NCBI GenBank assembly: GCA_947626525.1
Contig: CANQSM010000024.1
Span: 1-37,675, forward strand
Reading direction: 5' to 3'
DNA length: 37,675 nt
Source: an uncultured Phocaeicola sp.
GTDB taxonomy: Bacteria > Bacteroidota > Bacteroidia > Bacteroidales > Bacteroidaceae
Shown here: positions 1 to 37,675 of the stretch, piece by piece
How positions within the stretch are numbered: position 1 is the first letter of the stretch
Layout: each line of letters starts with the position of its first letter
Notes under the pieces: generated by a model
The model's input: the letters and a program-made list of their open reading frames with translations, nothing else
Database searches by the model: none
Told to the model about the DNA's origin: nothing
Position numbers and translations under genes: made by a program

Positions 1-1
1 G

Positions 2-700
2 CGTCTGGCGCAGGGACGAACGGCCACCCTGAGACAGTATGTGGAGAACATGTACCGCTTCGATGAGGGCTTCATCAGGACGGACTACGAGCCTGAAGAC
101 TGGGCGGGCCTGCGCGGGTACGTGGAGAGCTCCGGCCTGGAGCATAGGGACGAGATACTGGCCATCATCGACAGCGACCTGGAGCCCGACGCGAAGAACA
201 CGAGGATCCAGCGGACGTATCCCGAAGAGTACCGCTTCCTGCTGCGGACCGTCTACCCCGGGCTGCGCCATTCGGACTACACGATAGCGTACACCATCCG
301 CGACTACGTGGACGTAAACGAGATTGCCGCCCTGCTGCGCGCGGCGCCGCAGAAGCTCTCTCTTGACGAGATGTACAAGCTGGCTCAGACCTACGAGCCG
401 GGCAGCGAGGCCTACAACGAGGTGTTCGAGACGGCGGTGCGCATCTACCCCGGAGACGAGACGGCGAACCTGAACGCCGCCAATGCCGCGATGGAGCGCC
501 GCGACCTGACAAGTGCGGAGAAGTATCTGGCGAAGGCGGGCGGCAGCGCCGAGGCGGAATACGCGCGCGGCGTGCTGAAAGGCTTGCGGGGCGACTTCGA
601 GGGAGCCGAGACGAAAGTAAAGGAGGCGGCGTCCCTGGGCATGCCCGACACGGAGCGCGTCCTGAAGCACCTCGGCGAGGCGCGGGAGTCCTCGCGGTAA
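2..700 (+). CDS. DUF3868/TPR fimbrial-locus protein, C-terminal part
   Basis: The reading frame is open from the first complete codon of the window, so this is the 3' part of a longer gene; the internal GTG (41) and ATG (50) are not convincing starts. The visible ~232 residues contain a conserved stretch reading LLRTVYPGLRHSDYTIAYTI, as in the periplasmic OmpA/TPR-like half of Bacteroidales DUF3868 proteins. This is followed by helical TPR-like repeats (YNEVFETAVRIYPGDETANLN, then AEKYLAKAG). DUF3868 genes commonly lie immediately upstream of Mfa-type fimbrial operons, which fits the next four genes. The likely role is an envelope accessory or assembly protein; no enzyme motif is visible. Composition is strongly GC-rich like the rest of the pilus locus. 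The family call rests on recalled sequence pattern and context. Confidence 0.7.
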   Translation, partial: RLAQGRTATLRQYVENMYRFDEGFIRTDYEPEDWAGLRGYVESSGLEHRDEILAIIDSDLEPDAKNTRIQRTYPEEYRFLLRTVYPGLRHSDYTIAYTIRDYVDVNEIAALLRAAPQKLSLDEMYKLAQTYEPGSEAYNEVFETAVRIYPGDETANLNAANAAMERRDLTSAEKYLAKAGGSAEAEYARGVLKGLRGDFEGAETKVKEAASLGMPDTERVLKHLGEARESSR

Positions 701-717
701 TTGCGGGACGCCGAGGC

Positions 718-786
718 TGAATAACGAAACGAACAAAAACAATAAATAAACAAACAAAAACAAGACCTTTTTACACACAAATTGTT
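718..786 (+). promoter_or_regulatory. A/C-rich leader of the shaft fimbrillin gene
   Basis: Between the preceding stop codon and the shaft-gene ATG lies a leader of almost only A and C with scattered T (about 722-762). It stands out sharply against the GC-rich genes on both sides. Unstructured A-rich leaders favour translation in Bacteroidetes, which depend little on Shine-Dalgarno pairing, so a highly expressed fimbrillin is expected. I see no clear TAnnTTTG box here, so transcription may come from upstream. Confidence 0.5.
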
Positions 787-3354
787 ATGAAACGCAGTAC
801 ATTGTTTATGGGACTGACGGCAGCAGTATTTCTGTTTGCGTCATGTAGAGATGTTATCGAAGAGGTAAGCCCGGGAGCCGTCGGCAACGACGGCGCGGAA
901 GAGTACGTGTATATGTCGGCGGAGGTGAAACTGCCTGCCGGCGACAATCTCGGTACGCGCAGTAGCACCGAGGGAGAGGGTTGGGGCGGTACCGACACTC
1001 CGTCTGATGCAGTTCCGGATTACGAGGTGGGCAAGGATTATGAGAACACCGTGCAGACCTGCCTGCTGGTGCTGACTGACCAGAGCGATGAGTTTCTCGC
1101 TGTGGCGGCCGTCAACGGCGTCAAGATGGGCACAGTAGACGGCAAACCGGGCTTTTCCTCCACAGCGAAGTTCGACCGCAAGTTGATAAAAGGACTCTAC
1201 GACATCAATGAGGTCACCGGCAACGGCCCTTTGAAATCGGAATATGATGTGAATGGAGTCCATGTATTCGCTTTCTGCAACCCTTCGGATTTGCTGACAC
1301 GGAAATTAAGTGCGATAGCCGAGGCAAAATTGAATGGAGGAGATCTAGGAAAGGTAGAATGGGGAGGCGACCGTGCGGAAGACAAGCCGACCTCTACCAA
1401 TGTGTCCGACCTGACCGGCTTCGTTGAGGAGAACCCGATGCGTCCGGGAGCCACATTGTCCACCTCGAACAACATGTGGGCGCGCGATCGCTTCATGATG
1501 TCCAACGCCTCAATCAAGAGTATCCGTCTGCCTGAAGAAGAGAATGATTGGGATCACCACGCCAGTGCGACAACTCCGTTCAATCTGACGGGCGTCAACG
1601 ACAAACATGAAGGGAGTGATGAACCGGTCGACAATAGCCCTGGCGGTGCTATTCAGGTGGAGCGGTTGGCAGCCCGTTTCGACTACCGCGACGCTTCCAA
1701 AGACAACATCGCAAACGGTTTAGGCAACAATATCTACAAAGTGTTGGGCTCCATAGACTCCGAGGCGGGTGCTGAGGGAGGAGTTACCAACTATGTAAAC
1801 ATCAAGCTCTCCCGTATCGGTCTGGTCAATATGGCCAAGGATATATATTACCTGAGACGCGTGTCGGACGATGGCAAGAATAAGACAGACAACAACAACT
1901 GGTTACTGTGCGGGCCTGAATACGGCTTCAGATACGTCGTTTCGCCCCATGCCAGCGAAAAGGACGGTACTACGGAGGCCTCAACGGCGAACGCGTGGTA
2001 CAACTTCCCGTTGTTTGCGGATGCTTGGACGGACGAGACTCCGGGCTACAACAGAGCCCAATGGTCGATGTATAACCTCGGCGATGTGGTGAAAGCGGGT
2101 ACGGAGATGGACCAATGGGATAATCAAAGCAGATACTATATCTGGCGTTACTGCACCGAGAACACGATTCCGGCCGGTGGTGGCGCCACCGATCGCGAGA
2201 ACCCGCTTCAGGACAATCTTTTCACGACGGGCATCGTGTTCAAGGGCAAGCTGCTTGCCGGCCAATACCTGGGATATACACGCCCGGGAACAATAGCCGG
2301 GAAACAAGACGTGGGGACTGTTCCCTATATGACCTACAATGTGCAGCGCGCCATCCTCGCCAGCACCCTCGGCCTTAACTTTGACCCGGTGGAGGGGAAT
2401 CTCGGTGATATCGAGAATCTCAAGAAGGCTGCCGCGGCTGAGAATAAGAATCTGGAGAATATGAAGCTCTTTAAGCCCGCTAAATATGATGTAAACGCGG
2501 AAGATGGGGACGTATTAAAAGAAGCAGAAAAAACGATTTCTTGGGACCAAATCAATGCAAGTGTTTTCTCGGATATGACCTCCTATCCGGCCCTCTATCT
2601 GTTCGAGGGCAATCTCTACGCGGGCTTCAACGAGGCCGCCGAGTACGCCTACTACGACGGCAAGGGCGGTACGCTCTATCAGGCCATGTCGGATGTAATG
2701 TCGCACTACTATCTGGATACGACAGAACCGAAGAAGATAACGGTAGCCGGAGCAGAGGGGCAAGTGGATGGTTATGTGCAGATGACCTCTGCAGAAGTAA
2801 GTGCCGCAAGGTCGCAGGGACACATATTAGAGCAGTTGACGGTCGAGATTTTTGGTGAGATACTTGGCATAGCGCCAAGGAAGACCGTGGAGGATCCTGA
2901 AAAGAATTATCACGACAGAGCCAAATACGGTGTCCGTTGGGTGGATACCGGTAATAATACCGCGGAGGAAACCCGGCGCTTCAAAGGGTGGTTGACCCAC
3001 GGCAACAGCAGCTTCCACTTCACGCTCTACGATGCGGAGGAGGAGAAAGACAACTACGGTGGTGAGACATCGACCTCGCAGGGCTGGGGCTACTACTGCT
3101 ACTACTTCTACTGGAACCGCCACAACGACAACGGCATTCCGGGCGTGATGCGCCCGATGGAGTTCTCGGTGGTGCGCAACAACGTGTATAAGCTGGCCGT
3201 GACGAAGATCAACCAGATGGGGCACCCCATCGACCCGAGCAACGACCCCACTCCTCCCACTCCGCACACAGACGACGAGACATCGGAGGTCTACATGAAT
3301 GTGGAGGTTCAGGTAATTCCGTGGACGGTACGTGTCAACGATATCGAGTTCTAA
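787..3354 (+). CDS. Mfa1-like major fimbrial subunit (type V pilus shaft)
   Basis: This 855-aa lipoprotein precursor should polymerise into a surface pilus by donor-strand exchange. Its signal peptide ends in a lipobox with Cys20 (FLFASC). Residues 55-59 read LGTRS, a position and motif expected for trypsin-like (RgpA/B-type) cleavage after Arg58 that frees the mature pilin. The C-terminus carries the Mfa1_C-type signature: VVRNNVYKLAVTKI, then a proline-rich linker, ending in VIPWTVRVNDIEF, the usual donor strand. It is markedly longer than Porphyromonas Mfa1 (about 560 aa), with a large central insertion of unknown function. It is first in the shaft-anchor-minor-tip order and is followed after only 15 nt by the anchor gene. 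The fimbrillin assignment is strong; the exact subfamily is inferred. Confidence 0.85.
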   Translation: MKRSTLFMGLTAAVFLFASCRDVIEEVSPGAVGNDGAEEYVYMSAEVKLPAGDNLGTRSSTEGEGWGGTDTPSDAVPDYEVGKDYENTVQTCLLVLTDQSDEFLAVAAVNGVKMGTVDGKPGFSSTAKFDRKLIKGLYDINEVTGNGPLKSEYDVNGVHVFAFCNPSDLLTRKLSAIAEAKLNGGDLGKVEWGGDRAEDKPTSTNVSDLTGFVEENPMRPGATLSTSNNMWARDRFMMSNASIKSIRLPEEENDWDHHASATTPFNLTGVNDKHEGSDEPVDNSPGGAIQVERLAARFDYRDASKDNIANGLGNNIYKVLGSIDSEAGAEGGVTNYVNIKLSRIGLVNMAKDIYYLRRVSDDGKNKTDNNNWLLCGPEYGFRYVVSPHASEKDGTTEASTANAWYNFPLFADAWTDETPGYNRAQWSMYNLGDVVKAGTEMDQWDNQSRYYIWRYCTENTIPAGGGATDRENPLQDNLFTTGIVFKGKLLAGQYLGYTRPGTIAGKQDVGTVPYMTYNVQRAILASTLGLNFDPVEGNLGDIENLKKAAAAENKNLENMKLFKPAKYDVNAEDGDVLKEAEKTISWDQINASVFSDMTSYPALYLFEGNLYAGFNEAAEYAYYDGKGGTLYQAMSDVMSHYYLDTTEPKKITVAGAEGQVDGYVQMTSAEVSAARSQGHILEQLTVEIFGEILGIAPRKTVEDPEKNYHDRAKYGVRWVDTGNNTAEETRRFKGWLTHGNSSFHFTLYDAEEEKDNYGGETSTSQGWGYYCYYFYWNRHNDNGIPGVMRPMEFSVVRNNVYKLAVTKINQMGHPIDPSNDPTPPTPHTDDETSEVYMNVEVQVIPWTVRVNDIEF

Positions 3355-3369
3355 CGTTTCAATGCGACC

Positions 3370-4410
3370 ATGGCAGAGCCTAAGAAAAAGAGAACGGACC
3401 GGACTATCCGGACAGCCGGGAGTCGCTTCCTGCGCCTCCTGACGGCGTTCGCGACGCTGGTGGCACTCTTCTCGTGCGAGAGCGTCTACGATGACCAGGA
3501 CGATTGCCCCCGCGGCGTGTCGATACGCTACCGCTACGACTACAACATGCTGTTTGCGGACGCCTTCGCCTCCCACGTCGACTGCGTGACGTGCTATGTC
3601 TTCGACTCGGAGGGCAACTACCTCGCCGAGTACAGCGAGCAGGGCGCGGCTCTCGCCGACGAGAGCTACCGCATGTCGTTCCCGTTGGAGCCTGGGCACT
3701 ACAAGCTCATCGCCTACGGCGGCCTGGCGTGCGACAAGAGTTCGTTCGACGTCACGCCGTTCACCCCGGCCTCGCGCTATACCGACCTCTCGGTGCGCCT
3801 GCGCACGGAGGAGGGGCTGCGCTCGTCGGCCTCGCTGCACGGGCTGTTCTACGGGACGGCCGAGGTGGATATCCTCCCCGATGACTATCAGGAGGTAACC
3901 ATCCCCATGATGCGGGATACCAACAACATCCGCATCGTGCTGCAGGAGATCAGCGGCGACCCCGTCGACATCGATGACTTCGAGATAACGCTCACCGACG
4001 ACAACTCGCTGCTCGACTGGCGGAACGAGCCTGTCTCCGCCGGGGAGGTGACCTATACCCCGTGGTACACGGGCACCGCCGTCGCCGGTGAGGAGGCCGG
4101 TGAGGACGGTACCCCCGTCGGGGAGGTCCGCGTCGGCGTGGCCGAGCTCTCGACCTCGCGCCTCATGGCGTCGCACAAGGCCCGTCTGCGCATCCGCGCC
4201 CTCGGGAACCTGTACGACGCGGTGGACATCCCCCTCATCGACTACCTGTTGATCGCGAAGAGCGAGGTTTACAGCAAGATGCCCTCCCAGGAGTTCCTCG
4301 ACCGGCAGAGCGAGTGGAGCTGGATTTTCTTCCTTGCGAACGGACGTTGGGTCTACGCCAAAATACAGATACTCGACTGGACGGTGCGTGTCAACAACGC
4401 CGAACTGTGA
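3370..4410 (+). CDS. FimB/Mfa2-family fimbrial anchor lipoprotein
   Basis: This 346-aa protein belongs to the Mfa2/FimB (DUF1812) family, which anchors the pilus in the outer membrane and ends its elongation. A basic N-terminus and hydrophobic core lead to a lipobox with Cys36 (VALFSC), followed by the typical ESVYDDQDDCPRG. The middle has the CVTCYVFDSEGNYLAEYSEQ and EPGHYKLIAYGG segments characteristic of the family. The end, WTVRVNNAEL, resembles the fimbrillin C-terminal strand. Unlike the other three subunits, it has no TR-S/A protease site in the first ~60 residues, as expected for a protein that stays lipidated. The gene starts 15 nt after the shaft gene, so it is very probably cotranscribed. 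Its codons are extremely GC-rich. Confidence 0.88.
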   Translation: MAEPKKKRTDRTIRTAGSRFLRLLTAFATLVALFSCESVYDDQDDCPRGVSIRYRYDYNMLFADAFASHVDCVTCYVFDSEGNYLAEYSEQGAALADESYRMSFPLEPGHYKLIAYGGLACDKSSFDVTPFTPASRYTDLSVRLRTEEGLRSSASLHGLFYGTAEVDILPDDYQEVTIPMMRDTNNIRIVLQEISGDPVDIDDFEITLTDDNSLLDWRNEPVSAGEVTYTPWYTGTAVAGEEAGEDGTPVGEVRVGVAELSTSRLMASHKARLRIRALGNLYDAVDIPLIDYLLIAKSEVYSKMPSQEFLDRQSEWSWIFFLANGRWVYAKIQILDWTVRVNNAEL

Positions 4411-4462
4411 TATGAAAATATGAAATAACGACAGCTGTGCTGAAAGATTAATTGTTCCGATA

Positions 4463-6079
4463 ATGAAAGCTATCTTCAAAATAGTCGCATCGTTCGCCTT
4501 TGCGGTGGCGTCGGCCTCCTGTTCCCGCGACCTTTCGGAGCCCTTCTCCGAGGGCGGGCGGGACGCCTCCTCCTCCGGGAAGGTAACCCTGCTGTTGAAC
4601 GTCGAGACCCTCGGAACCCGCTCGGGCGGGACGGATATGGCGAATGATTTGAAGCGTCCCTTCGAGAAGCCGAAGTACCTCCGCGTCGTGATCGTCAACA
4701 CCGACTTCCGCGTGGCCAATGGGGACGGTTCCGCTCCCGGTCGCGCGAACACCCCGTGGAATGTGGAGGTCAACTACCGTATCAGCGAGGACATGGCCCT
4801 GGCGGGCGATGTCATGGACGCCGCTCGGAAGCAGTTGAAGTTCCCGAACATCGAGGCCGACCGCAAGAAGCGCGTCTACATCCTCATCAACTGCGAGGAC
4901 ATACCGTTCACGCTCGCCGACGGAGAGACGTGCACGCTGAACGACGGCGATGCCCTCGAGAAGCTCTTCGGCGCGGGGAAAACCCACACGGATGGGCTCG
5001 ACCCCACAGCGGAACACCCCTATCAGACGGGGAAGCTGCCCATCGACGAGTGCACGTACGACTTCGCGTATGTCGACCGCAAGGAGAGAAAGGACTACGC
5101 CGGGCTGCCCTATGTGGGCGTGTATGAGGTTGACGTGCCGCCCCGTGCCGAGGTGCTGAAAGAGTACGGCACCCTGGCCCCCGACACGGTGGCGTTCATC
5201 GAGCCTCAGTTTCCGGTCGGTCCGCTCTATCTCGTGCGCGCCGCCAACCGTATCCGCTTCGAATTCGTGAACGACACCTCCCATGCGGACGGGCAGACCG
5301 AGGCGACAGTCGACCCGATCGACATCGAGGTGACCGGCTGGACGCTATCGAGCACCGCCGACCGCGCCTATCTGATGCCGCGACTCGCCAAGAGGACATA
5401 TAATAATGGCAACAACGGCTGGGACAAGGACGGCTGGGCGAATGGATGGAAAAACGGGCAGCAACAGGCGCTCTCGGTTCCGGGGACGTATACGGATGGA
5501 AGCTCGAAAGAAGTCCCCGTGGATGACTATTACGGCGGCGCGTGGATGCTGTGGCTGAAACAGGAGGCGGAAGCCACGCAAAACACCGCCGATAGTTACA
5601 ACGGCATGGGGCCCAATGCGGAATACGAGTGGCTGACCGGCTATGAGGTGCCTAAGGACGTGACGTACAGCACTCTCGAGCATTTCTACAAAGACCCCGT
5701 AGAAATCCCTGCCCCGGCAAAAAGGGAGGACGGGACATACGGGACAACGTCCGTACAGGTTCCAAAGGATGGCGAAGTCAATGGGGCCTACGAGGACGCG
5801 GTCTATTTCGCCGAGAGCAAATATTATCCGCCCGGTAGTAGCGACAGACAGAAATACAGCTTGACCGTCACGGTGCATAACAAGGCCGACGGCCAGGCGG
5901 AGAAGACCTACACGTGCGAGGAATTGCCGAACAGCCTGTCGCTTTTCCGCAACACCGACCTGCTCGTGAGGGTGTATTTCCGCAAGCTGCGCACCGACGG
6001 GCTGGAGATGTCGGTCGATGTCGTGCCGTATGGCGTTTGCGAGCTCGATCCGGTGTTCGGACTGGAGGACAACTATTAA
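4463..6079 (+). CDS. Minor (tip-proximal) fimbrial subunit lipoprotein
   Basis: This 538-aa lipoprotein precursor has a signal peptide ending at Cys20 (VASASC) and an LGTRSGG motif at residues 50-56, matching the trypsin-like maturation site of the shaft protein. It therefore looks like a processed pilus subunit rather than an anchor. The N-terminal domain shows fimbrillin-like strands (VTLLLNVETL, then PKYLRVVIVNTD), and near the C-terminus NTDLLVRVYFRKL matches the fimbrillin strand before the last one. It lies between the anchor and the putative tip gene, the usual place of Mfa3/Mfa4/FimC/FimD-type accessory subunits. I cannot assign it to one of these. The distal half is repetitive in K, G and N and has no recognisable enzymatic motif. 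Confidence 0.75.
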   Translation: MKAIFKIVASFAFAVASASCSRDLSEPFSEGGRDASSSGKVTLLLNVETLGTRSGGTDMANDLKRPFEKPKYLRVVIVNTDFRVANGDGSAPGRANTPWNVEVNYRISEDMALAGDVMDAARKQLKFPNIEADRKKRVYILINCEDIPFTLADGETCTLNDGDALEKLFGAGKTHTDGLDPTAEHPYQTGKLPIDECTYDFAYVDRKERKDYAGLPYVGVYEVDVPPRAEVLKEYGTLAPDTVAFIEPQFPVGPLYLVRAANRIRFEFVNDTSHADGQTEATVDPIDIEVTGWTLSSTADRAYLMPRLAKRTYNNGNNGWDKDGWANGWKNGQQQALSVPGTYTDGSSKEVPVDDYYGGAWMLWLKQEAEATQNTADSYNGMGPNAEYEWLTGYEVPKDVTYSTLEHFYKDPVEIPAPAKREDGTYGTTSVQVPKDGEVNGAYEDAVYFAESKYYPPGSSDRQKYSLTVTVHNKADGQAEKTYTCEELPNSLSLFRNTDLLVRVYFRKLRTDGLEMSVDVVPYGVCELDPVFGLEDNY

Positions 6080-6080
6080 A

Positions 6081-6135
6081 CAGAAGTCATGAAATGAAGT
6101 CAATTTAAAACAGAAGTCTTGAAATGAAGTCAATT
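6081..6135 (+). repeat. 30-bp tandem duplication of a translation start region
   Basis: The 25-nt segments 6081-6105 and 6111-6135 are identical except for one base (A at 6089, T at 6119), giving a 30-bp period. Each contains the same start context. The first ATG (6094) opens a four-codon peptide MKSI followed by a stop (6106-6108); the second (6124) starts the tip-adhesin gene with the same MKSI. The copy therefore creates a minicistron just upstream of the real start. Confidence 0.9.
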
Positions 6136-9100
6136 ATATATAGGGCGGCGCTGGCGGCCATGTCGGCCTTCGCGGTGTCGTGTACGGATGACCCGTTGGT
6201 GGACGGCTGGTCGTGGTCGGACGGGGAGTGCTCTCTTTCCATGGATGTCGGCTTTACCTCATACGGCACGGCGCTCGATACGCGTGCGGGGACGGGAGGA
6301 ACGCCCGGCAATGCGATCGGCGAGGTGAATACGTTGCAGGTACTCTTCTACTCGAATGTGGGAGCGGACAAGATTGAGGGCCGCAGCGATGAGGAAAACG
6401 CGGTACTGAAATACGTTTTCAAGGGTACGCCGACGACCGGCGGCGAGGGAAGCGGCAGTGCCGATGACAACGCGACGAATGAAGTACATCAGGGCACATT
6501 CACCTTCACACGGGAGGACGCACCTCGTACGGACGAAGATAGCCCGACCCCGGACAAAGGCATAAGTGAGAGCGGGAACACGACTCGTCACATGACTTTC
6601 AAGCTGGACAACGTGGAACGCGGCAACTACCGCATCTATGTCGTGGCCAATATGCCCGCTGGCTTCGATGCGACAAGGGACGCGCTGACGGTATACGACC
6701 TGCGCCACTACCAACTGAAATGGAATGCCACCGACATTGCCGCCAACAATGCGATGTTCGGCTTTTTCGCAAAGGCCTCGAGTACCACTAATGTGATCAG
6801 TCAAGCCCCGCTGATTGGCATCAGCGGCCCGCTGTCGGAGCCACTGCACGCATGGATTAAGCGCGCCGTATCGAAAGTTACGGTCGCTTTCGACGGCTCG
6901 GAGCTCGAACCGGAGGTGCGCGTCTATATCAAGAGTGTGCAACTCCGCGATTTGCCGCGCACATGTAGCCTCGGTGCGGTAAATGCGCCCGGTGAGGCGG
7001 ATGGAACAACCGAGGAGGTGCTTTTCCCTAACGGCACCGAGGAGGAGGATCAATTGACCAGGTATGGCACAATTACATATAGTTCGGTATCGGGCGGAGA
7101 CCCTGCTCATGTTGTTTATCGTGAGAGCCCGTATTATCCCGATTTCGCAGGCGACAGAGAAAACGATGAAGATGTGAAGGCGTGGAGGCAGAAGGTTCAC
7201 AATGCAACGACCAATGCACTCTATTTTTTTGAAAATTGCCAGGGTATGGGTACGAATGATAAAAATGATGAGAACGGCACCTACAAGCCTCAGACGGATA
7301 CCTACGGCGGCGAGAATGGTGGTAATTCCGTGCCCGACGACTACGACCGTGGTTACGAAAAGGACAAAAAGCCTTACGGAACGTATGTGGAGGTGAAAGC
7401 TTACTATGAAAACGACAATTTGGCCAAACGTACCTCGGGAAACATCGTCTACCGTTTCATGCTGGGTAAGGATATCGAGACCGATTTCAACGCTGAGCGC
7501 AGCATCCACTATAAACTGACGCTGAAATTCAATAAGCATGCCAACGATGTTGATTGGCATATTGACTATAACGATGAAGAGGGCAACCATACGCCGACAA
7601 AAATCTATGTATCGTACAACTACAACACCCCGTCGATTCTGCCTTTCCAGTTTGTCGACCCGAAAAAGGTCGTGTATCTGGCTGCTCAAATCACGGAGAA
7701 CAATTGGGGACCGGATGATAACAGTATCGCCCATTTTACAGGAATCCCCAATCCTAACGGGTTAGGCAAAGGATTCTTGTCCTTGCGTTATGACCCTAAC
7801 GTGCGAATCGGGTCGGGCGTTGTTGGAGAACCCGAAGAAGAATTTGATAGGTCTAAGGATGCTTCAAAAGTTGCGGAGTATTGGAATTTATACTCTGGAA
7901 ATGAGAAACAAATCTATCTTGAAGACAGTAAGAAAAGTAATGAATTGGATTTGAATGAGGACGAGGATGCGGATAAAAGATTCAAATTCGATTTTCATTA
8001 TCGGCAGAATAGCGATGGCAAGTGGGTAACCAATGTGAACATCCCCTTGTACACGCGCCCGCTGGTGATATATAAGTCCACATCCTATACCGGTGCGAAC
8101 CCTTATTACACGACTACCCGTTCGGCAAAGGTGCGGATTACCTATCGGTTGGAGGGGGAATCAGAGGATCATACAATGGATGTCGATATTGAGCAGGTTC
8201 ATCGCATCGACAATCCAAGCGGAATATGGCGTCGGTCGGACAACACCGATTCGTTCGCTGTTACCTTGATGCAGCAAACCGGGCCTGAATCCTATACCGG
8301 CAGAAACGTACCCCTCACCGGCAGGGCTTATACGCCGTACCAATCCAAGGGTTCGTGGCGCGCTTATATCTACAAGGCAATCGGGACAGACGGGAGTGAG
8401 GACGCATGGTATACTCTGACTGCCGGCAGTCAGCAGGCAAATGCAATTGGTGAATACATACAAGGAGTTGACGGGACGGATATCAGTTTCACCTACAGGC
8501 CGATTTCGAGGATTGGTGCTACAGAGGTTCGATGTGGTATCATCAAAATCGAATACAACGATTATACCTGTACGCACCTGATTATGGTGCGGCAGGGATA
8601 TGAACCGTTGCGAATCAGCGATGATGCCAATGCACCGAGATGGCACACTTTCAATTTGTACGATAACAACGAGGAGGTGAACCATCCTTGCGATGGCGGT
8701 TCCTTGTTTATCCGTGGAGAATACACGCCATCCATTATGGACGACCAGTCTCTCAATAATGAGGGTGATTTGTCTAACAGTCGTAATTTGTTCGGAACAG
8801 CGGTTGCCTATTTATATAATACTGCAGGAGGCACTTACCAAATAAGCCGTAATAGTGGGAACAATGGGATGGCGAGTAAAAATAATTTCTCGCCAGCAGC
8901 CGTTATTTTGAGTGGGAACGATCATACCTACAATCCCTCTTCGGACGGTTCTATGCCGACTTACCTGCAGTACCGAACGCTGAAAGATGCGGCGAGCACG
9001 AGGGTAACTATCGACAAATTATATGGCGTTTTGTATGCCGATGGAGCCACCACGACGGCAACAGATTTTAATACTGCTACCGGATGCCTCCACAAGGATG

Positions 9101-9501
9101 TGAGGGACGGGCTGACGAACAAGGGAATGCGAGGTGCGTTTGCTTACAACAGCAATGATGCCCGTCAGGTTTTCTTCCCGATTGGTGCCACAGGGTTCGG
9201 TCGGCGTAAATTTGACGGATCATTACAATATTCTTTTGGCGATACTTATAACGATGGCGATTATCCATGGGCAAATGCGCCGTTGTTGAATAGTCTTTAC
9301 TCTAACGAAGGGGCTATATATTGGATGCGAACGTATGCAACGAAATCCGAGACAGGTTCAACGCATACGAATGGCGATAACGCATGGGATATTAACTACA
9401 AGACATACGATTTCGATTTTATGGATGCAGATATAAATGCAAGATATGGTACTCATCAAAATAGCAGGAGCCTGTCTTTGATACGTCTTGTAGATAATTA
9501 A
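6124..9501 (+). CDS. Large fimbrial tip adhesin-like protein (DUF4906-type)
   Basis: This 1125-aa precursor has a lipobox at Cys20 (AFAVSC) and an LDTRAG site at residues 51-56, so it should be lipidated, cleaved and incorporated in the pilus. An N-terminal fimbrillin-like region (NTLQVLFYSN, then NYRIYVVANMPAG) is followed by long beta-rich segments. The last ~150 residues (RGAFAYNSNDARQVFFPIG, then AIYWMRTYA, then SLSLIRLVDN) resemble the lectin-like/FISUMP-like C-terminal domain seen in Bacteroidales tip proteins. Its size and last place in the shaft-anchor-minor series suggest the adhesive tip. The receptor cannot be predicted. The start at 6124 is supported by the signal peptide; the upstream MKSI copy is closed by a stop. 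Codon use becomes less GC-rich in the 3' half. Confidence 0.78.
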   Translation: MKSIIYRAALAAMSAFAVSCTDDPLVDGWSWSDGECSLSMDVGFTSYGTALDTRAGTGGTPGNAIGEVNTLQVLFYSNVGADKIEGRSDEENAVLKYVFKGTPTTGGEGSGSADDNATNEVHQGTFTFTREDAPRTDEDSPTPDKGISESGNTTRHMTFKLDNVERGNYRIYVVANMPAGFDATRDALTVYDLRHYQLKWNATDIAANNAMFGFFAKASSTTNVISQAPLIGISGPLSEPLHAWIKRAVSKVTVAFDGSELEPEVRVYIKSVQLRDLPRTCSLGAVNAPGEADGTTEEVLFPNGTEEEDQLTRYGTITYSSVSGGDPAHVVYRESPYYPDFAGDRENDEDVKAWRQKVHNATTNALYFFENCQGMGTNDKNDENGTYKPQTDTYGGENGGNSVPDDYDRGYEKDKKPYGTYVEVKAYYENDNLAKRTSGNIVYRFMLGKDIETDFNAERSIHYKLTLKFNKHANDVDWHIDYNDEEGNHTPTKIYVSYNYNTPSILPFQFVDPKKVVYLAAQITENNWGPDDNSIAHFTGIPNPNGLGKGFLSLRYDPNVRIGSGVVGEPEEEFDRSKDASKVAEYWNLYSGNEKQIYLEDSKKSNELDLNEDEDADKRFKFDFHYRQNSDGKWVTNVNIPLYTRPLVIYKSTSYTGANPYYTTTRSAKVRITYRLEGESEDHTMDVDIEQVHRIDNPSGIWRRSDNTDSFAVTLMQQTGPESYTGRNVPLTGRAYTPYQSKGSWRAYIYKAIGTDGSEDAWYTLTAGSQQANAIGEYIQGVDGTDISFTYRPISRIGATEVRCGIIKIEYNDYTCTHLIMVRQGYEPLRISDDANAPRWHTFNLYDNNEEVNHPCDGGSLFIRGEYTPSIMDDQSLNNEGDLSNSRNLFGTAVAYLYNTAGGTYQISRNSGNNGMASKNNFSPAAVILSGNDHTYNPSSDGSMPTYLQYRTLKDAASTRVTIDKLYGVLYADGATTTATDFNTATGCLHKDVRDGLTNKGMRGAFAYNSNDARQVFFPIGATGFGRRKFDGSLQYSFGDTYNDGDYPWANAPLLNSLYSNEGAIYWMRTYATKSETGSTHTNGDNAWDINYKTYDFDFMDADINARYGTHQNSRSLSLIRLVDN

Positions 9502-9616
9502 GTGAATGAGTGAATAGAAAACGGTTTACGGGCGAAGTGAGGGCGGACGAAGCTCCCCTTTCGTTTCCCCTGCGCTCCGCCCCGCCGAACCGTTTGCCGA
9601 CCCGATTCGATGTAAG

Positions 9617-10561
9617 ATGGTAAATTTCCTGCTCCTCTATTTGCGGCTCTCGCTGCCGCTGCTCGGAAGCGTCGCACCCACGTCCGCCGCTCTCTCCGCG
9701 CCCGTTGCTTCCTCCGCACCTCTTGCGGTGACCGCCGTTCCCCTTGCGCTCGCTGACACGCTCACCGTTGAGTCCTCCGCTGCACCCGAGGTGCCGGAAC
9801 TGCCGCTGCCGGCCGTGCCGGCAACGCTGTGCACCCCGCCGGTGCGGGCGGCCTACATCATCGGGCATTTCTGGGACGCCATGGACTTCTCCGACATCCT
9901 GCGATCGCACGACCGCGACTTCATGGAGCAGAATTTCGCCAACTACCTCTCGCTGTTTCCGATTGCCGACACAACGGCGCTGGCTCCGGAGACTGCCGAG
10001 AAGTATCTCTACGAGCAGGATTCGCCCCTCTTCAACGAGGAGTATTACCTCCTTTTCGCCGACGCCCTCGCCGCGGCGCCCCTGCGCGACTACGAACGGC
10101 TCCGCATCGAGGCGCAACGCGCGGCGATGCGCAAGAACCGGGTGGGCACGGTGGCGGCGGACTTTTCGTTCGAGACCCGTGACGGAAAGCGCCTGCGCCT
10201 GTCGGAGGCCGCACCGGGGCGGCGGGTGCTGCTGCTCTTCTACGACCCCGACTGCGACCACTGTATGCAGACCATCGCCGAACTGTCCGGCTCGGCTCCG
10301 CTGAACGAGGCCGTTGCGCGGGGCGACATGGCCGTCGTGGCGGTCTATGCGGGCTTCGGGAGCAGCGCCCGCGCGGCATGGCGCCGCACCCTCGACCGCC
10401 TGCCTGCCGCCTGGACGGTGGGTTTCGACAGCGGCACGGTTTACACGCGCGACCTTTACGTACTGCGCAACCTTCCGGCGCTCTACCTCTTAGACGCGTC
10501 AAGGCGCGTCATCCTCAAGGATGCCGCGCCCGCCCGTCTTGCCGAACATTTCAATGAATGA
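9617..10561 (+). CDS. DUF5106 protein with thioredoxin-like domain
   Basis: The 314-aa product starts with a hydrophobic segment and an A/P/V-rich linker (to ~residue 70). A DUF5106-type region follows (VRAAYIIGHFWDAMDFSD, ~76-93), then a thioredoxin/TlpA-like domain from ~residue 176. The redox motif is C213-D-H-C216 within FYDPDCDHCMQTI. Such proteins are periplasmic or outer-membrane-associated thiol oxidoreductases; the substrate is unknown. The gene sits 115 nt after the tip-adhesin gene and shares the high GC of the pilus locus, so it may help fold envelope proteins, but that is inference. The exact start is uncertain because the N-terminal 55 residues are low complexity. Confidence 0.75.
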   Translation: MVNFLLLYLRLSLPLLGSVAPTSAALSAPVASSAPLAVTAVPLALADTLTVESSAAPEVPELPLPAVPATLCTPPVRAAYIIGHFWDAMDFSDILRSHDRDFMEQNFANYLSLFPIADTTALAPETAEKYLYEQDSPLFNEEYYLLFADALAAAPLRDYERLRIEAQRAAMRKNRVGTVAADFSFETRDGKRLRLSEAAPGRRVLLLFYDPDCDHCMQTIAELSGSAPLNEAVARGDMAVVAVYAGFGSSARAAWRRTLDRLPAAWTVGFDSGTVYTRDLYVLRNLPALYLLDASRRVILKDAAPARLAEHFNE

Positions 10562-10607
10562 TGAACGGCAGGCCGAATTCCCGGATATATATTTGAAATG
10601 GATTCCA

Positions 10608-10650
10608 AGTTGCCCGTCATTGATAAACTTCACATCAATGACGGGCAACT
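10608..10650. repeat. Dispersed palindromic repeat, copy A
   Basis: Two perfect 17-nt arms (10608-10624 and 10634-10650) flank the 9-nt loop AAACTTCAC. The central part, arms ending CATTGAT/ATCAATG and the loop, recurs at 17623-17655 and, inverted and diverged, near 22211-22233. It lies where the GC-rich pilus locus ends and may also act as a terminator, although no long T-run follows. Confidence 0.85.
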
Positions 10651-10733
10651 GACTGTGTTTTGAACTTATATCGAACTCACCTTATTTCAACAAAGCTTTT
10701 TTACGAAAAATGCAAAAAATCTTATTTTTTTTC

Positions 10734-10741
10734 TACTTTTG
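10734..10741 (+). promoter_or_regulatory. Bacteroidetes -7 promoter box for the purU-his-lys operon
   Basis: The TA-CT-TTTG box matches the Bacteroidetes primary-sigma -7 consensus TAnnTTTG and lies 27 nt before the purU ATG. The expected -33 TTTG is not evident in the A/T-rich run upstream. This is probably the main promoter for 10768-17556. Confidence 0.7.
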
Positions 10742-10767
10742 CACGATATTATCAATTCAAATAAATT

Positions 10768-11625
10768 ATGAGTACTACAGCGAGATTGTTACTTCATTGT
10801 CCTGACAAACAAGGAATACTAGCCGAAGTGACGAATTTTATTACAATAAATAAGGGCAATATTGTATATTTGGATCAATACGTAGACAGGATTGAAAATG
10901 TTTTTTTTATGCGCATTGAATGGGAACTTGAAAGTTTTCTTATTCCTAAAGAAAAAATTCATGATTATTTTGCCACACTTTTCGCTCAAAAATACGACAT
11001 GAGTTTTCGTTTGTATTTTTCTGATATGAAACCGCGTATGGCCATTTTTGTTTCCAAGATGTCCCATTGCCTGTTCGACATGTTAGCACGTTATACGGCC
11101 GGTGAATGGAACGTGGAAATACCGTTGATTATCAGCAACCATCCGGATCTGAAACCTGTCGCGGAGCGATTTGGCATTCCATTCCATATATTCCCCATTA
11201 CCAAAGAAAATAAGATGGAACAGGAACAGGCCGAAATGGAACTATTGCGCAAACATAAAATCAACTTCATTGTATTGGCCCGTTATATGCAAGTCATTTC
11301 GGAAAAGATGATAGAAGAATATCCCAATAGGATCATCAACATACATCACTCATTTTTGCCCGCGTTTGTAGGAGCTAAACCTTATCATGCCGCATTCGCG
11401 CGAGGAGTAAAAATAATCGGCGCCACCAGTCATTATGTAACAACAGAATTAGATGCGGGTCCTATTATCGAACAGGACGTAGTACGGATTACACATAAAG
11501 ACACTCCCGAAGATTTGATAAACAAAGGGAAAGATCTAGAGAAGATCGTATTGTCACGCGCTGTACAGAAACATATTGAAAGGAAAATTTTAGCATACCA
11601 TAATAAAACTGTCATTTTTAATTAA
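10768..11625 (+). CDS. purU: Formyltetrahydrofolate deformylase
   Basis: PurU hydrolyses 10-formyl-tetrahydrofolate to formate and tetrahydrofolate, balancing one-carbon pools and supplying formate for purine synthesis. The 285-aa length is normal. Residues 1-85 form an ACT domain (LLLHCPDKQGILAEVTNFI); the formyltransferase domain follows from about residue 88. The catalytic triad is visible as Asn191 and His193 (INIHHSFLPAF) and Asp229 (LDAGPI), with exactly the spacing known in the related PurN family. The gene leads a tight same-strand operon; hisH starts 3 nt after its stop codon. Pairing purU with histidine genes links formate/purine supply with AICAR recycling from HisHF, a reasonable but inferred connection. 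Confidence 0.96.
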   Translation: MSTTARLLLHCPDKQGILAEVTNFITINKGNIVYLDQYVDRIENVFFMRIEWELESFLIPKEKIHDYFATLFAQKYDMSFRLYFSDMKPRMAIFVSKMSHCLFDMLARYTAGEWNVEIPLIISNHPDLKPVAERFGIPFHIFPITKENKMEQEQAEMELLRKHKINFIVLARYMQVISEKMIEEYPNRIINIHHSFLPAFVGAKPYHAAFARGVKIIGATSHYVTTELDAGPIIEQDVVRITHKDTPEDLINKGKDLEKIVLSRAVQKHIERKILAYHNKTVIFN

Positions 11626-11628
11626 AAG

Positions 11629-12219
11629 ATGAATGTAGCGATTGTAAAATATAATGCCGGAAACATCTGTTCAGTAGATTACGCGCTTCGCAGATTAGGA
11701 GTGCAAGTGAACGTCACTGCCGATACGGAAGAGTTACGTAGGGCAGACAAAATCATCTTCCCGGGGGTCGGAGAAGCTGTTAATACCATGAGCTATTTGA
11801 GAAGAACCGGGCTGGACACGGTGATCAAGTCTTTAAAACAACCGGTTCTGGGTATCTGCTTAGGTATGCAATTACTATGTAATCATTCGGAAGAAGGAAA
11901 TGTGGATTGTCTGGGAATATTCGATGTCGAAGTCAAGAAGTTTACCCCTTCCTGCCGCAAGGAGAAGGTTCCCCACATGGGCTGGAACACCATCAGCCAC
12001 ACAAACAGTCCTCTCTTCAACGGATTCGATAAAGATGAATTTGTCTACTTTGTACACAGCTATTATGTACCATTATGCGCCTATACGATTGCTGAAACAG
12101 ACTATATCTTACCCTACAGTTCCGCTTTACATAAAGACAATTTTTACGCGACCCAATTTCATCCGGAAAAGAGTGGAAGCGTGGGAGAACAAATACTGAA
12201 GAATTTTTTAAACATTTGA
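11629..12219 (+). CDS. hisH: Imidazole glycerol phosphate synthase, glutaminase subunit
   Basis: HisH releases ammonia from glutamine and passes it to HisF for imidazole ring closure in histidine synthesis. The 196-aa protein is a class I glutamine amidotransferase. The nucleophile is Cys77 in LGICLGMQLL, and His178 and Glu180 of QFHPEKSG complete the triad; PGVGEA near residue 45 is the oxyanion region. It lies 3 nt after purU and 4 nt before hisA, so it is cotranscribed with both. Its partner HisF is encoded two genes downstream. Confidence 0.96.
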   Translation: MNVAIVKYNAGNICSVDYALRRLGVQVNVTADTEELRRADKIIFPGVGEAVNTMSYLRRTGLDTVIKSLKQPVLGICLGMQLLCNHSEEGNVDCLGIFDVEVKKFTPSCRKEKVPHMGWNTISHTNSPLFNGFDKDEFVYFVHSYYVPLCAYTIAETDYILPYSSALHKDNFYATQFHPEKSGSVGEQILKNFLNI

Positions 12220-12223
12220 AAAT

Positions 12224-12979
12224 ATGATTGAAATTATTCCGGCCATAGATATTATTGACGGCAAATGTGTCCGGTTATCACAAGGAGACTACCAAAGCAA
12301 AATCGTATACAATGAAAATCCTTTGGAAGTAGCCAAGGAATTTGAATCTTACGGAATATGCCGTCTACATATAGTGGACTTGGACGGGGCAAAATCCAAG
12401 CATATTGTTAATTATCGTATATTGGAACAGATTGCAAGCCGTACGTCTTTGGTTATTGATTTTGGGGGAGGAATAAAAAGCGATGAAGATTTAGTCATCG
12501 CTTTCGAGAATGGAGCGCAAATGGTCACCATAGGGAGTGTGGCCGCTCAGAAACCTTCACTTTTCCTTTCATGGCTTGAAAAATTCGGGCATGAAAAAAT
12601 GATTCTTGGAGCCGATGTAAAAGATGGAATGATTTCTATAAATGGTTGGTTGGAAGAAAGCGGACAAGAATTGCTTCCCTTTTTGACAAGTTATATAAAG
12701 AAAGGCGTTACTAAAGTATTGTGTACGGATATCAACCGTGATGGAATGCTGCAAGGTCCTGCCACGGAACTGTATCAAAACATTTTAAAATTTTTGCCTT
12801 CCGTTTATCTCATTGCAAGCGGAGGAATCAAGTCTATTGAGGATATACGTGAACTGAAACAGGCGGGGATTCCGGCTGTTGTATTGGGAAAAGCGCTTTA
12901 TGAAGGCCATATTACCCTCAAGGAATTAAATGAATTTATGGAAAGTGCGGACGAAAATAGTACGGAAGAATCATGTTAG
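12224..12979 (+). CDS. hisA: ProFAR isomerase (histidine synthesis)
   Basis: HisA isomerises N'-[(5'-phosphoribosyl)formimino]-5-aminoimidazole-4-carboxamide ribotide (ProFAR) by an Amadori rearrangement. The 251-aa (beta/alpha)8 barrel shows the half-barrel repeats shared with HisF. Catalytic Asp9 is in [13 protein letters not shown]. Phosphate-binding glycine motifs are DFGGGI (~80) and ASGGI (~197), and Asp131 and Asp169 ([10 protein letters not shown]) lie at the expected positions. The C-terminal 7 nt overlap the hisF start, implying translational coupling with the next enzyme. Confidence 0.96.
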
Positions 12980-13728
12980 CCAAACGAATTATCCCTTGTC
13001 TGGATATAAAAGACGGACAAACAGTAAAAGGAACAAACTTTATTCATTTGCGCCAGGCAGGTGATCCTGTAGAATTAGGGCGGATTTACAGTGAGCAGGG
13101 AGCTGATGAGCTGGTTTTTCTGGATATAACAGCCAGCCACGAAGAGCGTAAAACGTTTACAGATCTGGTTAAACGTGTAGCCGAGAACATCAGCATACCT
13201 TTCACAGTAGGAGGAGGAATCAATGAATTAAGTGATGTCAACCGTTTGTTGGAAGCTGGTGCGGATAAAGTTTCCATTAACTCTTCAGCGATTCGTCATC
13301 CACATTTAATTGATGAAATTGCCTTTCATTTTGGTTCTCAAGTCTGCGTGGTAGCCATTGATGCCCGCCAAACTGAAGCAGGTTGGAAATGTTATCTGAA
13401 TGGTGGGCGTATTGAAACGGATAAAGATTTATTCAGCTGGGCTACAGAATGTAATGATAGAGGGGCCGGTGAGATACTTTTCACCAGCATGAATCATGAT
13501 GGAGTAAAAAACGGATATGCAAATGACGCATTGGCTATATTATCCGAAACATTGACTATTCCGGTTATCGCGTCGGGAGGCGCGGGAAAACCGGAACATT
13601 TCAGAGATACCTTTGAAAAAGGAAATGCTGATGCCGCGTTGGCCGCAAGTGTTTTTCATTTCGGAGAAATCAAAATTCCCGAATTAAAACAGTATCTTTG
13701 CGGCTGTAATATAAATATAAGATTATAA
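12973..13728 (+). CDS. hisF: Imidazole glycerol phosphate synthase, cyclase subunit
   Basis: HisF uses ammonia from HisH to convert PRFAR into imidazole glycerol phosphate and AICAR. The 251-aa barrel carries both catalytic aspartates, Asp11 ([10 protein letters not shown]) and Asp130 (VVAIDARQ). Phosphate-binding loops FTVGGGI (~80) and ASGGAGK (~197) are present. The start overlaps the end of hisA by 7 nt. A short, lysine-poor C-terminal tail (CGCNINIRL) differs from the average family end, but the catalytic core is complete. Confidence 0.96.
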
Positions 13729-13751
13729 GATAGGAGCAATATAATAAGAAA

Positions 13752-14345
13752 ATGGAATTAGATTTTGAAAAAATGGGCGGTTTGGTTCCTGCCATCATTC
13801 AGGATAACCGGACACAGAAAGTGTTAATGCTCGGCTTCATGAATAAAGAAGCATATGAAAAAACAGTGGAAAAAGGAAAAGTAACCTTTTACAGCCGTAC
13901 AAAAAAAAGATTGTGGACAAAAGGTGAAGAGAGTGGAAATTTTTTAAATGTTATATCCATCCATGAAGATTGTGACCATGACACTTTATTAATAAAGGCT
14001 CATCCACTCGGTCCTGTATGCCATACGGGCGCGGATACTTGTTGGGGCGAAAAAAATGAATCGGATATCTTGTTCCTCACCTATCTTCAAGATTTTATCT
14101 CTAAACGATATGAAGAAATGCCCGAAAAGTCCTATACGACTTCTTTATTTAGGGAGGGAGTAAACAGAATGGCACAAAAGGTAGGAGAAGAAGCGGTAGA
14201 AACCGTTATCGAAGCCACAAATGGCACGGATGAACGCTTAGTTTACGAAGCCTCCGATTTAATTTACCATCTTATTGTGTTACTGACTTCTAAAGGACTC
14301 CGTATTGAGGATCTGGCCCGCGAATTACAAAAAAGGCATAAATAA
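13752..14345 (+). CDS. hisIE: Bifunctional PR-AMP cyclohydrolase / PR-ATP pyrophosphatase
   Basis: The fused enzyme performs the second and third steps of histidine synthesis: pyrophosphate removal from phosphoribosyl-ATP, then opening of the adenine ring of phosphoribosyl-AMP. The N-terminal HisI domain (1-~105) shows the metal-binding CDHD motif at 74-77 and zinc cysteines C90 and C97 within CHTGADTCWGE. The HisE domain (~112-197) has the MazG-like helices with GEEAVETVIEA. The 197-aa length is normal for the fusion. It lies 23 nt after hisF and 16 nt before the chosen ftsE start. Confidence 0.96.
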   Translation: MELDFEKMGGLVPAIIQDNRTQKVLMLGFMNKEAYEKTVEKGKVTFYSRTKKRLWTKGEESGNFLNVISIHEDCDHDTLLIKAHPLGPVCHTGADTCWGEKNESDILFLTYLQDFISKRYEEMPEKSYTTSLFREGVNRMAQKVGEEAVETVIEATNGTDERLVYEASDLIYHLIVLLTSKGLRIEDLARELQKRHK

Positions 14346-14361
14346 AAACAACGTGGCAAAA

Positions 14362-15042
14362 ATGTTGATTAATTACCGGAATGTAGAAGTTCGCCAGCAA
14401 GAACATGCCGTACTTTCAGGAGTAAATTTCCAATTAAATGAAGGAGAGTTTGTTTATCTTATAGGAAAAGTAGGTTCTGGAAAAACAAGTCTGCTGAAAA
14501 CGTTTTATGGAGAACTTTGTATCGAATCGGGAGATATCTCAGAGGTACTCGGATATAATATGCAAACGATAAAACGGAAAAATATCCCGGCTTTACGTCG
14601 GAATTTAGGTATTGTTTTTCAGGATTTCCAATTACTGACAGATCGTACTGTTTCCGCAAATCTCGAGTTCGTATTGAGAGCTACCGGATGGAAGAAAAAA
14701 ACAGAAATAAAAAACCGAATCGATGAAGTTCTTGATCTGGTAGGAATGAGTACAAAGGAATATAAACTTCCTCATGAGTTATCTGGAGGAGAGCAACAAC
14801 GTATCGTTATCGCGCGCGCCATTTTAAACTCTCCGGAAATCGTGCTGGCGGACGAACCGACAGGCAATCTGGATGAAGAAACAGGACATCAGATTGTAGA
14901 GTTACTTCGCCATATCAGCGCAAAGGGGTCCGCGATAGTTATGACCACTCACAATTTACGGTTAGTCAGGGATTTTCCTGGAATTGTATACTGTTGTGAC
15001 AATCATCAAGTAAAAGATATCACACAAGAGTTTTATAGATAA
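14362..15042 (+). CDS. ftsE: FtsE-type cell-division ABC ATPase
   Basis: FtsE is the ATPase that works with the membrane protein FtsX to activate peptidoglycan hydrolases during division. From ATG 14362 the protein is 226 aa. Walker A is GKVGSGKTS (~35-43), Q-loop Gln87 is in VFQDFQLL, the signature LSGGEQQR is at 140-147, and Walker B VLADEP is at 161-166. GTG 14353 could add three residues. The longer frame back to 14305 lies inside hisIE and is unlikely. No ftsX is adjacent; in Bacteroidales it is usually encoded elsewhere. A LolD-like role is possible since LolD and FtsE are close relatives. Confidence 0.85.
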
Positions 15043-15068
15043 ACATTAATTATTAAATAAAAAACAGA

Positions 15069-16385
15069 ATGAAAGTTTTAAAGTTTGGAGGAACATCTGT
15101 CGGTTCAGCACAGAGAATGAAAGATGTTGCCAAATTAATAACCGACGGTGAGAAAAAAATTGTAGTGTTATCGGCTATGTCCGGTACAACCAATACCTTA
15201 GTGGAAATTTCGGATTATCTATACAAAAAGAATCCGGAAGGAGCCAATGAGATAATCAATAATCTAGAAGCAAAATATAGAAGGCATATAGACGAGCTTT
15301 ATTCCACAGAAGAATATAAAAAGAAAACATTAGACTTTGTCAGAGGTGAATTTGATTTCATCCGTTCATATACAAAAGATTTGTTTACTCTCTTTGAAGA
15401 AAAGGTCATTTTAGCGCAAGGCGAAATCATTTCTACCAACATGGTAGCCAATTATTTGTTGGAACAGGGTTTCAATGTCGTATTAATTTCCGCACTTGAA
15501 TATATGCGCACAGATAAAAACGCAGAACCGGATCCCATATATATTAAAGAGAAATTGAAAGGACAGCTTGAAAAATATCCAGATGCGGATATTTATATTA
15601 CACAGGGATTTATCTGCCGTAATGCTTATGGAGAAATAGATAACCTGCAACGTGGTGGCAGTGATTATACAGCTTCATTAATCGGTGCGGCCATTAACGC
15701 CTCGGAAATCCAGATTTGGACAGACATTGATGGCATGCATGATAATGATCCTCGCGTCGTGGACAAAACATCACCAGTTCGCCAGCTGCAATTTGAAGAA
15801 GCCGCTGAGTTAGCTTATTTTGGAGCCAAGATTCTTCACCCTACTTGCATCCAACCGGCGAAATATGCCAATATTCCCGTCCGTCTGCTAAACACAATGG
15901 AACCTTCGGCTCCAGGTACACTCATTTCCAATGAAACAGAACATGGCAAAATCAAAGCCGTGGCTGCCAAAGATAATATTACGGCCATTAAAATAAAATC
16001 GAGCCGTATGTTATTGGCACATGGTTTCTTACGTAAGGTTTTTGAAATCTTTGAAAGTTATCAGACGTCTATTGATATGATTTGTACCTCTGAAGTGGGA
16101 GTCTCTATGTCTGTTGACAATACAAAGCATTTACAAGAAATTGTAAACGACTTGAAAAAGTACGGAACCGTCACCGTAGACCATGGTATGTGTATTATTT
16201 GTGTAGTCGGAGATCTGACTTGGGAAAATGTCGGCTTTGAAACTAAAGCGCTTTACGCAATGAGAGAGATACCTGTTCGCATGATATCTTATGGAGGTAG
16301 CAATTATAATATATCTTTCCTAATTAAGGAAGAAGATAAAAAACGGGCATTACAATCTCTCAGCGATACATTATTTAATCATTAA
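15069..16385 (+). CDS. lysC: Aspartate kinase
   Basis: This monofunctional aspartokinase phosphorylates aspartate to enter the lysine, threonine, methionine and diaminopimelate pathways. The 438-aa protein begins with the nucleotide/substrate motif KFGGTS (5-10). It continues with the amino-acid-kinase core including QRGGSDYTA (~195-203) and WTDIDGMHDNDPR, and ends with two regulatory ACT domains (~310-438), so feedback inhibition is expected; the effector cannot be read from sequence. It starts 26 nt after ftsE and ends 10 nt before lysA, placing the first and last steps of lysine synthesis side by side. Confidence 0.96.
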   Translation: MKVLKFGGTSVGSAQRMKDVAKLITDGEKKIVVLSAMSGTTNTLVEISDYLYKKNPEGANEIINNLEAKYRRHIDELYSTEEYKKKTLDFVRGEFDFIRSYTKDLFTLFEEKVILAQGEIISTNMVANYLLEQGFNVVLISALEYMRTDKNAEPDPIYIKEKLKGQLEKYPDADIYITQGFICRNAYGEIDNLQRGGSDYTASLIGAAINASEIQIWTDIDGMHDNDPRVVDKTSPVRQLQFEEAAELAYFGAKILHPTCIQPAKYANIPVRLLNTMEPSAPGTLISNETEHGKIKAVAAKDNITAIKIKSSRMLLAHGFLRKVFEIFESYQTSIDMICTSEVGVSMSVDNTKHLQEIVNDLKKYGTVTVDHGMCIICVVGDLTWENVGFETKALYAMREIPVRMISYGGSNYNISFLIKEEDKKRALQSLSDTLFNH

Positions 16386-16395
16386 TTAATTTTGT

Positions 16396-17556
16396 ATGAA
16401 AGGTATTTTTCCAATAGATAAATTTCAAGATATCCAGACACCGTTTTATTATTACGATACCAAAGTGCTTCGTGAAACACTAAACACTGTAAACCGGGAA
16501 GCTGCAAAATATGCGAACTTTTGTGTGCATTATGCCGTGAAAGCAAATGCCAACGACAAAGTACTTTCAGTGATTCGTGAAAGCGGATTAGGAGCGGATT
16601 GTGTTAGTGGAGGAGAAATCAAGGCAGCCATAAAGGCGGGATTTCCGACACATAAAATAGTGTATGCTGGTGTGGGAAAATCCGATTGGGAAATAAACCT
16701 TGGACTTGATTATAACATTTTCTGTTTCAATGTAGAGTCTATTCCCGAATTAGAAATTATTAACGAATTGGCTGCCGTAAAAGGAAAAACCGCCAATGTC
16801 GCCTTCCGTATCAATCCAAACGTCGGCGCTCATACACATGCGAATATAACCACCGGACTAGCTGAAAATAAATTCGGAATAAGTATGGAAGATATGGATA
16901 AGGTGATTGATTTAGCCTTTACCTTGAAACATATAAAGTTCGTAGGATTACATTTCCACATTGGTTCACAAATACTGGATATGGGCGATTTTATCGCTTT
17001 ATGTAACAGAGTAAATGAGTTACAGGACAGACTATGCGCCCGTCAAATCATTGTAGAACATATCAATGTAGGAGGTGGATTAGGTATCGATTACCAACAT
17101 CCCAACAGACAAGCTGTACCTGATTTCGCGGCTTATTTTGAAACTTACAATAAACATCTCAAACTGCACCCCAAACAAACGCTACATTTTGAATTGGGAC
17201 GTTCTATTGTGGGACAGTGCGGCAGCTTGATTACAAAAGTATTGTATGTAAAACAAGGCAGTCACAAGCAATTTGCAATCGTTGATGCAGGCATGACAGA
17301 CTTGATTCGCCCGGCTTTGTATCAGGCTTATCATAAAATTGAGAACATCTCTTCAGATAGACCGACAGAAGTTTACGATGTGGTAGGACCCATCTGCGAA
17401 TCCTCGGATGTTTTCGGTAAAGCTATAGACTTGAATCAAGTCCGACGAGGAGATTTGTTCGCTATCCGTTCGGCTGGCGCATACGGTGAAATAATGGCTT
17501 CAGGATATAACTGCCGTGCATTGCCCCAGGGATATATTTCAGAAGAAATGGTTTAA
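16396..17556 (+). CDS. lysA: Diaminopimelate decarboxylase
   Basis: LysA decarboxylates meso-diaminopimelate to L-lysine, the final pathway step. The 386-aa fold-type III PLP enzyme has its cofactor lysine at Lys49 (HYAVKANAN). Phosphate-binding glycines occur in NVGGGLGIDY (~226-235), the arginine motif in HFELGRSIVGQCG, and the active-site CESSDVFGK near residue 335. It lies 10 nt after lysC, and its end is followed by three intergenic hairpins facing a convergent operon, so it should be the last gene of the transcript. Confidence 0.96.
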   Translation: MKGIFPIDKFQDIQTPFYYYDTKVLRETLNTVNREAAKYANFCVHYAVKANANDKVLSVIRESGLGADCVSGGEIKAAIKAGFPTHKIVYAGVGKSDWEINLGLDYNIFCFNVESIPELEIINELAAVKGKTANVAFRINPNVGAHTHANITTGLAENKFGISMEDMDKVIDLAFTLKHIKFVGLHFHIGSQILDMGDFIALCNRVNELQDRLCARQIIVEHINVGGGLGIDYQHPNRQAVPDFAAYFETYNKHLKLHPKQTLHFELGRSIVGQCGSLITKVLYVKQGSHKQFAIVDAGMTDLIRPALYQAYHKIENISSDRPTEVYDVVGPICESSDVFGKAIDLNQVRRGDLFAIRSAGAYGEIMASGYNCRALPQGYISEEMV

Positions 17557-17585
17557 ATGAAACAACATGAACTTTTTTAATTTAC

Positions 17586-17614
17586 CGTGACTTTGAAATA
17601 GAATCAAAGTCATG
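17586..17614. terminator. Hairpin after lysA
   Basis: Arms CGTGACTTTGA and TCAAAGTCATG (one G-U) surround a 7-nt A/T loop, 30 nt past the lysA stop. It lacks a strong T-tail but sits between convergent operons, so it plausibly ends the purU-lysA transcript. It also forms part of the region similar to the repeat at 22186-22279. Confidence 0.55.
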
Positions 17615-17622
17615 TAAACTAC

Positions 17623-17655
17623 CCTGTCATTGATAAACTTCACATCAATGGCAGG
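17623..17655. repeat. Dispersed palindromic repeat, copy B
   Basis: Twelve-nt arms (17623-17634 and 17644-17655, one G-U) enclose the same AAACTTCAC loop as copy A. The 23-nt core is identical to copy A. The wider block 17581-17675 also aligns to the reverse complement of 22186-22279. It is followed by TTCTTTT, so it may double as a terminator. Confidence 0.85.
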
Positions 17656-17706
17656 TTCTTTTCAAAGAAACAATAGGCAGCGATAGCCGATAATGCGTTG
17701 GTTATA

Positions 17707-17735
17707 AAGGGATATCCATTTACTGAATATCCCTT
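17707..17735. terminator. Hairpin between convergent operons
   Basis: Perfect 9-nt arms AAGGGATAT and ATATCCCTT enclose 11 nt. It lies between lysA (+) and the yggS-like gene (-) and could terminate transcription from either side. The rest of 17736-17812 shows no gene. Confidence 0.5.
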
Positions 17736-17812
17736 GCAAATCTATAAAATAAAAGAACGCTTACATGCTGTTCAAAAATAGATTTGTGATAGCCATGCGT
17801 TAATCTGTAGGG

Positions 17813-18478
17813 TTAATAAGTTCTTTCTCCAAAAATTTTGCTTCCGACCCGCACAAGAGTGGCTCCTTCTTCTATAGCAATGGAATAATCGTGACTCATT
17901 CCTATAGATAGTTCTCTGAAGATATTATTATTAAAAAAATTATTTTTTATTACCTGATAATAGGAGTGAAGTAAACGGAACTCTTTACGTATTTGTTGCT
18001 TATTGTCCGTATTACTTGCCATCCCCATCAAACCTTGAATAGAAATATTTTTTAAAGCATTCCATTCTCCTTTCTCAAGCATTTCAGTACATTCATCGAA
18101 ACTAAATCCGAATTTGGTTTCTTCTTGTGCAATGTGTATTTGCAAAAGGCAAGGAATCACTCGGTCGCATTTCAACGCTTGCTTATTTATTTCCGATAAT
18201 AACTTCATACTGTCTACGCTATGGATGAGAGAAACGTATGGAGCTATGTATTTGACTTTGTTTGTCTGAAGATGCCCGATGAAATGCCATTCTATGTCTT
18301 TAGGCAGGATATTTTGTTTCTGATTCATTTCCTGTACTTTACTTTCACCGAATATACGTTGTCCAGTGGCATAGGCTTCCTCTATTGCTTCGTTAGGATG
18401 AAATTTTGAAACTGCTACTAAACGGACATTCGACGGCAATTCCGCACGCACTTTTTTCAGATTTGTTTCAATATCCAT
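17813..18478 (-). CDS. YggS/PLPBP-family pyridoxal-phosphate homeostasis protein
   Basis: This 221-aa protein binds PLP without known catalysis and helps maintain vitamin B6 and amino-acid balance. The PLP lysine is Lys25 in LVAVSKFHP. Further family motifs are FGESKVQEM (~45) and WHFIGHLQTNKVKYI (~65-79). SIGMSHDYSIAIEEGATLVRVGSKIFG near the end is the PLP phosphate-binding region, in three pieces of the usual spacing. Length is typical (about 220-230 aa). It lies 8 nt downstream of the DUF4494 gene on the same strand, suggesting a two-gene operon convergent to lysA. Confidence 0.93.
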   Translation of the reverse strand: MDIETNLKKVRAELPSNVRLVAVSKFHPNEAIEEAYATGQRIFGESKVQEMNQKQNILPKDIEWHFIGHLQTNKVKYIAPYVSLIHSVDSMKLLSEINKQALKCDRVIPCLLQIHIAQEETKFGFSFDECTEMLEKGEWNALKNISIQGLMGMASNTDNKQQIRKEFRLLHSYYQVIKNNFFNNNIFRELSIGMSHDYSIAIEEGATLVRVGSKIFGERTY

Positions 18479-18486
18479 AATTTTTA

Positions 18487-18969
18487 TTATTCTGTTTTAT
18501 CGGCTTCACGAAATTCAGGTTTTGCGCTAATTTCTCCATCATACGGATAAATGTCCATGATAGCCGTTTCGCTGATTGAAGCGATGACATAATCAGCCAT
18601 AGTCCCTTTCATACCCTTATCTAGTTTCTTGACAGCATCACGCAAATCTGCTGCTTGCACCAGAATTTGGGTAGCCTTTTTTTTCTCGGCACCGCTTTTT
18701 TCATCCAATGTAATAAAATATAGCTTACATTTAAACCAACGGTCTGCAGCATCTTCTTCGCTTACGAACAGTTCACTATAATTGGCCCGTTTGATATCGG
18801 ATACTGTAAATTCTCCACTTATAAACGGTGTCATCTCTTCAATAATACGTCTTTCAGCTTCCGTAAAGCTTAACGCATCTACCAAATAAGGTTCCGTTAC
18901 TTTCTTGTTCATTCCGTTTTCCATTGTTTTTTCGTAACGGATTTTGCATTCAAACCAATTGTGCATCAT
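18487..18969 (-). CDS. DUF4494 family protein
   Basis: This 160-aa soluble protein has no signal peptide or membrane segment. It begins with the family pattern NWFECKIRYEKT and contains a second copy-like segment DRWFKCKLYFITLDE, consistent with DUF4494, a conserved Bacteroidales family of unknown function. Either of two consecutive ATG codons may be used. It is probably cotranscribed with the YggS-like gene downstream, an arrangement I recall as common in the order, but no function follows from it. The charged C-terminus is variable. Confidence 0.85.
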   Translation of the reverse strand: MMHNWFECKIRYEKTMENGMNKKVTEPYLVDALSFTEAERRIIEEMTPFISGEFTVSDIKRANYSELFVSEEDAADRWFKCKLYFITLDEKSGAEKKKATQILVQAADLRDAVKKLDKGMKGTMADYVIASISETAIMDIYPYDGEISAKPEFREADKTE

Positions 18970-19130
18970 AATTTAATTAGCTGTTTGTCTGTTGTTAATA
19001 TTATAATCATACCGTATTCTGCAAAGAGTTATATGAAATCTGAAGCAAAAAGGGAATATTAAATTTTCCTCATAAAATTTAATTTTTTCATAGATGCAGT
19101 TCGGATGTTATTTTTCTTTTTTCTTATTTT

Positions 19131-19277
19131 CTAGTTCTTGCGTTTTTTCCCGAGTAATAGCGGGATGACTTCGGCTGCTAATATGTTACTTAAAGACGTG
19201 TCAGGTATAACAATAGCCGTCAAGATAATTTTAGAAGTATCCTTTTTCTTGGATAAAGCCATATCAATGAAGCTCAT
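19131..19277 (-). CDS. Putative 48-aa small protein
   Basis: A short reading frame encodes MSFIDMALSKKKDTSKIILT, continuing with a moderately hydrophobic middle and ending LLLGKKRKN. Support for it being real is a Bacteroidetes promoter with correct spacing just upstream on the same strand (19304-19335) and an A-rich leader before the ATG. The basic N- and C-termini around a hydrophobic core suggest membrane or nucleic-acid contact, but no family is recognised. The + strand frame at 19138-19350 overlaps it and is less convincing. This could instead be a leader peptide or untranslated RNA. Confidence 0.45.
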   Translation of the reverse strand: MSFIDMALSKKKDTSKIILTAIVIPDTSLSNILAAEVIPLLLGKKRKN

Positions 19278-19303
19278 AATCTTTTTGTTTTTTATTTTAG
19301 TTG

Positions 19304-19335
19304 CAAACTTACATAATTATTTCCGAATACAGCAA
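19304..19335 (-). promoter_or_regulatory. Promoter for the 48-aa ORF
   Basis: On the - strand, a -7 box TA-AG-TTTG (19311-19304) lies 21 nt after a TTG (19335-19333) that fits the -33 element. It faces the small ORF, whose start codon is 26 nt downstream. Confidence 0.6.
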
Positions 19336-19382
19336 GAAAAAAACGTCTAAGATATGCTTCCCTTGAATTAATCTTCTTTTTG

Positions 19383-19414
19383 TTTGCGTAGTTTAGCCCG
19401 ATAAACTATCTTTG
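19383..19414 (+). promoter_or_regulatory. Promoter of the aminotransferase gene
   Basis: A -33 TTTG (19383-19386) and a -7 TA-TC-TTTG (19407-19414) are separated by 20 nt, an excellent match to the Bacteroidetes primary-sigma promoter. The ATG follows at 19450. It is back to back with the - strand promoter at 19304-19335. Confidence 0.8.
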
Positions 19415-19449
19415 CCGACATTAAAAATACATTATAGATTCAGCATAAT

Positions 19450-20649
19450 ATGCCACAAATATCAATTCGCGGAACAGAAATGCCCGCATCACCTATTCGT
19501 AAATTAGCTCCTTTAGCTGAAGCTGCCAAACAAAGAGGTGTCCATGTATATCACTTGAATATAGGTCAGCCGGATTTGCCTACACCTAAGGCTGCCATTG
19601 AAGCAATTCGCCATATAGACAGAACTGTATTGGAGTATAGCCCGAGTCAGGGATACAGAAGTTATCGTGAAAAGTTGACAGGATATTATAAGAAATTTGA
19701 TATTAATTTAACAGCGGATGATATTATCATTACTACCGGGGGGTCGGAAGCCGTGTTGTTTGCTTTCCTTTCTTGTCTGAATCCGGGAGATGAAATCATA
19801 GTTCCAGAACCTGCGTATGCCAATTATATGGCTTTTGCCATTTCTGCAGGAGCTGTTATCCGTACTATAACCACTACTATTGACGAGGGCTTTTCACTCC
19901 CGAAAGTGGAAAAGTTTGAAGAGTTAATAAATGAACGCACCAAAGCTATATTAATATGTAATCCGAATAATCCTACCGGATATCTATATACACGTCGAGA
20001 GATGAATCAGATACGTGATCTTGTGAAAAAATATGATTTGTATCTTTTTTCTGATGAAGTGTATCGTGAATTTATTTATACTGGTTCTCCATATATATCT
20101 GCTTGTCATTTGGAGGGGATTGAGAACAATGTCGTATTGATTGATTCCGTATCCAAAAGATATTCGGAATGTGGCATTCGTATTGGTGCGCTGATTACTA
20201 AAAATAAAGAAGTGCGTAGTGCCGTGATGAAATTCTGCCAAGCCCGTCTGAGTCCTCCTCTTATAGGACAGATAGCGGCGGAAGCATCGCTGGATGAACC
20301 GGAGGAGTACACACGTGACACCTATGACGAATATGTAGAACGACGCAAATGCCTGATTGATGGTTTGAACCGTATTCCAGGAGTATATTCGCCTATACCT
20401 ATGGGAGCTTTTTATACTGTAGCTAAACTGCCGGTAGATGACTGTGAAAAGTTTTGTGCATGGTGCCTTTCTGATTTTAACTATGAAAACGAGACTGTGA
20501 TGATGGCTCCGGCCGCGGGATTCTATACTACCCCTGGCGCGGGGCGCAATGAAGTGCGTATTGCATATGTGTTGAAAAAGGAGGATTTGATTCGTGCTCT
20601 TTTTGTATTACGCAAGGCATTAGAGGCGTATCTGGGAAGAACCGAGTAA
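19450..20649 (+). CDS. Class I aspartate-type aminotransferase
   Basis: This 399-aa PLP enzyme most likely transfers amino groups between aspartate (or another amino acid) and 2-oxoglutarate. The PLP lysine is Lys236 in IDSVSKRYSECGIRIG, and the substrate carboxylate arginine is in GRNEVRIAYV near the C-terminus. NPNNPTG (171-177) and SDEVYREF (201-208) provide Asn, Asp202 and Tyr205 of the cofactor site. These features identify the fold-type I, aspartate-aminotransferase-like group. Exact specificity (aspartate, aromatic or methionine) is not readable. It has a strong own promoter and is followed after 3 nt by the permease gene. Confidence 0.9.
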   Translation: MPQISIRGTEMPASPIRKLAPLAEAAKQRGVHVYHLNIGQPDLPTPKAAIEAIRHIDRTVLEYSPSQGYRSYREKLTGYYKKFDINLTADDIIITTGGSEAVLFAFLSCLNPGDEIIVPEPAYANYMAFAISAGAVIRTITTTIDEGFSLPKVEKFEELINERTKAILICNPNNPTGYLYTRREMNQIRDLVKKYDLYLFSDEVYREFIYTGSPYISACHLEGIENNVVLIDSVSKRYSECGIRIGALITKNKEVRSAVMKFCQARLSPPLIGQIAAEASLDEPEEYTRDTYDEYVERRKCLIDGLNRIPGVYSPIPMGAFYTVAKLPVDDCEKFCAWCLSDFNYENETVMMAPAAGFYTTPGAGRNEVRIAYVLKKEDLIRALFVLRKALEAYLGRTE

Positions 20650-20652
20650 CGA

Positions 20653-21897
20653 ATGAATTTAGAATTCTTCATAGCAAAAAGAATTTATTTTCATAGCGAC
20701 TTGAAAAAGCAAGTGGCCAAACCTGCTATATGCATTGCTATAATTGGCATGGCACTCGGATTGGTGATTATGATTATTTCATTGAGTGTGGTAATGGGAT
20801 TCAAGCGTGAGGTTAGTTCTAAGGTTATTGGTTTTGGATCTCATATACAAATAAGCAATTTCCGGAGCAATCAGTCATACGAGACTTTACCGGTTGTGGC
20901 TGATGACAGTTTATTGTCAGTATTGGTGCATATCGGTGGAGTGAGTCATGTTCAGAGATATGCTACAAAACCGGGTATGATTAAGACAGAAGACTATTTT
21001 CAGGGAATGGTGCTGAAAGGAGTGGGGCAGGAGTACGATATGACGTTTATGCGCAATCATCTTGTAGAAGGTGAGATACCCATTTTTACGGATTCTGTAG
21101 CTTCCAATAGGATACTTATCTCCCGTTCGCTAGCCAATAAATTGCATATCCGGTTGGGAGATGTGCTCTATACTTATTATATACAAGAAACTATTCGTGC
21201 TCGAAAACTGAAGGTGGCAGGTATTTATGAGACTAATTTCTCGGATTATGACAATCTGTTCGTTATCGGAGATATTTATACGGTGAATCATTTGAATAAG
21301 TGGGAAAAAGACCAAGCAAGTGGTATAGAAATAAAGGTAACCAATTATGATGAGTTAGAGAATATAGCTTATAAGGTGGCGGATTACACGGATTCAATGG
21401 TGGACCGCCATGGAAATACATACTATACCCAGACCATTGAAGAGTTGACTCCCCAATTATTTGCATGGCTGGGAGTATTGGATTTGAATGTATGGGTCAT
21501 TTTAATTTTGATGTTAGGTGTAGCCGGATTTTCAATGATATCCGGTTTACTTATTATCATATTAGAACGTACCAATATGATTGGTGTGTTGAAAGCATTG
21601 GGAAGTACTAATTGTTCCATACGTAAGATATTTCTTTACTTTTCGGTATTCATTATAGGTAAGGGGATGTTATGGGGGAATATTATCGGTTTATCCTTGT
21701 GTTATATCCAATATCAGTGGCGTGCCGTTAAACTTGATCCGGCCAATTATTATATAGATTCCGTACCCATTTATTTTAATGTTTGGATATGGTTGATTCT
21801 GAATATTTTTACATTGGTTGTAGCTGTACTGATTCTTATAGGTCCTTCTTTTCTGATATCCCGTATTCACCCGGCTAAATCAATTCGTTTTGAGTGA
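20653..21897 (+). CDS. LolC/LolE-type ABC transporter permease
   Basis: The 414-aa inner-membrane protein has one N-terminal membrane helix (~26-48, IAIIGMALGLVIMIISLSVV). A large periplasmic MacB/Lol-type domain follows, then three C-terminal helices (~280-305, ~325-350 and ~380-402) typical of the FtsX/LolCE permease fold. A conserved loop reads MIGVLKALGSTNCSIRKIFL. Family members extract lipoproteins from the inner membrane for transfer to the outer membrane together with an LolD ATPase; no ATPase gene is adjacent. It is cotranscribed with the aminotransferase (3-nt gap). LolC versus LolE cannot be separated, since Bacteroidales often have related paralogues. Confidence 0.85.
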   Translation: MNLEFFIAKRIYFHSDLKKQVAKPAICIAIIGMALGLVIMIISLSVVMGFKREVSSKVIGFGSHIQISNFRSNQSYETLPVVADDSLLSVLVHIGGVSHVQRYATKPGMIKTEDYFQGMVLKGVGQEYDMTFMRNHLVEGEIPIFTDSVASNRILISRSLANKLHIRLGDVLYTYYIQETIRARKLKVAGIYETNFSDYDNLFVIGDIYTVNHLNKWEKDQASGIEIKVTNYDELENIAYKVADYTDSMVDRHGNTYYTQTIEELTPQLFAWLGVLDLNVWVILILMLGVAGFSMISGLLIIILERTNMIGVLKALGSTNCSIRKIFLYFSVFIIGKGMLWGNIIGLSLCYIQYQWRAVKLDPANYYIDSVPIYFNVWIWLILNIFTLVVAVLILIGPSFLISRIHPAKSIRFE

Positions 21898-22495
21898 ATG
21901 GACTAATGTAGGGATGATGTGGATATAGAATATTGCATTGTTGCAAAAAGTATGAGTGCGTAGATTGAAACTATGAAGCATATCGAGTTCTCGACCCAGA
22001 CAGTTCCAAGGCGAAAAAATCATCGAACAGTCTCTGGAGTATTATCGGCATTTCAATTCCTGAGAGAATGTCTCTCGCCTGTTTCAGTAGACCAGCCCCA
22101 CATAATCCCGAATTCGTCGTATTCCTGTTTCGTTATAGGTTCGAGGAAATTATAAAATCCGAAACTTGGAATCCCCACGCCTCTTTATTGTCTTTTGAAA
22201 AGAAACCAGCCATTGATATGAAGCTTATCAATGAAGGGCAGCCTAATGTGGCTCTGATTTTATTTCGAATTCACGTAAAATAAAAATTTCTTGGTATAAA
22301 AATCCTTTGATTTTTATTTATTTTCTCCTCATATGAGAAAAATAAAGTGACCGTCTTTTCATTAAAATTCATGGTATCCTACGCAATCTAAAACTCATAG
22401 GTTGCAAAATCCAGACCGTCTTACTCTGTGATAATTTATTGCTATAAAAACTGTTAAACTATTAACGAAGAACGAACAAATATATCAAACTTTAT
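21898..22495. other. 600-nt accessory intergenic stretch without a convincing gene
   Basis: Short frames here (for example 21973-22155 and 22068-22283) have no family resemblance and run through the palindromic repeat. The stretch holds repeat copy C (22186-22279) and a small palindrome of 7-nt arms TTTTCTC/GAGAAAA at 22321-22341. An A/T-rich promoter zone leads to the next operon. Decayed gene remnants are possible but not identifiable. Confidence 0.6.
22186..22279 (-). repeat. Dispersed palindromic repeat, copy C (inverted, diverged)
   Basis: The reverse complement aligns along its length with 17581-17675, with many substitutions and a few gaps. The central palindrome at 22211-22233 keeps 21 of 23 bases of the core found in copies A and B, with 8-nt arms. 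The arms outside the core no longer pair well, so this looks like an old copy. Confidence 0.75.
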
Positions 22496-22503
22496 TACAT
22501 TTG
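22496..22503 (+). promoter_or_regulatory. -7 box of the GNAT-IbrA-IbrB operon
   Basis: TA-CA-TTTG fits the -7 consensus and lies 24 nt before the ATG at 22528. A proper -33 element is not evident, so expression may be weak or need an activator. Because this box covers the TTG at 22501, that codon is not the start of the gene. Confidence 0.6.
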
Positions 22504-22527
22504 CGACAGAACATTAGGCTTTTCGAT

Positions 22528-22947
22528 ATGGATATTATAAAACTTCCCGGTACGAACAAGAGATTGTATGAACTTGTCTGCTCGTTAGTTATGAATCCGG
22601 CCGTTCTACGACAAAACAACAATTATCCGTTCAAAACGAGTGCCAAATATGTATGGTATGTGGCGACTGAAGAAGGACAAACTATAGGTTTTATGCCGGT
22701 AAAAGCTACAGAAACCAACAATTATTTAATAGACAACTATTATGTAAATGGAGATAATTTTACTCTTTTAAAAAGTCTATTAGAAGAAGTCATCAAAGAC
22801 CATAAGGATGAAGCGAATATTTGGGCAACAGTTCACAAACGGCATGTGGAATTGTTTGTGCAAAATGGATTTCGCATCCACGTTGAATGGAAAAATTACG
22901 ACAAAATGAAATATTGTTCCAAGAAAAGAGTGGTATGTACAGATTAA
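22528..22947 (+). CDS. GNAT-like acetyltransferase of the IbrA/IbrB operon
   Basis: From ATG 22528 the protein is 139 aa: MDIIKLPGTNKRLYELVCSL is the beginning. The strand-helix pattern KYVWYVATEEGQTIGFMPVK, DNYYVNGDNFTLLKSLLEEV and VELFVQNGFRIHVEWKNYDK resembles a small GNAT fold, including the late GF-x-WKNYDKM segment. A classical Q/RxxGxG/A acetyl-CoA loop is not clear, so catalytic activity is uncertain. Its last 13 nt overlap the next gene's chosen start, implying translational coupling. The role is unknown; coexpression with IbrA/IbrB-like proteins suggests a shared function, perhaps acting on the same substrate. Confidence 0.65.
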   Translation: MDIIKLPGTNKRLYELVCSLVMNPAVLRQNNNYPFKTSAKYVWYVATEEGQTIGFMPVKATETNNYLIDNYYVNGDNFTLLKSLLEEVIKDHKDEANIWATVHKRHVELFVQNGFRIHVEWKNYDKMKYCSKKRVVCTD

Positions 22948-24221
22948 ATGTATATGAAGCTACACAGAGAAGATTAAAAATTATTTTCGATTATTTCGAT
23001 TACGTATATGTTTCTTTCTCAGGAGGAAAGGATAGCGGGGTGCTTTTAAACCTATGTATTGACTATATTCGCAGGAATAATCTGCAATGCAAACTGGGAG
23101 TATTCCATATGGATTACGAAGTTCAGTATCACCAGACTGTAGACTATATAGAACGTACTTTCTCCGAAAATCAGGATATTCTGGAAATTTTTCATTGTTG
23201 TGTGCCTTTTAAAGTTACAACATGCACATCTATGTTTCAATTATATTGGAGACCATGGGACAATAAATGCCAAGATATTTGGGTTAGGGATATGCCTTCC
23301 CGCTGTTTTACGGAGAAAGATTTTAAGTTTTTCAACAATGAGATTTGGGATTATGACTTTCAAAATCAATTTGCAGGATGGCTACGTAAAAGAAAAAAAT
23401 GCAAAAGTATTTGTTGTCTAGTAGGAATTAGGACACAAGAAAGCTTTAATCGTTGGAGAACTATACATAGCGACAAAAATTTTAGGTATTTATGGAACTA
23501 TAAATGGACTCATAAAACAGGATGGCGACAATATAATGCATATCCCATATATGACTGGGCTACCACAGATATATGGACGGCGAATGGGCGTTTCGGATGG
23601 TTGTACAATCATCTTTACGATCTTTACTACCAAGCCGGAATACCACTCTCTCGACAACGGGTTGCAAGCCCTTTCATTTCTCAAGCCATTCCCACCATTG
23701 CTATATACAGAGCAATAGACCCCAATACATGGGGACGTATGATAGGACGAGTCAATGGAGTAGGATGTGCAGGCCTATATGGCAATACGGCGGCAATGGG
23801 ATGGAGAGGCATAACCTGTCCGCAAGGATTCTCGTGGAAAAAATACATGTATTTTTTATTGGACACACTTCCTAAAGAAACACGTATGAATTATCTGGAC
23901 AAATTATCAGTAAGTATCAAATTCTGGAGGGAAAAGGGAGGATGTTTGTCAGATAAAACCATAGAAAAGCTGAAAGCCGCCAATATCCCTATTACTGTAG
24001 AAGAAACAACTGCCTATCGTACGAGCAAGAAGCCCGTGCGCATGGAATATTTAGATGATATAGATATTGCGGAATTCAGAGAGATTCCTACATATAAACG
24101 AATGTGTATTTGTATCATGAAAAATGACCATACATGCAAATATATGGGATTTTCTCAAACAAAACGGGAAAAGGAGATGCGAGAACGCACTATGAACAAA
24201 TATAAAAATCAGGTAAAATGA
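22935..24221 (+). CDS. IbrA-like PAPS-reductase/PP-loop protein (DUF3440)
   Basis: From ATG 22935 the protein is 428 aa. The N-terminal adenine-nucleotide alpha-hydrolase domain has the PP-loop SFSGGKDSG (27-35), the ATP-binding motif of PAPS reductases and of the phosphorothioation enzyme DndC. A C-terminal DUF3440 region includes CLVGIRTQESFNRWRTIH, YPIYDWATTDIWTANGRF and GWRGITCPQGFSWKKYMYF. This is the IbrA architecture; in E. coli IbrA with IbrB activates prophage-borne eib genes. The true reaction is unknown: sulfur activation or nucleotide chemistry is inferred from the motif. The gene overlaps its neighbours on both sides (13 and 4 nt). The upstream ATG (22887) lies inside the GNAT gene and is less likely. 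Confidence 0.88.
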   Translation: MYRLNVYEATQRRLKIIFDYFDYVYVSFSGGKDSGVLLNLCIDYIRRNNLQCKLGVFHMDYEVQYHQTVDYIERTFSENQDILEIFHCCVPFKVTTCTSMFQLYWRPWDNKCQDIWVRDMPSRCFTEKDFKFFNNEIWDYDFQNQFAGWLRKRKKCKSICCLVGIRTQESFNRWRTIHSDKNFRYLWNYKWTHKTGWRQYNAYPIYDWATTDIWTANGRFGWLYNHLYDLYYQAGIPLSRQRVASPFISQAIPTIAIYRAIDPNTWGRMIGRVNGVGCAGLYGNTAAMGWRGITCPQGFSWKKYMYFLLDTLPKETRMNYLDKLSVSIKFWREKGGCLSDKTIEKLKAANIPITVEETTAYRTSKKPVRMEYLDDIDIAEFREIPTYKRMCICIMKNDHTCKYMGFSQTKREKEMRERTMNKYKNQVK

Positions 24222-24742
24222 TAAACAATTTTAGAAGTCCGGTATACTCTGTCAAAGCTATACCTTTAGAGAAAGTAGTAGCCAACAGCTATAACCCTAA
24301 TATTGTAGCTCCACCGGAAATGCGGTTATTGGAATTATCCATTTGGGAAGACGGATATACAATGCCTTGCGTCTGCTATTACCTGAAAGACAAAGATCAA
24401 TACGAACTGGTAGATGGTTACCATAGATATATGGTAATGAAAACTTCTCAACGTATATATGAACGGGAACACGGGTTACTGCCGGTAGTGGTAATAGACA
24501 AAGATATATCTAACCGTATGGCATCAACCATTCGTCATAACAGAGCACGAGGAGTACACTCTATCGAACTGATGTCGGGTATCGTATCTGAATTAGTCCG
24601 GTCAGGTATGTCTGATAGCTGGATTATGGAAAATATAGGAATGGATAAAGATGAATTGCTTCGCCTCAAACAAATATCCGGACTTGCTGAACTATTTGCA
24701 GGAAAAGATTTCAGCATGTCTGAAGAATGGCAAGAAGACTAA
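24218..24742 (+). CDS. IbrB-like ParB-fold protein
   Basis: This 174-aa protein has a ParB/sulfiredoxin-like N-terminal domain: the loop VANSYNPN (21-28), ELVDGYHRYMVM (63-74, the ParB GxHR-type box) and STIRHNRARGVHS (103-115). The last ~50 residues form a probable helix-turn-helix (MSDSWIMENIGMDKDELLRL). ParB-fold domains bind or hydrolyse nucleotides (CTP or ATP), so a similar activity is possible. It is the standard IbrB partner of IbrA and overlaps it by 4 nt (ATGA), so the two are made together. No partition locus (ParA) is adjacent, arguing against plasmid segregation. Confidence 0.85.
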   Translation: MINNFRSPVYSVKAIPLEKVVANSYNPNIVAPPEMRLLELSIWEDGYTMPCVCYYLKDKDQYELVDGYHRYMVMKTSQRIYEREHGLLPVVVIDKDISNRMASTIRHNRARGVHSIELMSGIVSELVRSGMSDSWIMENIGMDKDELLRLKQISGLAELFAGKDFSMSEEWQED

Positions 24743-24815
24743 CTACTGATTACAAGGTATTTTTAGCTTTTAAAGGATTTGTATATTAAAAAGTAGACAA
24801 AAAAGTATTGGAATG

Positions 24816-24847
24816 TTTGGAAGAATAGAATAAAATTTCTACCTTTG
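24816..24847 (+). promoter_or_regulatory. Promoter of tRNA-Lys
   Basis: TTTG (24816-24819) and TA-CC-TTTG (24840-24847) are 20 nt apart, matching both elements of the Bacteroidetes consensus, and the tRNA begins 22 nt later. Confidence 0.8.
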
Positions 24848-24869
24848 CGACCACAAAACATGAAGAAAT

Positions 24870-24942
24870 GCACTCTTAGCTCAGTTGGTAGAGCAACTGA
24901 CTCTTAATCAGTGGGTCCAGGGTTCGAATCCCTGAGGGTGTA
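24870..24942 (+). tRNA. tRNA-Lys (anticodon CTT)
   Basis: A full 73-nt cloverleaf can be drawn. The acceptor GCACTCT pairs with AGGGTGT (two G-U), and the D-arm contains TAGCTCAGTTGGTAGAGCA. The anticodon stem ACTGA/TCAGT holds loop CTCTTAA with anticodon CTT. The T-arm is CAGGGTTCGAATCCCTG and the discriminator is A. The anticodon reads AAG and its identity fits lysine. The CCA end is not encoded. It stands alone and is followed by a strong inverted repeat at 24982-25045. Confidence 0.95.
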
Positions 24943-24981
24943 CGTGAGGCGATTACTTATGTAATTGGACATTATAAAATA

Positions 24982-25045
24982 AAATATTGTAAATGGAAAA
25001 TATGGGGATCCAAAGTGAGTTCCGTATTTTCCATTTATAATATTT
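24982..25045. repeat. Strong inverted repeat downstream of tRNA-Lys
   Basis: Arms 24982-25005 and 25022-25045 are 24 nt each and complementary at 22 positions, with a 16-nt loop; the mismatched positions can form wobble pairs in RNA. It is 40 nt past the tRNA. It could terminate the tRNA transcript or mark the end of an inserted element. Confidence 0.8.
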
Positions 25046-25413
25046 ATTTTGCCGAAGAACTGAGTCTCCGTGAAAAAGAGGCGGATCCTTACTATGTAAC
25101 CATCTTCTCGTCTTTATTATCTTCACTCCAGACAGTTAATTCACAAGCGATTGTCTCAAAAGTGAAGATGGAGAAATGTGCTCTTTACGGATATAGGAAA
25201 GGAGCGGAAAAACTGTCGGAGTTTTCGGAAAGATTCTTAAGAAAGTTTCGGAAAACTCCGGGAGTTTCGGCGGAGCTTCTTAAGAGTTTTTCCTTACACT
25301 TTCTTTAATCCCGGCATCGCTCATGCGGTCGGGTTTGTTGCAACGCGGATTTCCAATCCCCGCTTATAATTTCCTGCACGACCAGGCCAGAAGTAACCAA
25401 TCCAAGGGGTCTT
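25046..25413. other. Repeat-rich accessory stretch, no convincing gene
   Basis: A frame from 25015 to 25308 runs through two palindromic zones and shows no domain. An imperfect inverted repeat occupies 25206-25293. The stretch 25345-25376 partly resembles the reverse complement of sequence beside repeat copy C (about 22139-22177), both containing TTATAATTTCCT. The segment ends at the stop codon of a decayed lipoprotein gene. Confidence 0.5.
25206..25293. repeat. Nested imperfect inverted repeat
   Basis: Outer arms GGAAAAACTG (25206-25215) and GAGTTTTTCC (25284-25293) differ from perfect pairing at one position. Inside, CGGAGTTTTCGG (25217-25228) faces CGGAAAACTCCG (25249-25260), complementary except at one position. 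CTTAAG occurs at about 25236 and again at about 25279. This looks like a folded mobile or repetitive element rather than a coding region. Confidence 0.65.
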
Positions 25414-25793
25414 TTATGGGATAATATCACGCCAATGTAGAGTATCAATATTCTCATCCTCATAAGAGTTGATTATATAAGGATGGTTTGTCTTAAATTG
25501 AGAATCATCTGCGGAAACATAGAAGTTAATACTGTAGGAGGAATTATCTCCTTTTTCAGGAGATAATCGCGCAATAAAATAAAACAACTTATAGTTTTCA
25601 TAAAATTCAAGGCATGAAGGATATCCCTGAAAATTCCAAGCCCATACAGTGGACTCTTTATAATTCTGACCGTTAATGGTGGCAGTACCTAAAATTTTAT
25701 CTTCACCTTTAAGATTTTTTTCGCACCCCCTAAGAAAGGCGACAATAAGAAAATATATAAATAGTTTCTCAAAAATAATCTATATCGCCTCAT
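25414..25793 (-). pseudogene. Frameshifted small lipoprotein gene
   Basis: ATG 25793 opens MRRYRLFLRNYLYIF, then runs out of frame. One extra base in the A-run at 25750-25753 (T-run on the - strand) would join it to a frame reading LIVAFLRGC, a lipobox, followed by EKNLKGEDKILGTATINGQN and about 75 more residues to the stop at 25414. That second frame alone has no ATG. The mature part (WAWNFQGYPSCLEFYENYKL) resembles small secreted Bacteroidales lipoproteins, possibly DUF5025-like, of unknown function. The C-terminus may also be shortened by the repeat-rich DNA at 25300-25413. A sequencing error in the run is possible. Confidence 0.6.
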
Positions 25794-25822
25794 ATCTATA
25801 TATTAGAATAATATTTGCCTTT

Positions 25823-26716
25823 TTAATACTTAATATTCAGCGATTGCAAAATAGTACGCATTTTCTCAAAGGTTGTAATGCGGGTGGGGACCAACGGAAG
25901 GCGTAATTTATTTTCAATGAATCCCATGGCATTAAGCATTGCCTTGACACCAGCGGGATTGCCGTCAACAAATAACAGGCTAAATAGTTCGGTGAAGCGA
26001 TGATGTATTTTTAAAGCATTGGCATAATCTCCTTGGAGGGCCAAACGAGTCATGCGACTGAATTCGCGAGGAAAGGCATTGCCAATAACAGAAATCACTC
26101 CAACAGCTCCTAATGTAATGAGAGGGAATGTTATACCATCGTCTCCGGAAATGACGTCAAAATTAGCAGGCTTATTCTTTATAATATCATCCATCTGGGT
26201 TATATTGCCTGAGGCTTCTTTTATGGCAATCACATTATCAAAATCGCGTGCAATGCGCAAGGTTGTTTCTGCGGTCATATTCACTCCTGTTCGTCCGGGA
26301 ACGTTGTATAGGACGATGGGCAAATCTGTTGATGTGGCAATAGCTTTATAGTGCTGATATATCCCTTCCTGTGAAGGCTTGTTGTAAAAAGGCACTACTG
26401 ACAATATGGCATCAACCCCGCTGAAGTCATCGTTTTTTAAACTGTCAACAATGGCTTGGGTATTATTACCACCACATCCCAGTAGAATAGGGATACGTCC
26501 ATTTACACGTTCAATAACTAACTTTTTGATTTTCTCCTTCTCGTCAGTTGTCAAGGTTGGAGTCTCTGCGGTTGTTCCAAGAACACATAAAAAGTCGGCT
26601 CCGTTTTGAATTAAATAATCCACTAAACGTGTAAGTGCTCTATAGTCAACATTTCCATTTTCTTGGAAAGGGGTAATAAGCGCGACTCCCATTCCTCTAA
26701 ATCTTGTTTGTATCAT
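25823..26716 (-). CDS. dapA: 4-hydroxy-tetrahydrodipicolinate synthase
   Basis: DapA condenses aspartate semialdehyde with pyruvate, the first committed step to diaminopimelate and lysine. The 297-aa (beta/alpha)8 aldolase has the Schiff-base Lys166 in AIKEASG, Tyr137 in VLYNVPGRTG with Arg142, and the GTTAETPTL loop (47-55), all expected. SGDDGITF and GAVGVISVIGN are further family motifs. It complements lysC and lysA elsewhere in this window. It lies 57 nt downstream of ligA on the same strand and has its own -7 box. Confidence 0.96.
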   Translation of the reverse strand: MIQTRFRGMGVALITPFQENGNVDYRALTRLVDYLIQNGADFLCVLGTTAETPTLTTDEKEKIKKLVIERVNGRIPILLGCGGNNTQAIVDSLKNDDFSGVDAILSVVPFYNKPSQEGIYQHYKAIATSTDLPIVLYNVPGRTGVNMTAETTLRIARDFDNVIAIKEASGNITQMDDIIKNKPANFDVISGDDGITFPLITLGAVGVISVIGNAFPREFSRMTRLALQGDYANALKIHHRFTELFSLLFVDGNPAGVKAMLNAMGFIENKLRLPLVPTRITTFEKMRTILQSLNIKY

Positions 26717-26749
26717 AAATTTATAATAAATTCGAACTGTTTGGGTTGC

Positions 26750-26757
26750 AAAAGTAC
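26750..26757 (-). promoter_or_regulatory. -7 box of dapA
   Basis: On the - strand TA-CT-TTTG lies 33 nt before the dapA start, in the 57-nt gap after ligA. A -33 element would fall in the end of ligA and is not clear. Confidence 0.65.
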
Positions 26758-26773
26758 AAAATCATTTCAAAAC

Positions 26774-28774
26774 TCACTCTATGAGTGTCAAGAATTCGTC
26801 TTCATTCATGATTTTTATGCCTAATTTCTGCGCTTTTTCCAATTTACTTGGTCCCATGTTATTTCCTGCGAGGATGAAACTTGTTTTAGCAGAAATGCTT
26901 CCCACATTTTTTCCTCCATTTTGTTCAATTAAAGCCTTATATTCATCTCGTGAATGGTGGGAGAATACTCCACTTATTACAATGGACTTTCCTTGTAGCT
27001 TGTCAGTTTGACCTTGTAAGTCTTCTTGTGAAAGCTGCATGGTCAGTCCTGCCTCTTTTAGACGGTATACAAGCTTTTTGTTTTCTTCGTCAGTAAAGTA
27101 TAGGATGATACTACGGGCTATTTTTTCACCGATTTCATCAACATGTATTAAATCGTCAAGAGTCGCTTGTTCAAGATTATCCATGTTTTTGAATGCGCGC
27201 GCCAGTTTTTTAGCAACAGTTTCCCCTACGAAGCGGATGCCTAAAGCAAAAAGGACTCTTTCGAATGGAATGTTTTTGGAGTTTTCAATACCACGAATGA
27301 TATTTTCCGCTGATTTATTTCCCATTCTTTCGAGTTTGCTTATTTGAGAGGCTTCTAATTTATATAAATCTGCCGTATTTTTGATAAACCCTTCCTGATA
27401 AAACTGGTCGACGGTCTCAGGGCCTAATCCGTCTATATTCATGGCTCTTCTGCTAATAAAGTGTTCAATTTTACCTTTTATCTGAGGAGGACAGGCCGTT
27501 TCGTTAGGACAATAATGGGCGGCTTCTCCTTCATAACGTATCAGTTTGCTTCCGCATTCAGGACAATGGGTGATAAATTTTATCTTTTCACCGATTAATA
27601 TGCGCGCGTCTTTATCCACACCTGTAATCTTAGGGATGATTTCTCCTCCTTTTTCTACATAGACCATGTCTCCTATGTGTAAATCAAGCCCTTCAATGAT
27701 ATCTGCGTTATGTAGGGAAGCTCGTTTTACAATGGTTCCTGACAGTTGTATTGGATCTAAGTTCGCAACAGGAGTAATGGCACCTGTGCGCCCTACTTGA
27801 TAGCTGATAGAATTTAATCGGGTGAGTGCTCTTTCTGCTTGGAACTTATAAGCAATTGCCCAACGTGGAGATTTTGCGGTTAATCCCAAGCTTCGTTGTT
27901 GCCTCAATGAATTGATTTTCAATACAATGCCATCAGTTGCCACGGGGAGGTTTTTTCTTTCTGTATTCCAATAATTTATGAAATCAAATATTTCTTGTAG
28001 GGTTTTGCATTTGCGCATAATATTTGAAACTTTGAAGCCCCATTGTTCGGCCTGTTTCAGATTCTCATAATGTCCATCATTAGGTAAATTCTCTCCTAAT
28101 AAATAATAGAGATATGCGTCTAATTTACGGGAAGCTACAATCGCCGAATTTTGTAATTTTAAAGTTCCAGACGCTGCATTTCTAGGATTGGCAAAGAGCG
28201 GTTCCTCATTTTTTTCTCGTTCTTTATTCAGCTCTTCGAAAACAGTCCATGGCATTAGGATTTCTCCTCTAATTTCAAAATTATCTGGATAGTCGTTCCC
28301 ATGTAAGATGAGGGGTATACTTCTGATTGTTTTGACATTATCTGTCACATCATCTCCTTTTTCTCCATCTCCTCTTGTGACTGCTCTTATCAGTTTTCCA
28401 TGTTCGTAGGTGAGTGAAATGGAAGTTCCGTCATATTTCATTTCGCAACAAACTTCAAAATCCTCTCCTTCCAGCCCTTTTCGTATACGCTCATAAAAAT
28501 CTGTTACGTCTGTTTCCGAATAAGTGTTTGCTAAAGACAGCATGGGATATTTATGGACTACTTGTATGAAGTTTTTATTAATATCGCTACCTACACGTAT
28601 TGTTGGTGACGTTTTGTCAAAATGTTCCGGATGTTTTTTTTCTAACTCCTGTAATTCACGCATCATTCGATCGAATTCCATGTCGCTGATTTCAGGAGAA
28701 TTAAGTATATAGTATTTATAATTATGTAGGTGAAGCTCTTCACGTAGAGAGTCAATTCTTTCAATATCAGTCAT
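26774..28774 (-). CDS. ligA: NAD-dependent DNA ligase
   Basis: LigA seals nicks during replication and repair using NAD. From ATG 28774 the protein is 666 aa, the family's usual size; an ATG at 28885 would add 37 atypical residues that run through the promoter region. Domain Ia with [11 protein letters not shown] precedes the adenylation domain with catalytic Lys113 in EMKYDGTS, and an OB-fold follows. The four-cysteine zinc finger (CPECG ... [11 protein letters not shown]), helix-hairpin-helix repeats and a C-terminal BRCT domain (~590-666, [11 protein letters not shown]) complete it. All expected parts are intact. It is divergent from trmD, with about 140 nt shared for promoters. Confidence 0.96.
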
Positions 28775-28892
28775 ATTCTTTAATTTCTTTTGAGGAACAA
28801 AATTAATATATTTTCGTTTGATACCTGTTTCGAAAAAACGTTTCTTGTTATTTCTTTCACAAAAATAGTCATTTTCTTCGGCCAAAGTTTAC

Positions 28893-28900
28893 TATTTTTG
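28893..28900 (+). promoter_or_regulatory. -7 box of trmD
   Basis: TA-TT-TTTG fits the -7 consensus and is 17 nt before the trmD ATG, so the transcript leader is very short. A TA-AT-TTTG box facing ligA lies on the other strand near 28800. Confidence 0.65.
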
Positions 28901-28917
28901 CAAAAAATAATTCCGAT

Positions 28918-29598
28918 ATGAGAATTGATATTATAACTGTTTTACCCGAAATGATTCAAGGTTTCTTTAACTGTTCCATTATGAGTCGGGCACAAAAGAA
29001 AGGGCTAGCAAAAATTTGTATACATAATCTCCGTGACTATACATTGGATAAACATAAGCGTGTGGATGATTATCCCTATGGAGGATGTGCAGGAATGGTA
29101 ATGCAGATAGAACCGATAGACCGATGTATTTCAGAGTTGAAAGCAGAGCGGCAGTATGACGAAGTGCTTTTTATGACACCTGATGGAGAACAATTTGACC
29201 AAAGAATAGCTAATACATTATCTTTGAGTCAGAATTTGATTGTCCTGTGTGGTCATTTTAAAGGAATTGATTACCGGATACGAGAACATTTTATTACAAA
29301 AGAAATCAGTATCGGTGATTATGTTTTGACTGGTGGGGAGTTGGCGGCGGCTGTGATTGTAGACGCTATCGTACGTATTATCCCAGGTGTTATTTCTGAT
29401 GAACAGTCTGCGTTGTCCGATTCATTTCAAGACAACTTGTTGGCACCTCCAGTATATACTCGTCCTGCGGAGTACAAGGGTTGGAAGGTTCCAGATATTC
29501 TGTTATCCGGTCATGAAAAAAATATTCGTGATTGGGAATTGGAGCAGGCTTTAGAGCGTACCAAGCGTTTGCGTCCGGATCTGTTGGAAGAAAAATAG
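28918..29598 (+). CDS. trmD: tRNA (guanine-N1)-methyltransferase
   Basis: TrmD methylates G37 next to the anticodon in tRNAs reading CUN, CCN and CGG, preventing frameshifting. The 226-aa SPOUT enzyme has [14 protein letters not shown] (~50-63), the knot segment [16 protein letters not shown] and [14 protein letters not shown], which hold the S-adenosylmethionine-binding trefoil knot. The catalytic aspartate is expected in SDSFQ. Length and motifs are normal. It is not in the rpsP-rimM-trmD-rplS operon of many bacteria, as is usual for Bacteroidales. Confidence 0.96.
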
Positions 29599-29637
29599 AG
29601 TTTGCTTTGTGCCTGTATATTTAACCGGTATTTTTTC

Positions 29638-29645
29638 TACTTTTG
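29638..29645 (+). promoter_or_regulatory. -7 box upstream of the truncated GNAT gene and rmuC
   Basis: TA-CT-TTTG lies 28 nt before the ATG at 29674. It would drive both the truncated gene and rmuC, which follows by 4 nt. Confidence 0.65.
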
Positions 29646-29673
29646 CATATATTATTTTTTAGGATAAATAGGT

Positions 29674-30006
29674 ATGGAATCTGTTCATAAAATCAATAAA
29701 GTTGAAGTGCGTAATTTGCAAATTGAAGATTATGTACAATTAGCCCAATCGTTTACACGTGTATATGCAGATAAAGATGTCTTTTGGACACATCAGCAGA
29801 TAGAAACTTTAATCCGCATATTTCCTGAAGGACAAGTTGTAACAGTGGTGGATGGCAAAATAGTAGGTTGTGCTCTTTCCATTATCGTTGACTATGAGAT
29901 GGTGAAAGGTGATCATACATATGCTAAAGTCACAGGAAATGAAACCTTTGACACTCACAATTCCAAAGGCAATATTTTATATGAATTGAAAATAAAAAAC
30001 AGGTAA
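29674..30006 (+). pseudogene. Truncated N-terminal fragment of a GNAT/carbon-nitrogen hydrolase protein
   Basis: The 110-aa frame begins like the acetyltransferase half of a widespread Bacteroidales GNAT-nitrilase fusion of about 500 aa: EDYVQLAQSFTRVYADKDVF, then VVTVVDGKIVGCALSIIVDY and THNSKGNILY. Homology by recalled pattern stops at NILY. The last seven residues, ELKIKNR, are unrelated, and the stop follows at 30004-30006. The acetyl-CoA loop and the whole hydrolase domain are missing. A deletion fusing the start of the gene to DNA just before rmuC explains this. The remnant keeps a promoter and may persist because it leads transcription into rmuC. Confidence 0.72.
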
Positions 30007-30010
30007 ATAT

Positions 30011-31366
30011 ATGCTTCTTATATTATCAATTTCGGGTGCATTGGCTATCGGTTTTCTTATCGGACTGATATATGGCAAAAACGGACAAAAAAGTTTACAA
30101 AAAGCCTTGTCTGAGGCTCAGTTGGAGGTGACTCGCCAGCAAACATTGCTAATGGCGCAACACACACAATATGATAAAGAATTGGAAATGCAAAAACAGA
30201 ATCATGTTTTGTTGATGCGTGCGGAACAAGAAAAGGCCGACAAGCAAATGGAAGCTATGAAAGCCGGATTTGAAACCGAACGAAAAGCGTTGAAAGAAAT
30301 AAATGAGCAATGCAGACGCTCGGAAGAGGACATGAAAGTAAAAACAGAACTTCTGAAAAAAGAATTTCAAAACCTTGCCAACCAGATATTGGAAGATAAA
30401 TCTAGTTCCCTGAAGACAAGCAATAAGGAACAACTGGATGCGGTACTTGCTCCCTTAAAAGAAAATATTGACAAATTAGGAAAATCGGTTCAGGATAATC
30501 GGATTACAAGTGCCCATTATAAAGAATCCATTGAATATGCCATTAAAGGATTGATGGAAAAAACAGAGAAAATTGGAAATGATGCTGTAAACTTAACCAG
30601 AGCTTTGAAAGCAAATCCCAAAATACAAGGAGATTGGGGCGAGATGATTTTGGAACGTATGTTAGAGGAGTCCGGTTTAAGGAAAGGAGAAGAGTACTTT
30701 ATTCAGGAGAATTGCGTAACGGAGGAGGGGAAGAATGTAAGGCCTGATGTGATTATCCGTTTCCCGGAAAAACGTAGCATTATCATTGACTCCAAGGTAT
30801 CACTGACAGCTTATGTCAATTATATAAGTGCAGAGACTGCCACAGAAAAAGAAATCGCATTGGCTTCTCATCTTATGTCGATACGAGAACATGTCAATGA
30901 ACTGGCTGCTAAAGATTATTCAAAAGCCGTGGAGGGTTCCATTGGTTATGTACTGATGTTTGTTCCTAATGAAGGTTCCTATATTGCGGCTGTCGAAGGG
31001 GATAACGATTTGCTTAATTATGCTTACAAGAGGCGTATCATAGTTATCAGTCCCTCTAATTTAATGATGGCTCTCCAGTTAGCATATAATTTATGGCAAA
31101 GCGAAAAGCAATCTCGTAACGTAGAAGAAATCATTAAAAGAGGTAATCTTTTGTATGAGAAGTTTGTAACATTTGTCAATATTTTCGAGAAAATAGGGGA
31201 TCGTTTGGAAGATACCCGTAAGCAATATGATTTAGCTTTAGGTACATTGGCACGGGGAAATGGAAACCTAATAAACAGCTTGGGGAAGATGAAACAATTA
31301 GGATTGACTCCTAAAAAGGAAATCTCGTCTACCATGCAAAATAAAGTGGAAGAAGAAACAGAATGA
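30011..31366 (+). CDS. rmuC: RmuC-family DNA recombination protein
   Basis: RmuC limits rearrangements at inverted repeats and is predicted to be nuclease-like. The 451-aa protein has an N-terminal membrane helix (~3-22, ILSISGALAIGFLIGLIYG). A long charged coiled coil (~25-130) is followed by the conserved RmuC core (~185-400): LKANPKIQGDWGEMILERML, VRPDVIIRFP and the D-x-K-type IIDSKVSLTAY. These match the family. It starts 4 nt after the truncated acetyltransferase fragment and is followed by a terminator-like hairpin. Confidence 0.93.
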   Translation: MLLILSISGALAIGFLIGLIYGKNGQKSLQKALSEAQLEVTRQQTLLMAQHTQYDKELEMQKQNHVLLMRAEQEKADKQMEAMKAGFETERKALKEINEQCRRSEEDMKVKTELLKKEFQNLANQILEDKSSSLKTSNKEQLDAVLAPLKENIDKLGKSVQDNRITSAHYKESIEYAIKGLMEKTEKIGNDAVNLTRALKANPKIQGDWGEMILERMLEESGLRKGEEYFIQENCVTEEGKNVRPDVIIRFPEKRSIIIDSKVSLTAYVNYISAETATEKEIALASHLMSIREHVNELAAKDYSKAVEGSIGYVLMFVPNEGSYIAAVEGDNDLLNYAYKRRIIVISPSNLMMALQLAYNLWQSEKQSRNVEEIIKRGNLLYEKFVTFVNIFEKIGDRLEDTRKQYDLALGTLARGNGNLINSLGKMKQLGLTPKKEISSTMQNKVEEETE

Positions 31367-31382
31367 ATGAAATCCTGTTTCT
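31354..31382 (+). terminator. Terminator-like hairpin after rmuC
   Basis: Perfect 8-nt arms AGAAACAG (31354-31361) and CTGTTTCT (31375-31382) overlap the rmuC stop and are followed by a T-rich stretch. Confidence 0.6.
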
Positions 31383-31443
31383 GCATTATTTGTGTGTTTT
31401 TATATTTTATGAATATTCTTAATCAAGGTAGGGAATAATTCAT

Positions 31444-31451
31444 TACTTTTG
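31444..31451 (+). promoter_or_regulatory. -7 box of the L-galactose-type operon
   Basis: TA-CT-TTTG lies 43 nt before the aldo/keto reductase ATG. No sugar-regulator gene is adjacent and no operator is evident. Confidence 0.65.
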
Positions 31452-31494
31452 TAGCAAAGTAACTAATTATACCTTAAAACTAACAAATATTTTT

Positions 31495-32439
31495 ATGCGA
31501 TACAATGAAATTGGTAAAACCGGAATGAAAGTTTCGAATTTGAGTTTCGGCGCTTCTTCATTAGGAGGAGTCTTTCGTAATATTAATGAGGGACAAGCAT
31601 TAGATGCCGTATATGCGGCAGTGGATCATGGAATGAACTTTATAGATGTTTCTCCTTATTACGGGCATTATAAAGCTGAAACTGTATTAGGCAAAGCATT
31701 ACTCCAAATACCTCGTGATAAATATTATCTTTCCACTAAAGTTGGCCGGTATGGCAAAGATGGAGTGAACACTTGGGATTATTCAGCGAAGCGTGCAAAG
31801 GAGAGTGTCTATGAAAGTATGGAGCGTCTGCATGTGGATTATATTGACTTGATTAATGTACATGACATTGAATTTGCTGACCGCTATTACAGTCTCGATG
31901 TAGTGATAAATGAAACATTGCCCGCTTTGTGTGAACTTCGTGATGAAGGAATCGTGAAACATGTCGGTATTACAGACCTGCAACTTGAGAACATAGAGTG
32001 GGTGGTAAATAGAGTTCCGGAAGGTACGGTGGAAAGTGTCCTGAATTTCTGCCATTATTGTTTGAATGACGATAAGTTGGCGGATTATCTGGATTTGCTG
32101 GGATCGAAAGGGATTGGTGTCATCAATGCTTCTCCTCTTTCTATGGGTTTGCTTTCCAAGCGTGGTGTTCCGGCATGGCATCCGGCACCTCAAGAATTGG
32201 TTGAAGCATGTCAAAAGGCAGTCGCGCATTGTGAAGAAAAGGGTTATCCTATTGAAAAATTAGCTATTCAATTTTCGGTTAGCAATCCGAGGATTGCTAC
32301 AACTCTCTTCAGTTCCGCCAATCCTGATAATGTTATAAAGAATATTGAATATGCGGAGGCTCCCATTGACTGGAATCTGGTGAAAGAAGTACAAGATATT
32401 ATTGGAGACCAAAAGCGGGTAAGCTGGGCCAATTCTTAA
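31495..32439 (+). CDS. Aldo/keto reductase, probable L-galactose (or L-fucose) 1-dehydrogenase
   Basis: This 314-aa NAD(P)-dependent enzyme has the AKR catalytic tetrad: Asp51 and Tyr56 (FIDVSPYYGHYKAE), Lys82 (LSTKVGRYG) and His123 (LINVHDIE). The family resembles plant L-galactose dehydrogenase and bacterial D-threo-aldose/L-fucose dehydrogenases, which oxidise a sugar at C1 to a 1,5-lactone. The next two genes encode a COG3618 lactonase and a zinc dehydrogenase, the same three activities as the L-galactose pathway known in Bacteroides vulgatus. L-galactose is therefore the preferred substrate; L-fucose is the alternative. Confidence 0.85.
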   Translation: MRYNEIGKTGMKVSNLSFGASSLGGVFRNINEGQALDAVYAAVDHGMNFIDVSPYYGHYKAETVLGKALLQIPRDKYYLSTKVGRYGKDGVNTWDYSAKRAKESVYESMERLHVDYIDLINVHDIEFADRYYSLDVVINETLPALCELRDEGIVKHVGITDLQLENIEWVVNRVPEGTVESVLNFCHYCLNDDKLADYLDLLGSKGIGVINASPLSMGLLSKRGVPAWHPAPQELVEACQKAVAHCEEKGYPIEKLAIQFSVSNPRIATTLFSSANPDNVIKNIEYAEAPIDWNLVKEVQDIIGDQKRVSWANS

Positions 32440-32452
32440 AAAGAAAAGGAAT

Positions 32453-33376
32453 ATGGATTTTCATATAATTGATGCCCACTCGCATCTTTGGCTTAAGCAA
32501 GATACAGTTGTAAACGGACTTCCCATCAGAACATTGAAGAATGGTCGTTCGGAGTTTATGGGAGAAATTCGTCAGATGGTTCCTCCGTTCATGATTGATG
32601 GAAAAAATAGTGCCGAAGTTTTCCTTTCCAATATGGATTATGCCCAAGTCTCGGCGGCTGTTGTGACGCAAGAGTTCATTGATGGAATACAAAACGATTA
32701 TTTATGGGAAGTGCGACAAGCTTATCCTGATCGTTTTTTTGTATGTGGTATGTGCGAATTTCGGGAACCCGGATATTTTGAACAAGCCAAAAGACTTGTT
32801 GAGAAGGGGTTTAAGGCTATCAAAATCCCTGCTCATCGTTTGTTTCTTCCCGAAGGTCGGATTTATCTGACTGCTCCCGAAATGATGGAAATGTTTAAAT
32901 GGATGGAAAAAGAAGGCGTTATGCTTTCCATAGATTTGGCAGATGGTGATTTACAAGTAGGTGAAATGCGGGAAGTGATAGCTGAATGTCCGTCGTTACA
33001 TATAGCTGTCGGGCATTTCGGGATGGTTACGACTCATGGGTGGTTAGAGCAAATCAAATTGGCTCGGAATCCTCATGTAATGATTGAATCCGGAGGAATT
33101 ACTTGGCTGTTTAATGATGAGTTCTACCCGTTTAAAGGGGCAATCAGAGCCATAAGAGAAGCCGCGGATATGGTTGGAATGGAAAAACTGATGTGGGGGT
33201 CGGATTATCCCCGTACCATTACCGCCATTACTTATAAAATGTCGTATGACTTTGTTTGTAAGTCTGTAGAACTGAAGGAGGAAGAGAAGGCATTGTTCTT
33301 GGGGAAAAATGCGGCGCGTTTTTATGGATTCAAAAATTTGGTTGATTTGCCATACATTAAAAATATGTCAGAATAA
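32453..33376 (+). CDS. COG3618 amidohydrolase, probable L-galactono/L-fucono-1,5-lactonase
   Basis: This 307-aa TIM-barrel amidohydrolase has HxH at His9/His11 (IDAHSHLW), KAIKIPAHRLF in the middle, HFGMVTTHGW for further metal or substrate contacts, and MWGSDYPR (~250) with the conserved aspartate. These define the COG3618 group, whose characterised members hydrolyse sugar 1,5-lactones. It starts 13 nt after the dehydrogenase gene that would make such a lactone, and the product would be L-galactonate or L-fuconate. A 2-pyrone-dicarboxylate hydrolase role is less likely in this context. Confidence 0.82.
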   Translation: MDFHIIDAHSHLWLKQDTVVNGLPIRTLKNGRSEFMGEIRQMVPPFMIDGKNSAEVFLSNMDYAQVSAAVVTQEFIDGIQNDYLWEVRQAYPDRFFVCGMCEFREPGYFEQAKRLVEKGFKAIKIPAHRLFLPEGRIYLTAPEMMEMFKWMEKEGVMLSIDLADGDLQVGEMREVIAECPSLHIAVGHFGMVTTHGWLEQIKLARNPHVMIESGGITWLFNDEFYPFKGAIRAIREAADMVGMEKLMWGSDYPRTITAITYKMSYDFVCKSVELKEEEKALFLGKNAARFYGFKNLVDLPYIKNMSE

Positions 33377-33469
33377 AGAAGATGTATTATCGGTTATGAA
33401 TGGTGAACAATGGACAGATAGGATTTCTGGACAGAATATTAATTAAATCATATATTTATTTGGAAAATA

Positions 33470-34486
33470 ATGAAAGCAATTCAAATTACAGCTCCCTCTG
33501 AAATGAGGGTGGTGGAAGTAGAGAAACCCGTATTGAAAAGCGGGGAAATATTGTTAAAGATAAAATATGTAGGTTTTTGCGGTTCAGACCTGAATACTTT
33601 TTTAGGCAGAAACCCGATGGTCAGATTACCCATTATTCCAGGGCACGAAGTGGGAGCGGTTATAGAAGAAATAGGGGAAAATGTTCCGGCAGGCTTTGTG
33701 AAAGGCATGTCGGTTACATTGAATCCTTATACAAATTGCGGTAAGTGCGCGTCTTGTCGCAATGGCCGTGTAAATGCATGCGAACATAATGAAACTTTTG
33801 GCGTGCAACGAAATGGATCCATGTGCGAATATTTGGCTTTGCCGTGGCAGAAAGTCATTCCGGCCACTCATATCTCTCCAAGAGATTGCGCCTTGATTGA
33901 GCCGATGAGTGTAGGCTTCCATGCTGTATCCAGAGCACAAGTTACCGACATTGATACGGTTTTGGTTATCGGATGTGGAATGATAGGAATGGGAGCCATT
34001 GTCAGAGCAGCTTTGAGAGGAGCTACGGTTATAGCAATGGATTTGGATGATGAGAAATTGGCTTTAGCTAAAAAGGTAGGAGCTACTTACGCCATTAATT
34101 CAAAGACTGAAGAGATACATGCCAAGTTACTTGAATATACAGAAGGATTAGGGCCGGATGTCGTAGTGGAGGCGGTTGGAAGTCCTGTCACATACGTGAC
34201 GGCAGTCGATGAAGTCGCTTTTACGGGCAGGGTCGTATGTATCGGATATGCGAAAACGGATATTTCTTTTCAGACAAAACTGTTTGTACAAAAGGAAATA
34301 GATATTAGAGGTTCTCGTAATGCATTGCCTGCTGATTTCAGAGCTGTGATTCGTTATATCAATAAGGGGACTTGTCCGGTTGATGAGTTGATAACGAAGA
34401 TAGTTGAACCGGAAAGAGCATTGGAGGCTATGCAGGAATGGGCAGCAGCGCCGGGAAAAGTATTCCGCATTCTGGTGAAGTTCTAG
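33470..34486 (+). CDS. Zinc-dependent dehydrogenase, probable L-galactonate 5-dehydrogenase
   Basis: This 338-aa medium-chain dehydrogenase binds catalytic zinc via Cys37 (GFCGSD) and His59-Glu60 (IIPGHEVG). Structural zinc is bound via C90, C93, C96 and C104 (NCGKCASC ... ACEH). The cofactor fold shows VIGCGMIGMGA (~165) and an acidic DLDD (~190), favouring NAD. The LgoD-like group oxidises L-galactonate to D-tagaturonate, which fits the two preceding genes. The 93-nt gap to the lactonase is larger than in the rest of the operon, but no terminator separates them. Other sugar-acid or threonine substrates remain possible. Confidence 0.83.
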   Translation: MKAIQITAPSEMRVVEVEKPVLKSGEILLKIKYVGFCGSDLNTFLGRNPMVRLPIIPGHEVGAVIEEIGENVPAGFVKGMSVTLNPYTNCGKCASCRNGRVNACEHNETFGVQRNGSMCEYLALPWQKVIPATHISPRDCALIEPMSVGFHAVSRAQVTDIDTVLVIGCGMIGMGAIVRAALRGATVIAMDLDDEKLALAKKVGATYAINSKTEEIHAKLLEYTEGLGPDVVVEAVGSPVTYVTAVDEVAFTGRVVCIGYAKTDISFQTKLFVQKEIDIRGSRNALPADFRAVIRYINKGTCPVDELITKIVEPERALEAMQEWAAAPGKVFRILVKF

Positions 34487-34502
34487 TTAAGTAAAGAAAA
34501 TA

Positions 34503-34558
34503 AAATTCAAGGAGCCGTTGCTGCGATTAATATAGGGCCAAAACGGTTTCTTGAATTT
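34503..34558. terminator. Long hairpin after the zinc dehydrogenase
   Basis: Arms of 17 nt (34503-34519 and 34542-34558) match at 15 positions. It sits just after the zinc dehydrogenase stop and probably ends the operon. Confidence 0.65.
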
Positions 34559-34573
34559 ACCTTTTACGTCCCG

Positions 34574-34646
34574 TTATCTCAATGCCTCTTTCATCCATTG
34601 AATATCACGCAGGCAATCTTTGCCCCAATACTTATATTCCAAAAGC
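34574..34646 (-). pseudogene. Possible 3' fragment of an unidentified gene
   Basis: On the - strand about 24 codons read LLLEYKYWGKDCLRDIQWMK then EALR and stop (34576-34574). The residue mix looks like the end of a real protein, and no start is present. The fragment lies between two intact + strand genes and immediately before the DUF4286 start, so it may be the remnant of a gene replaced by a deletion. It may also be chance. Confidence 0.3.
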
Positions 34647-34654
34647 AAGCATAT

Positions 34655-34960
34655 ATGTTAATATACAATACAACCTATCAGATGGGCACAGAAGATGCCC
34701 GAAATTTTGTTATATGGATGAGTGAATGCTATATCCCTCAAGTTGAACTGGACGGGCGTTTAAAAAATCCCCGTTTATTGCGTATTCTCAGTCATAAGGA
34801 ACCTGAAACGGAATGCTTTTCCGTACAGTGGGAAATAGAAGATTCCGCGACACTCCATAAATGGCATACGGAGCAGGGTATGAGCTTAAATGATGAATTG
34901 AATAAGGTATTTAAAGATAAAGTAGTGGGATTTCCCACATTGATGGAGGTTATCAAGTGA
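34655..34960 (+). CDS. DUF4286 family protein
   Basis: From ATG 34655 the protein is 101 aa and begins [10 protein letters not shown], the family's conserved start; the upstream frame to 34598 lacks similarity. [20 protein letters not shown], then [16 protein letters not shown] and [16 protein letters not shown], follow the Bacteroidales DUF4286 pattern (an alpha-beta barrel-like small protein). Function is unknown. Its stop overlaps the GTG start of ruvC (GTGA), so the two genes are translationally coupled, an arrangement common in the order. Confidence 0.9.
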
Positions 34961-35526
34961 TACAACCCGTTAAAGAAAAAATAATTTTGGGCATAGACCC
35001 AGGAACAACCATAATGGGATATGGAATACTGAAAATCACAGGTGTTCATCCGGAACTTGTAACCATGGGGGTAATAGATTTACGTAAGTATGCAAACCAT
35101 TACTTGAAACTGAAGCGTATTTATGAGCGCGTTATAGGTATTATTGAGGCATATCTTCCTGATGAATTGGCTATTGAGGCTCCCTTTTTTGGTAAGAATG
35201 TACAATCGATGCTGAAGTTGGGAAGGGCACAAGGAGTAGCTATGGCGGCAGCTTTAAGTCGGGATATACCTATTACCGAATACGCTCCTTTGAAAATAAA
35301 AATGGCTCTGACCGGAAATGGCCAGGCAAGTAAGGGACAAGTTGCAGACATGCTCAAACGGATTCTTAAGATACCGGAAGAATCCATGTTGCCTTATATG
35401 GATGCAACAGACGGGCTTGCTGCGGCATATTGTCATTATTTACAGGCCGGGCGAATATCTTCGGATAAACCGTATCACGGCTGGAAAGACTTCATTGCCA
35501 AGAATCCTGATAAAGTAAGTCAATAA
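34957..35526 (+). CDS. ruvC: Holliday junction resolvase
   Basis: RuvC cuts Holliday junctions symmetrically with the RuvAB branch-migration complex. The 189-aa protein has the four acidic catalytic residues at Asp14 (LGIDPGTT), Glu74 (LAIEAPFF), Asp149 and Asp152 ([14 protein letters not shown]), with near-canonical spacing. The start is GTG, overlapping the DUF4286 stop. ruvA and ruvB are not in the window. The gene converges on the glycoside hydrolase with 33 nt between them. Confidence 0.96.
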
Positions 35527-35559
35527 ATAAGCATTCGAAGATAAAGGATATATCAAAGT

Positions 35560-37167
35560 TTACTTGACTTCTGTTATTCTCAATAATAAATAGGGCTTGC
35601 CGGGAAGTTTTACCCTCCCGAACTTTTTGTCAAAAATACGATAATGTGTCGGAGTTCCGGTCTCGAAGATGGTAGGGCATTCTGTAATGGTCATGTTCCA
35701 AGTGTCCAATATCTCCACTTTGAACCGTGTCCCTTCTTTTAAACGGGGATATACCGCGTTTTTTAATGGCAAATTGAACTCCCATTCCGGCTTTATCTCT
35801 TTTCCAAGGTATACAAGTATATAATTTTCTCCAGCGGTAGAAGTATAAGGATCCCAACTGCTGTCACACAACTGAAGCGGATTGGGTAACGCGTCCAGGA
35901 CTTCACGCATGAAACCGATTCTTTTCCATGATTCACCTTGGAAAGTTCCGCCTACCGCCAAAAAGTCCTTTGAATAATCATCGGGACTATCCATGTAACA
36001 TTCCGAATGGCCTACATACGTGCCGCTCATTGTTCCCTGCCACATACGGTACAACATTTCTTCTCCGCTTAAGCTTCCCCAGCGATTGTCCATATTGCCC
36101 TCATAGCAGACTTCATCAAAGATAACAGGCTTTTTGTAGATATTCCTCACAATGGCGGCCCCTCCATGAATTTCTACCGGCGCCTGATCTTGTACGCTGG
36201 CATGTGTGTATTCGGGTATCCAATATTTGTAATATTGGGCTGTATTGCTATGAATGGAACACAGATGGGAATACGGGTCATTCTCTACTACAGTGCGGGT
36301 AAATACGTCCCAATCTTCTGGCTGGCGCATTCTCAAAAAATCATATTCGTTGGCTAATGACCACCATACATTACGGAAAGAGCTCAATCGGGCAATGGCG
36401 TATTTCAGATAACGGACATTTGCCTCCATAGGCATCCGGTCAAATCCCCATCGTCCCTCGTCATAGGGATGAAACAAAATCAGGTCGGCTTCTACGCCGA
36501 TATCCGACAATTGCCGTATGCATTTCTCCACATGAGTGAAATAGGATGGATTGAAACGGGTATAATCCCACTCATATATAGGCTTGCCTGCTTCATCTTT
36601 TTTTACGCTTTTTATCTCAAAAGGAAAACGTTCCGGTTCGGGATAATCTTTGTCGAAATTCTGTACAAAAAGCAACATTCTTATTTTATTGAATCTGGAA
36701 AATGCCAATGATTTGACAGTGGTTTCCGGCATATCCCCTGCAATGTGCATCCAGTCGTATGAGGTTGTTCCTACCGGATAGTAACGTTTTCCGTCTGCAT
36801 ACTTAAAATGGTAAGTGCCATCTACTACCACCGGCCCATGATTCTCACCCGTCGGGGCCACACATTGCAAAGTCCCATTCACACCGTTCAACGCCTCCAC
36901 TGTACTTTGCGTCGTATAGGTCCATTTACCTTGTTTGACCGGCATAAAACGGATTTTGAACGTATCGTTTCCATCATAAAATCCCCGGACTGTGATGGTT
37001 GTATCCGGTCCTTCGAAAGTAGCGGTTAATTCCGTGTCGAAAGGGTTCCCCTTTACTTTTGCCTGCAAAGGGACTTCATACCGTTCCCAACATTCCACCT
37101 TTTCCTGTGCGGATGCGGTCCATGTTCCTAGGCAACATAAAGCGAGTAAGCAGTAATTAAGTTTCAT
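35560..37167 (-). CDS. Secreted DUF5060/DUF4038-type glycoside hydrolase
   Basis: This 535-aa protein has a type I signal peptide with cleavage after TASA (~residue 20). A beta-rich DUF5060 domain (~24-105: CWERYEVPLQ, then GFYDGNDTFKIRFMP) is followed by a TIM-barrel catalytic domain. Its probable acid/base is Glu274 (WWSLANEYDF) and its nucleophile Glu352 (VIFDEVCYEG), in GH-A clan style. A C-terminal beta domain (~450-535, DUF5605-like) ends RITEVK. The substrate is unknown: relatives act on plant or host polysaccharides. Being near an L-galactose module could suggest rhamnogalacturonan-II-type glycans, but that is speculative. No SusC/D pair is adjacent. Confidence 0.85.
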   Translation of the reverse strand: MKLNYCLLALCCLGTWTASAQEKVECWERYEVPLQAKVKGNPFDTELTATFEGPDTTITVRGFYDGNDTFKIRFMPVKQGKWTYTTQSTVEALNGVNGTLQCVAPTGENHGPVVVDGTYHFKYADGKRYYPVGTTSYDWMHIAGDMPETTVKSLAFSRFNKIRMLLFVQNFDKDYPEPERFPFEIKSVKKDEAGKPIYEWDYTRFNPSYFTHVEKCIRQLSDIGVEADLILFHPYDEGRWGFDRMPMEANVRYLKYAIARLSSFRNVWWSLANEYDFLRMRQPEDWDVFTRTVVENDPYSHLCSIHSNTAQYYKYWIPEYTHASVQDQAPVEIHGGAAIVRNIYKKPVIFDEVCYEGNMDNRWGSLSGEEMLYRMWQGTMSGTYVGHSECYMDSPDDYSKDFLAVGGTFQGESWKRIGFMREVLDALPNPLQLCDSSWDPYTSTAGENYILVYLGKEIKPEWEFNLPLKNAVYPRLKEGTRFKVEILDTWNMTITECPTIFETGTPTHYRIFDKKFGRVKLPGKPYLLLRITEVK

Positions 37168-37207
37168 AAGACTATGTTCGTATTAGTAATTTTTCATAAT
37201 ATGGACA

Positions 37208-37215
37208 CAAAGATA
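37208..37215 (-). promoter_or_regulatory. -7 box of the glycoside hydrolase gene
   Basis: On the - strand TA-TC-TTTG lies 40 nt before the start codon at 37167. No -33 element is clear. Confidence 0.6.
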
Positions 37216-37363
37216 TGCAAAATATTAAATAACCCTCTTTCGGAACCATAGAAAATGAGGTGTGAGAATTCCCCTTTCCTTGCAAAAAAGAGCTCTTGAA
37301 TTGAAATACCAGATAGTGTCAGTCTTTTTATGCTGTCATTATTTCCTTTTTTCTTACTTTTGT

Positions 37364-37616
37364 TCAATTTTGATATTGAAGACAAACATGAGATCTTGTT
37401 TGGAGCGGAATCACCGGCATGTTCAGCTGTTTGGCCAGCGTCTTGGCCTTGCGGCTGGTCTCGGCTACTTCCTGTTCCCGTGCGCGTCCGGCTCGCTCCG
37501 TCCGGTTGGGAACCGGCGATTCCATAGACAGGAGGCATCCCCCGTAGCGGTTGTCTCGACAAGACGATAAAGCCTCCGTATCTTGTTGATTTGCAGGATT
37601 TTGTTTTCTTTTTCAT
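37364..37616 (-). pseudogene. Frameshifted short GC-rich ORF
   Basis: ATG 37616 follows an A-rich leader. Removing one base of the T-run at 37604-37607 (A-run on the - strand) joins it to a frame reading MKKKQNPANQQDTEAL and later AREQEVAETSRKAKTLAKQL and NMPVIPLQ, ending at the stop at 37364 (~84 aa). Without the shift, the ATG frame becomes an S/G/R/T-rich sequence typical of a wrong frame. The C-terminal half is GC-rich and helix-forming, unlike the AT-rich surroundings, suggesting a fragment of transferred DNA. No family is recognised. A sequencing error would restore the gene. Confidence 0.4.
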
Positions 37617-37675
37617 GGTCGTATGTGTTTTGAAAGATGAATAAATGTTTTTTACCTCAAACGAAAAACGCAACG

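Follow-up and report, generated by a model that had tools for sequence, protein, structure and literature searches.

In Escherichia coli, IbrA and IbrB activate eib genes (Sandt 2002, cited in PMC6008420), and their K-12 counterparts, YbdN and YbdM, are encoded by ybdNM, which is repressed by the LysR-type regulator CitR encoded alongside (PMC9068703). The Listeria genes lmo1310/lmo1309 have been listed as a putative toxin–antitoxin pair (PMC7020466). IbrA is further found in 212 phage records and IbrA/IbrB homologues in 595 plasmid records; the initial annotation, which held the pair to be known solely from E. coli eib, was therefore too narrow. No family member with a known reaction was found in the literature. 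Among systems that invite comparison, Dnd phosphorothioation uses a cysteine dyad to transfer sulfur (PMC10853773), and DpdA–DpdB combines a modifying enzyme with a ParB-like NTPase (PMC12839542). IbrAB is thus already known; the trio described here from gut Bacteroidota, in which a GNAT-fold protein joins the pair, is an undescribed variant, and neither the GNAT trio nor an exchange between helicase and GNAT was found described in the open-licence papers searched.

The locus lies in a 37,675-nt stretch of Phocaeicola DNA, referred to below as the window, with the promoter box, the three genes and the neighbouring tRNA gene on the forward strand. Three overlapping open reading frames at 22528–24742 encode a GNAT-fold protein of 139 aa (22528–22947), IbrA of 428 aa (22935–24221) and IbrB of 174 aa (24218–24742). 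The ibrA gene starts at ATG 22935, overlapping the GNAT gene by 13 nt, with an in-frame ATG at 22887 as an alternative start, and ibrB starts at 24218, overlapping ibrA by 4 nt (ATGA). A Bacteroidota-type −7 promoter box, TACATTTG, was recognized in the sequence at 22496–22503. Since TTG 22501, which a mechanical ORF list had used as the start of the GNAT gene, falls within this box, ATG 22528 is the likely start. Of 60 loci, 44 have the −7 motif TANNTTTG in the 120 bp preceding GNAT, where shuffled sequences would give 5, and just 2 of 65 have it ahead of ibrB; a box that is typical before GNAT and rare before ibrB indicates a single operon with GNAT first. The confirmed 13-nt and 4-nt overlaps and the box before GNAT bear out the one-operon layout proposed in the initial annotation. 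Upstream of the cassettes, no conserved operator beyond the −7 box was found, and palindromes were about as common as in shuffled sequences. Gene order is the same as in E. coli IbrA/IbrB and K-12 YbdN/YbdM, likewise adjacent and overlapping, with 32% identity between IbrA and YbdN and 45% between IbrB and YbdM, whereas K-12 ybdNM has neither a GNAT nor a helicase gene beside it.

Association of the GNAT gene with ibrA extends well beyond the window. Among 101 relatives, GNAT occurs in 7 genomes and DUF3440 in 8, and all 7 GNAT genomes are among those 8. A genome scan using IbrA alone as query returned 70 loci, nearly all from Bacteroidota; GNAT lies directly upstream of IbrA in 63 of them, and the remaining seven consist of four with an SNF2-type helicase in the GNAT position (L042, L046, L050 and L053) and three from Akkermansia. 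In 344 genomes of the order, chosen without regard to IbrA and searched separately with the GNAT profile and DUF3440, DUF3440 was present in all 25 genomes whose GNAT match was strong (E < 1e-20), while 5 genomes carried DUF3440 without a clear GNAT (Fisher p 2e-33); G721, one of these 25, carries the GNAT and DUF3440 genes on separate contigs. Conservation of GNAT beside IbrA in other genomes, on which the initial annotation had staked its proposal, therefore holds (63/70 loci; 25/25 GNAT genomes). DUF3440 itself is patchy, occurring in about 9% of the genomes sampled from the order, or roughly one in eleven. Two laboratory strains, Phocaeicola vulgatus ATCC 8482 and E. coli K-12, carry homologues. 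Pairwise distances correlate across GNAT, IbrA and IbrB (r 0.57–0.69). As judged by this conservation, the trio is a single transcription unit and a single functional unit.

The same comparisons bear on whether the trio is a decayed, functionless mobile remnant. The IbrA frame is split in a few relatives (L024, L080, L084 and G738), as a remnant might be, possibly through sequencing error, but the frame and PP-loop are intact in nearly all copies at the 70 loci. Relative to the nearest relative (L019), dN/dS is 0.13 for GNAT, 0.05 for IbrA and 0.02 for IbrB, with dS near saturation for the latter two. Decay, already largely refuted by intact frames and dN/dS, has a next to negligible probability, and these substitution patterns indicate that the trio genes are under purifying selection. 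The earlier view of an operon that has not decayed is upheld, with SGGKDS kept in relatives.

IbrA matches Pfam DUF3440 (E = 5.1e-91) and PAPS_reduct (E = 5e-12), and aligns over nearly its full length with phrog_2302 (E = 1.2e-97). It has the organization of the DUF3440 family, a PAPS-reductase-like domain with the PP-loop SGGKDS followed by DUF3440. In its predicted structure (pLDDT 81.5), residues 1–260 form a PP-loop fold (Z from about 16 to 14) whose kin are FAD synthase, APS/PAPS reductases and ATP sulfurylase, the DUF3440 part lying outside the match list. Aligning 110 diverse IbrAs, spanning Bacteroidota, E. coli and mycobacteriophage, disclosed near-invariant residues, namely SGGKDS, D60, E62, R166, E169–S170, R173 and D207, a signature that points to catalysis rather than to a dead scaffold. 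Fold and motif place IbrA among the N-type ATP-pyrophosphatases of the PP-loop superfamily.

The cysteines of IbrA are less uniformly kept: C391 and C401 are each present in 109 of 110 sequences, C89 is lost in E. coli, and none is strictly invariant. A candidate Fe–S or metal site (C89 plus CxCx7C) seemed invariant in 47 close relatives only and was rejected as a universal feature, at least one such cysteine being missing in each of E. coli YbdN and phages Nebkiss and phiAQ113. The link to DndC drawn in the initial annotation survives as a distant kinship within the PAPS-reductase-like PP-loop superfamily but not as a closer one: the match of IbrA to DndC/BrxP is weak, local and about 60 residues long, a full-length match is missing, and the C-terminal domain differs (DUF3440). 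In the whole genome, DndB was not found and DndD gave no match above the curated cut-off, leaving no complete Dnd pathway; the earlier statement was that no DndB, DndD or DndE gene is adjacent. A DndD-like ATPase at a contig end (G000:C5:123-2045, L223) reaches 113.6 bits, compared with a curated cut-off of 245.85. PAPS/APS reductases (CysH) carry a catalytic cysteine motif of the ECG type at the C-terminus; this motif was not found in the window IbrA, nor was a match to the CysH equivalog. Because no IbrA cysteine is invariant and DndB is absent, IbrA is unlikely to perform the standard reaction of DndC or CysH, and the missing ECG motif also makes CysH-type chemistry unlikely. Sulfur transfer by C391/C401 may nevertheless occur.

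These features also weigh on a metabolic or toxin–antitoxin role for IbrA–IbrB, whether in sulfur metabolism, as a SerK-like serine kinase or as guessed for lmo1309/lmo1310. PAPS-reductase kinship of IbrA is consistent with such a role, as are the ParB-fold kinase SerK (cited in PMC12704722) and the putative toxin–antitoxin listing of the Listeria pair (PMC7020466). Against it stand the absence from IbrA of both the ECG motif and a CysH equivalog match, an insignificant SerK match (E 0.083), a toxin–antitoxin label that amounts to guilt by association, and neighbouring genes among which sulfur genes do not recur. We consider this role very unlikely.

The first gene of the trio is annotated as hypothetical in Parabacteroides and Bacteroides records, and searches of curated family libraries with the window protein sequence gave no match. 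Its AlphaFold2 model, built from an alignment with 66 relatives, has a pLDDT of 92.8 and a pTM of 0.87. Foldseek matched the model to GCN5, ElaA and other GNATs with E down to 1.5e-07, and VIA-align gave 4lua as the best match (Z 14.9, rmsd 2.2, 127 residues), with Z ranging from 12.4 to 14.9 among the 50 matches listed. The window protein is thus predicted to have a canonical GNAT fold, as the earlier assignment of a GNAT-like partner had supposed; such a fold search reveals fold kin only and is uninformative on substrate. In contrast to the GNAT acetyltransferases GCN5, ElaA and RimI, with which it shares the fold, the window protein and all aligned Bacteroidota homologues lack motif A (R/Q-x-x-G-x-G/A), the acetyl-CoA pyrophosphate loop, which among 66 aligned rows was seen in L131 alone. 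Conserved instead are N30, T37, W43, N70 and Y71, together with NNYPFKT-, W43-, FxP- and NNYY-type positions. With the CoA loop missing, the protein is probably not an ordinary acetyltransferase and more likely serves as a binding or adaptor subunit.

IbrB matches the ParB-like family phrog_2159 (E = 3.3e-74). The window protein alone falls under the Pfam detection level, while Pfam ParB_N is matched by 30 of 36 family members, and a profile search matches Noc/ParB structures. Encoded directly after ibrA, IbrB has the ParB N-terminal fold and can be aligned end to end with YbdM/IbrB; its identity to phage IbrB is 45%, as to YbdM, and rises to 65–73% in Streptococcus, Lactobacillus, Listeria and Fusobacterium. 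It is the best-conserved subunit of the trio. Together with the DUF3440/PAPS_reduct and phrog_2302 matches of IbrA, the phrog_2159 match identifies a genuine IbrA/IbrB pair, as originally annotated. Noc/ParB/VirB-type proteins have the ParB N-terminal fold in common with IbrB, which differs in being short (174 aa), in a box II of VDGxHR rather than GERR type, in a box III of RHNRARGxH and in having no ParA partner. By homology of fold, IbrB is probably a ParB-type, nucleotide-binding and DNA-associating subunit, and its C-terminal stretch appears HTH-like. The Mycobacterium phage Nebkiss homologue of IbrB (L141:5290-6186) has an N-terminal extension, and one scanned IbrB member, probably this same protein, matches cupin/ectoine synthase (E 1.3e-32).

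Outside Bacteroidota chromosomes the company of IbrA–IbrB changes. Among the 212 phage records with IbrA, a GNAT match was found in just 4, all unannotated and faecal. Instead, a PF00176 SNF2-like helicase lies close to IbrA–IbrB in 33 of 47 viral loci (IMG/VR), an annotated DNA helicase immediately precedes the PAPS-reductase-like and ParB-like genes of Streptococcus phage Pika and Mycobacterium phage Nebkiss, and the Listeria order between pyrH and tkt is a 125-aa gene, SNF2, DUF3440 and ParB. Relative to this phage and Listeria module (phrog_2302/phrog_2159), in which IbrA identity reaches about 63% in viral contigs, the Bacteroidota trio has GNAT where theirs has a helicase. The third partner of IbrA–IbrB is thus usually an SNF2-type helicase in phages and Listeria and GNAT in Bacteroidota chromosomes. 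L052, L065, L066, L074, L106 and a few others carry both. The helicase, in viral, Streptococcus and Mycobacterium phage and Listeria loci, suggests DNA as the common theme.

Viral loci with GNAT surfaced through the IbrA query; a viral contig scan by the GNAT query alone gave no pattern match, the pattern step being insensitive for so divergent a protein. The order is IbrA–GNAT–IbrB in L128 and L131 and IbrA–IbrB–GNAT in L132. The L131 and L132 proteins score above Pfam GNAT cut-offs; all three are distant matches, L131 with a normal CoA motif, and by their sequences may be independent recruits. Other viral arrangements were also seen. In L107, L108 and L109, where neither GNAT nor a helicase was matched, IbrB is followed by a protein of about 133 aa and then by IbrA, and L094 and L111 encode upstream of IbrA a protein to which no identity was assigned. 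Fusobacterium phage phiFN37 (L138) has the IbrA–ParB pair and a helicase, and in addition a second ParB-like gene directly before a queuine tRNA-ribosyltransferase homologue, which recalls DpdA–DpdB.

We propose, with a probability of roughly 0.4, that the trio works as a PP-loop enzyme that consumes ATP, is recruited to DNA through a ParB-like subunit and carries an exchangeable accessory subunit, its substrate and output being conjectural. IbrB would bring IbrA to DNA, where IbrA would use ATP to modify DNA or a nucleotide, probably by adenylating its substrate; eib activation in E. coli and similar effects on transcription would be consequences of this modification. The third, exchangeable subunit would be an SNF2-type helicase in most phages and Listeria, or in Bacteroidota chromosomes the GNAT-like protein, which, devoid of a CoA loop, would act in binding or as an adaptor. 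In favour of this proposal are the conserved trio, the promoter box ahead of GNAT, the PP-loop fold and near-invariant residues of IbrA, ParB_N among IbrB relatives, the helicase beside the pair in phages and Listeria, the GNAT-like genes at other positions in viral contigs and the absence of motif A from Bacteroidota GNATs. Against it, recorded IbrA/IbrB phenotypes are solely regulatory (eib activation, PMC6008420; ybdNM co-regulation, PMC9068703), no conserved upstream operator was found, the helicase, missing from most Bacteroidota chromosomal loci, occupies only 8 of the 70 loci found via IbrA, and the distant GNATs of L128, L131 and L132 may be independent recruits. DpdA–DpdB offers a functional analogy only, as IbrA is a PP-loop enzyme and DpdA a transglycosylase. 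An undescribed machine that adenylates DNA or a nucleotide by chemistry unlike phosphorothioation, targeted by a ParB-like clamp and served by swappable helicase or CoA-independent GNAT-like subunits, would be a rather doubtful extension of the proposal.

The regulatory phenotypes might instead be taken at face value. The trio would then be a dedicated transcription regulator that modifies no nucleic acid, in which IbrB would be an NTP-switched DNA clamp (as VirB/Noc), partnered by IbrA as an ATP sensor and by GNAT as a subunit that binds a ligand or protein. Activation of eib by E. coli IbrAB (Sandt 2002, via PMC6008420), the match of IbrB to Noc/ParB structures and the established existence of nucleotide-switched ParB-fold regulators (PMC12704722) all fit. 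A full PP-loop catalytic signature across phyla, however, exceeds what sensing needs, phages retain that signature beside a helicase, and no common target gene or operator lies close to the cassettes. We regard a pure regulator as a real possibility, if a somewhat unlikely one.

The unit of promoter and three genes appears to be transferred as a whole. In blastn against the nearest relative (G001:C24), 22444–24742 aligns at 80.4% over 2303 columns, and the alignment ends at the ibrB stop. The aminotransferase–FtsX block upstream of the cassette matches G001:C1, not G001:C24, and also aligns with other relatives that have no cassette there; the cassette occupies a different chromosomal place in G001. 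Flanking genes vary by lineage and are mostly housekeeping (Pfam of 101 neighbours). The window IbrA is closer to that of Rikenella (L020, 79% identity) than to that of Phocaeicola coprocola (L088, 62%), which suggests lateral transfer. No integrase was found in the cassette unit. The trio moves as a stand-alone cassette. Base composition was uninformative as a sign of foreign origin, cassette GC tracking flank GC (r 0.78, mean difference −0.011).

A tRNA-Lys(CTT) gene identified by ARAGORN at 24870–24943 lies outside the system as a neighbour. In G001, too, a tRNA-Lys gene is near the cassette, at a distance of about 1.1 kb and in opposite orientation, and this spot is possibly insertion-prone. 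The tRNA neighbour noted in the initial annotation is thus correct locally and does not hold as a general feature: a tRNA was found within 1.2 kb in only about 9 of 70 loci, with many isotypes, and tRNA-Lys was rejected as a general integration site. The description of the surroundings as repeat-rich accessory DNA is apt, repeats flanking the region. One is a 121-bp interspersed element with internal inverted symmetry (25190–25310), which has several dozen further copies in the genome at 79–97% identity (74 both-strand matches); the other, an element of about 100 bp (about 22186–22284), has about 15 other copies genome-wide. On seven contigs (C12, C16, C18, C20, C36, C39 and C120) the two lie within about 30–300 bp of each other and their relative orientation does not vary, as though a single composite repeat comprised both. 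The window copies flank the cassette, in an orientation unlike that of the seven-contig pairs.

A stand-alone cassette at varied sites, patchy at about 9% of order genomes by DUF3440, could also serve in defence against phages or plasmids, or be a counter-defence module of phages that chromosomes have adopted. Its parts are akin to DndC and BrxP, and ParB-like proteins serve in defence (PMC10853773 and PMC12839542). In PADLOC, however, neither GNAT nor the window IbrB matches any family, and IbrA matches DndC/BrxP only weakly. Defence-island neighbours, as envisaged earlier, did not materialize, with no defence family in more than 3 of the 101 flanking genes. The trio also comes without a nuclease or other effector, and IbrAB is widespread in phages themselves (212 records). 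Together these observations make a defence module unlikely.

IbrA/IbrB homologues are widespread, reaching from E. coli K-12 and Listeria through hundreds of phages and plasmids to the Bacteroidota order surveyed here. A linked third gene, listed in databases as hypothetical, and the phage helicase that replaces it define a concrete complex for purification. If the unit modifies DNA, as proposed here, it would bring new chemistry to phage–host biology; if its role is regulation alone, it would represent an ATP-dependent regulator of a new kind.
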